Assembly: GCF_000974685.2 (NCBI RefSeq)
Contig: NZ_AP018738.1
Coordinates: 1,984,001-2,048,000, forward strand
Direction of reading: 5' to 3'
Length of the DNA: 64,000 nt
Origin: Ferriphaselus amnicola
GTDB lineage: Bacteria; Pseudomonadota; Gammaproteobacteria; Burkholderiales; Gallionellaceae
Shown here: piece after piece, positions 1 through 64,000 of the stretch
Layout: each line of letters begins with the position of its first letter
How positions within the stretch are numbered: position 1 is the stretch's first letter
Position numbers and translations under genes: made by a program
Notes under the pieces: model-generated
Told to the model about the DNA's origin: nothing
The model's input: only the letters and a program-made list of their open reading frames with translations
The model's database searches: none

Positions 1-1500
1 AGCCCGGATGCCTTGACTCACCCCAGTTTCAAGAATGGCCAAACGCTGGAGTTCATGAAGAAGATCGGCATCTCTCCTGAACACGTAATCATCGAGATCA
101 CCGAGAACCAACCCATCTTCGACTTTGAAGCGGTACGCAATGCGTTGCTGCATTATCGCCAGATGGGTTTCAAAATCGCCATGGATGATCTGGGCGAAGG
201 CTTTTCCAGTTTGCGGCTGTGGTCAGAGCTGCGCCCAGAGTTCGTCAAGATCGACATGCACTTTGTACAAGGGGTGAACACCGATCCACTCAAGCTGCAA
301 TTCCTGAAGTCGATTCAGCAGATCGCTGAAAGCTGTGGCACTCAGGTGATTGCCGAAGGCGTGGAGACCGAGGCCGAGTTACGCACCATTCGCGACATCG
401 GTATCGCGATGGGACAAGGCTATTTCATCGCCCGCCCCAGCCCCACTCCGCCACTGGTCGCGCCCCCCGAAGCCAGTCTAGTGCTGAATAGCGCGCGCAC
501 AGCGGGCTATCCGAAGAATGCTTTTCTGGCGAACCGCAGCGTCACCGCCCATAAGCTACTGGTGTATGTGGAGCCAGTCACCCCAGAGACGGATAACGAC
601 TCGATCTTTATCTGCTTCGGAGAAAACCCTGGGCTAGATAGCTTACCCGTGGTCAAGCATGGAAAACCCGTCGGCTTGATCAATCGCCATGCCTTCATCG
701 ACTGCTTCGCCCAACCTTATCGCCGCGAACTGCTAGGTAAAAAACCGTGTAGCCAACTGATGTTCACCAAGCCGCTACTGGTTGAAAGGAGTACGCCAGT
801 ACAGGAACTCAGCCAATTCCTGACCGAGTCCGAGGGCCGCCACTTCGCTGATGGTTTCATCATCACCGAGGAAGGCCGTTATCTAGGCGTGGGCACCGGC
901 CAAGGTTTACTGCGCGTCATCACGCAGATGCAGATCGAGGCCGCGCGTTACGCCAATCCGCTGACGATGCTGCCCGGCAATGTGCCGATCAACGAGCACA
1001 TCGAGCGCCTACTCGAAAGTGGCGAGCCGTTCTATGCCTGCTACTGCGATCTGGATAATTTCAAGCCATTCAACGATGTGTATGGTTACCGCAAAGGTGA
1101 CGAGATGATCCAGATGACCGGACGTATCTTGCATTGGTCTTGTGACCCTAAGTTAGATTTTCTCGGACATATCGGTGGTGACGATTTCATCCTAATCCTG
1201 CAAAGCACCGACTGGCAAAAACGCTGCGACGGTGCGCTGCAATCCTTCGCCGAGCTATCTACCTCACTCGCCAGCGACCAACATCGCTGGTGCGGCGGCT
1301 ACGAGAGCGAAGACCGACAAGGCCGAGTCGTGTTCAACACACTGCCGACACTGTCCATCGGCGCGGTGTACATCGATCCAGAACAGTTCGCATCACACCA
1401 CGACGTGTCGGCCGCAACCGCCCGCGCCAAGAAAATGGCCAAGCAGATCCACGGCAACAGCCTATTCGTCGAGCAACGCAAGCCACACCAGCCGGAGTAG
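1..1500 (+). CDS. EAL-CBS-GGDEF cyclic-di-GMP protein, 5' truncated
   Basis: The frame is open from base 1, so the true start lies upstream and about 500 codons are visible. Residues 1-150 are the C-terminal two thirds of an EAL phosphodiesterase domain, with IEITEN, a DDLG metal site (usually DDFG), VKID and AEGVET. Residues about 175-305 resemble a CBS pair. Residues about 315-490 are a GGDEF domain whose signature reads GGDDF at base 1174. Proteins with this architecture make or break cyclic-di-GMP, or only sense it. The EAL motif itself is outside the window, so phosphodiesterase activity cannot be judged. The stop is 4 bases before the next gene, which suggests a shared transcript with the chemotaxis receptor. 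Confidence 0.9.
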
Positions 1501-1504
1501 CGAT

Positions 1505-3121
1505 ATGACCCTGCAATCACAAAATCGTCTGATCGCTGGAATCACGCTGGCATGTATCACCAGCGTCGTCATCTTTGCGGCCATCCAATTGCAGCGACTG
1601 CAAGCTGACTTTAGCAACTACCAGTCTCGACAAACCTTGACCCGCAATCTGGCAGAAATCAAAAGTGAACTACTGACCATTTCGCGCGCCGACCCGGTAT
1701 TGATCGAAACCAGCCAGCAATTGACGGTCACCAGCTCACGCATTCAGGCGCTTCAGCGCGAACTGATCACGCTGAAGACTCCCAACTTGGATAAGGCCCA
1801 AGTACAAAAGATCGAAACAGTCTGGGCCGATTACGCCAAGCGATTTGCCTCTGCAATCAAAATTGCCGAGACCAACCCAGAGGATGCGTTGACACTACCC
1901 GATGTACTTTACCGAAATCAATTGCAACCGCTGATCCTCGAGCTGGATCGAATGGCTGAAGCCAATCGCTTGGGAAAGATGCAGGCAGAGCAGTCGATAC
2001 TCCAAGCCCTAGACCGGATCTTATGGATCATCGTGCTGCCCTTAGTCGTGGCCGGACTCGTCATCGTGATCTTCCAGTCGGTGTTCAGTCGCCGATTGAA
2101 AGGACGAGTGGAGGAGGTTTTGACCGCGATGAATTGCCTGATCGACGGAAATCTGACTCATCGGCTTCCCGCCACGTACGCCGATGAGATCGGCAAAATG
2201 GCCAGCACCATCAACGCGTTCATCGCCCGATTTGAAGCCATCCTAGGGGAAGTCAACACTTCAGCCGGCCAGTCCCTGCAAACCAGCAATCGGGTGAGTC
2301 TGATGACTCAAGCGGTCAGTGAGAACGCACAGATACAGACCGACCGAGTGTCCAATGTCAGCCAGTCGATACAAGCGATGCATCGCACGGCTACCGAGAT
2401 AGCCCAAAGTGCCAACCTGGCTGCCGAAACCGCACTGAACACCCGCCAGCAGGTTAAAGAAGGCGCGCAAGTCGGGCAAGCAACCATCGCCACCTTGACT
2501 CGTCTCGATGCCACGATGTGTACATCAGCTCAGACCATGGATGGGCTGAACTTAGCCTTGCAACAGATCGACTCGATCAGCAACATCATCAAGGGAATCG
2601 CCGAACAGACCAAATTACTGGCGCTGAATGCCGCCATCGAAGCTGCCCGCGCGGGTGACTATGGTCGTGGCTTTGCCGTGGTGGCTGACGAAGTGCGCAC
2701 CTTGTCCGACCGCACCACCAGCTCAGCCATCGACATATCCAACCTACTCAATGCCGTCCGATCTTCCGCTGGCGAAGCCGTCACTGCAATGCACACCGCA
2801 CGCGGAGAAGTGCAAGCCAGCGCCAATCACGGCGAAAAGATCGGCGATGTACTTGGGCAGATCGAGAATTCCATGCAGTTGGTCGCCGACATGATGCAAC
2901 AGATAGCCCAAGCCACTCAGGAGCAGTCGCGCAACAGTGACCAGATCACGCAGCACATCCGAGCAGTGTTCACCGCGACACAAGCAACGACTGACGATAT
3001 CCAGATGACTCGCGATGAGATGGTCGGCTTGGCACAAACCTCCAAAGTCTTGCACCGCACCATTTCGCAGTTCCGCTTCACCCCCTCCGCTGGCGGCAAC
3101 ACCAGCGAACTATGGGCGTAA
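1505..3121 (+). CDS. methyl-accepting chemotaxis protein
   Basis: This 538-aa receptor should sense a signal in the periplasm and control CheA through its cytoplasmic hairpin. Transmembrane segments lie at about residues 9-28 and 172-195, with an all-helical sensor region between them. A HAMP-like linker follows the second segment. The conserved signalling tip is at about residues 365-405 ([18 protein letters not shown] and then [10 protein letters not shown]). The ATG at 1505 was chosen because CGGAG at 1493-1497 is well spaced and sits in the end of the upstream gene; an open frame extends further 5' but has no such site. The ligand cannot be predicted. Pairing with a cyclic-di-GMP enzyme suggests a joint role in motility or attachment, which is inference. 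Confidence 0.95.
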
Positions 3122-3161
3122 GTCATGCCTGAGATTCCCATCATGAAGAGGATTTAACATC

Positions 3162-4040
3162 ATGCACACTGTTCGTCCGACGCTACTTGTTTCGATATTT
3201 CGCCTGCTACGCTTTGTCATTCATCTGGCTTATGGCACGCTGCTAGGCAGCCTCTTCCCGTTCCTCAAACGATCCCAGCAACGGCGTGTGCTGCGCCGCT
3301 GGAGCCGTGAGTTGCTCGACATTCTGAATGTTCAACTGAATATGTGCGGATATGTGCAGCATGGTGTCAGACCGGTCGGGTTGTTAGTTGCAAACCATGT
3401 GTCATGGCTGGATGTGGTCGCCATGAATGCAGCCGTGCCCAACTGCTTCGTTGCCAAATCCGAGTTGCGCGACTGGCCCTTGATCGGCTGGCTGTGCCAG
3501 CGTGCGCGCACCCTCTTCATCGAACGCAATGATCGGCGCGACACATTACGTATCAATCAACAGGTGACTGAGCTACTGAATGCGGGCAACTGCGTTACCA
3601 TCTTCCCCGAGGGAACGACCACCGGCGGACATGCACCACACTATTTCCACTCTTCGTTGCTGCAAAGTGCGATCGATAGCCGAACCGATATCCATCCGAT
3701 CGCTCTCCGCTATCATGACTCTCAGGGAGAGCTAGCTCATACGGCTGATTTCGTCGGCGATATGAGCTTCGCCCGTTCACTCTGGAATGTGCTGACCAAC
3801 CCAGCCCTGCACGTTACGTTGACCCGCCTCCCTTCGATCTCCAGCGCCAACGAACACCGCCGTTCGCTGGCTCGTGCAGCACACTCGGCCATCAGCCTAG
3901 CGTTAGCACATCCACAACTGGCATTCCATCCTTTGGCCGACACCAGCACCTGCTGGGTTGAGACTGAGCCAGCGTACCCTTCGTTTTATGCGCTGATGTT
4001 ACCCGGCAACTTGAATGTGGCGGAGCAGGAGCCGCGCTAG
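3162..4040 (+). CDS. olsA: PlsC-family acyltransferase, OlsA-like
   Basis: This 292-aa membrane-associated acyltransferase has the family blocks NHVSWLD (the HX4D catalytic motif) near residue 79 and FPEGTT near residue 147, with a hydrophobic N-terminal anchor. The family moves an acyl chain from acyl-ACP to a lysolipid. It is followed at once by a GNAT-type N-acyltransferase, the gene pairing known for ornithine lipids, where OlsB makes lyso-ornithine lipid and OlsA adds the second chain. On that basis OlsA is the best guess. A plain lysophosphatidate acyltransferase (PlsC) is the alternative. The location next to the phosphate-starvation cluster fits ornithine lipid, which replaces phospholipid in many bacteria short of phosphate. 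Confidence 0.7.
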   Translation: MHTVRPTLLVSIFRLLRFVIHLAYGTLLGSLFPFLKRSQQRRVLRRWSRELLDILNVQLNMCGYVQHGVRPVGLLVANHVSWLDVVAMNAAVPNCFVAKSELRDWPLIGWLCQRARTLFIERNDRRDTLRINQQVTELLNAGNCVTIFPEGTTTGGHAPHYFHSSLLQSAIDSRTDIHPIALRYHDSQGELAHTADFVGDMSFARSLWNVLTNPALHVTLTRLPSISSANEHRRSLARAAHSAISLALAHPQLAFHPLADTSTCWVETEPAYPSFYALMLPGNLNVAEQEPR

Positions 4041-4134
4041 ATCAGGCTGAGTAACGAATGGTTAACTTTTCGGAAATCCTGCGGAAACATCTGAGCGCTA
4101 AGCTTTCCCCATCGCAACTGATTTGGAGGCCGAT

Positions 4135-4881
4135 ATGCTAGAACTGAACACACAGAGCTCGTCACCGTCTCGCCGTCTAAGTATGGGCATGGCTCGCTAC
4201 CTCTCCGAAGTGGAAGAGGCGCAGCGCCTACGGTACAAGGTATTTTCGGAAGAGATGGGAGCTCGCTTACCCTCCGCCGAAGAGGGCTTGGATCGCGATC
4301 TTTACGACCGTCACTGTGAGCATCTGCTGGTGCGCGATGGCGACAACCACAAAGTCGTCGGAACCTACCGCATCCTATCGCCCTCTCGTGCTCATGCCTT
4401 GGGTAGCTACTATTCTGAAACTGAGTTCGACCTCGACCGGCTAAGCAATTTGCGCAGCCAAATGGTCGAGGTCGGTCGCTCCTGCGTGCACCCAGCCTAC
4501 CGCGACGGAGCCACCATCACCCAACTCTGGGGCGGTCTGGCTGACTACATGGTGCGGAACAAGTATCAATATCTGATCGGCTGCGCCAGTATCGGCATGG
4601 GTGATGGCGGACATTACGCGGCTAGTGTGTTCCAACGTATCTATCAACGGCACGCGGCGCCTTCCGAGTATCGCGTATTCCCACATTGCCCATTGCCGCT
4701 GGCCGCGCTGAATCAGTCACTGGAAGTAAACATCCCGCCGTTGCTCAAAGGCTATTTGCGACTGGGTGCGTATATCGGCGGCGAACCCGCCTGGGATCCT
4801 GATTTCAATACGGCGGATGTATTCATCCTGCTGCCACTTTCGAGGATGAACCCGCGCTACGCAAAGCACTTCATCCGCTGA
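4135..4881 (+). CDS. olsB: GNAT-type N-acyltransferase, OlsB-like
   Basis: This 248-aa protein belongs to the long-chain N-acyltransferase group often labelled hemolysin-like, which includes OlsB (3-hydroxyacyl-ACP to ornithine). Seen here are the early RYKVFSEEMGA block, VVGTYRIL and VEVGRSCVHPAYR, all typical of the group. The ATG at 4135 is preceded by TGGAGG at 4124-4129, which favours it over a TTG at 4123 that would overlap the ribosome site. It lies 94 bases after the OlsA-like gene on the same strand and is closed by a terminator at 4905-4933. Related enzymes use other amines, so ornithine as substrate is inference from the gene pair. Confidence 0.72.
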   Translation: MLELNTQSSSPSRRLSMGMARYLSEVEEAQRLRYKVFSEEMGARLPSAEEGLDRDLYDRHCEHLLVRDGDNHKVVGTYRILSPSRAHALGSYYSETEFDLDRLSNLRSQMVEVGRSCVHPAYRDGATITQLWGGLADYMVRNKYQYLIGCASIGMGDGGHYAASVFQRIYQRHAAPSEYRVFPHCPLPLAALNQSLEVNIPPLLKGYLRLGAYIGGEPAWDPDFNTADVFILLPLSRMNPRYAKHFIR

Positions 4882-4904
4882 TCTTTTCCCTCCCCTGAGG
4901 TTTG

Positions 4905-4933
4905 CGCGCACGCGGTTCTGGTGCGCGTTTTTT
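4905..4933 (+). terminator. rho-independent terminator after olsB-like gene
   Basis: A 7-bp stem, CGCGCAC at 4905-4911 with GTGCGCG at 4921-4927, is followed by six T. The T tract overlaps the stop codon of the convergent parA-like gene. It should end the acyltransferase transcript. Confidence 0.8.
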
Positions 4934-5546
4934 ATGGCTTCTCCAACCAGCGTTGTAACCCAGCCCACTGCTCGCGCTCGCGCACCGTTTGATGCAGCGG
5001 CAGATCGAAGATGCTCTTGCCTTCCATGACCGTATTCACATAGACCTGCGCCTCGCGCAAACAGGCCAGCACGGGCAACTCCAAGCCCGTCAAAAACTCT
5101 TCCAGCGTGGCCGCCGCGCGGGTACGCGCGGACATACGCATCCCGACCACACCGACGTGTAACTTGCCTTTTCGTATGGCTTTTTCTTCACTCAGCACAT
5201 GCAGGAAATTCTGGCTCGCACGCATATCGAAGATGGATGTCCCGATGGGAATGATGATCTTGGAAGCCAGCTTGATCGCCCGCTCCAGATTCTTACCATG
5301 CAAGCCGGCTGCGGAGTCGATCACCAGCCAGTCCGAATCTGGGCGCTCTTCGCGCTTAGTTTCGAGCGGCCAGATCATCGGCAACTCAGCTGGGCGTTGC
5401 TCCAGCCATAACCGAGCTGACTGCTGCCTATCCATATCTAGCAAAGCAACGTGATGCCCCGTGCTAGCCAGATAGGCTGCCACATTGACTGCAAGAGTAG
5501 TCTTGCCACTGCCGCCTTTGGGATTGGCGATCAGAACCGCTTGCAT
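4932..5546 (-). CDS. ParA/MinD-family ATPase
   Basis: This 204-aa protein has a deviant Walker A motif, KGGSGKTT, at residues 10-17, then DMDRQQSA and a DWLVIDSAAG Walker-B-like block. These place it in the ParA/MinD group that positions DNA or protein cargo. It lacks the DNA-binding N-terminus of plasmid ParA and has no parB next to it, so it is an orphan, chromosomal type. The start ATG has AAAGG seven bases upstream. The gene begins 15 bases after the phoU stop on the same strand, so it should be read from the phoU promoter. A link to phosphate stress is possible but is only context. Confidence 0.85.
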   Translation of the reverse strand: MQAVLIANPKGGSGKTTLAVNVAAYLASTGHHVALLDMDRQQSARLWLEQRPAELPMIWPLETKREERPDSDWLVIDSAAGLHGKNLERAIKLASKIIIPIGTSIFDMRASQNFLHVLSEEKAIRKGKLHVGVVGMRMSARTRAAATLEEFLTGLELPVLACLREAQVYVNTVMEGKSIFDLPLHQTVREREQWAGLQRWLEKP

Positions 5547-5561
5547 GATGAACCTTTCGCG

Positions 5562-6287
5562 TCAGTTGGAGCGAGGCGAAGGGGAATCAAGAACCTCCCG
5601 CTCGATCTCTTCGACCGAAGCATGACGCATATCGCGCCCCTTGACTAGATAGATCAAATACTCTGCGATATTCTTGGCGTGATCGCCGATGCGCTCGATC
5701 GCCTTGGCCACGAACAACAGCTCCAACGAAGTCGAAATAGTGCGCGGATCTTCCATCATAAACGTGATGAGGTAACGCATGATGGATTGGAACTCGTCAT
5801 CCACTTTCTCGTCTTGACGCACCACTTGGGCCGCCACATTAAGATCAAGGCGAGCAAAGGCATCGAGGGATTTTCGCAGCATTTCCAGCGCCAACGAGGT
5901 GGCGTATTCAAGCTGACTATAGCGCGGCAAGTAAAGCGAATTGCGTTCAGACAATAAAATGCCCATGCGCGCAATCTTCTTGGCGCTATCGCCGATACGC
6001 TCCAAATCGGTGATGGTTTTGACGATGGTCAGCAACACGCGTAGATCGGAGGCGGCGGGTTGGCGACGAGCGATGATGCGACTGCACGCCTCGTCGATCT
6101 CCATTTCTAGGGTATTGACCTGAAAATCGTTGTCCACGATCACGTTCATCTGGTTAAGGTCGCCCGCGATCAAGGCTGCCATCGCCAGTCTGACCTGACT
6201 CTCCACCAGACCGCCCATTTGCAGCACGCGAGCGCGCACCGCTTCAAGCTCTGCGTCGAACTGCTTGGATGTATGCTCACCTACCAT
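5562..6287 (-). CDS. phoU: phosphate signalling regulator PhoU
   Basis: PhoU couples the PstSCAB importer to the PhoR sensor kinase and keeps the Pho regulon off when phosphate is ample. The 241-aa product shows two PhoU helical repeats, each with an ERIGD motif (ERIGDSAKKIA and ERIGDHAKNIA), which bind metal clusters in the family. ATG at 6287 was chosen because AGGAG at 6296-6300 sits 8 bases upstream; a GTG at 6296 would overlap that site. In many bacteria phoU is the last gene of the pst operon; here it is separate, reads the other way, and has its own Pho-type promoter. No phoB or phoR is in the window. Confidence 0.95.
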   Translation of the reverse strand: MVGEHTSKQFDAELEAVRARVLQMGGLVESQVRLAMAALIAGDLNQMNVIVDNDFQVNTLEMEIDEACSRIIARRQPAASDLRVLLTIVKTITDLERIGDSAKKIARMGILLSERNSLYLPRYSQLEYATSLALEMLRKSLDAFARLDLNVAAQVVRQDEKVDDEFQSIMRYLITFMMEDPRTISTSLELLFVAKAIERIGDHAKNIAEYLIYLVKGRDMRHASVEEIEREVLDSPSPRSN

Positions 6288-6313
6288 GCTAGTCACTCCT
6301 GAAATGATTGGCC

Positions 6314-6347
6314 ATAGTAAGCGTTGGATGTAACAGTTTTATGACAT
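6314..6347 (-). promoter_or_regulatory. PhoB-type promoter of phoU
   Basis: Read on the minus strand, bases 6347-6330 give ATGTCATAAAACTGTTAC, which matches 16 of 18 positions of the E. coli Pho box CTGTCATAWAWCTGTCAY. Ten bases later comes TACTAT (6319-6314) as a -10 element. A Pho box in the -35 position is the usual activator layout for PhoB. The match was scored by eye. Confidence 0.85.
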
Positions 6348-6366
6348 AGGGACAGCCTGCACCGAA

Positions 6367-6400
6367 GTGATACAAAACTGTAATATTATTACGCTATGCT
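6367..6400 (+). promoter_or_regulatory. probable PhoB-type promoter of ppx
   Basis: GTGATACAAAACTGTAAT at 6367-6384 matches about 13 of 18 Pho-box positions, mainly in the second repeat. TATGCT at 6395-6400 follows after exactly 10 bases. It is back to back with the phoU promoter and would give a leader of about 45 bases for ppx. The first repeat is poor, so this is less sure than the phoU site. Confidence 0.55.
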
Positions 6401-6450
6401 GTCGCACTCAAAAATGTAGCCTCAACTCAAGTCACGACTTCGGATCTGCC

Positions 6451-7944
6451 ATGCTCAAATACGCCACCCTTGCAGCGATCGACCTGGGCTCAAACAGCTT
6501 CCACCTAGAGATCGCCCGCGTCATCAACGACCAGATATTTCCGCTCGACACACTGCGTGAGCCGATACGACTGGCTTCAGGGCTGACACCGGACAAGCAG
6601 CTGACCGAAGAAACGCAACAACGCGCTCTGGAGTGTCTAACTCGTTTTGGAGAGCGTCTGCGCCAGTTGCCACAAAGTGCGGTGCGCGCGGTGGGCACCA
6701 ATTCCTTGCGCGTAGCCAAGAATTCACAGGAGTTCTTGCAGCGCGCCGAAGCGGCTTTGGGCTTTCCCATTGAGGTCATTGCTGGGCGCGAAGAAGCGCG
6801 TTTGATCTATTTGGGCGTAGCCAACAATCTGCCGCCCTCGCCGGAGCGCCGCTTGGTGGTGGACATCGGCGGTGGTTCGACCGAGCTCATCATCGGCAGC
6901 GGTACACAACCGGAAAAGCTGGAAAGTCTATACATGGGCTGTGTCAGCTATACCTTGCGCTTCTTCCCTGATGGAGCCATCACCAAGAAATCACTAGCAG
7001 CGGCAGAGCTAGCGGCACGCAATGAGCTGCAAAGCATCGTCTCCGAGTACTCCAATGAGTTTTGGAGCGAAGCCATCGGCTCGTCCGGCACGGCACGTAC
7101 CCTCGCAGGCATCTTGCAGCGCAACGGGTGGTCGGACGGTAGCATCACGCAAGAAGGCTTGATCTCGTTGCGTAATCACCTGCTGAAGATCGGTGACACG
7201 TCCCAGCTGGACAAACTCGGCTTCCGCGCCGACCGCATGCAGGTGCTTCCCGGCGGCTTCGCCATCATGCACGCGATCATGACCGAGCTCGACATCCCGC
7301 GCCTGACCACCAGCCGCTTCGCCCTGCGCGACGGCATCCTGCACGATCTGCTCGGACGCTTCCACGACCACGACGTACGCGATGTCACCGTCAACAACTT
7401 CATGCAGCGCTATCAGGTCGATCTCGCACAGTCGCAGCGCGTGGAATCACTGGCGCAATCGCTGCTGAATGAGCTGACCGCCAACTTGACAGGCAAGCGC
7501 GACGCGCACCACAAGATGCTAGGCTGGGCCGCACGCCTGCATGAGATCGGCTTGTCCATCGCCCACAGTGGCCACCACAAACACGCCGCCTACATCCTGA
7601 GCAACGCCGATATGCCTGGTTTCTCCAACGACGAACAAGGCGCGTTGAGCCGCTTGGTACTAGCGCATCGTGGCTCGCTCAAGAAGATGAATGGCTCGCT
7701 GCAAGGGCATGAGCTCTGGATGCCCGCCTTAGCACTCCGCTTGGCTGCCTTGTTCTATCGCAGTCGTAACGACTTGGCTCTGACAGCTATATCGTTTCAG
7801 GTGAATGAGCAGCATGTGGAACTCGCGCTGAACAAGTCCTGGCTGAAGCGTCATCCGCTCACGTTAGCCGCACTCGAAGCTGAAGTCGCCGAATGGAAAC
7901 AGATCGGCATCCAGTTGAAGTTACGACCTTTGGAAGTCGATTAA
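6451..7944 (+). CDS. ppx: exopolyphosphatase Ppx/GppA family
   Basis: This 497-aa enzyme releases phosphate from the end of polyphosphate chains; some relatives hydrolyse pppGpp. It has the ASKHA-fold phosphate loops AIDLGSNSFHLEI at residues 8-20 and VVDIGGGSTE near residue 138, EAIGSSGTARTL around 210, and a C-terminal HD-like helical region from about residue 310. Length matches full Ppx proteins. ATG at 6451 aligns with the usual N-terminus; an upstream extension in the same frame has no family similarity. It is divergent from phoU and seems to share a Pho-controlled region with it, so polyphosphate use would rise when phosphate is scarce. Confidence 0.93.
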   Translation: MLKYATLAAIDLGSNSFHLEIARVINDQIFPLDTLREPIRLASGLTPDKQLTEETQQRALECLTRFGERLRQLPQSAVRAVGTNSLRVAKNSQEFLQRAEAALGFPIEVIAGREEARLIYLGVANNLPPSPERRLVVDIGGGSTELIIGSGTQPEKLESLYMGCVSYTLRFFPDGAITKKSLAAAELAARNELQSIVSEYSNEFWSEAIGSSGTARTLAGILQRNGWSDGSITQEGLISLRNHLLKIGDTSQLDKLGFRADRMQVLPGGFAIMHAIMTELDIPRLTTSRFALRDGILHDLLGRFHDHDVRDVTVNNFMQRYQVDLAQSQRVESLAQSLLNELTANLTGKRDAHHKMLGWAARLHEIGLSIAHSGHHKHAAYILSNADMPGFSNDEQGALSRLVLAHRGSLKKMNGSLQGHELWMPALALRLAALFYRSRNDLALTAISFQVNEQHVELALNKSWLKRHPLTLAALEAEVAEWKQIGIQLKLRPLEVD

Positions 7945-7958
7945 GTAGCCTCGCTTGA

Positions 7959-7992
7959 CTGTCATCATTCCTTAACACTAGGCACGTAGCAT
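7959..7992 (+). promoter_or_regulatory. probable PhoB-type promoter of the 71-aa gene
   Basis: CTGTCATCATTCCTTAAC at 7959-7976 has a perfect first Pho-box repeat and a weak second one (about 12-13 of 18). TAGCAT at 7987-7992 follows after 10 bases, the same spacing as at phoU and pstS. It lies just after the ppx stop and 34 bases before the small gene. Confidence 0.5.
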
Positions 7993-8025
7993 CTGCTTCG
8001 AGTCAACGTAAACAAGGAGCATAAA

Positions 8026-8241
8026 ATGACCAAGCACGATACTCAACTCGAATACTCGGTACACCCCGACAGCCTGTTCTACGCGGGTTCAGCAGAAGGC
8101 TACGCGTTAGCCAATGCCGCGCCTACCTCATCAAGCTTTGCACTCCGACTAAGGAATATATTTAGACGTATAGCGAAAAACAGCCCCGAGCACACACAAA
8201 CCAACAAGCGGCACAGAGTCGATCGATACGAACGAGACTAA
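8026..8241 (+). CDS. small protein of unknown function in the Pho cluster
   Basis: A 71-aa protein with no family I recognise. AAGGAG lies a normal distance before the ATG, which together with a Pho-type promoter upstream supports real translation. The first 45 residues are mixed and mildly polar; the last 30 are strongly basic (RLRNIFRRIAK, then KRHRVDRYERD). No signal peptide, membrane segment or cysteine pair is visible. It sits between ppx and pstS on the same strand, ending 149 bases before pstS. A role in phosphate or polyphosphate physiology is a guess from context; the basic tail could bind polyphosphate, nucleic acid or a membrane. A chance frame is the alternative. Confidence 0.6.
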   Translation: MTKHDTQLEYSVHPDSLFYAGSAEGYALANAAPTSSSFALRLRNIFRRIAKNSPEHTQTNKRHRVDRYERD

Positions 8242-8286
8242 GCAGCGCCGAATGTCGCTCATCGACAATGAGCAAACGATGGATTT

Positions 8287-8320
8287 CTGTAATAATTGTG
8301 CAACATAAATGTCCTATGAT
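8287..8320 (+). promoter_or_regulatory. PhoB-type promoter of pstSCAB
   Basis: CTGTAATAATTGTGCAAC at 8287-8304 matches about 13 of 18 Pho-box positions, and TATGAT at 8315-8320 follows after 10 bases. The -10 lies 70 bases before the pstS start. A Pho box is expected at this operon in most proteobacteria. Confidence 0.7.
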
Positions 8321-8390
8321 ACGCAGGCTGACTCGACAAACACCTAGCGACAGCAACCGAATTCACACTTAAATACTGGAGAGTAATACC

Positions 8391-9440
8391 ATGACCCTGA
8401 AACTGAATCGCACTCTTGTTGCACTGGGAATTGCCGCCTCGTTCGCATTCACAACGCAAGCCCATGCTGTCGATCTGACCGGCGCAGGCGCGACTTTCCC
8501 CTACCCGATCTATGCCAAATGGGCTGAAGCTTACAAAGCACAGACTGGCGTGGGCATGAATTATCAATCCATCGGCTCGGGCGGCGGCATCAAGCAGATT
8601 TTGGCCAAGACGGTTGATTTCGGCGCAACTGATGCACCGATGACTCCTGAAGAACAAGCTAAGAATGGCCTGACCCAGTTTCCGACCGTGATCGGCGGTG
8701 TGGTTCCGGTCATCAATTTGGAAGGTGTTGCTGCAGGCCAGCTCAAGCTGACAGGCGCAGTGTTGGCTGACATTTATCTGGGCAAGATCACTAAGTGGAA
8801 CGACAAGCGCATCGCCGCGCTGAACTCTGGCATAGCGTTGCCTGACCAAGCCATCACCGTGGTTCACCGCGCAGATGGTTCCGGCACCACTTTCATTTTC
8901 ACCACCTATCTGGCACAAGTCAGCCAAGAGTGGAAGACCACGGTGGGTGCTGACAAAGCAGTGCAATGGAAGACTGGCACCGGCGGCAAGGGTAACGAAG
9001 GCGTAGCATCTTACGTGCAACGTATCAAGGGCGCGATCGGCTATGTCGAATATGCCTATGCGCTGCAAAGCAAGATGAATTTCACCCAACTGGAAAACCA
9101 CAACGGTTTCTTCGTCAAACCGGATGACACCACATTCAAGGCTGCCGCAGCGAATGCCAAGTGGGACAAGGCCAACGGCTTCTATGAGATCCTGACTGAC
9201 GAGCCAGGTAAGGAAAGCTGGCCGATCACGGGCGCTACATTCATCTTGGTCTATAAGACACAGGAGAATGCAGCGAACGGCAAGGAAGTCCTGAAGTTCT
9301 TCGACTGGGCCTATGCTAGCGGCGCAAAGATGGCCTCTGATCTGGACTTCGTTCCTTTGCCAGATAGCGTAGTAAAGCAGATCCGCGAATCTTGGAAAGC
9401 TAACATCAAGGACGCTGCTGGCAAGCCTGTATGGAAGTAA
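8391..9440 (+). CDS. pstS: phosphate-binding periplasmic protein PstS
   Basis: PstS captures phosphate in the periplasm and hands it to PstC and PstA. The 349-aa precursor has a signal peptide of about 26 residues ending in AHA, then the family start DLTGAGATFPYPIYAKW. The phosphate-contact blocks SGGGIKQI and HRADGSGTTFIFT are intact. CTGGAG precedes the ATG at a normal distance. It is the first gene of pstSCAB and is followed by a strong hairpin, which fits the usual need for more binding protein than permease. Length and motifs match the family well. Confidence 0.97.
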   Translation: MTLKLNRTLVALGIAASFAFTTQAHAVDLTGAGATFPYPIYAKWAEAYKAQTGVGMNYQSIGSGGGIKQILAKTVDFGATDAPMTPEEQAKNGLTQFPTVIGGVVPVINLEGVAAGQLKLTGAVLADIYLGKITKWNDKRIAALNSGIALPDQAITVVHRADGSGTTFIFTTYLAQVSQEWKTTVGADKAVQWKTGTGGKGNEGVASYVQRIKGAIGYVEYAYALQSKMNFTQLENHNGFFVKPDDTTFKAAAANAKWDKANGFYEILTDEPGKESWPITGATFILVYKTQENAANGKEVLKFFDWAYASGAKMASDLDFVPLPDSVVKQIRESWKANIKDAAGKPVWK

Positions 9441-9444
9441 GCGG

Positions 9445-9472
9445 CTGACAAACGTCGATTACAAGCTATAAT
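9445..9472 (+). promoter_or_regulatory. candidate internal promoter before pstC
   Basis: CTGACA at 9445-9450 and TATAAT at 9467-9472 are separated by 16 bases, close to the sigma-70 consensus. It could give constant expression of pstCAB apart from pstS. The -10 touches the hairpin that starts at 9471, so both may not act together. A chance match is possible. Confidence 0.4.
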
Positions 9473-9497
9473 TCGCGGGGGCAAGACCCCCGCGAAT
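9471..9497 (+). promoter_or_regulatory. perfect 11-bp hairpin between pstS and pstC
   Basis: ATTCGCGGGGG at 9471-9481 and CCCCCGCGAAT at 9487-9497 enclose a 5-base loop. No T run follows, so it is more likely a stabilising or attenuating stem that protects the pstS end of the message than a full terminator. Confidence 0.75.
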
Positions 9498-9523
9498 CCA
9501 TTAATAGAAACCGACTTCCACCC

Positions 9524-10480
9524 ATGCAGACGTTTTTACGCGAAGCGCGCTTGAAGCGCCAGAACATTCTGGACATCGTGTTCCGCAGCTTGACACGAGT
9601 CTCCGCATTCGCCGTTTTGGCGTTGCTGACTGCCATCATCGGCTCACTGGTCGTTGGCAGTATGCCGGCCATCAAAGCCTTCGGCTTCGGCTTCCTGACT
9701 AGCGCCGAGTGGGATCCGGTCAACGATCATTTCGGTGCATTAGTGCCTATCATCGGCACATTGGCCACGGCGACTATCGCCCTAGTCATTGCCATCCCAG
9801 TCAGCTTTGGCATCGCATTATTCCTTACCGAACTTTCGCCGCGTTGGATGCGTCGGCCGCTGGGCATCGCCATCGAACTATTGGCAGGCATCCCCAGCAT
9901 CATTTACGGCATGTGGGGATTATTCGTGTTCGCGCCGCTGTTTGCCGACCACGTCGAGCCTTGGATTAACGACCACATAGGTACTATGCCGTGGATCGGG
10001 CCACTGTTCTCCGGCCCACCCATGGGCATCGGCATGCTCACCGCCGGCTTGATTCTGTCCATCATGGTCATTCCTTTCATCACCTCCGTGATGCGCGACG
10101 TATTTGATGTCGTCCCTACCCTACTCAAGGAGTCAGCCTACGGCTTAGGCGCCACCACCTGGGAAGTGATGTGGAATGTGGTGCTGCCCTATACCAAGAT
10201 CGGCGTAGTCGGCGGTGTCATGCTGGGCTTGGGACGTGCGTTAGGCGAAACGATGGCAGTCACGTTCGTCATCGGTAATGCGAACGAGCTTTCCGGCTCC
10301 TTGCTGATGCCAGGCAACAGTATCTCTTCGGCGCTGGCTAACGAATTCACCGAAGCTGTCGGCGATCTCTACACCGCCTCACTGGTAGAGCTCGGCTTGA
10401 TCCTATTCTTCATCACCTTCGTCGTGCTTTCCATCGCACGCTTCATGCTCTATAAACTCGGCCAGAGAGAAGGAAGCTGA
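9524..10480 (+). CDS. pstC: phosphate ABC transporter permease PstC
   Basis: PstC is one of two inner-membrane subunits of the high-affinity phosphate importer. The 318-aa protein has about six membrane segments, with the first near residues 20-45. The binding-protein-dependent permease block [15 protein letters not shown]-like (here starting [12 protein letters not shown]) lies near residue 205 and is followed by [17 protein letters not shown], the PstC signature. It ends 2 bases before pstA, so the two are surely translated from one message. Spacing from pstS is 83 bases and holds a hairpin and a candidate promoter. Confidence 0.96.
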
Positions 10481-10482
10481 CC

Positions 10483-11328
10483 ATGTTCTCGCTCTACAAC
10501 CGCCGCCGCTTCATCAACTACCTCAGTCTAGGCGTTTCCTTCCTAGCCATGGCATTTGGCCTATTCTGGTTAGGCTGGATTCTACTAACCTTGCTCGAAC
10601 ACGGACTGCCCGGCTTGACTCCTGCGGTGTTCGCCAAGATGACTCCGCCCCCCGGCAGCGATGGTGGCTTGCTCAATGCCATCGCTGGCAGCTTGATGAT
10701 GACTGCACTCGGCACCCTGATCGGTACGCCTATCGGCATTCTGGCGGGAACGTATCTAGCTGAATTCGGGCAACGCGGCTGGCTAGCACCGATCACGCGC
10801 TTCATCAATGACGTATTGCTATCTGCCCCATCTATCGTGATCGGCTTATTCGTGTACGAAGTCTATGTCGTCCATGTCCGCCACTTCTCCGGCTGGGCAG
10901 GCGCATTAGCCTTATCGATCATTGTAATCCCCGTGGTGATCCGCACGACTGAGAACATGCTGCGCCTGGTACCCAATACTCTGCGCGAAGCCGCTGCTGC
11001 ACTGGGCGCTCCCCAATGGAAGGTCATCAACTTCGTGACCTTGCGAGCCGCTCGTGCCGGCATCATCACTGGCATCTTGCTGGCCGTGGCACGCATTTCT
11101 GGCGAAACGGCACCGCTACTCTTTACCTCGCTCAACAACCAGTTCTGGAACGGCAACATGGACAAACCGATGGCCAATCTGCCAGTGGTCATCTTCCAGT
11201 TCGCCATGAGCCCTTACGAAGACTGGCAACGCCTCGCTTGGGCGGGTGCCTTGCTGATTACCTTCAGCGTTTTGACCTTGAACATCGTGGCGCGCGTCAT
11301 GTTCCGCCAGAGTTCGTCCCATCACTAA
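10483..11328 (+). CDS. pstA: phosphate ABC transporter permease PstA
   Basis: PstA is the second membrane subunit of PstSCAB. The 281-aa product has about six membrane segments and the EAA-type loop [20 protein letters not shown] near residue 165, which contacts Pst[21 protein letters not shown] follows, as in other PstA proteins. AGGAAG lies just before its ATG inside the end of pstC, and pstB starts 18 bases after its stop. Length is normal for the family. Confidence 0.96.
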
Positions 11329-11346
11329 GCAGCCTAAGGAAACGGC

Positions 11347-12120
11347 ATGATTGCTGAAAAGAACATCACTCCGAAACTGGTCGTACGCGATCTCAACTTT
11401 TTCTATGGCGAATACCGTGCGCTGAAGGACATCAACCTGACTATCCCAGAAAAGATGGTCACCGCCTTCATCGGTCCGTCCGGCTGTGGCAAGTCCACCC
11501 TGCTGCGCACGTTCAATCGAATGTACCAGCTTTACCCCAAACAGAAGGCCACTGGCGAGATCCTGCTCGACGGCAGCAACCTGCTCGACAAGCGCCAGGA
11601 TTTGAACATGCTGCGTGCCAAGATCGGCATGGTGTTCCAAAAGCCCACGCCCTTCCCGATGTCGATCTACGACAACATCGCTTTTGGCGTAAAGCTATAC
11701 GAGAATCTGAGTCGTCACGACATGGACGAGCGCGTGGAATGGGCGCTGAAAAAAGCGGCACTGTGGAACGAAGTGAAAGACAAGCTGAAGCAGAGCGGCA
11801 CCGGACTATCCGGCGGCCAGCAACAGCGTTTGTGCATCGCCCGCGCCATCGCCGTCAAACCGCAAGTACTGTTGTTGGACGAGCCCACCTCCGCGCTCGA
11901 TCCGATCTCTACAGCGCACATCGAGAAACTGATCGACGAACTGAAGGAAGAGTTCACCATCGTCATCGTGACCCACAACATGCAGCAGGCAGCACGCGTC
12001 TCAGACTTCACCGCCTATATGTATCTGGGCGACCTGATCGAATTTGGCGACACCAGCAGCGTATTCACAAATCCGAAGCGTAAAGAGACTGAAGATTACA
12101 TCACGGGTAGATTTGGATAA
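11347..12120 (+). CDS. pstB: phosphate ABC transporter ATPase PstB
   Basis: PstB hydrolyses ATP to power phosphate import and takes part in signalling to PhoR. The 257-aa protein has Walker [10 protein letters not shown] at residues 43-51, the LSGGQQQR signature near 155 and Walker [13 protein letters not shown] near 177, then the H-loop [22 protein letters not shown] is typical of PstB rather than of general ABC ATPases. TAAGGAAA precedes the start. It is the last gene of the operon, closed by the terminator at 12221-12246. Confidence 0.97.
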
Positions 12121-12220
12121 CCTGCCTGCGATGTAGCGACATAAACCAACTTATCCGCAACACAAGTTAAGTTAAACCAGACATCTGGAGTCGCCACCTC
12201 TCCCGTCGTTCAACCAATAA

Positions 12221-12246
12221 AAAAGGGCAGCGTTCGCTGCCCTTTT
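12221..12246. terminator. bidirectional terminator between pstB and amt
   Basis: AAAAGGGCAGCG at 12221-12232 pairs perfectly with CGCTGCCCTTTT at 12235-12246. A and T tracts on both flanks let it work for pstB on the plus strand and for amt on the minus strand. Confidence 0.88.
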
Positions 12247-12266
12247 GCATGTTCGAAACTGACAAA

Positions 12267-13469
12267 CTACCAGCCCGACTCTCTTTCCGGAGTGGCAGAA
12301 ATTTTATGGATGCTCAAGTCAGCACCATTGAATTCCTCCTCAGCATCAAGGCGAATACCAACCGTCCTCTTTAATATGCCATAGACGAAGAATCCGCCGG
12401 CCAGTGCGATAGCGATACCCATCAGCGTGCCGATGAGTTGCGCAGCGAAGCTCACACCGCCAAGTCCGCCCAGCGCCTTTGCACCAAAGATTCCCGCTGC
12501 AATACCACCCCACGCGCCGCACAGGCCGTGCAGCGGCCAAACACCAAGCACATCATCGATCTTCCAGCGATTCTGGGTCAGAGTGAACATCCAGACGAAC
12601 AGGCCTCCCGCCACGCCACCCGTGACTAATGCACCTGCTGGGTGCATCAGATCAGAACCGGCACACACAGCCACCAGCCCAGCCAACGGGCCGTTATGGA
12701 CGAAACCGGGGTCGTTCTTACCCACCCACAATGCAACCAGCGTGCCACCCACCATCGCCATCAGAGAATTGACCGCAACGAGGCCGCTGATCTTGTCGAT
12801 GGTCTGCGCGGACATCACATTGAAACCGAACCAGCCCACAGTCAGAATCCATGCTCCAAGCGCTAGGAACGGGATACTCGACGGCGGGTGCGCGGAGATG
12901 CGACCTTCCTTGTTGTAGCGCCCACGGCGCGCGCCCAGCAGCAAGACCGCTGCCAGCGCGATCCAGCCGCCCACAGCATGGACCACCACCGAACCCGCAA
13001 AGTCATGGAACTCCGCACCGAAACTGGCATTCAGCCAGTCCTGAATGCCGAAGCGATGGTTCCACGCAATGCCCTCGAAGAGGGGATAGACGAAGCCGAC
13101 CAGCATAAAGGTGGCTGCCAGTTGCGGATTGAACTTGGCGCGCTCGGCCACACCACCGGAGATGATGGCAGGAATCGCCGCTGCGAATGTCAGCAGGAAG
13201 AAGAACTTAACCAACTCATAGCCATTCCTTTGCGCCAACTCCTCTGCACCGGTGAAAAAGTTCACACCATAAGCGAGGCTGTAACCGATAAAGAAATACG
13301 CCAGCGTCGAGATGGCAAAGTCCGTCAGTATCTTGACCAGCGCATTGACCTGATTTTTTTTGCGTACTGTACCCAATTCAAGAAAGGCGAATCCAGCGTG
13401 CATCGCCAGCACCATGATGGCACCAAGCAATATGAATAACGCATCGTTACTGACCTTTAGATTTTCCAT
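12267..13469 (-). CDS. amt: ammonium transporter Amt
   Basis: This 400-aa inner-membrane channel brings in ammonium. It has about eleven hydrophobic segments and family blocks near GFAFLELGTVRKKN, AERAKFN, FAGSVVVHAVGGW (holding one of the twin pore histidines) and HGLCGAWGG (holding the other). It lacks the cleaved signal peptide of E. coli AmtB. The ATG at 13469 was chosen since GGAG ends 6 bases upstream; two earlier in-frame codons crowd or precede that site. The usual partner glnK is not in the window. A sigma-54 promoter and NtrC-type sites lie upstream, so it should be on only under nitrogen limitation. Confidence 0.95.
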   Translation of the reverse strand: MENLKVSNDALFILLGAIMVLAMHAGFAFLELGTVRKKNQVNALVKILTDFAISTLAYFFIGYSLAYGVNFFTGAEELAQRNGYELVKFFFLLTFAAAIPAIISGGVAERAKFNPQLAATFMLVGFVYPLFEGIAWNHRFGIQDWLNASFGAEFHDFAGSVVVHAVGGWIALAAVLLLGARRGRYNKEGRISAHPPSSIPFLALGAWILTVGWFGFNVMSAQTIDKISGLVAVNSLMAMVGGTLVALWVGKNDPGFVHNGPLAGLVAVCAGSDLMHPAGALVTGGVAGGLFVWMFTLTQNRWKIDDVLGVWPLHGLCGAWGGIAAGIFGAKALGGLGGVSFAAQLIGTLMGIAIALAGGFFVYGILKRTVGIRLDAEEEFNGADLSIHKISATPERESGW

Positions 13470-13501
13470 GTTCATCTCCAAGTGCAAACTGACGTGAAAA
13501 A

Positions 13502-13516
13502 GCAATTGTTATGCCA
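13502..13516 (-). promoter_or_regulatory. sigma-54 promoter of amt
   Basis: The minus strand reads TGGCATAACAATTGC from 13516 to 13502. It has GG and GC separated by exactly 10 bases, the fixed -24/-12 layout of RpoN promoters. Transcription should start near 13490, leaving a leader of about 20 bases. Confidence 0.85.
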
Positions 13517-13589
13517 ATAATCATATCAAGTTGATATATAAATGATTATACAAAGACAACTCATCCACAACATGCACTTTCGCTCCAGT

Positions 13590-13638
13590 GTGGTGCATCA
13601 TATAAACTTAAGCACCACGTTTAGCACTATTGTAGTGC
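13590..13638 (-). promoter_or_regulatory. NtrC-type binding sites upstream of amt
   Basis: GCACTATTGTAGTGC at 13624-13638 fits the NtrC pattern GCAC-N7-GTGC. A second inverted repeat, GTGGTGC at 13590-13596 and GCACCAC at 13612-13618, supplies more half sites. They lie 100-150 bases upstream of the sigma-54 start point, a normal enhancer distance. The sites were read by eye. Confidence 0.7.
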
Positions 13639-13670
13639 GCGCAGCCACTCACTAAACAGCGCACAAAAAC

Positions 13671-13695
13671 AAAAAGGAGCCAAAGGCTCCTTTTT
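13671..13695 (-). terminator. terminator after efp
   Basis: AAAAAGGAGCC at 13671-13681 pairs with GGCTCCTTTTT at 13685-13695 around a 3-base loop. It is symmetric, with T runs on both strands. It closes the earP-efp transcript and shields the amt control region from readthrough. Confidence 0.88.
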
Positions 13696-13720
13696 GTTGA
13701 TGCAAAACCAAGTACCGTGC

Positions 13721-14284
13721 TTACGCGCGTTTCTTGAACTCACCAGTGCGGGTATCGATCTCGATCTTGTCGCCAATGTCGATGAAAGCAGCCACGGGCA
13801 ACTCAAAGCCAGAGCCCTTCAACTTGGCAGGCTTCATCACCTTGCCAGAGGTATCGCCACGTACGGCTGGCTCGGTGTACTCGATCTCACGCACGATGGT
13901 GGTGGGCAATTCCACAGAGATGGCCTTGCCATCGTAGAAAGTCACTTCGCACTTGTCTTCCATGCCGTCCACCAGGAAGTTCAGCGCATCACCGACGTTG
14001 TCCTTTTCGACTTCGTACTGGTTGTATTCTTCGTCCATGAACACATACATCGGATCGGCGAAGTAGGAGTAGGTACATTCCTTCTTATCAAGGATGACTT
14101 GATCGAACTTATCGTCGGCCTTGTAAACCGCTTCGCTAGGCGCATCAGTCAACAGGTTCTTGAACTTCATCTTCACTACCGAGCCATTACGGCCAGAACG
14201 GCTGTATTCAGCCTTCTGCACCACCAGCGGCTGGTTGTTGACCATCACCACGTTACCCGCGCGCAATTCCTGTGCGATCTTCAT
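13721..14284 (-). CDS. efp: elongation factor P
   Basis: EF-P relieves ribosomes stalled at runs of proline. The 187-aa protein has three barrel domains of the usual size, beginning [11 protein letters not shown]. The tip of domain I reads SRSGRNGS, with Arg at position 32 instead of lysine. Arg32 EF-Ps are activated by rhamnosylation by EarP, whose gene lies directly upstream with its TGA overlapping this ATG in ATGA. The tight coupling and Arg32 together give high certainty for an EarP-type system rather than the EpmA/EpmB lysine pathway. A terminator follows at 13671-13695. Confidence 0.97.
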
Positions 14285-15468
14285 TTCGTCTGTCCTTGAA
14301 AAGGTTTTAAGGGGCTAAATTCGAAGGCGCGCATTCTACCCTTATTACGGCAAAAATCCAGCAAATTCAAAGCCAGATTGTTGCCCGCCAACTGCTTGGA
14401 CCAGCACGCAGCATGCCGCGCCAGCTCCTCGCGCTGCGCAGCGAATCGCCCCCAAGCCAGCGCCACGCCATGCTCATCATTCCATGATTGCCACAACTGC
14501 ATCAGCACCCCTGCCGCTTCTGGCGACAAGCCCGCACTGTAACGCGCCGCCAGCGCCTGCAACTTATCCAGATGCACACCATCGTGCTGCGGATAGATTT
14601 GCCAGATGAAAGGCTTCGCCGCCCACTGCGCTCGCACGCAGGAATCCTCTCCGCGCACGAAATTCACGTCACACGCCCACAACAAGTAGTCGTAGCGCTC
14701 CTGCTCGACGAAGGGTAGTACCGCCACGCACAGATTGCCGCGCTGCCAGCCTTGCCCCGCCGCACCTTCGTCTGAACCGAAGAACTGCGCCACGTGCGGC
14801 AGGATGCGCCCCGCCGGCACGAGGCAAGTGATGGGTGTGGCGCTTGCGCTCCAAACTTGCAACAGTTCGCCCACGGCGGCGTTCTCGTAACCGAACAGTG
14901 AGATACGCAATTCATCCGGCTGCGGCGCAGTCAGACCAAGCGACTGCCAGTAGTCGGCGAGGGTCTGCGGGTCGCACTGAAAGACATCGCGCCGCGCCAG
15001 CAGGTCGCGCTCCAGCAACAGCCCACCGGTCTTCGGCGTGAAGCCGGGAAAGAAGAAATGTTTGGTGAGCGGCAAGGTCGGATGCGGCGAGGGCAATCCG
15101 TGACAGCCTTCGACCCAATCTTCAGCCGAGAGATATTCCAGGTTGACCCACAGCGGTGGCTCCGATTGCGCCGCCATTGCAACAACATAGCTCGGCGGCA
15201 GCTCACAGGCAAAAGCTTCAATGACCAGCTGGGCAGGTAAGGCATCGTGGAAGTGGGACGACCAGCGCCGCACTTCGATCTCCCGACAATGCTGCTGCTC
15301 ACAAGCGACATCCAGCTCGGGGCAAAGCTTGCCGAAACTCGCCAGATCATCCACCCACAACCGCACCGTCAACCCCTCGGCGCTGAGATTCTTCGCTAGT
15401 CGCCAACACACGCCGATGTCGCCGTAGTTATCCACCACAGCACAAAAAATATCGCAGTTGAAACTCAT
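14281..15468 (-). CDS. earP: EF-P arginine rhamnosyltransferase EarP
   Basis: EarP attaches rhamnose from dTDP-rhamnose to Arg32 of EF-P. The 395-aa product begins [19 protein letters not shown], the conserved start of the family with the catalytic Asp region, and contains the late block [26 protein letters not shown] (quoted here only in part: [20 protein letters not shown]), which binds the nucleotide sugar. ATG at 15468 overlaps the stop of the upstream permease gene as ATGA. A longer frame exists but its first 37 codons do not fit the family. Overlaps on both sides imply translational coupling through permease, earP and efp. Confidence 0.95.
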
Positions 15469-16811
15469 GAGGTTCGGTTCAGACGCGGATCGAAAGCATC
15501 CCGCACCGCATCGGCGAACAAATTGGCAGAAAGCACCAGCACCAACATGAAGCTGAACGCGGCTGCCAGCGTCCACCACACCATGGGCTCACGCCCCATC
15601 TCCATGCGTGCGGCATTGATCATGGTGCCGAAGCTGATGGTAGCAGGATCAACGCCCACGCCGACGTAGGACAACACCGCCTCGGCCAGCACTAGACCGG
15701 AAAAATCCATCACCACTGAAATAAGTACGATGTGCATCACGTTGGGCACGATGTGGCGAGTCAAGATGCGAAACGAGGACACGCCAAAGGCTTGCGCCGC
15801 CTGGATATACTCCAACTCACGCAGCTTGAGTGTCTCGCCGCGCAGCAAGCGACATAAACTGGTCCAGCTAGTCACGCCCAAAATCAAACACAGGCAGAGC
15901 AGGCGAACATCGGCACGCGCAGCCGCAGTATCGAACCAATCAGCATGCTGCTCGATCACCATCTGCATCATCAGCACCGCCGCCGCGATCAGCAACACGC
16001 CGGGAATGGAGCTCAACACCGTATAAATATACTGGATCAAATCGTCAGCCCAGCCCCTGAAATAGCCCGCCGCCACGCCTAAAAAAAGCGCGAACGGCAA
16101 CATCACCAAGGTAGTGACCGTGCCGATCACCAAGCCCGTGCGAATGCTCTTCAGGGAAAGATAGAGCACATCCTGACCAACCTTATCGGTGCCGAAGATG
16201 TGATAGACATTAGCAAGACTGACAACTGCGCCTATCGAAGCGACGGTGAGCAACATCGCCACGAGTGTGGCACGCCACTGGCCTCGGATAAAGGGCCTGA
16301 TCGCTAGGATCAACAATCCTCCAGCCAGCAATCCCAGTGCGGCGCCCACCGTTGCGCGCTGAACCACATCGCCGACCAAATCGTGCTGCGGATCACTCAG
16401 ATGTGCGCCACCATATTTCAAGCGCGGATAATCGCGCAAGACCTTGCCATCGGCCGTCTCAAAGCTTTCCTTTGAGTACAAATAGGCGGCCAGCGGCGCT
16501 GAGTATGTCTTCTCGGTATGACTGCGCAACCCACTCACTACGGCATCAAATGCGCTCAGCACTTCTGGCGAATAGATGGTTTGGCCGCCATTCTTCTCCG
16601 GCAGTGCCGTCCGATAATGGAGCGAGTCGAGGAAACCAACCACCAGAAACAGAGAGAGCACCAGCAGCGACACCATACCGACGCCACTTTGAGCAACTCG
16701 CTGCCAAGGCAATAGCAGATGCGGACGGCGGCGTATCGAAATCGCACCGGTCACGCCAACTGCGATCAGCAGAAAGACCATCGCATCCGTCAGCAAGATG
16801 ATGGGCATCAT
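15465..16811 (-). CDS. OppC/DppC-like ABC permease
   Basis: This 448-aa inner-membrane protein belongs to the DppC/OppC permeases for peptides or similar solutes. From about residue 205 it shows the family pattern HIFGTDKVGQDVLY, then about five membrane segments and the EAA loop ELEYIQAAQAFGVSSFRI near residue 335. The first 200 residues add three more hydrophobic segments and a polar region, longer than in DppC. No DppB-like permease or binding protein is adjacent. A fused DppD-DppF ATPase at 59.3-61.3 kb could be its motor. The start has two adjacent ATG codons, with AAAGG about ten bases upstream. The substrate is unknown. Confidence 0.88.
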   Translation of the reverse strand: MMPIILLTDAMVFLLIAVGVTGAISIRRRPHLLLPWQRVAQSGVGMVSLLVLSLFLVVGFLDSLHYRTALPEKNGGQTIYSPEVLSAFDAVVSGLRSHTEKTYSAPLAAYLYSKESFETADGKVLRDYPRLKYGGAHLSDPQHDLVGDVVQRATVGAALGLLAGGLLILAIRPFIRGQWRATLVAMLLTVASIGAVVSLANVYHIFGTDKVGQDVLYLSLKSIRTGLVIGTVTTLVMLPFALFLGVAAGYFRGWADDLIQYIYTVLSSIPGVLLIAAAVLMMQMVIEQHADWFDTAAARADVRLLCLCLILGVTSWTSLCRLLRGETLKLRELEYIQAAQAFGVSSFRILTRHIVPNVMHIVLISVVMDFSGLVLAEAVLSYVGVGVDPATISFGTMINAARMEMGREPMVWWTLAAAFSFMLVLVLSANLFADAVRDAFDPRLNRTS

Positions 16812-16990
16812 GCCAACAAGCCTTTCAATTGGGCAACTTGCATCAGGTAAACGGGGGTATTTTTCATCTGGCGGATATTAGGGGGCGACTCAACGAAAGT
16901 CCAGCCTATCACCTGACCAGCGACGTGCAGAATCAAGCTCGCCAACATGTGTACAGATAGTGTAGCGCCACGCGGTATGGAGGTGGTAGT

Positions 16991-18913
16991 TCAGTCGCTG
17001 ACCGTACGATTTCGACCTGCAGACTTGGCGGCATAAAGACGGCGATCAGCCTGTTGCATCAGCATATCTGGGCTAAGTATCTCGGTATCGGCATTGCTCG
17101 ACACGCCTATGCTAACTGTCATCTGTATCTGCTTGCCTGCCGTATTCAGCTTGAGCGCTTCGACTTGCTGACGCAGGCGTTCGGCTTGCTGCCATGCCTG
17201 TTCGAGCGAGGTGTCGGGGCAGATCACGAGAAACTCTTCCCCCCCCAAACGACAGATCACATCCTGCTTGCGCGATGACGAACGCAATGCATGCACCACG
17301 TGCTTCAGCGCTTCGTCACCGACCTTATGGCCAAAAGTATCGTTAATCGATTTGAAGCGATCAATATCTACCATCATGCAAGACAGAGGGCGCTGCACTC
17401 GTTTCGACAGAGCCCACTCCTGATCCATGCGATCTATGGCATAACGACGATTGGGCAAGCCAGTCAGCACATCGGTTAGCGCTAGTTGCTGCAAGCGATG
17501 ATTGGATGTCGCCAACTCCTCAGCGAATTCACGAAGCTGCTGACGATCGAAGGCCAACTCTTCCTGGAGTTGCACCACGCGCTGACCGGCGCGCAAACGA
17601 GCGCCCAGCACTTTGCTATTGATCGGCTTGGTCAGGTAATCATCCACGCCCGCCTCGAATGCCTCGACCAGCCTATCCACACTTTCCTGCGCAGTGACGA
17701 TGAAAACGTAGATACTGCGCCATGCTGGATTTTCACGCAGCTTCCGGCAGAAAGCGATGCCGTCCATCTCCGGCATCATCCAATCGCTGATAATGAGTTG
17801 CGGTGTAATCTTCTCCACCATCGCCAGCGCTTCGACACCATTGCGCGCCGTTTCCACCTCATGTCCGGCATTGGACAGCATCGTCTTAAGCAATAACAGG
17901 ATGGTGCGATCATCGTCCACCAGCAGGATACGCAACTTGAAGAATTGCGCGGTGCCACTGGTCATAGCTGGCACATCCATTGTCCCAGGTAACAACTGCG
18001 TCGCCCGCAGCAATTCAGAGAACGGCGGGAACTCAACACCACGTATCTCCAACAAGCGCCCCCACTCCGCCCAACCGCGTATGACGCCATCACCCAACTC
18101 GATCAGCATCTCGGTTTCAACGCCCCAACGCGCTGCCATCAACATCAGATGAGGCACCATCTTGCGCCGCCGCTGAGTAGGCGCCATACACACTGCCGCC
18201 AATTCGGAGGCAATATGCATCACATTCAGCAGTTTCCAGTCGCGACTGCCTTCGGCAAAGTGGGCTTCTTCAGGATGCTCATGCAGCAGCGCCACATCTT
18301 GGAACGAGCGTGGCATCCCCCAGTCGGCCAACATCGCTTGCGTCAACTGACAATGATCAAAGCCAAACTTCGATTGCTCACGCGCTGCGATATCCACACT
18401 ATCGTCTTCGGATGCTTTTGCGAGCAACTCGGCGTAGTCTTCGGGATAGATCGTAGCCAAAGCCAAGCGCCCGACTTGCCCAAGCAAACCAAGGATGAAT
18501 ATCTCCTCGCCCGAGCCGATGCCTTTGTGCCGAATCAAATGTTGCGCAGCGATGGCCGTCAGCAACGACTGCGCCCAGAATCCTGTGTAATCAAAACGCT
18601 TGCAGTATCCTTCGCGCGAATCTGCCACCAGCGAAAAACCCAGCGCCAACTGACGTACCATATTGATACCAAGCACCGTCACGGCATCGCTCACCGCCAC
18701 TACTGGGCGAGTGTTATAAACCATCAGCGCATTTGCAGCCTTGATAAGTCGCCCGGAGAGTGCGGGGTCAGCCTTAATGACATGAGCGATCTGCTGGCTA
18801 CTCACCTCCTCCTGCTGAGTCAGTCGAACCACCTGCAACGCCACGCCTTTAGGCGAGGGGAGATGCCCCTTGGCTTTGAACTCTTCAAATTTTGGATTAC
18901 CGAGCAAACTCAT
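16991..18913 (-). CDS. HDOD-REC-GGDEF signalling protein
   Basis: This 640-aa cytoplasmic regulator has an HDOD domain (about residues 10-240), a response-regulator receiver (about 330-445, phosphate-accepting Asp in LIISDWMMPEMDG), a short coiled linker, and a GGDEF domain with RLGGEEF near residue 557. The intact GGEEF motif implies it makes cyclic-di-GMP when its receiver is phosphorylated. HDOD domains lack the catalytic HD pair and act as scaffolds. ATG at 18913 is preceded by AAGG at a good distance; a GTG two codons earlier is less likely. No sensor kinase is adjacent. The 179 bases between it and the downstream permease hold no gene that I can see. Confidence 0.92.
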   Translation of the reverse strand: MSLLGNPKFEEFKAKGHLPSPKGVALQVVRLTQQEEVSSQQIAHVIKADPALSGRLIKAANALMVYNTRPVVAVSDAVTVLGINMVRQLALGFSLVADSREGYCKRFDYTGFWAQSLLTAIAAQHLIRHKGIGSGEEIFILGLLGQVGRLALATIYPEDYAELLAKASEDDSVDIAAREQSKFGFDHCQLTQAMLADWGMPRSFQDVALLHEHPEEAHFAEGSRDWKLLNVMHIASELAAVCMAPTQRRRKMVPHLMLMAARWGVETEMLIELGDGVIRGWAEWGRLLEIRGVEFPPFSELLRATQLLPGTMDVPAMTSGTAQFFKLRILLVDDDRTILLLLKTMLSNAGHEVETARNGVEALAMVEKITPQLIISDWMMPEMDGIAFCRKLRENPAWRSIYVFIVTAQESVDRLVEAFEAGVDDYLTKPINSKVLGARLRAGQRVVQLQEELAFDRQQLREFAEELATSNHRLQQLALTDVLTGLPNRRYAIDRMDQEWALSKRVQRPLSCMMVDIDRFKSINDTFGHKVGDEALKHVVHALRSSSRKQDVICRLGGEEFLVICPDTSLEQAWQQAERLRQQVEALKLNTAGKQIQMTVSIGVSSNADTEILSPDMLMQQADRRLYAAKSAGRNRTVSD

Positions 18914-18994
18914 AGACACCTTGACTCGTTATCGACGAAGGGGCAAAACGCCACTCACGGTCACCTATCGACATTATGACGCAGTTCTTTAGCA

Positions 18995-20822
18995 CTAAAG
19001 ACGATCCATTCTTCTACTATTTTCACCGTAGAGCCTATGGAGCTCATCCTCATACTGAGCCACTACGCGATTACGGCGCAACTTGAGCGTTGGCGTGAGC
19101 TGTCCGCCCTCGATAGTCCACGGCTCTTTCAGTAACAATACTCGCCGAATCTTGGCATAGCCTGGGAACTCATGGATCTGGCGTGTGATACGTGCCAACG
19201 CCTTTTGCTCTACCCGAGCATCCTGCAATGACTCCGGCATATCAGGCTGAATCCCGACCTCAACAGCAAACTGCCGCCAAGCATCAGCATTCACCACGGC
19301 CAATGCCACGAGGAACGCTTTACCCTCGCCCAGCACCATCACCTGCTCGAACAACGGATCGTGCATGATGGCGAACTCCATATCACCGGGAGGCACCTTC
19401 TCGCCATTAGACAAAACGATGATCTCTTTCAATCTGCCCGTAATATAGATGTGGCCTGTCTCCGAAATACGTGCCGTATCTCCCGTGTTCAGCCAACCAT
19501 CCTCAGCAATCATGCTGCGCGTTGCCTCAACATTATTCCAGTACCCTAACATCACGCTCGGCCCACGCACCATCAGTGCACTCTGATCACCGATCCGCAC
19601 TTCCACACTAGGTAAAGGTGGCCCCACGCTTTCCGGGAAATTGCTTTGTGTCAGATTCACACTGACGACAGGGCTAGTTTCGGTCAAGCCATAACCTTGC
19701 AATATATTCAAACCAAGAGAAATGAAGAACCGGGCGATCGTCGGCGGCAGCGCGGCACCGCCACTGATGGCTAGACGCAACTCACCCCCTAATTTCGTCA
19801 TCACCTTATCGGCAACCAGTTTCTTGAGTAGTGGCCACAACAGTAGTTTCGGATGCCAAGTAGCGCGGCCTTGTGCATGCTCGAAATGCAACCAGCCAAC
19901 CTCTAGCGTCAGCTCGAACAACTTACGCCGAGTAGAAGACACCTGCTCCAGCTTTGCGCGTATGCCGCCGTGGATACGCTCAAAGATACGCGGCACCGAC
20001 ACCAGTATCGTCGGATGGATCAACTGCAAGTCATCAGCCAAATGCGAGATCGAGCGAGCAAAGGCTACCTGTCCGCCCGCCATCACGTTCAGGTAATAAC
20101 CCGCCGTGCGCTCAAACGCGTGAGATAAGGGCAGGAAAGAAAGCATGCAGTCATCTGGACGGACATCGAAAGTCTTGAGCCCTGCGCGCATTAGCCAGGA
20201 TATTGCGATGTGACAGCATCACGCCTTTGGGTTTTCCGGTCGTACCCGACGTGTACATGATCGTCGCCAAGGCATGGACATCACACGACGGTTCCGGCTG
20301 CAAAGCTGCTTGAGTTGGCAGCCATGTGCTAGCCGAGGTCAAGCGCGGTTCACTCTCGTCTGCAAACGTATCTAGGCTGACGAAACGCTGCACCGTCTCC
20401 ATGTGCCCAGCCACGCCCCGTAAAGCTTGCCATTGCTCGCGGGTCTCGATCAACAACACACGCATCCCTGAGTCTTGGGTGATATAAGCGACACTGTCCG
20501 GCCGATCCACCGTATAGAGCGGCACCACCACCAGCCCCAAGGACAGCGCCGCTTGGTCAAACATGATCCATTGCGGACAATTACGTAGCATGATCCCCAC
20601 TCGGTCGCCGGGATTCAGTCTTTCGCCGATGAGCGCAGCCTGCCAGCGTGCCGTCTGCTCCGCCATCTGCGCCCACGTCAACGCTTGCCACTCATTGCGC
20701 GGAGCATCGAAATAGCGATATGCGCCCAAATCAGGCGAGCGACGCACCCGCTCCACGAACAAACCATGCAAGGAACTCACCGATTCCGGCTCGATCACGT
20801 CGAGCTCTATTTTGTTCTGCAT
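18995..20822 (-). pseudogene. fadD: long-chain acyl-CoA synthetase with internal frameshift
   Basis: FadD activates fatty acids to acyl-CoA. Two overlapping frames give the two halves of one protein of about 609 aa. The first (from 20822) carries the AMP-binding loop TSGTTGKPKG and ends in nonsense just after MLSHRNILAN. The second continues at RAGLKTFDVRPDDCMLSFLPLSHAFERT and carries GYGLTETSP, GWLNTGDTARI and GRLKEIIVLSNGEKVPP. Frame is lost at the run TGCGCGCA (20183-20190); adding one CG pair there restores it, giving ANARAGL. So this is a 2-base loss in a CG repeat, or a sequencing error. All domain motifs remain. AGGGGAAG precedes the start, 22 bases after fadE. Confidence 0.85.
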
Positions 20823-20844
20823 ATCTTCCCCTTGGGCCTAAACC

Positions 20845-23262
20845 CTAGTTCAACGTAGCGAAATCATCCACCATGATGACCTTACGACGCAGGGCATAGT
20901 CACGCTCCAGCATCGCCCCCTCCTCGGCGCTGATCACGCCTTTTTCCTGTGCTTCCTGTATCCGCTCCAATTCCTGATGCAACGTCAACTTCCCCTCGCG
21001 CATCGCACTTTCCAACGTGGCATACGCCGCTTCGCAACGTAACGCACTTTCCAATGCAGCTTCCAACGCACCCACTGCCTCCTGCTCATCCTGAGGCAGA
21101 TAAATGCCGGCGGTAAGCCGATCACGAACCGCACCCGGCTGCATCAATAGGATCGCAAGTTGATGGGTGGACATATCCGACGGCGGACGAAGACGCAGAC
21201 CATACGGAAACACCAGCGCTCGCAGCGGCCAGCGCAAGTAGAGCGGAAGATTTGCCAGCACTCCGTCCAACGCCTGCTGGATACGGTACAGCGCATCGCT
21301 GACTGCCCAGTCCAGCAAGGGCATATCCTCCGCAGGACGACCATCGTCCTCGAATCGCTTGAGTGCGGCCGAAGCCAGATAGAGCTGGCTCAGCACGTCG
21401 CCCATGCGCCCAGAGATCTTCTCGTGACGCTTCAGTCCGCCGCCAAACGCCAGCATCACCACATCAGACATCAGCGCAAAAGCTGACGAAAAACGAGTTA
21501 GCTTCTGAAAATAGCGAAAAGTCTCACGCCGCCTAGGAACCGGCACGATCCAGCCATCAGTCAGGCCGAACAAGAAGGAGCGCGCCGCATTGCTCAAGGC
21601 GAAACTGATGTGCCCGAACAAGGCGAGATCAAAGTAATTCAACGCACGTTCAGGATCGCTCAGATGCGTGGCCGACATTTCTTTGAGTACGTAAGGATGG
21701 GAGCGCACCACGCCCTGACCAAAGATCATCAGACTGCGCGTCAGAATGTTCGCACCCTCTACCGTGATGGCGATGGGTGCTTGCTGGTAGCTACGCCCCA
21801 AGTAATTATTCGGCCCCAGGCAGATTCCCTTGCCGCCATGTACATCCATCGCATCGTTGATGACACTGCGCCCGCGCTCGGTAGCGTGGTATTTGACGAT
21901 GGCCGAAACCACCGAAGGCTTCTCGCCCAAATCGACCGCGCTTGCCGTTAGCTGCCGCGCGCTATCGATCATATAGGTGTGACCAGCGATGCGCGCCAGG
22001 GCCTCCTCGATCCCCTCGAATTTGCCGATGGGCAGCTTGAACTGTTTGCGCACGCGGGCGTAAGCACCGCTAGTACGCGCCGCCAACTTCATGCCGCCGG
22101 TCGCGCTGGCTGGCAGGGAAATCGCCCGCCCCGCCGCCAGACACTCCATCAACATACGCCAGCCCTGCCCCACCCGATCGACCCCGCCAATGACCTGCTC
22201 CAGCGGGATGAACACATCGCGGCCTACGGTCGGACCATTCAGGAACGCCGCGTCCAGCGGATTATGCCGCCGCCCGATCTCCACACCCGGTGTGTCGGTC
22301 GGAATCAGCGCCAGTGTGATGCCACGATCCACCTCGCCGCCCAGCAGTTTTTCTGGGTCGTACAGCTTGAACGCCAGACCCAGCAGTGTCGCCACGGGCG
22401 CCAAGGTGATGTAGCGTTTTTCCCAGTTGAGGCGAATGCCGAGCACGTTTTTCTGTTTACCGAAATTGGCGCGACAGACCACGCCCGTATCTGGGATAGC
22501 GCCGGCATCCGAGCCAGCGAATGGTCCCGTCAAAGCAAAGCAAGGAATTTCCTTGCCGGTGGCGAGTCGGCGCAAGTATTTCTGCTTCTGCTCATCTGTG
22601 CCGTAATGCAGCAACAATTCAGCCGGACCCAGCGAATTCGGCACCATCACCGTCACCGCAGCCGACCAACTACGCGAGGCGACTTTGGCGATGATGGCCG
22701 AGTGCGCCTGCGCCGAAAACTGTAGGCCGCCATATTCCTTGGGGATGATGAGGCTGAAGAAACCTTGGTCTTTGAGGAACTGCCAGACTTCTGGCGGCAA
22801 ATCGCGGCGCTGATGCGTGATGTCCCAGTCGTCGAGCATGGAGCAGAGTTGCGTCACTTGCTTATCCAGAAACGATTGCTCTGCCGGGCTCAACTCGGGT
22901 TTGGGAATGGCTAACAACTTATCCCAATCGGGCAAGCCATTGAACAGATCGCCTTCCCACCAGACCGTGCCCGCATCCAACGCCACCTGCTCGGTCGCGG
23001 AAATGGGGGGAAGCAATTTACGGAACAAACGCAGCATCGGCCCGCTCACCAGCCTGCGCCGCAGCTGCGGCACACCGATGACGGCAATGATCGTACCGAG
23101 AACGAAGTAGATGATTTGAAGTGCTGCGGGTGAGATACGGCTTGCGCTAGCGACGATAAACACCAACACCAATGCCGCCAGTAGCCAACTTTGCACCGAG
23201 ATGCGAAATATCGCCAAGCCTAGGCAAACCAACAAAACCATCACGATCATTACGAGTGACAC
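20845..23262 (-). CDS. fadE: acyl-CoA dehydrogenase FadE
   Basis: This 805-aa membrane-anchored flavoprotein would make trans-2-enoyl-CoA, the first oxidation of the fatty-acid cycle. Three hydrophobic segments in the first 65 residues anchor it. The dehydrogenase core follows from about residue 110, with FSLIIPKEYGG, CFALTGPFAGSDAG (an FAD- and substrate-binding block) and VHGGKGICLGPNNYLGR. The C-terminal 250 residues are the extra FadE-type domain. Length matches the family. It heads a two-gene unit with the frameshifted fadD. No other beta-oxidation gene is in the window, and the 156 bases upstream show no operator that I can name. Confidence 0.94.
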   Translation of the reverse strand: MSLVMIVMVLLVCLGLAIFRISVQSWLLAALVLVFIVASASRISPAALQIIYFVLGTIIAVIGVPQLRRRLVSGPMLRLFRKLLPPISATEQVALDAGTVWWEGDLFNGLPDWDKLLAIPKPELSPAEQSFLDKQVTQLCSMLDDWDITHQRRDLPPEVWQFLKDQGFFSLIIPKEYGGLQFSAQAHSAIIAKVASRSWSAAVTVMVPNSLGPAELLLHYGTDEQKQKYLRRLATGKEIPCFALTGPFAGSDAGAIPDTGVVCRANFGKQKNVLGIRLNWEKRYITLAPVATLLGLAFKLYDPEKLLGGEVDRGITLALIPTDTPGVEIGRRHNPLDAAFLNGPTVGRDVFIPLEQVIGGVDRVGQGWRMLMECLAAGRAISLPASATGGMKLAARTSGAYARVRKQFKLPIGKFEGIEEALARIAGHTYMIDSARQLTASAVDLGEKPSVVSAIVKYHATERGRSVINDAMDVHGGKGICLGPNNYLGRSYQQAPIAITVEGANILTRSLMIFGQGVVRSHPYVLKEMSATHLSDPERALNYFDLALFGHISFALSNAARSFLFGLTDGWIVPVPRRRETFRYFQKLTRFSSAFALMSDVVMLAFGGGLKRHEKISGRMGDVLSQLYLASAALKRFEDDGRPAEDMPLLDWAVSDALYRIQQALDGVLANLPLYLRWPLRALVFPYGLRLRPPSDMSTHQLAILLMQPGAVRDRLTAGIYLPQDEQEAVGALEAALESALRCEAAYATLESAMREGKLTLHQELERIQEAQEKGVISAEEGAMLERDYALRRKVIMVDDFATLN

Positions 23263-23418
23263 ATGGGCTCCTCAATAGACCTGCCCCATATCCAAGGCGG
23301 GCGCGACTGCGAAGTAGAACGCATCCGCCGAATATTCGTCAAGCAAAATGACCCAGCTCCCCCCGCAAAAACCGCGAGACCCTAGTGCCGCAGTCAAGCA
23401 GGAAATAGAAGGAAAACG

Positions 23419-24435
23419 TCAGACACCAGAATCCTCACTACGCATGTTGTACGCAAAGATCTGATAGTCGTTCCTGCCCGCCCGTTTTGCGTGATACATC
23501 GCAATATCGGCATTGATCAGCAGTAACTTTTCGTTATCGCCATGCTCGGGATAGGCGGCGATGCCTATGCTCCCAGAAAGCTCGACTCGGTGCCCGACCA
23601 AATCAAAGGGCAGCTTCAGCGCTTGCAATATCTTCTCTGCTACGAGAATGGCATCTCGCTCTTGCTCGACAGTCGTCAGAAGCACAACAAATTCGTCGCC
23701 GCCGATACGCGCAACCGTATCCGAAGCGCGTACGCTGGAAAGTAACCGCGATGCGACTTGCTTCAACAGCAAATCGCCCATGTCATGACCTAAGCTGTCA
23801 TTCACGGGTTTGAACTTATCCAAGTCTAGAAACATCACCGCCAAGTGCGCCTTGTCTCGCCGAGCTTTGATCACGGCTTGCCGAAGGCGATCGGTGATGA
23901 GCGAGCGATTCGGCAGCTCGGTCAGCGGATCGTAATTCGCCAGATGGCGCATCCGCTCTTCCATATCCTTGCGATCAGTTATATCCGCGTGCGTACCTAT
24001 CATGCGTAGCGGCTGTCCATCGGGCAGCCGGCTGACGATCATGCCGCGTGCCAGTACCCATTTGATACTGCCATCCTTACATATCACGCGGTGTTCGTTA
24101 CAATAGGTCTGAGTCCGTCCCTCCAGATAGGCGTGAATATCTTCATCCACTTTGACGCGATCATCAGGATGGATACGCTTCAGCCAAGCCTCTTGATTGG
24201 CCGCGATTTCCGCATCGGTATAACCCACCATCGCCTTGTAGCGTGTTGAGAATACAACCGTATCATCGGGCACATTCCAATCCCAGACACCATCACCCGC
24301 ACCTTCAAGCGCGAACTTCCAGCGCTCCTCACTTGCGCGAAGCTCACGCGTGAGGCGCATAAGACGCAGACTCAAGGCACCCAAAACAAGGACGAGCGCC
24401 ACAGCCAGAGTGAGCAGAAGATTTAGAGTGTCCAT
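23419..24435 (-). CDS. membrane PAS-GGDEF diguanylate cyclase
   Basis: This 338-aa protein has one N-terminal membrane segment (about residues 4-24), a short coiled stretch, a PAS domain with PAC motif (about 35-155, ending HADITDRKDMEERM) and a GGDEF domain (about 165-330) with an intact RIGGDEF active site, so it should make cyclic-di-GMP from two GTP. The PAS domain of the PAS_3 type may sense oxygen, redox or a small ligand through a cofactor, but no residue here settles that. It is a single gene between fadE and rdgC on the same strand. No RxxD inhibitory site is obvious. Confidence 0.92.
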   Translation of the reverse strand: MDTLNLLLTLAVALVLVLGALSLRLMRLTRELRASEERWKFALEGAGDGVWDWNVPDDTVVFSTRYKAMVGYTDAEIAANQEAWLKRIHPDDRVKVDEDIHAYLEGRTQTYCNEHRVICKDGSIKWVLARGMIVSRLPDGQPLRMIGTHADITDRKDMEERMRHLANYDPLTELPNRSLITDRLRQAVIKARRDKAHLAVMFLDLDKFKPVNDSLGHDMGDLLLKQVASRLLSSVRASDTVARIGGDEFVVLLTTVEQERDAILVAEKILQALKLPFDLVGHRVELSGSIGIAAYPEHGDNEKLLLINADIAMYHAKRAGRNDYQIFAYNMRSEDSGV

Positions 24436-24536
24436 ACGGATAGCTTACCGTGCATGTCTCGCATTCTAACGCTGATGACCACAAAGTAACGCTACTGAAA
24501 CGCACTAGCTGAGGTTGTGCCCTAGGGGGCTCGAAC

Positions 24537-25430
24537 TCAGGAGACTACGACTTCTCCACCCAGTGCCGCCACAAGGTCCGTCAGCAGCTTGGAGACCTCA
24601 CCTGTCATCAAGGCAAAATCGGAGTCGAAAACATCATCATCGGCATCTGCTTGCTCGGCGATGACATCCAGCGGCGCTAAGCGTTTCAGTTGCAGATTCT
24701 CGTCCAACACGAAGGACACGCGATCGTTCCAAGTCAGGGCAAGACGACTGACTTGCTTGCCAGACTCAACGTGCTTACGTATCTCGTCGGCATCCGGCGT
24801 GTGCTTGGTGTAGCGCACACTGGACTTGCCCTCACCAACGCCACGCAACTCGTAATCATCGTCCAGTGTAAAACCGGTAGGCGCTTCGCCGCCCAGCAGC
24901 CATTCGGTCATCGCCGTGGTCGGTGAAAGTTGGGTTTTGAGCATTGAAAAGGCGATGCCTTCGACGTGTTTGAGCAACATCTCCACCACCTCATCAGCCT
25001 TGGCGACACTGGCCGCATCAACCACCAACCACTGTCCGGTCGGGTCGATCCAAACACGTGTGCTGCGGCGCAGGGCGAAGGCACGCGGCAATAGCTCGTC
25101 CGTCATCGCCTCCTTGATCTGCTTCATCTGCTTACGACCGGGCTTGTAACCTTGCTGCTCTTCGATCTCCTGCGCGCGCGCTTTGGCGAACTGGTTGACG
25201 ACCGTAGTGGGCAACAATTTCTTTTCCACACCCAACGCGAACAGCATCTGCTCGCCGTATTGATGCACGAACGGCTCGTTCTCACCTTTGGGCGGCACCC
25301 AACCGAGACGTTGCATATCCATACTGCCGCCGGTTTCCTCCAAAGTATGCTCCGCCAGTGCGGTGGCAAATGCGGCGGGGGTTAGGTCAAAACGAGAAAG
25401 ACGATAGAGTTGGAGATTCTTGAACCACAT
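24537..25430 (-). CDS. rdgC: recombination-associated protein RdgC
   Basis: RdgC is a ring-shaped DNA-binding protein that restrains RecA and matters when recombination is disturbed. The 297-aa product matches the full family length and starts MWFKNLQLYRL, with the conserved block LGWVPP and the long helical GYKPGRKQMKQIKE region. Its start lies 147 bases from the divergent xfp gene, so each needs its own promoter in that gap; I see no clear consensus there. It has no link to its neighbours beyond shared strand with the downstream cyclase. Confidence 0.95.
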   Translation of the reverse strand: MWFKNLQLYRLSRFDLTPAAFATALAEHTLEETGGSMDMQRLGWVPPKGENEPFVHQYGEQMLFALGVEKKLLPTTVVNQFAKARAQEIEEQQGYKPGRKQMKQIKEAMTDELLPRAFALRRSTRVWIDPTGQWLVVDAASVAKADEVVEMLLKHVEGIAFSMLKTQLSPTTAMTEWLLGGEAPTGFTLDDDYELRGVGEGKSSVRYTKHTPDADEIRKHVESGKQVSRLALTWNDRVSFVLDENLQLKRLAPLDVIAEQADADDDVFDSDFALMTGEVSKLLTDLVAALGGEVVVS

Positions 25431-25577
25431 GATGGACTTAGGCTTTCAGATTGAAAATTAGGAGACTTGCACACTCGAAAAGCAGCCGCTCATAGAGCGT
25501 TTTTCGGCGGCGATTGTAAGGGTTTTGCCATACTGAAGTGTTACTATTTGCCACATCTAACCCAAGGAGACTCTCAC

Positions 25578-27950
25578 ATGAGCGCTCAAGTATTATCCCC
25601 TTCCGAACAGGAACTGAACTCCATCGACGCCTACTGGCGCGCTTGCAATTATCTGGCTGCGGGCATGATTTACCTGCGTGACAACCCGCTACTGAAAGAG
25701 CCGCTCAAACCTGAGCACATCAAGCAACGCTTGTTAGGACACTGGGGTGCCAGCCCCGGCTTGAGCTTCGCTTACGTCCACATGAACCGGCTCATCAACA
25801 AATATGACCAGAGCGCGATCTTTCTCGCCGGCCCAGGTCACGGCGCACCGGGCGTATTGGCTCCGACCTATCTAGAGGGCACCTACAGCGAAGTCTATCC
25901 AAACAAAGGCGAAGATGAAGATGGCTTGCGCCAATTCTTCAAGGATTTCTCATTCCCCGGCGGCATCGGCAGCCATTGCACGCCGGAAACACCGGGCTCC
26001 ATCCATGAAGGTGGCGAACTGGGTTATAGCATCTCGCACGCGTTCGGCGCGGCCTTCGACAACCCTGATCTGCTAGTGACGGTGATGGTCGGCGACGGCG
26101 AGGCCGAGACTGGCCCGCTGGCCACCGCCTGGCACTCCAATAAATTCCTCAACCCGATCCGCGATGGCGCAGTGCTGCCCATCCTGCATCTGAACGGCTA
26201 CAAGATCAACAACCCCACCCTGCTCTCGCGCATCTCGCACGAAGAGCTGGAGAACCTGTTCAAAGGTTACGGCTGGACGCCCTATTTCGTCGAAGGCAGT
26301 GACCCTGCCACCATGCACCGCGCTATGGCGATCACGATGGAGCAGTGCCTGCTGGAGATTCGCCGCATTCAGACGGAAGCGCGCAGTTCCGGCATTCCCG
26401 TCCGTCCGCGTTGGCCGATGATCGTGCTGCGCTCGCCCAAAGGCTGGACCGGCCCGAAAGAAGTGGACGGACACAAGGTCGAAGGTTACTGGCGCTCACA
26501 TCAGGTACCTATGGGCGAAGTCCGCAGCAAGCCGGAACGGCTGGCACAGCTGCAATCATGGTTGAAGAGCTACAAACCTGAAGAGTTGTTCGACGAAACG
26601 GGGCGCTTGCGCCCAGAACTAAAGGCACTTGCCCCCCAAGGCAGCCGCCGCATGAGCGCGAATCCGCATGCCAACGGTGGCTTGCTACGCAAGGCTCTGC
26701 GCATGCCTGATTATCGTCAGTATGCTGCAACTCTGGCCGGCCCCGGCAAGGCATCCGCAGAAAACACCCGCCCGCTGGGCAAGTTCCTGCGCGACATCAT
26801 GGCGCAGAACATGCACAACTTCCGCGTATTCGGCCCGGACGAGAACGCCTCCAACAAGCTCGACAACATCTACGAAGTCAGCAAGAAAGTATGGATGGCG
26901 GACTACCTGCCGGAAGATGCCGACGGCGGTGAACTCTCGCCGGATGGCCGCGTGATGGAAATGCTGTCCGAACACACACTGGAAGGCTGGCTGGAAGGTT
27001 ATCTGCTCACCGGCCGCCACGGTTTCTTCTCCACTTACGAAGCCTTCGTCCACGTCATCGACTCGATGTTCAACCAACATGCCAAGTGGTTGGATATGTC
27101 CAAGGCCGTATCTTGGCGCGCGCCAGTTTCGTCGCTAAACCTGCTTATCACCTCCACCGTATGGCGGCAGGATCACAACGGTTTCACACACCAAGATCCC
27201 GGCTTCCTCGATGTGGTGGTGAACAAAAGTCCTGAGGTGACACGCATCTATCTGCCGCCCGACGTGAACACGCTGCTGGCGATCTCTCAGCAATGCCTGA
27301 CCAGCACCGACCTCATCAATGTGATCGTGTGCGACAAGCAAAAGCACCTGCAATTTTTGGATATGGATGCCGCGATCGCCCATTGCACCAAAGGCATCGG
27401 CATCTGGGAATGGGCCAGCAACGATGACGGCTGCGAGCCCGATGTCGTGATCGCCAGTGCCGGCGATATCCCGACCAAGGAAGCGCTGGCTGCGGTCGTG
27501 CTGCTGCGTGAGCACTTCCCATCGCTCAAGATACGTTTCATCAACGTGGTCGATCTGTACAAGCTGACACCTAACATCGAGCATCCACATGGCTTACACG
27601 AGCGCGATTTCGACAGCCTGTTCACCCTCGACAAGCCCGTGATCTTCAACTTCCACGGCTACCCTTGGCTGATCCACCGCCTCGCCTATCGTCGTAGCAA
27701 CCACAAAAATTGGCACGTGCGCGGCTACAAGGAAAAAGGCAGCATCAATACGCCACTGGAACTGGCCATCCAGAACCAGATCGACCGTTACAGCTTGGCC
27801 ATCGATGTGATCGACCGCATCCCATCACTGCAAGTCGCGGGAGCGCATGTCAAAGACAGACTGCGCGACAAGCAGATCGAGTGCTGCAACTACGCTTACG
27901 AGCACGGGGTGGACTTGCCGGAAGCCAACGACTGGACATGGCCGTATTAA
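25578..27950 (+). CDS. xfp: xylulose-5-P/fructose-6-P phosphoketolase
   Basis: This 790-aa thiamine-diphosphate enzyme splits xylulose 5-phosphate (and often fructose 6-phosphate) with phosphate to give acetyl-phosphate and a sugar phosphate. Family signatures present are GPGHGAPG near residue 90, [26 protein letters not shown] near 135 (only part quoted: [14 protein letters not shown]) and the ThDP-binding GDGEAETGP near 175. ATG at 25578 was chosen because AAGGAG lies 8 bases upstream; the open frame extends further 5' without it. The acetate kinase gene overlaps its 3' end by 13 bases, so the pair forms a short ATP-yielding route from sugar phosphate to acetate. Confidence 0.96.
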
Positions 27951-29002
27951 CGGTCAACAGCGGCTCGTCCAGTCTCAAGGCGAGCCTGTTCCAGTCGGAC
28001 GGGACGCGGCTGAACTTTCGCTACGAGCGTATTGGCTCGGGCGAGTTCAAAGATCACGCTGCCGCGTTCGCCGCGCTGCTGCGTGACTTGGCTGGACATC
28101 AGCCCCGCGCCATCGGCCATCGCTTCGTCCACGGCGGCGACATCACCGATGCCGCTAGACTGATCGACAGCCAAGAGCGCACGCGCTTGGAAAGCATCAC
28201 CCATCTCGCACCGCTACACCTGCCGGGCAATCTATTGGGAGTCGATTTGTGCGCGCAGCACTTCGACGTACCGCAAATCGCCTGCTTTGACACGGCCTTC
28301 CACGCCACACTGCCCGAACTCGCGTACCGCCTGCCCATTCCCAACGAATTAGGATTACGCCGCTACGGCTTTCACGGCCTCAATTACGCACATATCGCTC
28401 GGCAGTTGCCCTCACTCTTGGGCGAAATCGCGCATGGCCCCGTCGTCGTCGCCCACCTCGGCAGCGGCTCCAGCCTGTGTCTGCTAGAGAACCTACGCTC
28501 GGTCGATACCAGCATGGGTTACACCCCAGCCGGCGGCATCGTGATGGGCACGCGCAGCGGCGACCTCGACCCCGGCGTGATGCTGGAGCTAGCGCAACGC
28601 TTTGATGTTGAAGAGTTATCAAAACTGACGTACCGCAAGATGGGCTTGCTGGCGCTCTCGCAAGGCGAGTCCAGCGAAATGTCTGAGTTGGCAAAAAGCA
28701 ACAGTGTCGATGCCCGCTTCGCCGTCGAGTACTACGCCCGCCAAGTACGCGCCGCGATCGGCAGCTACGCCGCCAAAGCCGGAGGCATAGATGCACTGGT
28801 GTTCACCGGTGGCATCGGCGAACATTCTGCCGCTGTTCGCGCTCTGATCTGTGACCCGCTGAGATTCTTGGGTTTTGAGCTTGACCCCAATGCCAACCGA
28901 AACAACTCACCCCGCCTAAATAACACCTCCAGCAAACCCATATTGCTGATCCCAGCTGACGAAGAAGCCGAGATCGCCGAACTGACTACCCAATCACAAT
29001 GA
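27938..29002 (+). CDS. ackA: acetate kinase
   Basis: AckA turns acetyl-phosphate and ADP into acetate and ATP, here probably using the product of phosphoketolase. The 354-aa protein has the opening phosphate loop [41 protein letters not shown] and [10 protein letters not shown], all in the correct order. It is about 40 residues shorter than E. coli AckA, mostly in the N-terminal third, but keeps every catalytic block. The ATG at 27938 lies inside the end of xfp, in a different frame, so translation is probably coupled. No phosphate acetyltransferase is nearby, so acetyl-CoA formation must be encoded elsewhere, if at all. Confidence 0.94.
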
Positions 29003-29034
29003 GCGGCATTGCCATAGACCGCCCCGCACCCTAT

Positions 29035-29058
29035 ACTTGAACAACTTAATGATCAAGT
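29035..29058 (+). promoter_or_regulatory. candidate operator of yefM-yoeB
   Basis: ACTTGA at 29035-29040 and TCAAGT at 29053-29058 form an inverted repeat with a 12-base spacer, ending 10 bases before the antitoxin ATG. YefM-YoeB complexes repress their own promoter at palindromes in this position. The identity of this operator is inferred. Confidence 0.5.
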
Positions 29059-29068
29059 GAGGCGAAAA

Positions 29069-29326
29069 ATGAAAGTCGTGACCTACTCCCATGCGCGCAA
29101 TTCGCTGAAATCGGTTTTGGATAGCGTAGTGCAAGATGCCGATGTAACCATCATTAGCCGCCGCGATGCCGAAGGCGATGCCGTGGTAATGTCGCTGGAC
29201 AGTTACAACAGCATCATGGAAACCCTGCACCTTACCAGCAACCCAGCCAATGCCGCCCACCTTGCCCGCTCCATTCAAGAATACCGCGAAGGCCGTGCAC
29301 AACCTCGCGAACTGTTGCCCGACTGA
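29069..29326 (+). CDS. yefM: YefM/Phd-family antitoxin
   Basis: This 85-aa antitoxin should bind and silence the YoeB toxin and repress the pair. It begins MKVVTYSHARNSLKSVLD, the DNA-binding Phd/YefM fold, with the block VVMSLDSYNSIMETLHL in the middle, and a C-terminal tail that wraps the toxin. ATG at 29069 has GAGG 6 bases upstream; an earlier GTG at 29057 lies within the candidate operator. The stop overlaps the toxin ATG by one base (TGATG), which keeps antitoxin translation ahead of toxin translation. Confidence 0.93.
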   Translation: MKVVTYSHARNSLKSVLDSVVQDADVTIISRRDAEGDAVVMSLDSYNSIMETLHLTSNPANAAHLARSIQEYREGRAQPRELLPD

Positions 29327-29592
29327 TGCCGCGCCTGCTGACCTTCACCCCTTCCGCGTGGGGTGATTATCTCTATTGGCAGGGGCAGGACAAAAAGACC
29401 TTGCGCCGGATCAATGCGCTGCTAAATGACACCCTCCGCGAACCCTTCGGAGGTATCGGCAAGCCTGAACCGCTGAGAGGTGATTTATCCGGCTTATGGT
29501 CAAAGCGTATCGACGACACCAACCGACTGGTGTATCAAGTAACGGATACCGAGTTAGTGGTGATCGCGTGCCTCTTTCATTACGACGGCTGA
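29326..29592 (+). CDS. yoeB: YoeB-family ribosome-dependent mRNA endonuclease toxin
   Basis: This 88-aa toxin belongs to the RelE fold and should cut mRNA in the ribosome when YefM is lost. Compared with E. coli YoeB it keeps the Glu of KPEPL, the Arg of the RLVYQV strand and the His of the C-terminal FHY, the three residues needed for cleavage. LSGLWSKRID is also conserved. Nothing looks broken, so the pair is probably active. It lies next to a tRNA gene and a suspected integration scar, which fits arrival by transfer. Confidence 0.94.
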   Translation: MPRLLTFTPSAWGDYLYWQGQDKKTLRRINALLNDTLREPFGGIGKPEPLRGDLSGLWSKRIDDTNRLVYQVTDTELVVIACLFHYDG

Positions 29593-29907
29593 GTGCTGAA
29601 GGTGGCTTGATATGAGCAAGAAGCAGTTGAAAGAATATGCAAGGCGAATCTCTAACCAATTACCAACACCCGCGACACGCTAACAAGCTATTGGAGGTGC
29701 ATCATAGGCAACGGCTGGACAGTGGAAAGACACTCAAGGTAGGAACTAGATCAAGTGCTAGAAAAATTGCACGACTTACTAGCAAGCGGTCTATGCGTCA
29801 TGCCTAACCACCAAAATCATTGGGCACATTATTGGGCACATTTTTTGATGACCGCCCGCCACAAAGAAAAACGACCTACCGAATAAACGATAAGCCGTTG
29901 ATTTTAC
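29593..29907. other. gene-poor stretch at the 3' end of tRNA-Pro, possible integration scar
   Basis: These 315 bases hold no gene I can support. There is a 23-codon frame from 29612 that ends early, and near 29819 a frame whose pattern GTLLGTFF and then [10 protein letters not shown] resembles the tails of integrases that read into a tRNA gene. The latter resemblance is partly forced by the tRNA sequence. Location at the tRNA 3' end is the classic integrase target. No integrase body or second att copy was found. Confidence 0.4.
29819..29842 (+). repeat. tandem 12-bp direct repeat
   Basis: ATTGGGCACATT occurs twice in a row, at 29819-29830 and 29831-29842, about 65 bases from the tRNA 3' end. 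It could be an old arm-type site or recombinase remnant, or simple slippage. Confidence 0.8.
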
Positions 29908-29984
<77 letters not shown>

Positions 29985-29993
29985 AGGGCGCGG

Positions 29994-30021
29994 ATTATAA
30001 CAGAGCAGGACGAATGGGAAA
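29994..30021 (-). promoter_or_regulatory. probable promoter of tRNA-Pro
   Basis: On the minus strand TATAAT (29999-29994) lies 16 bases after a weak -35, TTTCCC (30021-30016). The -10 is followed by a G+C-rich stretch, CCGCGCCC, as usual for stable RNA promoters under stringent control. Confidence 0.6.
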
Positions 30022-30074
30022 GCACTTGTTGCTCGTGAATTAGCCAGCTTAGCACGCATCGTGCCGAGTGCAGC

Positions 30075-31709
30075 TCAGCCCAAGCAGCGCTGCATGAGAT
30101 TGATCGTCGAGGCGTCATGGACAGATAGAGGCTGCTTGCCTTGCAACTCGGGCAGCAGCTTCCCTGCGAGCTGTTTGCCGAATTCGACACCCCACTGATC
30201 GAAGGCGTTGATGTTCCACACCACGCTCTGCACGTAGATCTTGTGCTCGTAAAGGGCGATCAGCATTCCCAGCGTGTAGGGGTCGAGCAGGTCGAACAGG
30301 AAGGTGTTGGTCGGACGATTGCCGGGGAACACCTTGAACGGTAGCAGTTTTTCTAATGCTTCGCCGCTCATGCCCTGAGCAACTAATTCGGCGCGGGCTT
30401 CGGCTTCGGTTTTACCCAGCATCAGCGCCTCAGTTTGGGCGAAGCAGTTGGACAACAACATGGCGTGATGATCGCCCACTGGGTTGTGGCTGCGGATCGG
30501 GGCAAGGAAGTCTGCCGGGATCATGCGCGTACCTTGGTGGATCAACTGGTAGAACGAGTGCTGACCATTGGTTCCCGCCTCGCCCCATACGGTGAAATGG
30601 GTGTCGTAATCTACCGGCTGACCTTCGCGATCCACGCTCTTGCCGTTGCTCTCCATCTCCAGTTGTTGCAGATAGGCGGGCAAGCGATGCAGATATTGGT
30701 CGTAGGGCAATACAGCGTAGGAGCCGGTACCGAAGAAGTTGCCGTACCACACACCCAGCATGCCGAGTATGACCGGCATATTGCGTTCGAATGGCGCATC
30801 GCGGAAATGCACGTCCATCGCATGCGCGCCCGCCAGCAAACGCTCGAAGTTATCCATGCCCACATACAAAGCAATGGGCAGGCCGATAGCCGACCACAGC
30901 GAGTAGCGCCCACCGACCCAATCCCAGAATTCAAACACGTTATCGGGATTGATACCAAATTCGCTAGTTGCCTTAAGGTTGGTAGAGACGGCAGCAAAGT
31001 GCTTGGCTACCGCTTCCTCACAGCCCAATTTTTCCACCAACCAAGCGCGTGCAGTGCGCGCATTGGTCAAGGTTTCCTGCGTGGTAAATGTTTTGGAGCT
31101 AACGATGAACAGCGTCGTCTCGGCATCCAGCAGCTTGAGCGTTTCCACCAAGTCAGTGGCATCCACGTTAGACACGAAATGCGCCCGCATTTCTGGATGC
31201 CCATAAGGCTTGAGCGTTTCGCACACCATCATGGGGCCAAGCGCAGAGCCACCGATGCCGATGTTGACGATATGACGCAAAGGCTTGCCGGTATGACCAC
31301 ACAACTCACCCCTACGTACAGCCTCGGTGTATCGACGCAGATGGTCGAGTACGCGATGTACATCTGGCATCACGTTTTTGCCATCCACCATCACCACGGC
31401 ATCACGCGGCGCTCGCAAGGCAGTGTGCAGAACGGCGCGATTCTCACTGGCATTAATCTTTTCGCCACCGAACATGCGGGCGATCCAGCCAGAAAGATCA
31501 GACTGGCGCGCCAGATCGAGCAGCAGCTTGAGCGTCTCTGCACTAATGCGATTCTTGGAGTAGTCAAACAGCAGACCATCAAGCTGAAGGGAGAACGTGT
31601 CGAAGCGATCCGCATCAGCCGCGAACATCTCGCGCATAGTCTGGTTGCTGATCTGCGATTGATGGGCAAGCAGCGCTTGCCACGCGGGGGATTGAGTCAG
31701 GTTCGACAT
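30075..31709 (-). CDS. pgi: glucose-6-phosphate isomerase
   Basis: Pgi interconverts glucose 6-phosphate and fructose 6-phosphate, the branch point for glycogen and for phosphoketolase. The 544-aa product has the family motifs [11 protein letters not shown] near residue 149, [11 protein letters not shown] near 209, [13 protein letters not shown] near 266 and [19 protein letters not shown] near 380, with the catalytic Glu and His in the last one. Length is normal. It reads toward the tRNA gene and lies 105 bases downstream of the DUF2934 gene; glgB is next upstream on the same strand, so the three may share a carbon-storage role. Confidence 0.97.
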
Positions 31710-31814
31710 GGGTCTTCTCGTTAGGATAGGCAGTACAATGTTCGCAGCAACAACCAGTAAAACACTTCGAGCGATGCACCTCCCGCTCGCCCGAAGTCAC
31801 GCTTCAACTTGAAA

Positions 31815-32174
31815 CTAGATCAGTTCGATACGAACATCGATCTCACGCTCGGCCGCGACCCAGTCTTCATGCTCGTAACCGGTCATAAAGCCGCGACGCT
31901 CTGCAATGAAATAGGCCGCCATCGACACCATCTCGTGACGCTGACTAGGCGTAACCTGCTGCTTTTCCGACTTCTTCGCCGCAGCCTTGCGTGGCTTAGC
32001 GGCGGGCTTGGCTTCACTTGACTCAGCCACCTTCGCCTTGGTAGCCCGTGGCTTCTTTACCGGAGCGGCTTCAGCGGCAGGCACTTGAACGGGCGCCGCC
32101 TCAGGAGTAACAACGGCCTTCTTGGCACGTGGTTTCTTGGCAACAGTTTCAGCGGGTTTGGTATTTTCGGTCAT
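31815..32174 (-). CDS. DUF2934 protein with Ala-Lys-Pro-rich N-terminus
   Basis: A 119-aa protein of unknown function. Residues 1-75 are rich in Ala, Lys and Pro in histone-H1-like runs (KKPRAKK, KKPRATKAK, KPRKAAAKK). Residues 80-119 match DUF2934 (RHEMVSMAAYFIAERRG, then EDWVAAEREI). ATG at 32174 follows AAGGG at a good distance; the longer frame upstream overlaps glgB and is not used. It lies 52 bases after glgB. DUF2934 proteins often sit beside glycogen or trehalose genes. The basic tail suggests binding to nucleic acid or to another acidic polymer, which is a guess. Confidence 0.85.
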   Translation of the reverse strand: MTENTKPAETVAKKPRAKKAVVTPEAAPVQVPAAEAAPVKKPRATKAKVAESSEAKPAAKPRKAAAKKSEKQQVTPSQRHEMVSMAAYFIAERRGFMTGYEHEDWVAAEREIDVRIELI

Positions 32175-32226
32175 ATTGATTTCCCTTGTAGTATCGGGGC
32201 AGCATTTACGGCCCCACCATAAAAAG

Positions 32227-34407
32227 TCACACCGGTTGCAAAATGATACAGGCCAGCGGTGGCAATTCAAACCTGGCGGAATGGGATTGGCCCATCCATG
32301 GCATCTCTTCAGCATACAACTCGCCGCCATTACCCACGTTGCCGCCGCCATAATACTGCGAATCGCTATTCAAAATCTCACGCCATGCACCACCTAACGG
32401 CAGACCTTGGCGGAAATTGTGATGCGGGACAGGCGTGAAGTTCATCACCACCACCACCACCTCGCCGTTGCGTCCGCGCCGCTGGAATGACATCAGCGAA
32501 CGATCTGCATCCTGACAGTCGATCCAGCCAAAGCCTTCCTGCTCGAAATCCAAGCCATGTAGCGCCGGCAGATCACGGTACAAACGATTCAGATCTCGCG
32601 ACAGATTCTGTATGCCCTGGTGATAGCTCTGTCCAAGTTGCCACCAATCCACCTCCCAGCTTGAACGCCATTCGTGACCCTGCCCAAGTTCGTTGCCCAT
32701 GAAGTTAAGCTTTTTGCCGGGGCTGGCCGCCTGATAAGCCAAAAGCAAGCGCAAGTTCGCGAACTTCTGCCAAGCATCGCCGGGCATCTTGCCCAGCAAC
32801 GAACTCTTGCCATGCACTACTTCGTCATGCGAGAACGGCAGCACGAAATTCTCTGAATAGGCGTAGAGCTGGCCGAAGGTAAGCTGATTGAAATGGTAGC
32901 GACGATAGATCGGATCATGCTGAATAAAACTCAGCGTGTCGTTCATCCAGCCCATGTTCCACTTCATCGAGAAACCGAGTCCGCCTAGATACACCGGACG
33001 CGACACCGCAGGCCACGAGGTCGATTCTTCCGCTACCGTCAGCGCGCCGGGGAAGCTGTCATGCACCATGATGTTGAGCTCACGCAGGAAAGCCATCGCA
33101 TCGAGATTCTCGCGTCCGCCGTACTTGTTCGGTATCCACTCACCCTGTTTGCGCGAGTAATCGAGGTACAACATGGAAGCGACCGCATCTACGCGCAGAC
33201 CGTCGAAATGGAATTCAGACAGCCAGTAATGGGCGCTGGAAAGCAGGAAACTCTTCACTTCGTTGCGCCCAAAGTTGAAGATGTGCGTACCCCAATCCTG
33301 ATGGAAGCCCAGACGTGGGTCTTCGTGTTCGTACAGCGCTGTGCCGTCGTAGCGAGCCAGCGCAAAACTGTCCTGCGGGAAGTGCGCGGGAACCCAGTCC
33401 AGCAGCACGCCGATATCGGCCTGATGGCAGGTATCGATGAAGTAAGCCAAATCATCCGGCGAGCCGAAACGGCTGCTGGCGGCGAAATAACCGGTGCACT
33501 GGTAACCCCAAGATTCATCCAGCGGATGCTCAGAGACCGGCAGCAACTCGACATGGGTATACGCCATATCCTGCAAGTAAGGCACCAATTGATCGGCCAA
33601 CTCGCGATAGCTATAGAAACGGCCATCGGGATGGCGCTTCCACGATCCAGCATGGATCTCGTAGATATTCATCGGCGCATGCAGCCAATCCAGCTTGGCG
33701 CGCTTATCCAACCAGCCTGTGTCTTTCCACAGATGCGACAGTTTCGCCCCGGCGCGCGCGGCATTGCCTGGGCGCACCTCGAATTCGTGGGCGTACGGGT
33801 CGATCTTGACTAGCAGGTTGCCCGTGGTATTGCGGATCTCGTAGCGGTACAGCGCACCGGTCGTCAGCTCAGGCAGGAACAATTCCCACACGCCGCTGCT
33901 GCCATGCACCGACATTGGGTTCACGCGCCCGTCCCAACGATTGAACTCACCCACCACGCTGACGCGCTCGGCGTTCGGCGCCCAAACAGCGAAACGCACA
34001 CCGATCACGCCATCGACTTGGGCCGGATGCGACCCCAACACGCGATAGCCCTGATGCAGGCGACCTTCGTTGAACAGGTGTAGATCAAAACTAGAGATTT
34101 GCGGAGCGAAGGTGTAGGGGTCATAGACCTCGCGCTCACCTTCATGGGATTTGATGCGCAAGCGACAAGGGCGCTTAGGTTCGGCCTTGCCCCGCCACTC
34201 GAACAGCCCCTCGGGGCGGATACGCTGCAATGGCTCACTGCCCGCTTCCGTCTCCAGCCACACCTCGTCGGCGTAGGGGTTGAAAGAACGCAGCACATAA
34301 CCACCCTGCTCTTTGTGCAAACCCAAATAGCCGAAAGGATCGTGCAAACGTCCCTCTAGCAGCGATTCAGCCCGTGTGTCTGGTGTGGAGCGCGTATTCT
34401 TTTTCAT
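32227..34407 (-). CDS. glgB: 1,4-alpha-glucan branching enzyme
   Basis: GlgB puts alpha-1,6 branches into glycogen. The 726-aa product has the N-terminal carbohydrate-binding modules (about residues 15-210, with FAVWAPNAERVSVVGEFN) and a GH13 barrel. The four barrel motifs are present, including DWVPAHFP, GLRVDAVASML with the catalytic Asp and VAEESTSWP with the acid-base Glu. Length is normal for the long GlgB form. The genes for glycogen synthase and ADP-glucose pyrophosphorylase are not in the window. The divergent clpB starts 151 bases away. Confidence 0.97.
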   Translation of the reverse strand: MKKNTRSTPDTRAESLLEGRLHDPFGYLGLHKEQGGYVLRSFNPYADEVWLETEAGSEPLQRIRPEGLFEWRGKAEPKRPCRLRIKSHEGEREVYDPYTFAPQISSFDLHLFNEGRLHQGYRVLGSHPAQVDGVIGVRFAVWAPNAERVSVVGEFNRWDGRVNPMSVHGSSGVWELFLPELTTGALYRYEIRNTTGNLLVKIDPYAHEFEVRPGNAARAGAKLSHLWKDTGWLDKRAKLDWLHAPMNIYEIHAGSWKRHPDGRFYSYRELADQLVPYLQDMAYTHVELLPVSEHPLDESWGYQCTGYFAASSRFGSPDDLAYFIDTCHQADIGVLLDWVPAHFPQDSFALARYDGTALYEHEDPRLGFHQDWGTHIFNFGRNEVKSFLLSSAHYWLSEFHFDGLRVDAVASMLYLDYSRKQGEWIPNKYGGRENLDAMAFLRELNIMVHDSFPGALTVAEESTSWPAVSRPVYLGGLGFSMKWNMGWMNDTLSFIQHDPIYRRYHFNQLTFGQLYAYSENFVLPFSHDEVVHGKSSLLGKMPGDAWQKFANLRLLLAYQAASPGKKLNFMGNELGQGHEWRSSWEVDWWQLGQSYHQGIQNLSRDLNRLYRDLPALHGLDFEQEGFGWIDCQDADRSLMSFQRRGRNGEVVVVVMNFTPVPHHNFRQGLPLGGAWREILNSDSQYYGGGNVGNGGELYAEEMPWMGQSHSARFELPPLACIILQPV

Positions 34408-34497
34408 GATTGGCTCGGTGTCGGTGACGGGCGAACTATACCTGAAACTGAGTGCGCCTGAACATCTCCCGCATAGCAGGCATCACCTGCGCTAGCT

Positions 34498-34525
34498 CTT
34501 GAAATCGGCGCGACCTGCCCCAACT
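34498..34525 (+). promoter_or_regulatory. sigma-32 heat-shock promoter of clpB
   Basis: CTTGAAA at 34498-34504 and CCCCAACT at 34518-34525 are separated by 13 bases. This fits the RpoH consensus CTTGAAA-N13/15-CCCCATNT with two mismatches. The start point would lie about 28 bases before the clpB ATG. Confidence 0.88.
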
Positions 34526-34558
34526 AGGAAGTCAATCAATCTTCTTCGAGGAGTTGTC

Positions 34559-37141
<2,583 letters not shown>

Positions 37142-37176
37142 GAACCCAGAACTAAGCTAGTCGAAGAGCGAAAGAA

Positions 37177-37206
37177 AAGGAGCCCAGCAATGCTGGGCTC
37201 CTTCTT
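37177..37206 (+). terminator. terminator of clpB
   Basis: AAGGAGCCCAGC from 37177 pairs perfectly with GCTGGGCTCCTT ending at 37203 around the 3-base loop AAT, followed by a T-rich tail. It may also serve the convergent psd gene, which ends at 37283. Confidence 0.88.
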
Positions 37207-37282
37207 AATTGGGTTGGCTCAGACCTCGGTATATGTGCGCAATAGAAAACACCCGCTCCGTGGTTAGCCCACTTTGATCGAA

Positions 37283-38122
37283 TCAAGAACCCATCGCCTC
37301 GCCCATACGCAGCGATTTACTGGGTTGCCATGCCGGGTTGAATTCCAGCGCGCCTTGCGGGAACAGCATGACGACGGTGGAGCCGAGCAGGAAACGGCCC
37401 ATTTCTTCGCCTTTTTGCAGGGTGATTTCCTGATCGTCGTAGCGCCATTCGCGCACAGTGCCGAGGCGCGGCGGGTTGACGGTGCCGTGCCAGACAGTGG
37501 CCATGCTTCCGACGATGGTGGCACCGACTAGCGTCAGCACGAAGGGGCCAGTTTCGCCGTCGAACACGCAGACCACGCGCTCGTTGCGGGCGAACAGGCC
37601 GGGCACGCCGCGCGCGGTAGTCGGGTTGACCGAGAACAGTTCGCCCGGCACGTGGATCATGCGGCGCAAACGTCCCGCGCAGGGCATGTGGATGCGGTGG
37701 TAATCCTTGGGGCTGAGGTAGAGCGTGGCGAAACTGCCGTTCTCGAACTGCGCCGCCAGCCCTGCGTCGCCGCCGACCAACGCGGTGGTGGTGTAACTGT
37801 GGCCTTTGGCTTGGAAGATGCTGTCGCGCTCGATCGCGCCGAACTGGCTGATCGCTCCGTCCACCGGGCAGATGAAAGCCGCATCGGCCTGTGGCCTCGC
37901 GCCCTCGCGCAAGGGGCGAGTGAAGAATTCGTTGAAGCTGGCGTAACTGGCGATGTCTGGGTTGGCGGCTTCCTGCATGTCCACGCCGTAACGCGCCACA
38001 AAGCGGCGGATCACCGCCGTGGTTAACCCTCCTAGGCGAGCATGGGCGAATTTTCCCGCCAGTTCGGTGAGCAATTGCTTGGGCATCAGGTATTGCGGCA
38101 AAACCGCGAGACGATCAGACAC
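37283..38122 (-). CDS. psd: phosphatidylserine decarboxylase
   Basis: Psd converts phosphatidylserine to phosphatidylethanolamine at the inner membrane. The 279-aa proenzyme has the LGST self-cleavage motif at residues 246-249; cutting between Gly247 and Ser248 creates the pyruvoyl group. YLSPKDYHRIHMP with the catalytic His, the ICPVDG block and FARNERV are also conserved. The partner pssA lies at 61.3 kb, so both steps from CDP-diacylglycerol are in this window but not in one operon. It is the last gene of a possible leftward unit behind the rlmN-like gene, with a 102-base gap. Confidence 0.96.
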   Translation of the reverse strand: MSDRLAVLPQYLMPKQLLTELAGKFAHARLGGLTTAVIRRFVARYGVDMQEAANPDIASYASFNEFFTRPLREGARPQADAAFICPVDGAISQFGAIERDSIFQAKGHSYTTTALVGGDAGLAAQFENGSFATLYLSPKDYHRIHMPCAGRLRRMIHVPGELFSVNPTTARGVPGLFARNERVVCVFDGETGPFVLTLVGATIVGSMATVWHGTVNPPRLGTVREWRYDDQEITLQKGEEMGRFLLGSTVVMLFPQGALEFNPAWQPSKSLRMGEAMGS

Positions 38123-38224
38123 GGGAATTTCCTGCGACGCGAAAGGGGCGGATTATAGCGGGGCGTGAAAAGTTGATGCGGGTAGATTTGAGGGCGTGGA
38201 TTTAGTATCCCCTTTTACCCCACC

Positions 38225-39292
38225 CTAACCTTCCATCTGCAAGGGGAAAGGGATTAGAGCAGAGGTGCCCGCTCCAACGACTTTTCTACGTTTCTCGTTC
38301 TCCGCCCGCGCCCGCAGTTGCCCGCAGGCACCTTCCACCTCTTGCCCGGCAGAGTCGCGGATGCGGGCGAGGATGCCTTGCTGTTTCAGCGTACCCACCA
38401 TGAAAGCGATGCGTTCGTCGGAGGGGCGGCGATACTCCAACCCGTCCACCGCGTTGAACGGGATGAAGTTCATCACCGCGTATTTGCCGGAAAGCAACTC
38501 GACGATGCGTGTCAACTCAGCATCACCATCGTTCACGCCTTCGATCAACGTCCATTGATATTGCACCGGATAGCCGGTGGCACGGGCATATTCCTCGCAA
38601 CGCGCCACCAACTCTTCCACCGATATCTGCGGCGCATTCGGCAACAGCTTGGCGCGCAAGGTGGTATCGGTGCTGTGCAACGACAGGGCAAGCGCGGGCT
38701 TCACGCTTCCCTGTGGCAAGCGCTCGAACACCCGCTCATCCCCCACGGTAGAGAGCACTAGGTTTTTATGGCCGATGTTGCCCTGCGTACCCAACACATC
38801 TATCGCTTCCAGCACGTTGTCGAGGTTGTGCGCTGGTTCGCCCATGCCCATGAACACCACTTTTTCGACCTTGCGGCGGCGGCGCGCCAGCACCACTTGG
38901 GCGACGATCTCGGCGCTGCCGAGTTGGCGTATCAGCCCAGCACGACCGCTCATGCAGAACACGCAACCCACGGCGCAGCCTACTTGCGTGGAAATGCACA
39001 ACCCACCGCGCGGCAGCAACACGCTCTCCACCATTTGTCCGTCAGCCAGCCTTAACAACAGCCGCGCCACTTCCTCATCGACGGGATACTCACCGTGCAA
39101 GCGTGCCAATCCACTCAACTGCGCTTCGATGTCCGCTAATTCGGCGCGTAGCGCAGCTGGAAAGAACGTCGCCGCTGGACTGCCCTTCCGGTCATATGAG
39201 CAAACCTGCGACCAGCCGCGCAGCAGACGATCTTCATGACAGGGCTTAGCGCCAAGCTGTTGCAGTCGTGATCGGAGGTGAGCGATGCGCAT
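38225..39292 (-). CDS. RlmN/Cfr-family radical SAM methyltransferase
   Basis: This 355-aa enzyme belongs to the family that methylates adenine C2 or C8 in RNA. The radical-SAM cluster CAVGCVFC has Cys106, Cys110 and Cys113, and the second catalytic Cys is in EGACGQL near residue 329. MGMGEPAHNLDNV and SLHSTDTTLRAKLLPNA match the family. Standard RlmN usually has STGRQGFNRNLT after the cluster; here it reads MSGRAGLIRQLGS, so this looks like a divergent paralogue and I give no symbol. ATG at 39292 lacks a clear ribosome site. It lies 20 bases after a gene of unknown function on the same strand. Confidence 0.85.
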   Translation of the reverse strand: MRIAHLRSRLQQLGAKPCHEDRLLRGWSQVCSYDRKGSPAATFFPAALRAELADIEAQLSGLARLHGEYPVDEEVARLLLRLADGQMVESVLLPRGGLCISTQVGCAVGCVFCMSGRAGLIRQLGSAEIVAQVVLARRRRKVEKVVFMGMGEPAHNLDNVLEAIDVLGTQGNIGHKNLVLSTVGDERVFERLPQGSVKPALALSLHSTDTTLRAKLLPNAPQISVEELVARCEEYARATGYPVQYQWTLIEGVNDGDAELTRIVELLSGKYAVMNFIPFNAVDGLEYRRPSDERIAFMVGTLKQQGILARIRDSAGQEVEGACGQLRARAENEKRRKVVGAGTSALIPFPLQMEG

Positions 39293-39312
39293 AGGAAAAG
39301 GCGTAGCGAAAA

Positions 39313-39993
39313 TTAATTGAATTTATTGCGTAACGCGTCGCGATCGAACCACCAAGTGTCGCCGACGATGATGTTCACCACCTTGCTCAAACGTGGCAAG
39401 AATATCGCGGGGTCGCGCAGTTGTAATTTATTCATCCACTGGTCGAGCGCAGCTTGGTCTCGCACCTTGCTATGTCGCTCCGCTACACGGCCGATCAGCG
39501 CGTTGGCAAGGAAGCTCAGGCTCTCGTAGCTTGCCTCTTCGGCACGCAGGTCGATCACATAACGCGCAGCGACAGCGGCCAGCGCTGCGCCGTCAGAGTT
39601 ATCCGGTGTCTCTTCGACGATGTGCATCAGCATCGCCAGCGTCAGCTCGGGATCGACGGGGAAGCTCACCGCCAACCATACGCCCATGCCCAACGCTGCG
39701 ACCGACCCTGGCTGTTCGCACTGATACAACACATCGCACGCCTCCACCGCATCTTTCCACGCATCATGACGCAATGCGACATCAAACGCTGATCGCGCCA
39801 ACGCCCAAGCTTCGAGCTTGCGTTCTAGTGCTATCAAGCTTTCCGCCACATCCAACTGCAGGCGCATACGCTCTAGTTGCGCATCATCGGGCAACTCATT
39901 CAATGTATGCAACTGCTGTGCCAAATGCTGCATCAATTCGGCCCGCTCACTGGCTTCCTTGCCCCCCTTGAGTTCAACCAGATTCTCACTCAT
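39313..39993 (-). CDS. hypothetical helical protein
   Basis: A 226-aa protein I do not recognise. Predicted by eye to be all-helical and acidic, with repeated Leu/Ala-rich helices (for example AESLIALERKLEAWALARSA), a tetratricopeptide-like look but no clean TPR motif. A late block IVGDTWWFDRDALRNKFN is unusual and may be a useful family signature. No signal peptide or membrane segment. It lies 26 bases after the 89-aa gene upstream and 20 bases before the rlmN-like gene, so the three probably form one unit. Function is unknown. Confidence 0.8.
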   Translation of the reverse strand: MSENLVELKGGKEASERAELMQHLAQQLHTLNELPDDAQLERMRLQLDVAESLIALERKLEAWALARSAFDVALRHDAWKDAVEACDVLYQCEQPGSVAALGMGVWLAVSFPVDPELTLAMLMHIVEETPDNSDGAALAAVAARYVIDLRAEEASYESLSFLANALIGRVAERHSKVRDQAALDQWMNKLQLRDPAIFLPRLSKVVNIIVGDTWWFDRDALRNKFN

Positions 39994-40019
39994 GTTGTGT
40001 TACCAAGGTTGCATTCCTG

Positions 40020-40289
40020 CTAGGCGGGTTTAACGAAGCTAATGACTTGAGCATTTTGTTGTTCGCCATCCTTGTAATAAGGCCGGGCTTGATCGAAATT
40101 GAGCAGCTCGGCCAATTCATTTTCCCGCTCGGAAATCAGGGCGAAGCAATCCTTGATGCCTTCGATCGTGTCAGCTGTCAGCGGGTTAGTACGCCCGCCG
40201 AGCGGCGTAACGTCTCGAACGACGTTAGCCAATGTCTTGCGCATCGTACGCAAGATGCTTTGCTCTTTACTCAACGTTTCAATGTCCAT
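40020..40289 (-). CDS. small hypothetical protein
   Basis: An 89-aa protein of no recognised family. It begins MDIETLSKEQSILRTMRKTL, is helical through residue 60, and contains a proline-glycine turn at TPLGGRTNPLT. No cysteine, signal peptide or membrane segment is seen. It is divergent from the S24-like gene by 155 bases, a gap that must hold both promoters, and precedes the 226-aa gene by 26 bases. Normal composition and tight spacing to its neighbour support it as real. Confidence 0.7.
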   Translation of the reverse strand: MDIETLSKEQSILRTMRKTLANVVRDVTPLGGRTNPLTADTIEGIKDCFALISERENELAELLNFDQARPYYKDGEQQNAQVISFVKPA

Positions 40290-40444
40290 GGTGATCTGTC
40301 AGTGTGAATGGCGGGAAGCGACTCTACTGGAATTGATCTGGCGCCGCTACGCCCCCTTTGGGGAGTACATAGCTCGCCTTTCTGGTGGTTCATCCTCTAG
40401 CGGTTTGAGACTATCATCCACCCACCTTACTTCGGACGCCGATC

Positions 40445-40837
40445 ATGCACACACGCAAGCCTATCAATATCCCCATCGTCTCCGCCACTCAGGAAGAGGC
40501 GATGGCTGGCAGCAACTGTTCTGGCAACGAGCTGGTTGCATTGATGGTGCTAGGCGATAGCATGCAGCCGGAGTTCGTCGAAGGAGAGATTCTAGTCATC
40601 GAGATGGGGGCACCTGCGAGCGATGGCCACTTCGTCATCGGCACAGCAAACGAAGAGTTCATCTTTCGTCAACTCAAGCGTGATGACTCTGGCGGTTGGC
40701 AGCTACATGCACTCAACCCTGCCTACCCCGATATCGCCATCTCAGGTCTAGATACACTCAAAGGCGTGGTCATTCACAAGAAACGGCCCGGCTCGCGCAA
40801 GTCAGTTAAATACTACCTAACACCAGCAAATTACTGA
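40445..40837 (+). CDS. S24/LexA-like domain protein without DNA-binding part
   Basis: A 130-aa protein with the C-terminal fold of LexA and UmuD. MVLGDSMQPEFVEGEILVIE carries the Ser39 of the GDSM motif. At the place where LexA has its catalytic lysine (VKRLKK), this protein reads FRQLKR, so Arg75 stands in for Lys. That suggests it does not self-cleave, though a shifted lysine (Lys78) cannot be excluded. There is no helix-turn-helix part ahead of the domain. It is a single gene; the DUF2721 gene converges on it 19 bases on. It may bind partners rather than cut them. The role is unknown. Confidence 0.8.
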   Translation: MHTRKPINIPIVSATQEEAMAGSNCSGNELVALMVLGDSMQPEFVEGEILVIEMGAPASDGHFVIGTANEEFIFRQLKRDDSGGWQLHALNPAYPDIAISGLDTLKGVVIHKKRPGSRKSVKYYLTPANY

Positions 40838-40856
40838 GCACACGAATGCTGCGCGC

Positions 40857-41294
40857 TCACTCCGGTCGGTTCAGAAAGATGATCTCGCGCGATGCCAACG
40901 CGATCTCACGCAGGAAGCACAGCAATCCAAGAATGAGAAAGAACATGGCTGCGATGAAGGAGTTGGAAACTAGGTCAGGCGCATTCAGCCCCATTTTCAC
41001 TTCAATGAACAAAGAGACGATGGTCATGCAAACACACAGCGCAGCCAGCGTAATGAGTCCGATGGCGCGCCGAATCCAGCCGGTGCGCTGGACGATGATG
41101 GCGAATTCGCCCGACACGTTCACGCGCAGCTCTTCACTCATCGCATAGACGACCCGAGCTCGGTCGATGGCCCGCCCCAGACGGTTAACGAGCACAGCCA
41201 AAATGGAACCCACACCTGTCAGCAGAAAAACCGGCGCTACGGCATCGCGTATGGCAACGGAGACGCTCTGAATCTCAGGCAAACTATTTACCAT
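40857..41294 (-). CDS. DUF2721 membrane protein
   Basis: A 145-aa inner-membrane protein of the DUF2721 family, function unknown. It has three membrane segments: about residues 20-38, 78-100 and 108-128. Between the first two is a polar helix with NRLGRAIDRARV, the best-conserved part of the family. The stop lies 19 bases from the end of the convergent S24-like gene. The 265 bases upstream, to the next gene at 41560, contain no further gene or motif that I can support. Confidence 0.85.
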   Translation of the reverse strand: MVNSLPEIQSVSVAIRDAVAPVFLLTGVGSILAVLVNRLGRAIDRARVVYAMSEELRVNVSGEFAIIVQRTGWIRRAIGLITLAALCVCMTIVSLFIEVKMGLNAPDLVSNSFIAAMFFLILGLLCFLREIALASREIIFLNRPE

Positions 41295-41559
41295 AAATCT
41301 TCTTTCAGTTCAGTTAGCTAGAAAATACACACAGCGCGATTGGAAGCAGACTTTGCCATATCAAAGACATGAACCTCCCGCTGCGTGCGTGCTCAAGTGC
41401 ATTCTCGCATGACTCGAAACAATGATGTTGAGGTGCTAGTCGCGATTGACTTCGATTCAAAGTCTGATTGCTGCCCACCCCGTTCCGCCTATTTATACTA
41501 GGCCGAGCTCGACGTTCAAGTGGCCTCTTATCCGCGCAAGGATGCGCTAAACTTGCGCC

Positions 41560-41898
41560 ATGCAGATCAAATTCATCCCTCCCGCCGCCGCGAATCCTCC
41601 CAGCCTGTTGCGTAAGGCGGCGACGCTCGTAGTAACAGCGGCGCTGGCTGCGGTCGCGCTGATGTTCTCGGCCGTGGCACTCACCTTGATTCTGATTCTT
41701 GCCTTAATTGTCGGCGCTTATCTTTGGTGGAAGACGCGCGCGATGCGTAAGCAGATGCGCGACTTCCCGCCCTACCGTACGCAAGCGGGAAGTGATGTAT
41801 TCCAAGGCGAGAGGTTTGTAGGTGATGTGATCGAAGGCGAAGCGGTGCGTGTAAATCAATCCGCCACGAGTTCGGTTAGCGACACGCCTCGACCGTGA
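41560..41898 (+). CDS. small membrane protein, unknown
   Basis: A 112-aa protein with two closely spaced hydrophobic stretches, about residues 18-35 and 38-58, that likely form a membrane hairpin, then a basic patch (WWKTRAMRKQMRD) on the cytoplasmic side and a polar tail. I do not recognise the family. Its 3' end overlaps the convergent zapE gene by 43 bases, so the last 14 codons share DNA with zapE. The composition of the hydrophobic part makes a chance frame unlikely. No operon partner is seen. Confidence 0.65.
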   Translation: MQIKFIPPAAANPPSLLRKAATLVVTAALAAVALMFSAVALTLILILALIVGAYLWWKTRAMRKQMRDFPPYRTQAGSDVFQGERFVGDVIEGEAVRVNQSATSSVSDTPRP

Positions 41899-43004
41899 TG
41901 CGGCAATTCTAAATAGCGGTGCGTCTGCATTTCGGTCAAACGACTGGCGGTGCGCTGAGTTTCGCTGTCAAGCAGGCCTGCGCCGAATAGGGAGTCTTGA
42001 GCGACCTCGAACGTAGCAACCAGTTTGACGCGATTGTCGTATAGCACGTCGATCAACCAGGTGAAGCGCCGCGCCTCCGCACCGTTCTCTGAGCTCAGTC
42101 TAGGGATGCCAGACAGGAACAACGTCGGATAGCGATGCGCGAGTTCCAAATAGTCAGCTTGGTCATGAAAGCCACCGCACAAGACAGCGAAGTCGAACCA
42201 GACCACTTCACGAGCGGCACGTTTGACCGGAATGCTGCTCTGGCGCACGTGAATAATAGATGCCGCGTCATCCGAAGCGCCCGCCGCCAAACGCTGGAAC
42301 AACGTCAGCATTCTCTCCTCTGCCGTCGCATCACTCGTCCGCATGAACAAGGGATCGCGCGCCATCTGGAGCGTGCGATAGTCGGTGTCGCCGTCGAGGT
42401 TCAGCACTTTGAGTTCGCGCTTGAGCAAATCGATAGCGGGCAGGAAGTTCTGCCGTTGCAAGCCATTGAGATAAAGGTCGTCAGGCGCGTAGTTGGAGGT
42501 GGTGAGCAATACTACGCCACGTTCCAGCAACGCTGCCAGCAATCGCCCTAGGATCATCGCATCCACGATGTCCACCACATGGAATTCATCTAGACACAAC
42601 AAGCGCGTGGAGCGTTCGATCTTATCGGCCAGAGCCAGCAGCGGATCGCGCTGATCGGCTAGTAACCTCATCTCGTGATGCACTTCCAGCATGAAGTTGT
42701 GGAAATGGATGCGGCGTTTACGGCGATACGGCAGACAGTGATAGAAGCCGTCCATCAGAAACGTCTTGCCGCGCCCCACACCGCCCCAGATGTACAGACC
42801 TTTGGGCACGTCCGGGCTAAGCAGACTACGTCCGAGGAGACGGTTGCGCTTGGCCTTGAACTCGACCAACTGCCGCCAGAGCATCTCCAGCTGGTCGATG
42901 GCCACCGATTGGCTAGCATCGCAGACGATACCTGAACGCTCGCACGCAGCTTGATACCATGCTTTGGGGCTGAGCTCCGGCCCAGGGAGTACACTTTGCT
43001 GCAT
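41856..43004 (-). CDS. zapE: cell division ATPase ZapE (AFG1 family)
   Basis: ZapE is an AAA-type ATPase tied to Z-ring function under stress; the mitochondrial relative is AFG1/LACE1. The 382-aa protein has Walker A GGVGRGKT at residues 74-81, Walker B LLCLDEFHVVD near 147, sensor block LLTTSNYAPDDLY near 180, and the C-terminal RRFTWLIDVLYD. ATG at 43004 lies 13 bases after the purT stop, with only a weak ribosome site, so coupling to purT is likely. A longer start within purT is possible but would not add conserved sequence. Confidence 0.94.
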   Translation of the reverse strand: MQQSVLPGPELSPKAWYQAACERSGIVCDASQSVAIDQLEMLWRQLVEFKAKRNRLLGRSLLSPDVPKGLYIWGGVGRGKTFLMDGFYHCLPYRRKRRIHFHNFMLEVHHEMRLLADQRDPLLALADKIERSTRLLCLDEFHVVDIVDAMILGRLLAALLERGVVLLTTSNYAPDDLYLNGLQRQNFLPAIDLLKRELKVLNLDGDTDYRTLQMARDPLFMRTSDATAEERMLTLFQRLAAGASDDAASIIHVRQSSIPVKRAAREVVWFDFAVLCGGFHDQADYLELAHRYPTLFLSGIPRLSSENGAEARRFTWLIDVLYDNRVKLVATFEVAQDSLFGAGLLDSETQRTASRLTEMQTHRYLELPHHGRGVSLTELVAD

Positions 43005-43017
43005 CAAACCGTGACCA

Positions 43018-44226
43018 CTAACGACCTGACACCGGCACGACCTTACTGGCCGCAAGCTTGGCGCGCGTCCGTGCCTCGTCAGTGTCTACGCCATTCGCCA
43101 GCGCGACACCCATGCGGCGCTTCTTGAACGACTCAGGCTTGCCGAACAGGCGCACCTCCGACTCCGGCACGCGCATCGCCTCATCCACGCCAGTAAAGGC
43201 GATGCCGACTTCGTCCAACTGGCCGTAGATCACGGCAGATGCGCCCGGCGCGCGCAGACTGGCATCCACCGGCAAGCCGAGGATAGCGCGCGCATGCAAC
43301 TCGAATTCATTCAGGCGTTGGCTGCACATCGTCACCATACCCGTGTCGTGCGGACGCGGGCTGACCTCCGAAAACCAGACCTGATTGCCCTTCACGAACA
43401 ATTCGACGCCAAACAGGCCTAGGCCGCCCAAGTCTTCGGTGACTTTACGAGCAATCTCGCGGGCGCGCTCCAGCGCCAACGGCGCCATCGCTTGCGGCTG
43501 CCAGCTTTCCACGTAATCGCCACTCACCTGAATATGGCCGATAGGTTCACAGAAATGGGTTTCGACCGAACCGTCTGCCCCCATGGCGCGCACGGTGAGC
43601 AGCGTGATCTCGTAATCGAAGTCGATGAAACCTTCGACGATGACTCGACCTTGATTCACCCGCGAACCGCTTGCAGCGTAATCCCAAGCGGCAGCGACCT
43701 CGTCGGCGTTATCCACTTTCGACTGCCCTTTACCTGAAGACGACATCACCGGCTTGATGATGCACGGATAACCGATGACTGCGATAGCCGCCTGCAACTC
43801 CTCCAGACTGTCGGCGAACTTGTACGGTGAAGTCGGCAGCCACAACTTTTCTGCCGCCAAGCGGCGGATACCTTCGCGGTTCATGGTGAGTTGCGCGGCA
43901 CGAGCCGTCGGAATCACCCGCGCCAGTCCCTCGCTCTCGATCTGTACCAGCATATCGGTGGCAATGGCCTCGATCTCCGGCACGATCAGGTCGGGTTTTT
44001 CCTGCTCGATCAGCGCACGCAAAGCTGCACCGTCAGCCATGTTGATGACGTGCGCGCGATGCGCCACCTGCTGCCCCGGCGCATTCGCATAACGATCCAC
44101 CGCGATGGTCTCCACACCGAGTCGCTGCAAGGCGATGAGCACTTCCTTACCGAGTTCGCCGCTGCCTAGCAGCATAACTTTGGTTGTGGAAGGAGAAAGC
44201 GGCGTACCTAAGGTAATGGGTTTCAT
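43018..44226 (-). CDS. purT: formate-dependent GAR transformylase PurT
   Basis: PurT makes formyl-GAR from GAR, formate and ATP in purine synthesis, without folate. The 402-aa ATP-grasp enzyme begins [28 protein letters not shown] (only [11 protein letters not shown] needed for recognition), with [21 protein letters not shown] (ATP loop near residue 160), and [13 protein letters not shown]. Length matches E. coli PurT plus ten residues. ATG at 44226 fits the family start; the frame upstream of it is unrelated. The use of formate suggests that a formate source exists in the cell. Confidence 0.97.
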
Positions 44227-44294
44227 GGAGCGATCATCGAGCAAGTTGGAATAGACAAAATTATACACAGCGGGGCATCCTCACTGCGTTCCGG

Positions 44295-45182
44295 TTATGA
44301 ATCCCCACTCTGCATCTTGCCCGACATCAGGCTGGCGGAGACGATCAGCACCGCCCCGATTATTTCGCGCACGCCCATCGACTCCCCTGCCAGAAAGTAA
44401 GCGGCAATTGCAGCGAATACCAACTCAGAAAGGAATAGAACAATGGATTGGTTCGCGGGAAGATGGGTCAGGCCGAATTGCACGATGAAGCTGGCGGCGC
44501 ACAACACCACGCCAAGCAAACCCAGTAGCCAGAAATAATCCGGTGAAATGCTCAGCAACTCATGGGTTCTGCCCATCACCAGCATCGCCAGCATAGTGAT
44601 TAGCGCCGTGCCCAACCAGATGCTAGATGATTTGTAATTCACGCTCAGGTGGTCGGCACGTCGTACCAATACATTGGCTAGGGCGAAACTCAGGCCTGCG
44701 CTCAGGCCAAACCATTCCGCCTGATTTTGCGGCCACGGCCAGCCGAGATGTGGCTCCCACAACATGACGATCGCACCTGCCAGAGACAAGGCAGCAACGG
44801 CGTAACCATAGCGATTGAGCTGCTCATTCAGCAATAACCGAGACAGCCCTACCGTCCACAACGGCGCGAGGTAGAACAGCAACAGCACGCGCATCACCTC
44901 GCCGTCCAGCATCCCCAATACGTATCCGAGATTCGACCAACCCGCAGTCAAGGGCAGCAAGATACCGATCCAACCGGCGACGCGCCATTCGCGCCAAACC
45001 GAGCCGCTCAACAGCACGCCCAAGCTCAGCGCGAACGTGTAGGTAATCACCGTCGCGGCCATGCCGGAGACTCCCGCTGCGTCCAGCACACGGTACGGAT
45101 ACCAGATCAGTCCCCAGACCATCGCCGCCGTCACTAGACCGATCACCGCTACAACTTTTTGTTTTGAAGCCACTCGCTGCAC
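44295..45182 (-). CDS. EamA/DMT-family permease
   Basis: A 295-aa inner-membrane transporter of the drug/metabolite family, with ten hydrophobic segments in two EamA repeats (about residues 12-140 and 155-285). Such proteins export amino acids or metabolites; the substrate cannot be read from sequence. The start is a GTG at 45182 with AAAGG almost touching it; another GTG three codons on gives better spacing and may be the true start. It is divergent from dapC with only 37 bases between coding parts, and the dapC promoter lies inside its 5' end. Confidence 0.9.
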   Translation of the reverse strand: MQRVASKQKVVAVIGLVTAAMVWGLIWYPYRVLDAAGVSGMAATVITYTFALSLGVLLSGSVWREWRVAGWIGILLPLTAGWSNLGYVLGMLDGEVMRVLLLFYLAPLWTVGLSRLLLNEQLNRYGYAVAALSLAGAIVMLWEPHLGWPWPQNQAEWFGLSAGLSFALANVLVRRADHLSVNYKSSSIWLGTALITMLAMLVMGRTHELLSISPDYFWLLGLLGVVLCAASFIVQFGLTHLPANQSIVLFLSELVFAAIAAYFLAGESMGVREIIGAVLIVSASLMSGKMQSGDS

Positions 45183-45191
45183 CTTTATAAT
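45164..45191 (+). promoter_or_regulatory. probable sigma-70 promoter of dapC
   Basis: TTGAAG at 45164-45169 and a perfect TATAAT at 45186-45191 are 16 bases apart. The start point would be about 21 bases before the dapC ATG. The -35 lies inside the 5' end of the divergent permease gene. Confidence 0.65.
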
Positions 45192-45219
45192 TCCGCCCGT
45201 TGCGCCTCAAACCAAGATC

Positions 45220-46431
45220 ATGAATCCAGACCTAAATCACTTGCACCCCTACCCGTTCCAGAAGCTGGCTGCGCTGTTCCGCGACATCACGCCCAATCCA
45301 GCGCTGAAACCGATTAGCCTGTCCATCGGCGAACCCAAGCATGATACGCCGCAGTTCATCAAGGAAGCGCTCATCGCGGGGCTGGGCGGACTGGCGAATT
45401 ATCCTACCACAGCGGGCAGCGATGCCCTGCGTGGCGCGATCTCGCAATGGCTCGCGCGCCGCTACGCCATCCCAGCGCCGGATGCAAAAACGCAGGTGTT
45501 ACCGGTGAACGGCAGCCGCGAAGCATTGTTCGCCTTTGCCCAAGCCGTGGTGGATCGCAGCAAGCCGAATCCAGTAGTGGTCAGCCCCAACCCGTTCTAC
45601 CAGATATACGAAGGCGCGGCCTTACTGGCCGGAGCCGAACCGCAGTTCATCAACACCCTACCGGAAGACGATTTCCGCATGGACTACGCGCAATTGCCGG
45701 AAGACGTCTGGCAGCGCACCCAACTCATCTACGTCTGCTCGCCGGGCAATCCGAATGGTCATGTGATGGACTTGGAGGAATGGCGCGACCTTTTTGAGAT
45801 AGCCGACCGTTACGGTTTCATCATCGCCGCCGATGAGTGCTATTCGGAGATCTATTTCGACGAGCCACCGCTAAGCGCGCTGCAAGCCGCCCGCCAACTG
45901 GGGCGCGATGATTACAGGAACCTGATCGTGTTCTCCAGCCTGTCCAAGCGCTCCAACGTGCCCGGCCTGCGCTCCGGCTTCGTGGCTGGCGATGCGAGCA
46001 TCATCGCCAAGTTCACGCTATATCGCACTTACCACGGCTGCGCCATGAACCCGGCGGTGCAAGCCGCCAGCCTCGCCGCCTGGAACGACGAGGCGCACGT
46101 TGCCGAAAACCGTCGTCTGTACAGTGAAAAATTTGCACTCGTACTGAAAACTTTGCAGCCAGTGCTTCCGATCTCCCTGCCCGATGCCGGCTTTTACTTG
46201 TGGCTACGCACGCCAATTAGCGACACGGTCTTCGCGCAAGGTTTGCTTCGTGAGCAAAATGTGACCGTATTGCCAGGAAGCTACCTCGCAAGGGAAGCGC
46301 GCGGGGTCAACCCTGGTGAAGGTTTCGTGCGTTTCGCACTTGTAGCAAGCGTGGACGAGACGATAGAAGCCGCCCGACGTATCGCAAATTTCAGCGCGAA
46401 ACTGACAGAGCGATCTAGCGTCCATCGGTGA
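45220..46431 (+). CDS. dapC: succinyldiaminopimelate transaminase DapC
   Basis: DapC transfers an amino group to N-succinyl-2-amino-6-oxopimelate on the path to lysine and peptidoglycan. The 403-aa class-I/II PLP enzyme starts MNPDLNHLHPYPFQKLAAL, then SIGEPKH, which are typical of this subgroup. CSPGNPNG and SSLSKRSNVPGLRSGF, with the PLP-binding Lys, are intact. The ATG at 45220 fits these family starts. dapA lies 2.4 kb downstream on the other strand. A plain aspartate aminotransferase is the main alternative but the N-terminus argues against it. Confidence 0.9.
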   Translation: MNPDLNHLHPYPFQKLAALFRDITPNPALKPISLSIGEPKHDTPQFIKEALIAGLGGLANYPTTAGSDALRGAISQWLARRYAIPAPDAKTQVLPVNGSREALFAFAQAVVDRSKPNPVVVSPNPFYQIYEGAALLAGAEPQFINTLPEDDFRMDYAQLPEDVWQRTQLIYVCSPGNPNGHVMDLEEWRDLFEIADRYGFIIAADECYSEIYFDEPPLSALQAARQLGRDDYRNLIVFSSLSKRSNVPGLRSGFVAGDASIIAKFTLYRTYHGCAMNPAVQAASLAAWNDEAHVAENRRLYSEKFALVLKTLQPVLPISLPDAGFYLWLRTPISDTVFAQGLLREQNVTVLPGSYLAREARGVNPGEGFVRFALVASVDETIEAARRIANFSAKLTERSSVHR

Positions 46432-46650
46432 TCGGCAAGTCAGATCGACTCACACGAATCACGAAAATGCAGACGCAAATAGTCCACAACAATGATAGGG
46501 TTACGTAAACATCCAGAAGAATGTTGTAAATTTACATCGGTGACTAGATATTTTTCCAAGAATTGATAGAATGCGCCGTCTTTCGTCCAAGCCTGACCAT
46601 GGACGAACGGATTTACCCGGTTTTTGTTAACTTAATGTGAAGGAAAATAA

Positions 46651-46851
46651 ATGAAACTGTCCGCTCTGATTGCTGCCCTGTTGGCTCTGGCTCTGACCGC
46701 TTGTGGCGAAAAAGCTGCAGAAGCTCCTGCTGCTCCTGCTGAAGCCCCTGCTGTTGAAGCTGCTTCCGCTCCTGTTGCTGAAGCTGCTTCCGCTCCTGTT
46801 GCTGAAGCAGCTTCCGCTCCTGCTGCTGAAGCCGCTCCTGCTGCTAAGTAA
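46651..46851 (+). CDS. small Ala/Pro/Glu repeat lipoprotein
   Basis: A 66-aa precursor with a lipoprotein signal peptide (MKLSALIAALLALALTACG; lipid on Cys18). The mature part is only 49 residues, almost all Ala, Pro, Glu and Ser, with the unit EAASAPVA repeated three times. AAGGAAA stands before the ATG. Codons are nearly all GCT for Ala and CCT for Pro, unlike the G+C-rich choices of neighbouring genes, which is typical of very high expression. Its own terminator follows. It could be a flexible envelope spacer. No partner is adjacent and the family is not known to me. Confidence 0.82.
   Translation: MKLSALIAALLALALTACGEKAAEAPAAPAEAPAVEAASAPVAEAASAPVAEAASAPAAEAAPAAK
46756..46845 (+). repeat. 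24-bp tandem repeat inside the lipoprotein gene
   Basis: Three 24-base units start at 46756, 46780 and 46804 and a shorter one of 18 bases at 46828. The first two are identical and the third differs by two bases. Each unit codes for EAASAPVA or a close variant. Near identity suggests recent expansion. Confidence 0.9.
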
Positions 46852-46873
46852 TACAGCTAGGAACCAACAAAAG

Positions 46874-46896
46874 AGCCGACGCAAGTCGGCTTTTTT
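46874..46896 (+). terminator. terminator of the small lipoprotein gene
   Basis: AGCCGAC at 46874-46880 pairs with GTCGGCT at 46885-46891 around a GCAA tetraloop, with a run of six T from 46891. It may also act for the convergent MBL gene. Confidence 0.9.
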
Positions 46897-46911
46897 GTTT
46901 TCCGTGACGAA

Positions 46912-47679
46912 CTAAACAAGTTCACGCCATCCCACTCCCTCAGTTTGCGTCGCCACAGCGATCCAGTCTGCCGTGCAATTCAACGCCCCACTCAACGCAC
47001 GGACAGCTAGCTCTGGACTATTGTTTCGCTGACTCAAATGCGCAGCCACGAGATGCTGCAACCGCCCACAATCGATCTTACTGAGCAACGCAGCCGATTG
47101 CTGGTTATTCAAATGCCCGTAATGCCCGCCGACACGTTGCTTCAGGCTCTGCGGATAATTCCCTCGTGCCAGCATCTCAGCATCATGATTACACTCCAGA
47201 ACCAAGGCATCACAACCATTCAGCATGGATTCAATATGCGGTGTGACATGACCCGCATCAGTCAGCACACCTAAACGATGCTGACCATCGAACAAGACAT
47301 ATTGAACTGGCTCGATGGAGTCATGCGGAACTGAATACGGATGCACCTCGATATCACCCACAGAGAATGACTCCTCTGGGTGAATCTCAGTGAGGATAAC
47401 GTCGCGCTCAAAGGCCGACCGCTGCGCTCTCAACGTACCGTGAGTTATCCAAACGGGAAGGTTGTGGCGTTTGGCTAGTTTAGACACGCCAGCTATGTGG
47501 TCACCATGCTCGTGTGTGACTAGGATGCCGCTCAACTGGCTCGCGGTTAAATTCAAGCGAGCCAGCCGGCGCTCGGTTTCACGCAAGCTGAAACCACAGT
47601 CCACCAGCACACAAGTCTGGCCGGCACAAACCACCAAGGCATTCCCTTCGCTGCCACTACCAAGCGAAGCGAAACGCAT
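46912..47679 (-). CDS. MBL-fold metallohydrolase, YycJ/WalJ-like
   Basis: A 255-aa metallo-beta-lactamase-fold enzyme. The zinc motif THEHGDH is near residue 56, with further ligands in LTDAGHV and ECNHD. It resembles the YycJ/WalJ and PhnP-like groups, which include DNA exonucleases; the exact substrate is unknown. The ATG at 47679 directly follows the bamC stop, so it is the third gene of dapA-bamC-MBL, an order seen in other betaproteobacteria. A GTG one codon earlier is an alternative start. Confidence 0.9.
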   Translation of the reverse strand: MRFASLGSGSEGNALVVCAGQTCVLVDCGFSLRETERRLARLNLTASQLSGILVTHEHGDHIAGVSKLAKRHNLPVWITHGTLRAQRSAFERDVILTEIHPEESFSVGDIEVHPYSVPHDSIEPVQYVLFDGQHRLGVLTDAGHVTPHIESMLNGCDALVLECNHDAEMLARGNYPQSLKQRVGGHYGHLNNQQSAALLSKIDCGRLQHLVAAHLSQRNNSPELAVRALSGALNCTADWIAVATQTEGVGWRELV

Positions 47680-47682
47680 CAC

Positions 47683-48810
47683 TTACTTCAATTGCAAATA
47701 CAACTTATCAAATAGCTTTTGTGCAGCCTTGCTGGAAGAGCCCTCATCGTCAGTCACCACTATTGTCGTGATGCCTCCCGCCTCACGTACACTGACGTGC
47801 AATATCTCTGGCCGGCTACCGCCGCCCAAAATGGACAGCAAGTTCTTTTGCTCTGGTTTGGTGGTATTCACGAAGAACATGCCATCTGCACGATTCTTAT
47901 CTTCGACGTTCTGGCCCGCCTGTTCGAGCGCCAGTCCCACGCGCTGCCACCCCTTATCAAAGGGCTCGCTCAATTGGATAACTCGCTTTCCATCAGCCTG
48001 TTCGATGATTTTCGCTGGCATAACCGCCACAACTTGTCCGTTCGGCCCCACGGACATCTTCTGAACTACAGCACTATTCAACTTAGCCATCAACTGCTGC
48101 AACGTAGCCGCTTCCAACTCAGGGTCACTTGGACGATTTTGCCACTTAAAGGCATTGCCACTGGCATCCATGACTTCTTCTTTGCCATAGTGAGCGATGT
48201 AAACCTCGCTGATCGCACCGGCATTAGTTCGCTCTACGCGAACCCGAAACATATCTCGATTCGAGGTAGAGCTCATGCCATCAGCAAGCTTACCAAACAC
48301 ACCGCGAATGCCGCCTTCCTCGATCTTGGCGCGCGTTTCATGCCACTCGGTTTCCATCAGACCCGCGTGAACATCGTCAGCCACCAACTTGATGCCTCGT
48401 TCATCCCAGAAAGCTTTGAGCTGTGGCCAAATCGTCTCGGCAGACTCGCCCACGACCAGCCAACGTCTCGCGCCGTCGCGCTCTAGACGCGCCTTGCCAG
48501 ACGGCACCTGCACATGGGCCGGAGTCATTGGTTGCGCAACCGACTGCCCCGACTCAGCACTTGGAGCCACAGCGGGTGTAGCCCCACCATGAGCATACTC
48601 AGAGTAACTGGCGACGGTTTCCCCTTCGCTGCCAGGAATGGTGTAACGACCTTCGGTGTTCGGCGTAGTCAGATCAGGTGGAACTTCCAAGGAGGGCGCA
48701 CGCTGCGCCTGCGATTTGTAATCCACTCGCTTACTCTCAAAACCAAGCATGCTGCATCCTGCCAACGCAAGCAGAGTCGCGGACAGCGCAGCTTTTTTCA
48801 TATTTCTCAT
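47683..48810 (-). CDS. bamC: outer-membrane assembly lipoprotein BamC
   Basis: BamC is an accessory lipoprotein of the BAM complex that folds beta-barrel proteins into the outer membrane. The 375-aa precursor has a lipobox LAGC with Cys19, then the unstructured segment with LEVPPDLTTP that binds BamD, and two helix-grip domains in the rest. ATG at 48810 was chosen because AAGG ends 6 bases upstream; an ATG at 48816 abuts it. It lies 21 bases after dapA and 3 bases before the MBL gene. Sequence is diverged from E. coli NlpB, but the early motif and context agree. Confidence 0.93.
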   Translation of the reverse strand: MRNMKKAALSATLLALAGCSMLGFESKRVDYKSQAQRAPSLEVPPDLTTPNTEGRYTIPGSEGETVASYSEYAHGGATPAVAPSAESGQSVAQPMTPAHVQVPSGKARLERDGARRWLVVGESAETIWPQLKAFWDERGIKLVADDVHAGLMETEWHETRAKIEEGGIRGVFGKLADGMSSTSNRDMFRVRVERTNAGAISEVYIAHYGKEEVMDASGNAFKWQNRPSDPELEAATLQQLMAKLNSAVVQKMSVGPNGQVVAVMPAKIIEQADGKRVIQLSEPFDKGWQRVGLALEQAGQNVEDKNRADGMFFVNTTKPEQKNLLSILGGGSRPEILHVSVREAGGITTIVVTDDEGSSSKAAQKLFDKLYLQLK

Positions 48811-48831
48811 GTTCATCCTTGGAAATTCAGT

Positions 48832-49719
48832 TCAGTTAATCACGCCCGCGCGACGCATAGCTTCTTCCACCACGCCTTGAGCGGAAGTGGAGAGCGGCGT
48901 CAGCGGCAAGCGCAACGTATTTTGAATCAACCCCATGCGTGCTACCGCCCATTTCACTGGAATCGGATTTGCCTCGACAAACAGATGGCGATGCAAAGCT
49001 AGCAAACGGAAATTGATTTCACGCGCCGTGGCCACATCACTCGCCAATGCAGCCGCGCACATCTCGTGCATCAGACGCGGCGCAACATTGGCCGTCACCG
49101 AGATCGTCCCCGCCGCCCCGAGCAAGATCAAGGACATGGTGGTTGCATCATCGCCGCTATACACGGCAAAGTCTTTGGGGGCGCGCAACAATAGATCGCT
49201 GCCGCGCTCCAGATTACCCGTCGCATCCTTGATACCCACAATATTGGGAATCTGCGCCAAACGCAGCACGGTATCGTTGCTCATATCCGCACCGGTTCTT
49301 CCCGGCACGTTATACAGGATATGCGGCATATCCACCGCCTCGGCGATGGTCTTGAAGTGCAGATACAGGCCTTCCTGAGTCGGCTTGTTGTAGTACGGCA
49401 CAACCGTCAGCGAAGCGTACGCACCAGCGCGTTTGGAAAAAGCGGCCAGCTCGATCGCCTCTTTTGTGCAGTTAGCACCGGTACCCGCAATAATAGGGAT
49501 GCGTCCGGCAGCATGCTTGACCGCCTCGGCGATCAACAACTCATGCTCATCGACATCCACCGTGGGAGACTCGCCCGTGGTACCTACCACAACGATACCA
49601 TCCGTACCTTCAGCGATATGAAAATCGATCAGCGTGCGAAAGCTCACCAGATCCAAGCTGCCATCCTCATGCAGCGGGGTAACTATCGCAACGATACTGC
49701 CCTTAACCATATTCGTCAT
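48832..49719 (-). CDS. dapA: 4-hydroxy-tetrahydrodipicolinate synthase
   Basis: DapA condenses aspartate semialdehyde and pyruvate, the first committed step to lysine and diaminopimelate. The 295-aa barrel enzyme has GTTGESPT near residue 44, [10 protein letters not shown] with the catalytic Tyr near 135, and GIKDATGN with the Schiff-base Lys near 163. It leads dapA-bamC-MBL. A possible -10, TAGAAT, lies on the minus strand at 49773-49768, about 50 bases before the start. The divergent feoA starts 110 bases away. ATG at 49710 is an alternative start three codons in. Confidence 0.97.
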
Positions 49720-49811
49720 CGTTTTACTCGACTCGCGCCCAGCGCGCGCTCCACAAGAAGACGCTCAATTCTACCCGAATCCGCCATCGCACCAAAGCGG
49801 CAAGCTGCAAT

Positions 49812-49828
49812 CTGTGAAATAATCACAG
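49812..49828. promoter_or_regulatory. 17-bp palindrome overlapping the feoA start region
   Basis: CTGTGAAATAATCACAG has perfect 6-bp arms around a 5-base spacer and ends one base before the feoA ATG. It resembles a CRP-type site but with one base too few in the spacer, and it is not a good Fur box. It covers the place where a ribosome site would be. Confidence 0.75.
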
Positions 49829-49829
49829 C

Positions 49830-50087
49830 ATGCCTAAAGATTCATCAGCCCCAGCTTCAAAAGTATTATCGGATTTGCGCCCTGGGGATTTTGCCACCAT
49901 CATCGCACTACACACGAGTGATGAGGCTCTGTATCAGCGCCTGCTTGCATTGGGCATGCGCGTCGGAAAATCCATAACAATCATGCGTCAAGCTCCGTTT
50001 GGCGGACCACTTCAGGTCCGCATTGGATCGACCGACATACTTATCCGAACTAGCGAAGCCAACAAGATCAGCGTACAAAAATCATGA
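49830..50087 (+). CDS. feoA: ferrous iron transport protein FeoA
   Basis: FeoA is a small SH3-like cytoplasmic partner of FeoB. The 85-aa product has the family core LSDLRPGDFATI, RLLALGMRVG and GGPLQVRIGSTDILIR. About ten extra polar residues precede the usual start. No ribosome site is visible before the ATG; a palindrome fills that space, so the message may be leaderless or controlled there. No later in-frame ATG exists before the core. Its TGA overlaps the feoB ATG by 4 bases, so feoB translation is coupled. Confidence 0.93.
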   Translation: MPKDSSAPASKVLSDLRPGDFATIIALHTSDEALYQRLLALGMRVGKSITIMRQAPFGGPLQVRIGSTDILIRTSEANKISVQKS

Positions 50088-51877
50088 AACGTGTCGCACT
50101 ATTGGGGATGCCAAACACGGGCAAATCCACTCTATTCAACCGCATCACTGGCGGCTCGGCGCGCGTAGGCAACTGGCCGGGCATCACAGTCGATCTACTT
50201 TCGGGCAAGATACTACTCGGTGGAGAGATGGTCGAATTCATTGATTTGCCTGGCATCTATGACATGCACGGCTACTCTGATGACGAGCAAGTAGTACGGC
50301 ACTTTCTGCACGACAACGTCCCCGACCTCGTCGTCGTCGTTCTGAATGCGACCCAGATCGAGCGTCAACTCAGCCTACTCCTTCAGCTCAGAAATCTGGA
50401 TCTAAATCTGATCGTGCTGCTCAACATGGCAGACGAGGCACGCAAACTGGGCATCACCATCGATCGCCGAACAATGTCCAGAATGCTGGAACTCCCCATT
50501 CATCTCGTCAGCGCCAAATTTGGGCGCGGCGTACCTGAAGCGCTGGAGGCGATCAGCCGAACCCTGCGCTATCCAACCCCCGGCATGGCAGAAGATCTGC
50601 GCGCTCAGCTTGAAAATGATGACCATATCGAAACCGAGATGGCGCGCGTGCTGAGCCAATCTGTGCAAATCCCAGTTCGCCTGTCGGACTCGAACACTGA
50701 CCGCCTGGATAAGTTGATGTTGCATCCACTACTGGGGCTGCCCGTCTTTTTCTTCATCATGTTCCTGCTGTTCAAATGCATCTTTCTGCTTGGGCAGCCT
50801 CTACAAAGCCAAGTAGCGTCGATTTTCACTGCGATTCGTGAAATGGCGCTTGAACCGCTACTGATCTCCGTCCTGCCACCCACTTTGCATGGTTTCTTAC
50901 TCGATGGCGTTTACAACGGCGTCGCCACCGTCGCCTCCTTTGTTCCGGTCATCGTACTGTTCTTCCTATTCATGGCAGTCATTGAGGACACTGGCTACCT
51001 ATCACGCGCGGCCTTCCTGATGGATGCACTGATGGCAAAGATGGGTTTGGATGGCCGCAGTTTTGTCATGTTACTGATGGGCTTCGGCTGCAATGTTCCC
51101 GCCTTGATGGGCACGCGCGTGATCCGCTCACGGGGACAGCGCTTACTTTCCATGCTGGTGATCCCATTCTCGCTCTGCTCAGCACGCCTACAAGTATTCG
51201 TATTCATCAGCGCAGCCATGTTTTCCCCCGACCATGCGCCGCTTGTATTGTTCAGCCTGTATCTATCCAGCTTTGCCGCAGCCCTACTCACCGCATTGAT
51301 CTTTAAGCGTAAATTCTCAAGCGAAGAGCCATTTGTACTAGAACTCCCCCCTTATCGCTTCCCAACGATACGTCAATTATGGCTACGTGGCTGGCATGAG
51401 ATTTCCCACTTCTTAAGGCGTGCCAGCCTGTTCATCATAGCTGGCGTAGTACTAGCTTGGGCGCTCACCAACTTCCCTAGGAACGCAGTCCCTGGCAGCC
51501 TAGACACATGGGCTGGAATAATTGGCAGCGAGCTGACTCCGATGTTCGCGCCGCTCGGAATACCGCCCGAACTAACGATCGCATTGATACTGGGATTCAT
51601 CGCCAAGGAGATCGTCATCGGCTCGCTAGCCGTCATCTATGGACACCATGCGCTGGATGCACTTTCAACCACATTGGCTCATCAACTCGACTGGGTACAA
51701 GCCTACAGCTTCATGCTGTTCACCCTAATCTATACGCCATGCCTATCTACCATCGCCACACTGCGCTCGGAATCAAAAAATAATGGTTTCACCCTATTGG
51801 CTTTAGCTTGGTCTCTATGGCTCGCGTGGCTAATTAGCTTCTTGTTCTATCAGGGCGCACGGGCACTAGGATATTGA
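50084..51877 (+). CDS. feoB: ferrous iron transporter FeoB
   Basis: FeoB imports Fe(II) across the inner membrane with a GTPase-like N-domain. The 597-aa protein has G1 GMPNTGKST at residues 8-16, G3 DLPGIYD near 58 and G4 NMADE near 119, then a helical region and about nine membrane segments in two gate repeats, with GFGCNVPALMGTR. It is about 175 residues shorter than E. coli FeoB; the loss is spread over the C-terminal part, as in the compact FeoB type. No feoC follows. Together with feoA it gives iron uptake at low oxygen. Confidence 0.95.
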   Translation: MKRVALLGMPNTGKSTLFNRITGGSARVGNWPGITVDLLSGKILLGGEMVEFIDLPGIYDMHGYSDDEQVVRHFLHDNVPDLVVVVLNATQIERQLSLLLQLRNLDLNLIVLLNMADEARKLGITIDRRTMSRMLELPIHLVSAKFGRGVPEALEAISRTLRYPTPGMAEDLRAQLENDDHIETEMARVLSQSVQIPVRLSDSNTDRLDKLMLHPLLGLPVFFFIMFLLFKCIFLLGQPLQSQVASIFTAIREMALEPLLISVLPPTLHGFLLDGVYNGVATVASFVPVIVLFFLFMAVIEDTGYLSRAAFLMDALMAKMGLDGRSFVMLLMGFGCNVPALMGTRVIRSRGQRLLSMLVIPFSLCSARLQVFVFISAAMFSPDHAPLVLFSLYLSSFAAALLTALIFKRKFSSEEPFVLELPPYRFPTIRQLWLRGWHEISHFLRRASLFIIAGVVLAWALTNFPRNAVPGSLDTWAGIIGSELTPMFAPLGIPPELTIALILGFIAKEIVIGSLAVIYGHHALDALSTTLAHQLDWVQAYSFMLFTLIYTPCLSTIATLRSESKNNGFTLLALAWSLWLAWLISFLFYQGARALGY

Positions 51878-51963
51878 GCGGAAATGACTAAAAGTAAGCT
51901 AGAATCGGCCCCCAAACTAACCATGACTCCGTGCCGAGCCTATCAGGCAACCCGAAAATTCCC

Positions 51964-53313
51964 ATGAGCACCCCGAACAAAGCGGATATGACGCCTCTGG
52001 AAAGATTCCTTTCCTACTTCACAAAGATCCACCCCAAGGAAGGAGTCAGCGTCGCTTATCTGTTCGCCAACTCATTCCTCCTTTTGTTCGCTTACTACCT
52101 ACTCAAACCGGTACGAGAGGCACTGATTCTGACCCAAGGAGGCGCGGAGTTACGCAGCTACGCTGTCGCCATGCAGGCGATATTGCTCTTGGTCGCCATA
52201 CCGGTCTATGGCATGCTATTTCAGGGGCGTAAGCGCCTAGCATTACTGCGCACCATCATCTTTTTCTTTGCCTCGAACCTAGTCTTGTTCTTCATATTGG
52301 CCGAGGCTGGCGTCAACATCGGCGTTCCTTTTTTCGTCTGGCTGGGCATTCTCAGCGTCACCTTGGTCGCCCAATTCTGGGCGTTTGCGGCCGACATCTA
52401 CAGCGTCGAAGCTGGACATCGACTATTCGCATTCATTGCTGTCGGCTCCACTTTGGGTTCGCTAGTAGGCTCGGAGGTCGCCACGATCGGAATTCCCTTC
52501 ATCGGCCCCTACGGCATGATGATGACCGCTGCCATCATACTTAGCCTATCGGTATTATTAAGCGCCCGCGCTGATGCCAACATCCCTGAAGAATCGCGTG
52601 GCCACTCCGAAGATGGACACTGGACTGAGCAACACGCCGGCGTTCTGAGCGGCTTCTCAATCGTACTGAAAGACCGCTACCTGATGCTGATCGGAGTATT
52701 CGTACTCCTACTCAACTGCATCAACAGCACTGGCGAATATATCTTAGCTAAGATCATTATCGCCCAGTCTGAAGCAGAAGTGCTGGCTGACGTGACGCAC
52801 ACACTCACCAAGGGCGATGCGATCGGCAACACGTATGGCGACTTCTACTTCTTCGTCAATCTCCTGACACTGGTCATCCAATTAATGTTCGTTCGCCGCA
52901 TCTGGCAAGCGGTGGGCATTCAGGGGGCCCTGCTGATTTCGCCCATCATCGTATTCTTCGGTTACGGAATGATCTCGTTCTTGCCCTCATTCTGGGTGAT
53001 CTACATGGTCAAAATCCTAGAGAACAGCACTGACTACTCTATCCAGAGCACCACACGCCACGCCTTATTCCTCCCCGTGGATCGAGAAAAGAAATACAAG
53101 GGCAAGACTTGCATTGACACCTTCATCTGGCGTCTGGGCGACCTGATCCAAGCGCTATTGGTCTATCTTGGTATGAATGTGTTCGGGTTCGGCTTGCAAC
53201 ACTTTGCAATGGTCAATTTCGCACTCTCCACTATCTGGCTGGTCGTGGCCGTAGGTATAGGCATCAGCTATAAGCGCGCGCGCCCCTCTTCCAACACAGA
53301 ACACGCAAAATAA
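51964..53313 (+). CDS. ATP/ADP-translocase-like (NTT family) carrier
   Basis: A 449-aa inner-membrane protein with eleven or twelve hydrophobic segments. The opening FLSYFTKIHPKEGVSVAYLF and LLKPVREALIL, and the late SIQSTTRHALFLPVDREKKYKGKTCIDT (only part quoted: TTRHALFLPVDREKKYK), match the Npt1/Tlc nucleotide carriers of Chlamydia and Rickettsia and their relatives in free-living bacteria. Those relatives are not proved ATP exchangers; many may carry other solutes. ATG at 51964 is favoured over a GTG at 51931 since the extra codons are not family-like. Its stop is 4 bases from the end of the convergent MORN gene. Confidence 0.82.
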   Translation: MSTPNKADMTPLERFLSYFTKIHPKEGVSVAYLFANSFLLLFAYYLLKPVREALILTQGGAELRSYAVAMQAILLLVAIPVYGMLFQGRKRLALLRTIIFFFASNLVLFFILAEAGVNIGVPFFVWLGILSVTLVAQFWAFAADIYSVEAGHRLFAFIAVGSTLGSLVGSEVATIGIPFIGPYGMMMTAAIILSLSVLLSARADANIPEESRGHSEDGHWTEQHAGVLSGFSIVLKDRYLMLIGVFVLLLNCINSTGEYILAKIIIAQSEAEVLADVTHTLTKGDAIGNTYGDFYFFVNLLTLVIQLMFVRRIWQAVGIQGALLISPIIVFFGYGMISFLPSFWVIYMVKILENSTDYSIQSTTRHALFLPVDREKKYKGKTCIDTFIWRLGDLIQALLVYLGMNVFGFGLQHFAMVNFALSTIWLVVAVGIGISYKRARPSSNTEHAK

Positions 53314-53317
53314 TCAC

Positions 53318-54496
53318 CTATTCACTGACTCTCATAGGCTTTGATTCTCGGATTGGGGATGTCTCCCCGCCGGGATTCATTTGACCGTTGATACGCTCAT
53401 TACCTTCACTCTTAACTCTTTCCCCTTTGGCAGAGCTGAGCACGCCCTCTCCAACCAGCTTATCGCGTACAAAATTTCCCTCGAACCAGCGGCCATCAGC
53501 CCAGATATAAACTCCCTTTCCCGTGCGCTTGTTCTCAACGAATTCGCCCTCATAACGATCCCCGTTATTCCAAACGAACACGCCCCATCCAGACATCTGC
53601 CCGCGCACCATCGCACCGCGATAGCTATCACCATTGGGCCACTTGAACTGCCCTTGGCCAGTAATATGGTTTCTATTAAACTCACCTCGATAGCGATTGC
53701 CATTGATCCAAGTGAACGTGCCCGTTCCCGTGCGCAGATCCTCTTCGAAATCGCCCTCATAGCGATTACCGTTAGGCCAAGTCAATACACCCTTGCCAGT
53801 ACGTTTATCATCCTCGAAGTCGCCCTCGTAGCGCTCTCCGTTAAACCAAACAAAAATCCCTTTGCCACTTTCCTTGTCATTAACAAAGTCGCCTTCGTAG
53901 CGACTGCCATTCGGCCAAGTGAACACGCCCTTGCCCGAGCGAATGTCGTTATGGAAATTACCCTCGTAGCGATTGCCGTTGCTCCAAGTCAACACACCAT
54001 AGCCGCTCCGTTTGTCGGCAACAAACTTCCCCTCATAGCGATCCCCACTCGGCCAGATGAAGATGCCCATACCGGCGCGATGACCACGCACAAAGTTACC
54101 TTCGTAATAATCGCCATTAGCCCAAGTAAAGATACCTCGCCCATGCATCAACCCGTTAACGAAAGCCCCCTCATAGCGATTCCCGTTAGCCCAAGTAAAT
54201 ACTCCGCGCCCCTGCATCTGATTACCGGCGAAGCCCCCTTTGTAGCCGTCACCACTTTCCCATTGGTACTCTTTCAAGCCATTCAATCCATCCTTCTTCG
54301 GCGGCACCTTCACCTTTCCAGAAGGGCGCACCACTGGCGGCGCTAGAATTTCGGCCTTCGGTTTGATCTTAACATCATATTTCGGTGCACCCGGCTCTCC
54401 ACCAGCGATAGGCCCCGCGAAGGCGGTCGCCGCCCCCATCATCAAATACGCGCCGCCAACACTCCCAGCCAGCACCCCATAATTTCGTCTATTCAC
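53318..54496 (-). CDS. exported MORN-repeat protein
   Basis: A 392-aa protein with a signal peptide (about 27 residues, ending AFA), a Pro/Lys-rich linker, and twelve uninterrupted MORN repeats of exactly 23 residues from residue 85 to 360. The typical unit reads YEGDFVNDKRSGKGVFTWPN then GNR. MORN repeats form an extended beta sheet that binds membranes or proteins. The last 30 residues are polar. The start is a GTG at 54496 with a weak ribosome site. It stands alone between the convergent NTT carrier and the divergent Rieske gene. Function in the envelope is likely but not defined. Confidence 0.9.
   Translation of the reverse strand: MNRRNYGVLAGSVGGAYLMMGAATAFAGPIAGGEPGAPKYDVKIKPKAEILAPPVVRPSGKVKVPPKKDGLNGLKEYQWESGDGYKGGFAGNQMQGRGVFTWANGNRYEGAFVNGLMHGRGIFTWANGDYYEGNFVRGHRAGMGIFIWPSGDRYEGKFVADKRSGYGVLTWSNGNRYEGNFHNDIRSGKGVFTWPNGSRYEGDFVNDKESGKGIFVWFNGERYEGDFEDDKRTGKGVLTWPNGNRYEGDFEEDLRTGTGTFTWINGNRYRGEFNRNHITGQGQFKWPNGDSYRGAMVRGQMSGWGVFVWNNGDRYEGEFVENKRTGKGVYIWADGRWFEGNFVRDKLVGEGVLSSAKGERVKSEGNERINGQMNPGGETSPIRESKPMRVSE
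53417..54244 (-). repeat. twelve 69-bp repeats coding for MORN units
   Basis: The coding repeats are 23 codons each with no gaps over 828 bases. They are clearly degenerate at the DNA level, so the array is old and kept by selection on protein. Confidence 0.88.
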
Positions 54497-54644
54497 TATC
54501 GCACCATTTTGATTGAAAACTCAGTGAGAACAAATCTATCACAAACCCTGACATTGCGAATAATCGGTTGCCCCCCCTGCCAAATTAAGCGAAAATTCGC
54601 GCCCTCCAAACCGTATTCACCATTTTCCACAAGAGGATGTGGAT

Positions 54645-55751
54645 ATGTCCGACATCGCAAAACCAAAACAACTCGACCGCACTTCACCACAACCGCCGCT
54701 AAGCTGGTACTTCGACCCCAAAATATTGGCGGTCGAACAACGCACGCTGTTCGATACAGGGCCTGGATATGTCGGCCACGAATTACTGGTGCCGAATCTT
54801 GGCGATTACCACGTGCTGGACTGGATGGACAGCGCCAAGATGCTGGTGCGCAACGAGGGGGGCGTCGAGTTGCTCTCTAACATTTGCCGCCACCGCCAAG
54901 CCACGATGCTAGAAGGTCGCGGCAGCGCCAAGAACATCGTGTGTCCGCTGCATCGCTGGACGTACCAAACCGATGGTCAGTTAATCGGCGCCCCCCATTT
55001 CCCCGAGAACCCCTGCCTACACCTGAACAAGACACCGCTGCAACGCTGGAACGGCTTACTGTTCTCTGGGCAGCGCGACATCGCCAAAGACCTCGCCACT
55101 GTGCCAGCCTTCAAGGAGATCGATTTCTCCGGCTATATGCTAGATCGCGTCGAAATGGACGAATACGCGTTCAACTGGAAGACCTTCATCGAGGTCTATC
55201 AGGAAGATTATCACGTCGTGCCGTTCCACCCAGGCCTAGGCCAATTCGTCGATTGCGACGATCTCAAATGGGAGTTCGGTGAGCAGTACAGCGTACAAAC
55301 TGTGGGTATCAACCATGCATTGCGCAAAGCAGGTAGCCCCATCTACCAAAAATGGGCGGATCAGGTGCTGCGCTACAACAATGGCGAGCTGCCGAAATAC
55401 GGCGCGATCTGGCTGACCTACTACCCCAACATCATGATCGAGTGGTATCCGAACACGCTGGTGGTCAGCACGATAATCCCGCGCGGCCCAGACGCTTGCA
55501 GCAACATCATCGAGTTCTACTACCCCGAAGAAATTGTGCTATTCGAGCGGGACTACATTGAGGCCGAAAAGCAGGCTTACCGCGAAACAGCCGAGGAAGA
55601 CGACATCATCTGCCTGCGTATGCACCAAGGCCGCCGCGCCTTGTACAAACAGGGCATTGAAGAAGTCGGCCCGTATCAATCCCCCACTGAAGACGGACTG
55701 CTGCACTTCCAAGAGTTCCTACGCCGAAATCTGGATCCGCACCTGAAGTAA
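54645..55751 (+). CDS. Rieske non-haem iron oxygenase, alpha subunit
   Basis: A 368-aa ring-hydroxylating-type oxygenase. The Rieske [2Fe-2S] site has Cys81, His83, Cys100 and His103 (CRHRQ and CPLHRW). The mononuclear iron site includes His190 and His195 in EDYHVVPFHPG. These enzymes insert oxygen into aromatic rings or demethylate quaternary amines. The substrate is not evident, and no reductase or beta subunit lies nearby. AAGAGG precedes the ATG at 54645 by 8 bases, which favours it over a GTG at 54639. Its stop overlaps the ATG of the EamA gene (TAATG), so the two are coupled. Confidence 0.92.
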   Translation: MSDIAKPKQLDRTSPQPPLSWYFDPKILAVEQRTLFDTGPGYVGHELLVPNLGDYHVLDWMDSAKMLVRNEGGVELLSNICRHRQATMLEGRGSAKNIVCPLHRWTYQTDGQLIGAPHFPENPCLHLNKTPLQRWNGLLFSGQRDIAKDLATVPAFKEIDFSGYMLDRVEMDEYAFNWKTFIEVYQEDYHVVPFHPGLGQFVDCDDLKWEFGEQYSVQTVGINHALRKAGSPIYQKWADQVLRYNNGELPKYGAIWLTYYPNIMIEWYPNTLVVSTIIPRGPDACSNIIEFYYPEEIVLFERDYIEAEKQAYRETAEEDDIICLRMHQGRRALYKQGIEEVGPYQSPTEDGLLHFQEFLRRNLDPHLK

Positions 55752-56590
55752 TGGGAGCACTCTGGATGCTCGTTGCCGGACTGTTGTTCGGCTGTATGGG
55801 TATATTCGTAAAGCTCGGTGCCGCCACCTTTACCAATATCGAACTAGTATTTTGGCGATCATTCATCGGATTGATCGTCGTCTATATCATCGCTCGCCAG
55901 CGTAACGGCACGCTCACCACCCCGCACTGGCGTGCCCACGCGTGGCGCGGCATTTCTGGCACCGTCGCGCTAACCCTGTTTTTCTATTGCATCACCGCGC
56001 TACCATTGGCTACGGCTGTCACGCTGAACTACACCGCACCATTATTCCTGGCTCTACTGACGGTACTGATTTCTGGCGATCGCCCAACCCCGCATTTAGC
56101 TGCCGCTGTCGCCCTCGGCTTCGTCGGAGTGGTTTTGCTGCTACATCCGACCCTAGAAAAAGAACAGATCATTCCCGGCTTTCTTGGCCTAATCTCGGGC
56201 TTCCTTGCCGGCGTCGCTTACCTCAACGTCAAGCAACTCGGCAAACTTGGGGAGCCAGAATGGCGAGTCGTGCTCTACTTCAGCCTCATCGCATCCGTTG
56301 CCAGTGGAGTCGCTATGCTCTTTAACCCTATTCATTTACCCAGTCTGAGCAGTTTACCCGTACTACTTGGATTGGGCACAAGCGCAACACTCGCACAACT
56401 GGCCATGACCAGCGCGTATCGGACAGGAAAGACTCTAGTTGTCGGTAGCCTCGCCTACAGCACAGTGGTATTTGCCAGTCTTTTCGGTATCGTGCTGTGG
56501 GGCGAAACTCTGCCACCCTCCAGCTGGGCGGGGATGGCTCTCATTATCGCCAGCGGTGTGATAGCATTGAAACTGCCAACCAAGCTCTAA
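55751..56590 (+). CDS. EamA/DMT-family permease
   Basis: A 279-aa inner-membrane protein with ten hydrophobic segments in two EamA repeats. GLLFGCMGIFVKLGA at the N-terminus and the late GEXLPPSSWAGMALI-type end (here starting GETLPPSSWAG) are typical. Translation is coupled to the Rieske oxygenase. Coupling hints that it moves the substrate or product of that enzyme, but this is inference and no substrate residues can be named. The next gene starts 11 bases on, so three genes may form one unit. Confidence 0.9.
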   Translation: MGALWMLVAGLLFGCMGIFVKLGAATFTNIELVFWRSFIGLIVVYIIARQRNGTLTTPHWRAHAWRGISGTVALTLFFYCITALPLATAVTLNYTAPLFLALLTVLISGDRPTPHLAAAVALGFVGVVLLLHPTLEKEQIIPGFLGLISGFLAGVAYLNVKQLGKLGEPEWRVVLYFSLIASVASGVAMLFNPIHLPSLSSLPVLLGLGTSATLAQLAMTSAYRTGKTLVVGSLAYSTVVFASLFGIVLWGETLPPSSWAGMALIIASGVIALKLPTKL

Positions 56591-56601
56591 CTGGAAACAA
56601 C

Positions 56602-56949
56602 ATGATCACCATTCAACAATCCGAAAACCTACTCAACGCCGCTGTACTAGGCGAATTCACCTTAGCCGACTTCAAGCAATTCGAGGAAGAGACGCTGTAC
56701 AAACTGAAGTCCACCGGTTCGGTGAACTTGCTGTTTGACCTACGCGATATGGTGAGTTACACGGTGGATGTAGCTTGGGAAGAGATCAAGTTCTTCAGTC
56801 GCGACCACCAACACGACTTCAGTAAAATCGCCGTAGTGACTAATGACCAATGGCAATCGTGGGCAACTTGGCTGTCACGCGCGTTTGTAGATGCAGACAT
56901 CCGTGCCTTTGCCGATTACACTGAAGCGGCTGCTTGGGTAGCTGAATAG
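56602..56949 (+). CDS. SpoIIAA-like (STAS-fold) protein
   Basis: A 115-aa cytoplasmic protein of the SpoIIAA-like group (STAS-type fold). VNLLFDLRDMVSY in the middle and a C-terminal FADYTEAAAWVAE are the common blocks. These proteins occur widely and most have no proven role; some may bind lipids or nucleotides. CTGGAAA precedes the ATG at a fair distance. It is the third gene after the Rieske oxygenase and permease and ends 3 bases before the convergent PilZ gene. Confidence 0.82.
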   Translation: MITIQQSENLLNAAVLGEFTLADFKQFEEETLYKLKSTGSVNLLFDLRDMVSYTVDVAWEEIKFFSRDHQHDFSKIAVVTNDQWQSWATWLSRAFVDADIRAFADYTEAAAWVAE

Positions 56950-56952
56950 CCA

Positions 56953-57642
56953 TCAAAGCTCATCCGCTTGGCCCAGTTGGCTGTTGTACAGCAAGGCTGT
57001 CAATACCAAGCCATCTTGGGGTGACATATTATCGAAGCAAACCCCGTGCAACAATAAGGCAGCTGAGTCAGCTTGCGGAGCCTCGTCGTGACATGAGCGT
57101 ATCTTGGCTTCCAAGTCCAAGATGTGCTCAAAGCCACTGACCTTCACACGCAGATTCAGCCCAAGGTGCTCATCAACCTCACCCATCGCCTCCTTAGCTA
57201 CCAGCAGCGCCCCACCCATGCTGATATCGCGCACCTGACAGGCAATGCGTTTGCCTAGTTTGGTTACCGCCGATCCGATCAAATTGACTCTAGCGCGCGA
57301 GCTATGACGCACCGCCATCCCGCGTACCTCTTTGGGATAACTGAGATGTAGATGGGGGAACGGCACATTGGTCACACGCTTTGCGATCGCGCTGAACGCA
57401 TAGGCATTCTTCCCGCCGAAAAAGCGGACAACGAATGGCTGACCTTCGCGGATCAGCATCACTTTACCGTCCGCCACTGGGGTCGTGACAATGACACTCT
57501 GCCCCTTGAGGTAACCGATCAACGATACATAATAACGAGCATCCCCCTGCTCGGACTGGATATGAAGCTGCATCATATCGCCCACATGCAGCTTCACTTG
57601 ATCCAGCATCAGGATGTTCGCAGACTCGCCCGCATTCTTCAT
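56953..57642 (-). CDS. YcgR-like PilZ-domain protein
   Basis: A 229-aa protein with an N-terminal YcgR-type domain (about residues 12-105) and a C-terminal PilZ domain. RHSSRARVNL near 112 holds the cyclic-di-GMP-binding arginines and DISMGGALL the second motif, so ligand binding looks intact. YcgR proteins slow flagella or act on other surface machinery when cyclic-di-GMP rises. ATG at 57642 follows a purine-rich GGGGGCGGGAAAA. A longer frame starting at 57714 has a hydrophobic leader not typical of the family. The divergent mltD-like gene starts 172 bases away. Confidence 0.86.
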   Translation of the reverse strand: MKNAGESANILMLDQVKLHVGDMMQLHIQSEQGDARYYVSLIGYLKGQSVIVTTPVADGKVMLIREGQPFVVRFFGGKNAYAFSAIAKRVTNVPFPHLHLSYPKEVRGMAVRHSSRARVNLIGSAVTKLGKRIACQVRDISMGGALLVAKEAMGEVDEHLGLNLRVKVSGFEHILDLEAKIRSCHDEAPQADSAALLLHGVCFDNMSPQDGLVLTALLYNSQLGQADEL

Positions 57643-57757
57643 TTTTCCCGCCCCCTTTACCGAGATTGTATAGAAAATCCCGTGAAAACACAGCCTAAGG
57701 AATTCGATCCACAATAACCCACGACAGAGCTCGACATTTCATCGATAAAACATATTG

Positions 57758-57799
57758 TTGACGCATCAAAGATGCGTCAGGTACTATCGGACGATAGTA
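57758..57799 (+). promoter_or_regulatory. promoter of mltD with two palindromes over -35 and -10
   Basis: TTGACG at 57758-57763 and TACTAT at 57782-57787, 18 bases apart, form a candidate promoter. TGACGCATC/GATGCGTCA (57759-57779, loop 3) covers the -35, and TACTATCG/CGATAGTA (57782-57799, loop 2) covers the -10. Both palindromes are perfect. They look like repressor sites or a paired leader hairpin. Confidence 0.6.
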
Positions 57800-57814
57800 A
57801 TTTCACCCTTCAAA

Positions 57815-59266
57815 ATGCCCGTGCTGAATCGCCACCTATCATCTCTGCTTATCTCTGCCGCACTGACGGTCGTTCCGTTCGCGTCAGCTTGGGCGGATGA
57901 CGATTCAGGAGCACTTTCTTTCGTCACCCAAGTTCAAGCCACTCATCCAGTTCCGGTGAGCGAAAGCGACCGGATGGCTCCGCTACTGAACGAAGTGGCG
58001 CAAGACGACCTTTGGCAGCGTATCCGCAACGGCTTCACACTCAGCGAGCTGGATAGCCCATTGGTTGCGCGTCATGAGCAATGGTATGCCAACCGCCCAG
58101 AATACGTTGCGCGCATGACCGAGCGCGCTGGACGCTATCTATATTTCATCATCGAAGAAGTCGAAAAGCGCGGCATGCCAACCGAAGTTGCGCTGCTTCC
58201 GATGATCGAGAGCGCCTACAATCCTTCAGCCTACTCGATCGCAAACGCATCTGGCATCTGGCAGTTCATCCCTTCCACAGGGAAAGACTACGGCATGAAA
58301 CAAAACTGGTGGTATGACGGTCGCCGCGATATTCTCAGCGCCACACGAGGCGCGCTAAACTACCTGCAAAAGCTGCATGACCAATTCGGCGATTGGCAAT
58401 TAGCCTTGGCCGCCTACAACTGGGGCGAAGGTGCTGTACAACGCGCCCAAGATCGTAACCGCGCACGCGGCTTGCCGACTGACTATGCCAGCCTGACCAT
58501 GCCGGAAGAAACTCGAAACTACATACCTAAGTTGCTCGCCGTAAAAAACATCATCGCCAGCCCGTGGAACTATGGATTGACACTGCCATCTGTCCCGAAT
58601 CAGCCTTACTTCACTGCCGTGACCACCAAGGAACACATGGACGTTCAGGTTGCCGCAAAGCTAGCCAATATCAGCATGGGCGAGTTTCTTGCACTCAACC
58701 CAGCACATAACCGCCCAGTGATGCTGCAAAACAATACCAACACCATCCTGTTACCCGTGGATAAGGTTAATGATTTTTACAGCAACCTTGAACACTTCGA
58801 TCAGCCGCTGGTGAGTTGGCAAGGCTATCAAACCCGCAAAGGTGAACGTCTCGACAAAGTCGCCCCGCGCTTTGGTTTGACTGTGGAAAAGCTGATTTCG
58901 ATCAACGGTCTGTCTGCTCGCGCCAAAATCAGCTCAGGGCAAACTTTGCTAGTTCCCATGCGTGACGGCGATGCAGATTATGAGTTCGAAGCTTTCAATC
59001 TGCACCTAGCTCCCAATGCCTTGGCCATGACCTCCTCCAAAAAGAGTAAGGACAGTAAGGGAAGTAAGAGCAAGTCCAAAGAGCGCAGTAAAGTTGCACT
59101 GTTGAGCAAACGCGACAAATCCAGCAAACGCAGCACCAAAGTCTCTTCTCGCAGGGAGACTCCAGCCCGAGGCACTAAGCTGGCTAGCTTAAGTCGCTCA
59201 GGTAAGCAGTCCACCACTCGCAACAGCAAATCTACCCGCCGTCTACACGTCGCATCCAACCCCTGA
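57815..59266 (+). CDS. mltD: MltD-like lytic transglycosylase with LysM domain
   Basis: This enzyme cuts peptidoglycan glycan strands to 1,6-anhydro products. The 483-aa precursor has a signal peptide of about 27 residues ending AWA, not a lipobox, so it is soluble or loosely bound. The SLT domain carries catalytic Glu132 in MIESAYNPSA, with GIWQFIPSTGKDYG and LAAYNWGEGAV. One clear LysM lies near 355-400, with a weaker one before it. The last 75 residues are a Ser/Lys/Arg-rich tail (KSKDSKGSKSKSK) unusual for the family, perhaps binding acidic wall polymers. ATG at 57815 gives the natural signal peptide. Confidence 0.92.
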   Translation: MPVLNRHLSSLLISAALTVVPFASAWADDDSGALSFVTQVQATHPVPVSESDRMAPLLNEVAQDDLWQRIRNGFTLSELDSPLVARHEQWYANRPEYVARMTERAGRYLYFIIEEVEKRGMPTEVALLPMIESAYNPSAYSIANASGIWQFIPSTGKDYGMKQNWWYDGRRDILSATRGALNYLQKLHDQFGDWQLALAAYNWGEGAVQRAQDRNRARGLPTDYASLTMPEETRNYIPKLLAVKNIIASPWNYGLTLPSVPNQPYFTAVTTKEHMDVQVAAKLANISMGEFLALNPAHNRPVMLQNNTNTILLPVDKVNDFYSNLEHFDQPLVSWQGYQTRKGERLDKVAPRFGLTVEKLISINGLSARAKISSGQTLLVPMRDGDADYEFEAFNLHLAPNALAMTSSKKSKDSKGSKSKSKERSKVALLSKRDKSSKRSTKVSSRRETPARGTKLASLSRSGKQSTTRNSKSTRRLHVASNP

Positions 59267-59276
59267 TTTCAGTTCG

Positions 59277-61328
59277 CTAGCGGCTCAACGAACCAGCGTA
59301 CAGATGGCAGTGGACTCGCTGCCCACCATCCAGCACAGTTTCATCAGGATAGCGCTCTCGACACAGCGGCATCACCTGAGGACAGCGCGGATGAAAGTGG
59401 CAACCGTGTGGCGGATTTGCCGGAGATGGCATTTCACCGATCAAGTGCACAAACTCTCTACCACTCCCATCCACGCGCGGCACGGCCGACAGTAAGGCTT
59501 GCGTATAAGGATGGCGTGGGCTACCCAACACCTTAGCCGTCGCCCCACGCTCAACGATACGCCCGAGATACATCACACACACATCGTGGGCTAGGTACTC
59601 TACGACTGCCAGATTGTGGGTAATGAACAGATAGCTCAATCCCAACTCCTGCTGCAGCGATTTGAGCAGATTCAGGATTTGCGCCTGAACCGAGACATCC
59701 AGCGCACTAGTCGGCTCATCGCAGATCAGCAGCTTTGGGTTCACCGCCAAAGCACGGGCGATGGCGATACGCTGGCGCTGACCGCCGGAGAACTCATGCG
59801 GATAACGCCACTTCGCTGCCGCACTCAGCCCGACCTTCTCCAACAGGGCATCCATCAGCCCCTGCCGTGAAGCTCCATCACCTCCTACGCCCAAGGCAGC
59901 CATACCTTCGTCCAGAATCTCCGCCACCCGCATCCGAGGATTGAGTGAAGCATAGGGATCCTGAAATACCATCTGCATACCTGCGCGGTGCTCACGCAAT
60001 TTCTGAGCCGACAAACCGATCAACTCGTTCCCGCAGAAGCGTACGGTGCCTGCCGTAGGGGCTGTCAGCTGCAACATCGCCTTGCCCGCCGTGGTCTTGC
60101 CGCAACCAGACTCACCCACTAGCGCCAGCGTACGCCCAGTAGCAATTTCCAGAGACACACCGTCCACCGCCCGTACATGACCGACGGTACGTTGCAAGAT
60201 ACCCTGACGAATAGGGAAGTGGACTTTTAAGTTGCGGACGTGCAGAAGCTCGTCGCGACTAGCAGGTGGCGAATCGTTAGGTGCTGGTGCGGATTTTTCA
60301 GCTAATGACTGCAAGTGATCTACTACCGACTCCGAATACAGATGACACCTCACCCCCCGTCCCTCCAACTCTGTCCACTCAGGGGCCTCGGCGCGACACA
60401 ACTCCCATGCCCGATCACAGCGTGGAGCAAAGCGACAGCCGGTTGGCATCGCATTCAACGCGGGAACACTTCCGGGAATAGCTTCCAGCGGAGCCCCATC
60501 GCGCCGGGCATCAGGCAGGGCTGCAAACAGCTTTTGAGTGTAAGGATGCAAAGGCTGCGAGAACAGTTGCGGACGCGAGGCTCGCTCGACAATCTGTCCG
60601 GCGTACATCACCGCCACTTGATGCGCCATCTCAGCCACCACGCCGAGATCGTGCGTGATGAGCAATATTGCCATGCCGCTACTAGCCTGCGTATCGCGCA
60701 GCAGTTGCAGCACTTGCGCTTGTATCGTCACATCCAGTGCCGTGGTCGGTTCGTCGGCAATGAGCAACTGAGGCTCACCAGCAAGCGCCATCGCGACCAT
60801 CACGCGCTGCTTCATGCCACCCGAAAGCTGAAAGGGATACTCGCCTGCACGCCGCTCAGGGTCGGGGATACCAACTTGTTGCAACAACTCCACGATACGG
60901 GCCTGCACCGCTGTACCAGCAAGCCGGTCATGCAAAGCCAGCACTTCACCGATCTGCTGCCCCACCGTCAACACTGGATTCAGGCTCAGCCCCGGCTCCT
61001 GAAAAATCATTGCCATGCATCCGCCGCGCACTCGGCACATCTCTGCTTCCGTCAAGTGGAGCAACTCATCACCTTGCAAGCGCACCGAGCCAGAAGTCAG
61101 CGCTACGCCATCCGGCATCAAGCGCAGCAAAGAAAGTGCTGTCATTGACTTGCCGCAACCAGACTCGCCCAGAAGCGCAAATGTCTCACTCTGGCGGATA
61201 GCGAACGATATTCCATCCACAATGACCGCGCCATTGCGCAACTGCGCAACCAGTGACTCAACGCTCAGGACTTCGCTCACAGGCACGCCTGATAATGAGT
61301 CATCGCAATCGCTTTGATGTAAACGCAT
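59277..61328 (-). CDS. fused DppD-DppF type ABC ATPase
   Basis: A 683-aa fusion of two peptide/nickel-type ABC ATPases, as in YejF. The first half has Walker A GESGCGKS at 54-61, signature LSGGMKQR and Walker [13 protein letters not shown]. The second has GESGCGKT near 405, FSGGQRQR and [12 protein letters not shown]. Each half ends with the oligopeptide C-terminal block with cysteines ([28 protein letters not shown]) that can hold a 4Fe-4S cluster. No permease or binding protein is adjacent; the OppC/DppC-like permease at 15.5-16.8 kb is a possible partner. It starts 14 bases after pssA. Confidence 0.94.
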
Positions 61329-61342
61329 TGCGAAAGGTGGAA

Positions 61343-62095
61343 CTAGTGTTGCGGAGTTGATGGACGTGCTCGCAAGTCCAGCAGCCAGAGCACGTAGCCG
61401 GATAAGCAGTAGCCTAGGAATAGCAGGAACAGCACGATGGGTGGATCGACCGAGATCAAGATAAAGAACAAGGCGATCATGAAGACCACGATGAACGGCA
61501 CACTCTTGCGCATGTTGATGGTTTTGAAGCTGTAGAACCTCAAGTTAGTGACCATGCTCACACCAGCAAAGGTAGTGAGTACCGCTGCGTACCAGCGCAT
61601 TTGCTCACCGGAATAGTGATTGTCTAGCATCACCCAGACAAAACCCGCAACCAAAGCTGCTGCTGCTGGGCTCGGCAGTCCTTGGAAGTATCGCTTGTCC
61701 ACCACATCGATATTGGTATTGAAGCGCGCTAAGCGTAGCGCAGCACTACAACAATAGATGAACGCGGCGAACCAGCCCCACTTGCCCAAGCCTTTGAGTG
61801 CCCATTCGTACATCACCAACGAGGGGGCAACACCGAATGACACCATATCTGACAAACTATCGTATTGCGCCCCGAACTCACTCTGGGTGTGAGTCATACG
61901 CGCGACGCGACCATCCAATCCGTCGAGCACCATCGCGACGAAAATAGCAATGGCGGCGAACTCGAACCGGCCATTCATAGATTGCACGATGGCATAGAAG
62001 CCAGCAAACAGTGCGCCCGTGGTGAACAGGTTAGGTAATAGATAGATGCTGCGACGACGCAGATCAAGAGGTTTGCGATTACGGAATTGGGTCAT
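61343..62095 (-). CDS. pssA: CDP-diacylglycerol-serine O-phosphatidyltransferase
   Basis: PssA makes phosphatidylserine from CDP-diacylglycerol and serine; psd at 37.3 kb then makes phosphatidylethanolamine. The 250-aa membrane protein has the CDP-alcohol motif with DGLDGRVARM and, after eight residues, GAQYDSLSD, holding the metal-binding Asp residues. About six to seven hydrophobic segments follow. This is the integral-membrane type II form, not the E. coli PLD-like form. It begins 156 bases after the ilvC stop on the same strand, beyond a terminator, so it needs its own promoter. Confidence 0.95.
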   Translation of the reverse strand: MTQFRNRKPLDLRRRSIYLLPNLFTTGALFAGFYAIVQSMNGRFEFAAIAIFVAMVLDGLDGRVARMTHTQSEFGAQYDSLSDMVSFGVAPSLVMYEWALKGLGKWGWFAAFIYCCSAALRLARFNTNIDVVDKRYFQGLPSPAAAALVAGFVWVMLDNHYSGEQMRWYAAVLTTFAGVSMVTNLRFYSFKTINMRKSVPFIVVFMIALFFILISVDPPIVLFLLFLGYCLSGYVLWLLDLRARPSTPQH

Positions 62096-62179
62096 GGTCT
62101 AAGGCTATCAGTTCTAGCGCAAAACTGCCACAACCGTGACAGCGGCACAGCCCATGAGACGGGCGGTGAAAATACTCGC

Positions 62180-62244
62180 AAAAAAGGAAAAGGGAGAAGA
62201 GGAAAGCAGCATCCTGCTCATCCCTCTTCCCCCTTTACCCTTTT
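62180..62244 (-). terminator. terminator of the ilv operon
   Basis: On the minus strand a purine-rich arm (AAAAGGGTAAAGGGGGAAG) pairs imperfectly with CTTCTCCCTTTTCC across an inner AGCAG/CTGCT stem, and ends in six T at 62185-62180. It lies 7 bases after the ilvC stop. The pairing is long but has mismatches. Confidence 0.7.
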
Positions 62245-62250
62245 CAACGA

Positions 62251-63777
<1,527 letters not shown>

Positions 63778-63778
<1 letters not shown>

Positions 63779-64000
63779 TACAGATCCTCCGCCAAAATCA
63801 CTTCGGACAAGCCCTTGCCACCTGGAACCATGGGATAGACGTTCTCGGTCGGGTCAGTCTGAAAGTCGAGGAACACCAGATCGTTCTTACGCGCAAAGGC
63901 TTCCTGCAAAGCTGGACGCACGTCTGACGGCTTCTCGACACGAATACCGATGTGGCCATAAGCCTCGGCCAGCTTGGCGAAATCAGGCAGCGCATCCATG
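63778..64000 (-). CDS. ilvB: acetolactate synthase large subunit, C-terminal part
   Basis: Only the last 73 or so codons are present; the frame runs off the right edge of the window. The visible part, PDFAKLAEAYGHIG, then VFLDFQTDPTENVYPMVPGGKGLSE, is the end of the third, ThDP-binding domain of the large subunit. The remaining enzyme condenses two pyruvate molecules. It is the first gene of ilvB-ilvH-ilvC, though anything upstream is out of view. The stop overlaps the ilvH start by one base. Confidence 0.95.

Follow-up and report, generated by a model that had tools for sequence, protein, structure and literature searches.

The question raised by this locus is whether a 71-codon open reading frame (ORF) in Ferriphaselus amnicola OYT1, preceded by a ribosome site and flanked by ppx and pstSCAB, is a genuine gene under Pho-type control and, if it is, with which of its neighbours the encoded protein might act. 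F. amnicola OYT1 is a freshwater stalk-forming iron oxidiser, and its genome consists of one circular contig of 2,717,229 bp (PMC6256698). The window referred to here is the whole stretch of 64,000 nucleotides of this contig that we analysed (NZ_AP018738.1, positions 1,984,001 to 2,048,000), and the relatives used in the family search and for the collection of pstS loci are Gallionellaceae. The names of phoU, the ppx/gppA family gene, pstS, pstC and pstB in the window, of ppk just outside it and of phoB in a second cluster were checked with family models, and pstA was named from its place and by recognition alone. PhoR scored over its model cut-off in all three Ferriphaselus genomes compared, and PhoB did so in F. 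amnicola. The features of the locus are listed in Table 1.

Table 1. Features of the small gene and its neighbourhood in F. amnicola OYT1 (window positions).
Feature	Position	Strand	Basis
Pho-type promoter of the small gene (Pho box 7959–7976; −10 element TAGCAT 7987–7992)	7959–7994	+	Fourth-highest matrix score of the window (17.3)
Ribosome binding site AAGGAGC	8014–8020	+	Read in the sequence; ACAAGGAGC also present in relative G001
Small protein gene, 71 aa, ATG start	8026–8241	+	ORF; equal-length homologue 46% identical; synonymous excess
Separate Pho promoter of pstS	8287–8322	+	Highest matrix score of the window (34.3)
pstS, first gene of pstSCAB	8391–9440	+	NCBIfam PstS equivalogs over cut-off; 81% identical in G001
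ppx (exopolyphosphatase/GppA family), upstream neighbour in F. amnicola, not in G001	6451–7944	+	Pfam Ppx-GppA; TIGR03706 over cut-off
phoU, transcribed away from ppx, with a Pho promoter of its own at 6347 (−)	5562–6296	−	TIGR02135 over cut-off; promoter matrix

An earlier sequence-only reading of this stretch had described a small gene with a good ribosome site between ppx and pstS, and this is what we find, with AGGAG (8015–8019) lying 6 bases 5' of the ATG. It had also named the lack of a homologue, or a broken frame, as the outcome that would speak against a gene; one of the two other Ferriphaselus genomes compared (G001) carries an intact homologue (E 1.3e-14), and in this one relative the result favours a gene. 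The G001 protein aligns without gaps over its 71 aa and ends at the same stop, and its gene also has a ribosome site and shares both the place before pstSCAB and the Pho promoter. Of the 213 gap-free bases, 93 differ between the two genomes (30, 21 and 42 at codon positions 1, 2 and 3, respectively), so that 39 codons encode a different residue, 19 are synonymous and 13 are unchanged. In each of 500 shuffles these substitutions were placed at random; a stop codon arose in 384 of them and none retained the 32 of 71 identical residues seen in the real pair (the maximum was 29). Purifying selection on the reading frame is therefore evident overall (pN/pS 0.54) and is strongest in residues 1–24 (0.37), which are conserved beyond chance, only 3 of 500 shuffles being as good; it is weak in the fast middle region of residues 25–60 (0.70), and residues 61–71, the tail that ends in DRYER, are not significant when taken alone (141 of 500 shuffles as good).

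Codon usage did not set the F. amnicola ORF apart as a typical gene. It scores −0.17 per codon compared with a mean of 0.24 for 231 pieces of real genes, none of which is lower, and its score is equalled or exceeded by 83% of 109 open antisense frames. Among the six frames of this stretch the ORF still has the best codon score, and the copy in G001 (0.12) lies inside the normal range. With codon usage this poor, chance could explain the frame alone, and a score beneath every real-gene piece and within the range of antisense frames speaks for a reading in which the Pho promoter serves a non-coding RNA or leader and the ORF has arisen by chance. We regard this as highly improbable given that the two copies align over 213 bases without a gap, share start and stop and differ synonymously in 19 codons, that both genomes have a ribosome site, and that an Rfam search of window positions 7800–8500 was empty at E ≤ 10. 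That G001 keeps the frame, its length and stop, the ribosome site and the promoter is, as judged from this comparison, not chance. That the gene is coding and has a Pho-type promoter is, as a joint claim, very probable on the sequence evidence, with the codon comparison against antisense frames taken into account.

The promoter part of this claim rests on a 36-base matrix comprising an 18-base Pho box, a 10-base gap and TANNAT. It was built from the best Pho-box match in each of 79 pstS upstream regions from 80 loci in other genomes, of which three regions (L092, L094 and L108) were dropped as apparently misplaced when inspected by eye, leaving 76, and the sequences of F. amnicola and G001 were kept out of the training set. 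On both strands of the window the highest-scoring sites were those of pstS, phoU (26.8, at 6347 on the minus strand), ppx (19.1, at 6367 on the plus strand), the small gene and a phosphoketolase gene (16.3), in that order. One in six million simulated positions reached 17.3 (p approximately 1.7e-7, a coarse estimate). The orthologous site in G001 scores 19.5 and is second only to that of pstS in a 16-kb stretch, and the distance from the start of the Pho box to the ATG of the small gene is 67 and 68 bases in the two genomes. The small gene's site has a Pho box and a −10 element at the same 18 + 10 spacing as the other pstS promoters. The Pho-type promoter proposed by the sequence-only reading is thus borne out by the matrix rank and by the G001 site, and the box begins at 7959, the first position given in that reading.

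Under a stricter Pho pattern (≤2 mismatches), the whole F. amnicola genome yielded four sites, preceding ppk, phoU, pstS and phoB, compared with one for a reversed control; the promoters of the small gene and ppx are too degenerate for this pattern and were not listed. Scanning 7900–8450 for generic sigma-70 promoters gave none, which we attribute to the lack of a −35 hexamer in Pho promoters. The phoU (−) and ppx (+) Pho-type promoters lie back to back and nearly adjoin one another in window 6312–6402, and the same layout is seen in the third genome of the genus, G002 (locus L202, near 4185–4206).

The encoded protein has a conserved N-terminal motif, HDxxxxYSVHPDSLxYAG, and no signal peptide or membrane span was seen in it by eye. 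AlphaFold2, run with the two-row alignment, predicts a single helix at residues 37–51 in the F. amnicola protein and 37–52 in the G001 protein, with a mean pLDDT over residues 41–50 of 85 and 84, low values elsewhere and pTM of 0.28 and 0.26. The helix is amphipathic in both (moments 0.68 and 0.58), marginally so since 5% and 7% of shuffles are as high, and residues 36–52 have a net charge of +5 in each protein. The sequence-only reading had called the C-terminal 30 residues very basic, which is fair as to sign but mild in degree in F. amnicola, where residues 53–71 add only +1.

The protein might act on polyphosphate, as that reading had also suggested, with the cationic helix and tail binding polyanions (polyphosphate or nucleic acid) and aiding the storage or mobilisation of polyphosphate in phosphate shortage. 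The overall charge of the two proteins (net +3 and +8, with pI 9.6 and 10.5 for F. amnicola and G001, respectively) would suit such a role, as would the Pho-type sites at ppk, ppx and phoU in the F. amnicola genome. The almost neutral F. amnicola tail does not, and neither does the gene order elsewhere in the genus. The G001 locus reads superoxide dismutase (minus strand), small gene, pstS, pstC, pstA and pstB, with ppx unlinked on another contig. In G002 (87% complete) phoU and ppx are adjacent with Pho promoters and a DUF748 protein gene follows ppx, and we found neither the small gene nor the pstS that follows it elsewhere in this incomplete genome; the pstS it has is only 47% identical and is like the second pstS of the other two genomes. 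The small gene is therefore present or absent together with this particular pstS in all three genomes, a small sample in which G002 is incomplete, and because G002 keeps phoU–ppx with neither this pstS nor the small gene, the comparison indicates that the small gene goes with pstSCAB and not with ppx. This weakens the proposed action on polyphosphate, and we consider binding of polyanions unlikely as the role of the protein.

As an observation in its own right, a further Pho-type site lies just outside the window (contig 1983443–1983475, minus strand) directly 5' of ppk, and the genes for polyphosphate synthesis and breakdown therefore both appear, from their promoter sequences, to be Pho-controlled.

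We looked for further members of the family with a profile made from the two proteins, which was run on 158 genomes of the family and on samples of 399 genomes of the order and 369 of the class (the three sets overlap; per genome, no more than 14 first-look candidates were scored in the order and no more than 16 in the class). Significant matches were limited to F. amnicola and G001 in the family set and to F. amnicola alone in the order and class sets, so no further members were found in any of the three. The strongest of the weak matches (1.3e-3 in the family and 1.8e-4 in the order) were judged to be noise, and in the class search there were no other matches at or below 0.001. Eight weak-match loci (L113, L118, L141–L144, L148 and L154) were read in translation with their surroundings and none has the YSVHPDSL motif, three containing a stop and one lying in a repeat; the remaining weak matches were judged on score only. 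The lack of a family match noted in the sequence-only reading was confirmed at E ≤ 10, with no Pfam match for either protein and no NCBIfam match for the window protein. Single or weak matches to PHROGs (E 0.22 for the window protein and none for that of G001) and to PDB sequences (two, E 0.55 and 0.99) were dropped, none of 18 pattern matches in viral contigs was confirmed, and there was no match at E ≤ 0.1 in plasmids.

We also searched by position. Among 117 Pho-type sites (score ≥14) in the 80 pstS loci, none is followed, ahead of the first large ORF, by an ATG-started ORF of 35–119 aa that has a ribosome site, and six of the 117 are also without a large ORF. The routine used recovers the 71-aa gene in both Ferriphaselus genomes that carry it, and may miss genes that lie under a chance ORF of at least 120 aa or have a non-ATG start. 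Our literature search found nothing joining Ferriphaselus, phosphate and pstS. Within the range searched, the small gene is, by these sequence comparisons, a genus-restricted orphan. Lineage-specific small proteins under nutrient regulators are common in bacteria, and for this reason the gene is unsurprising in kind. The suggestion that it encodes a new phosphate-starvation small protein holds to the extent that the protein belongs to no known family, the promoter is of the Pho type and the gene is kept in one of two other genomes.

So narrow a distribution, with only two members found, together with the fast middle region and the atypical codon usage in F. amnicola, would also fit a young genus-restricted gene that has settled before pstSCAB with a real promoter and has as yet little or no important function. 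Against this, residues 1–24 are conserved beyond chance, and promoter, ribosome site, length and stop have all been kept; we think it doubtful that the gene is of so little consequence.

As judged from sequence, the comparisons show coding, conservation, a Pho-type promoter and linkage to pstSCAB, and the role that we tentatively favour, as a possibility that falls well short of probable, is one of tuning Pst/PhoR signalling. On this view the gene would be transcribed under PhoB when phosphate is short, and its small, cytosolic product would be made simultaneously with PstSCAB. The predicted cationic amphipathic helix of this product (approximately residues 37–51) would lie against the inner membrane or an acidic surface while the N-terminal motif would bind a partner in the Pst/PhoU/PhoR complex, and this binding would tune how strongly the pump and sensor respond. 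We note that the PhoR linker is only mildly acidic, which does not decide the matter (G002, locus L177, was left out of this comparison because its translation was unusable), and that Pst/PhoR signalling does not generally need the 71-aa protein, since a relative was found in none of the rest of the 158 family genomes.

Feedback of this kind would be analogous to that of the Arg-rich DUF1127 proteins, acting through an unrelated protein. DUF1127 small proteins, including the Agrobacterium SDPs and E. coli YjiS, are described as binding PhoR (PMC12501420), and according to the same source they are, like the 71-aa protein, small, Arg-rich, helical and tied to the control of phosphate uptake. In contrast to them, the 71-aa protein has no DUF1127 match and one predicted helix rather than the two of the predictions in PMC12501420, and its gene has a Pho-type promoter and adjoins pstS. 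DUF1127 (PF06568) was over the cut-off in none of the three Ferriphaselus genomes, a comparison with a weak control since only one of 14 control genomes was over the cut-off. PhoU also has a Pho-type promoter and is encoded nearby, but it is a protein of 244 aa with a clear family of its own, and the small protein matches no PhoU model.

A second known protein offers a different reading, in which the small gene encodes a Pho-induced adaptor that would link a lack of phosphate to (p)ppGpp or growth arrest instead of acting on Pst/PhoR. E. coli YtfK is reported to be an 8-kDa member of the Pho regulon that activates SpoT, and is described as specific to Gammaproteobacteria (PMC6917717). The likeness in size (approximately 8 kDa) and regulon to the protein described there favours such an adaptor, as does the promoter of the small gene being separate from that of pstS. 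However, with Pfam empty for both proteins there is no recognised YtfK domain, the 71-aa protein and YtfK being set apart by family models only, and the gene has stayed linked to pstSCAB where its other neighbours differ, an indication in favour of the transporter. We would give an adaptor of the YtfK kind only a slim chance, and retain the tuning of Pst/PhoR signalling as our tentative preference.

Small proteins that adjust phosphate sensing have been described only recently, in the case of DUF1127 and PhoR in 2025 (PMC12501420), and an orphan with a Pho-type promoter that is linked to pstSCAB in stalk-forming iron oxidisers would offer an easy new test case. Fe and P have been reported in stalks and dreads (PMC4643136), and because the iron minerals that these cells build carry phosphorus, they probably run short of phosphate regularly. 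It is conceivable, if unlikely, that the 71-aa protein is the founder of a new family of small regulators, induced by phosphate starvation and acting on the PstSCAB–PhoU–PhoR complex in stalk-forming iron oxidisers, which would replace control of the DUF1127 type and would suit cells whose iron minerals bind phosphate.

Several further observations were made in and around the locus. Within the untranslated pstS leader, the segment at window 8327–8369 (+) shares 41 of 43 bases with G001 and is far more conserved than the spacer preceding the pstS Pho box, and the leader could contain a post-transcriptional signal. Elsewhere in the window, the fifth-ranked Pho-type site, at 25514–25549 (+), precedes the phosphoketolase gene (25578–27950), a hint that phosphate may regulate this Pi-consuming enzyme. 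The same genome has a second phoU–ppx-like pair (contig 2476199–2477873), 72% and 53% identical to the pair in the window, in which the ppx-like match holds one TAA. Finally, a second pstS (45% identical) lies near phoB–phoR (locus L187, 6724–7755 and 9454–11502), which has a strong Pho-type promoter of its own.
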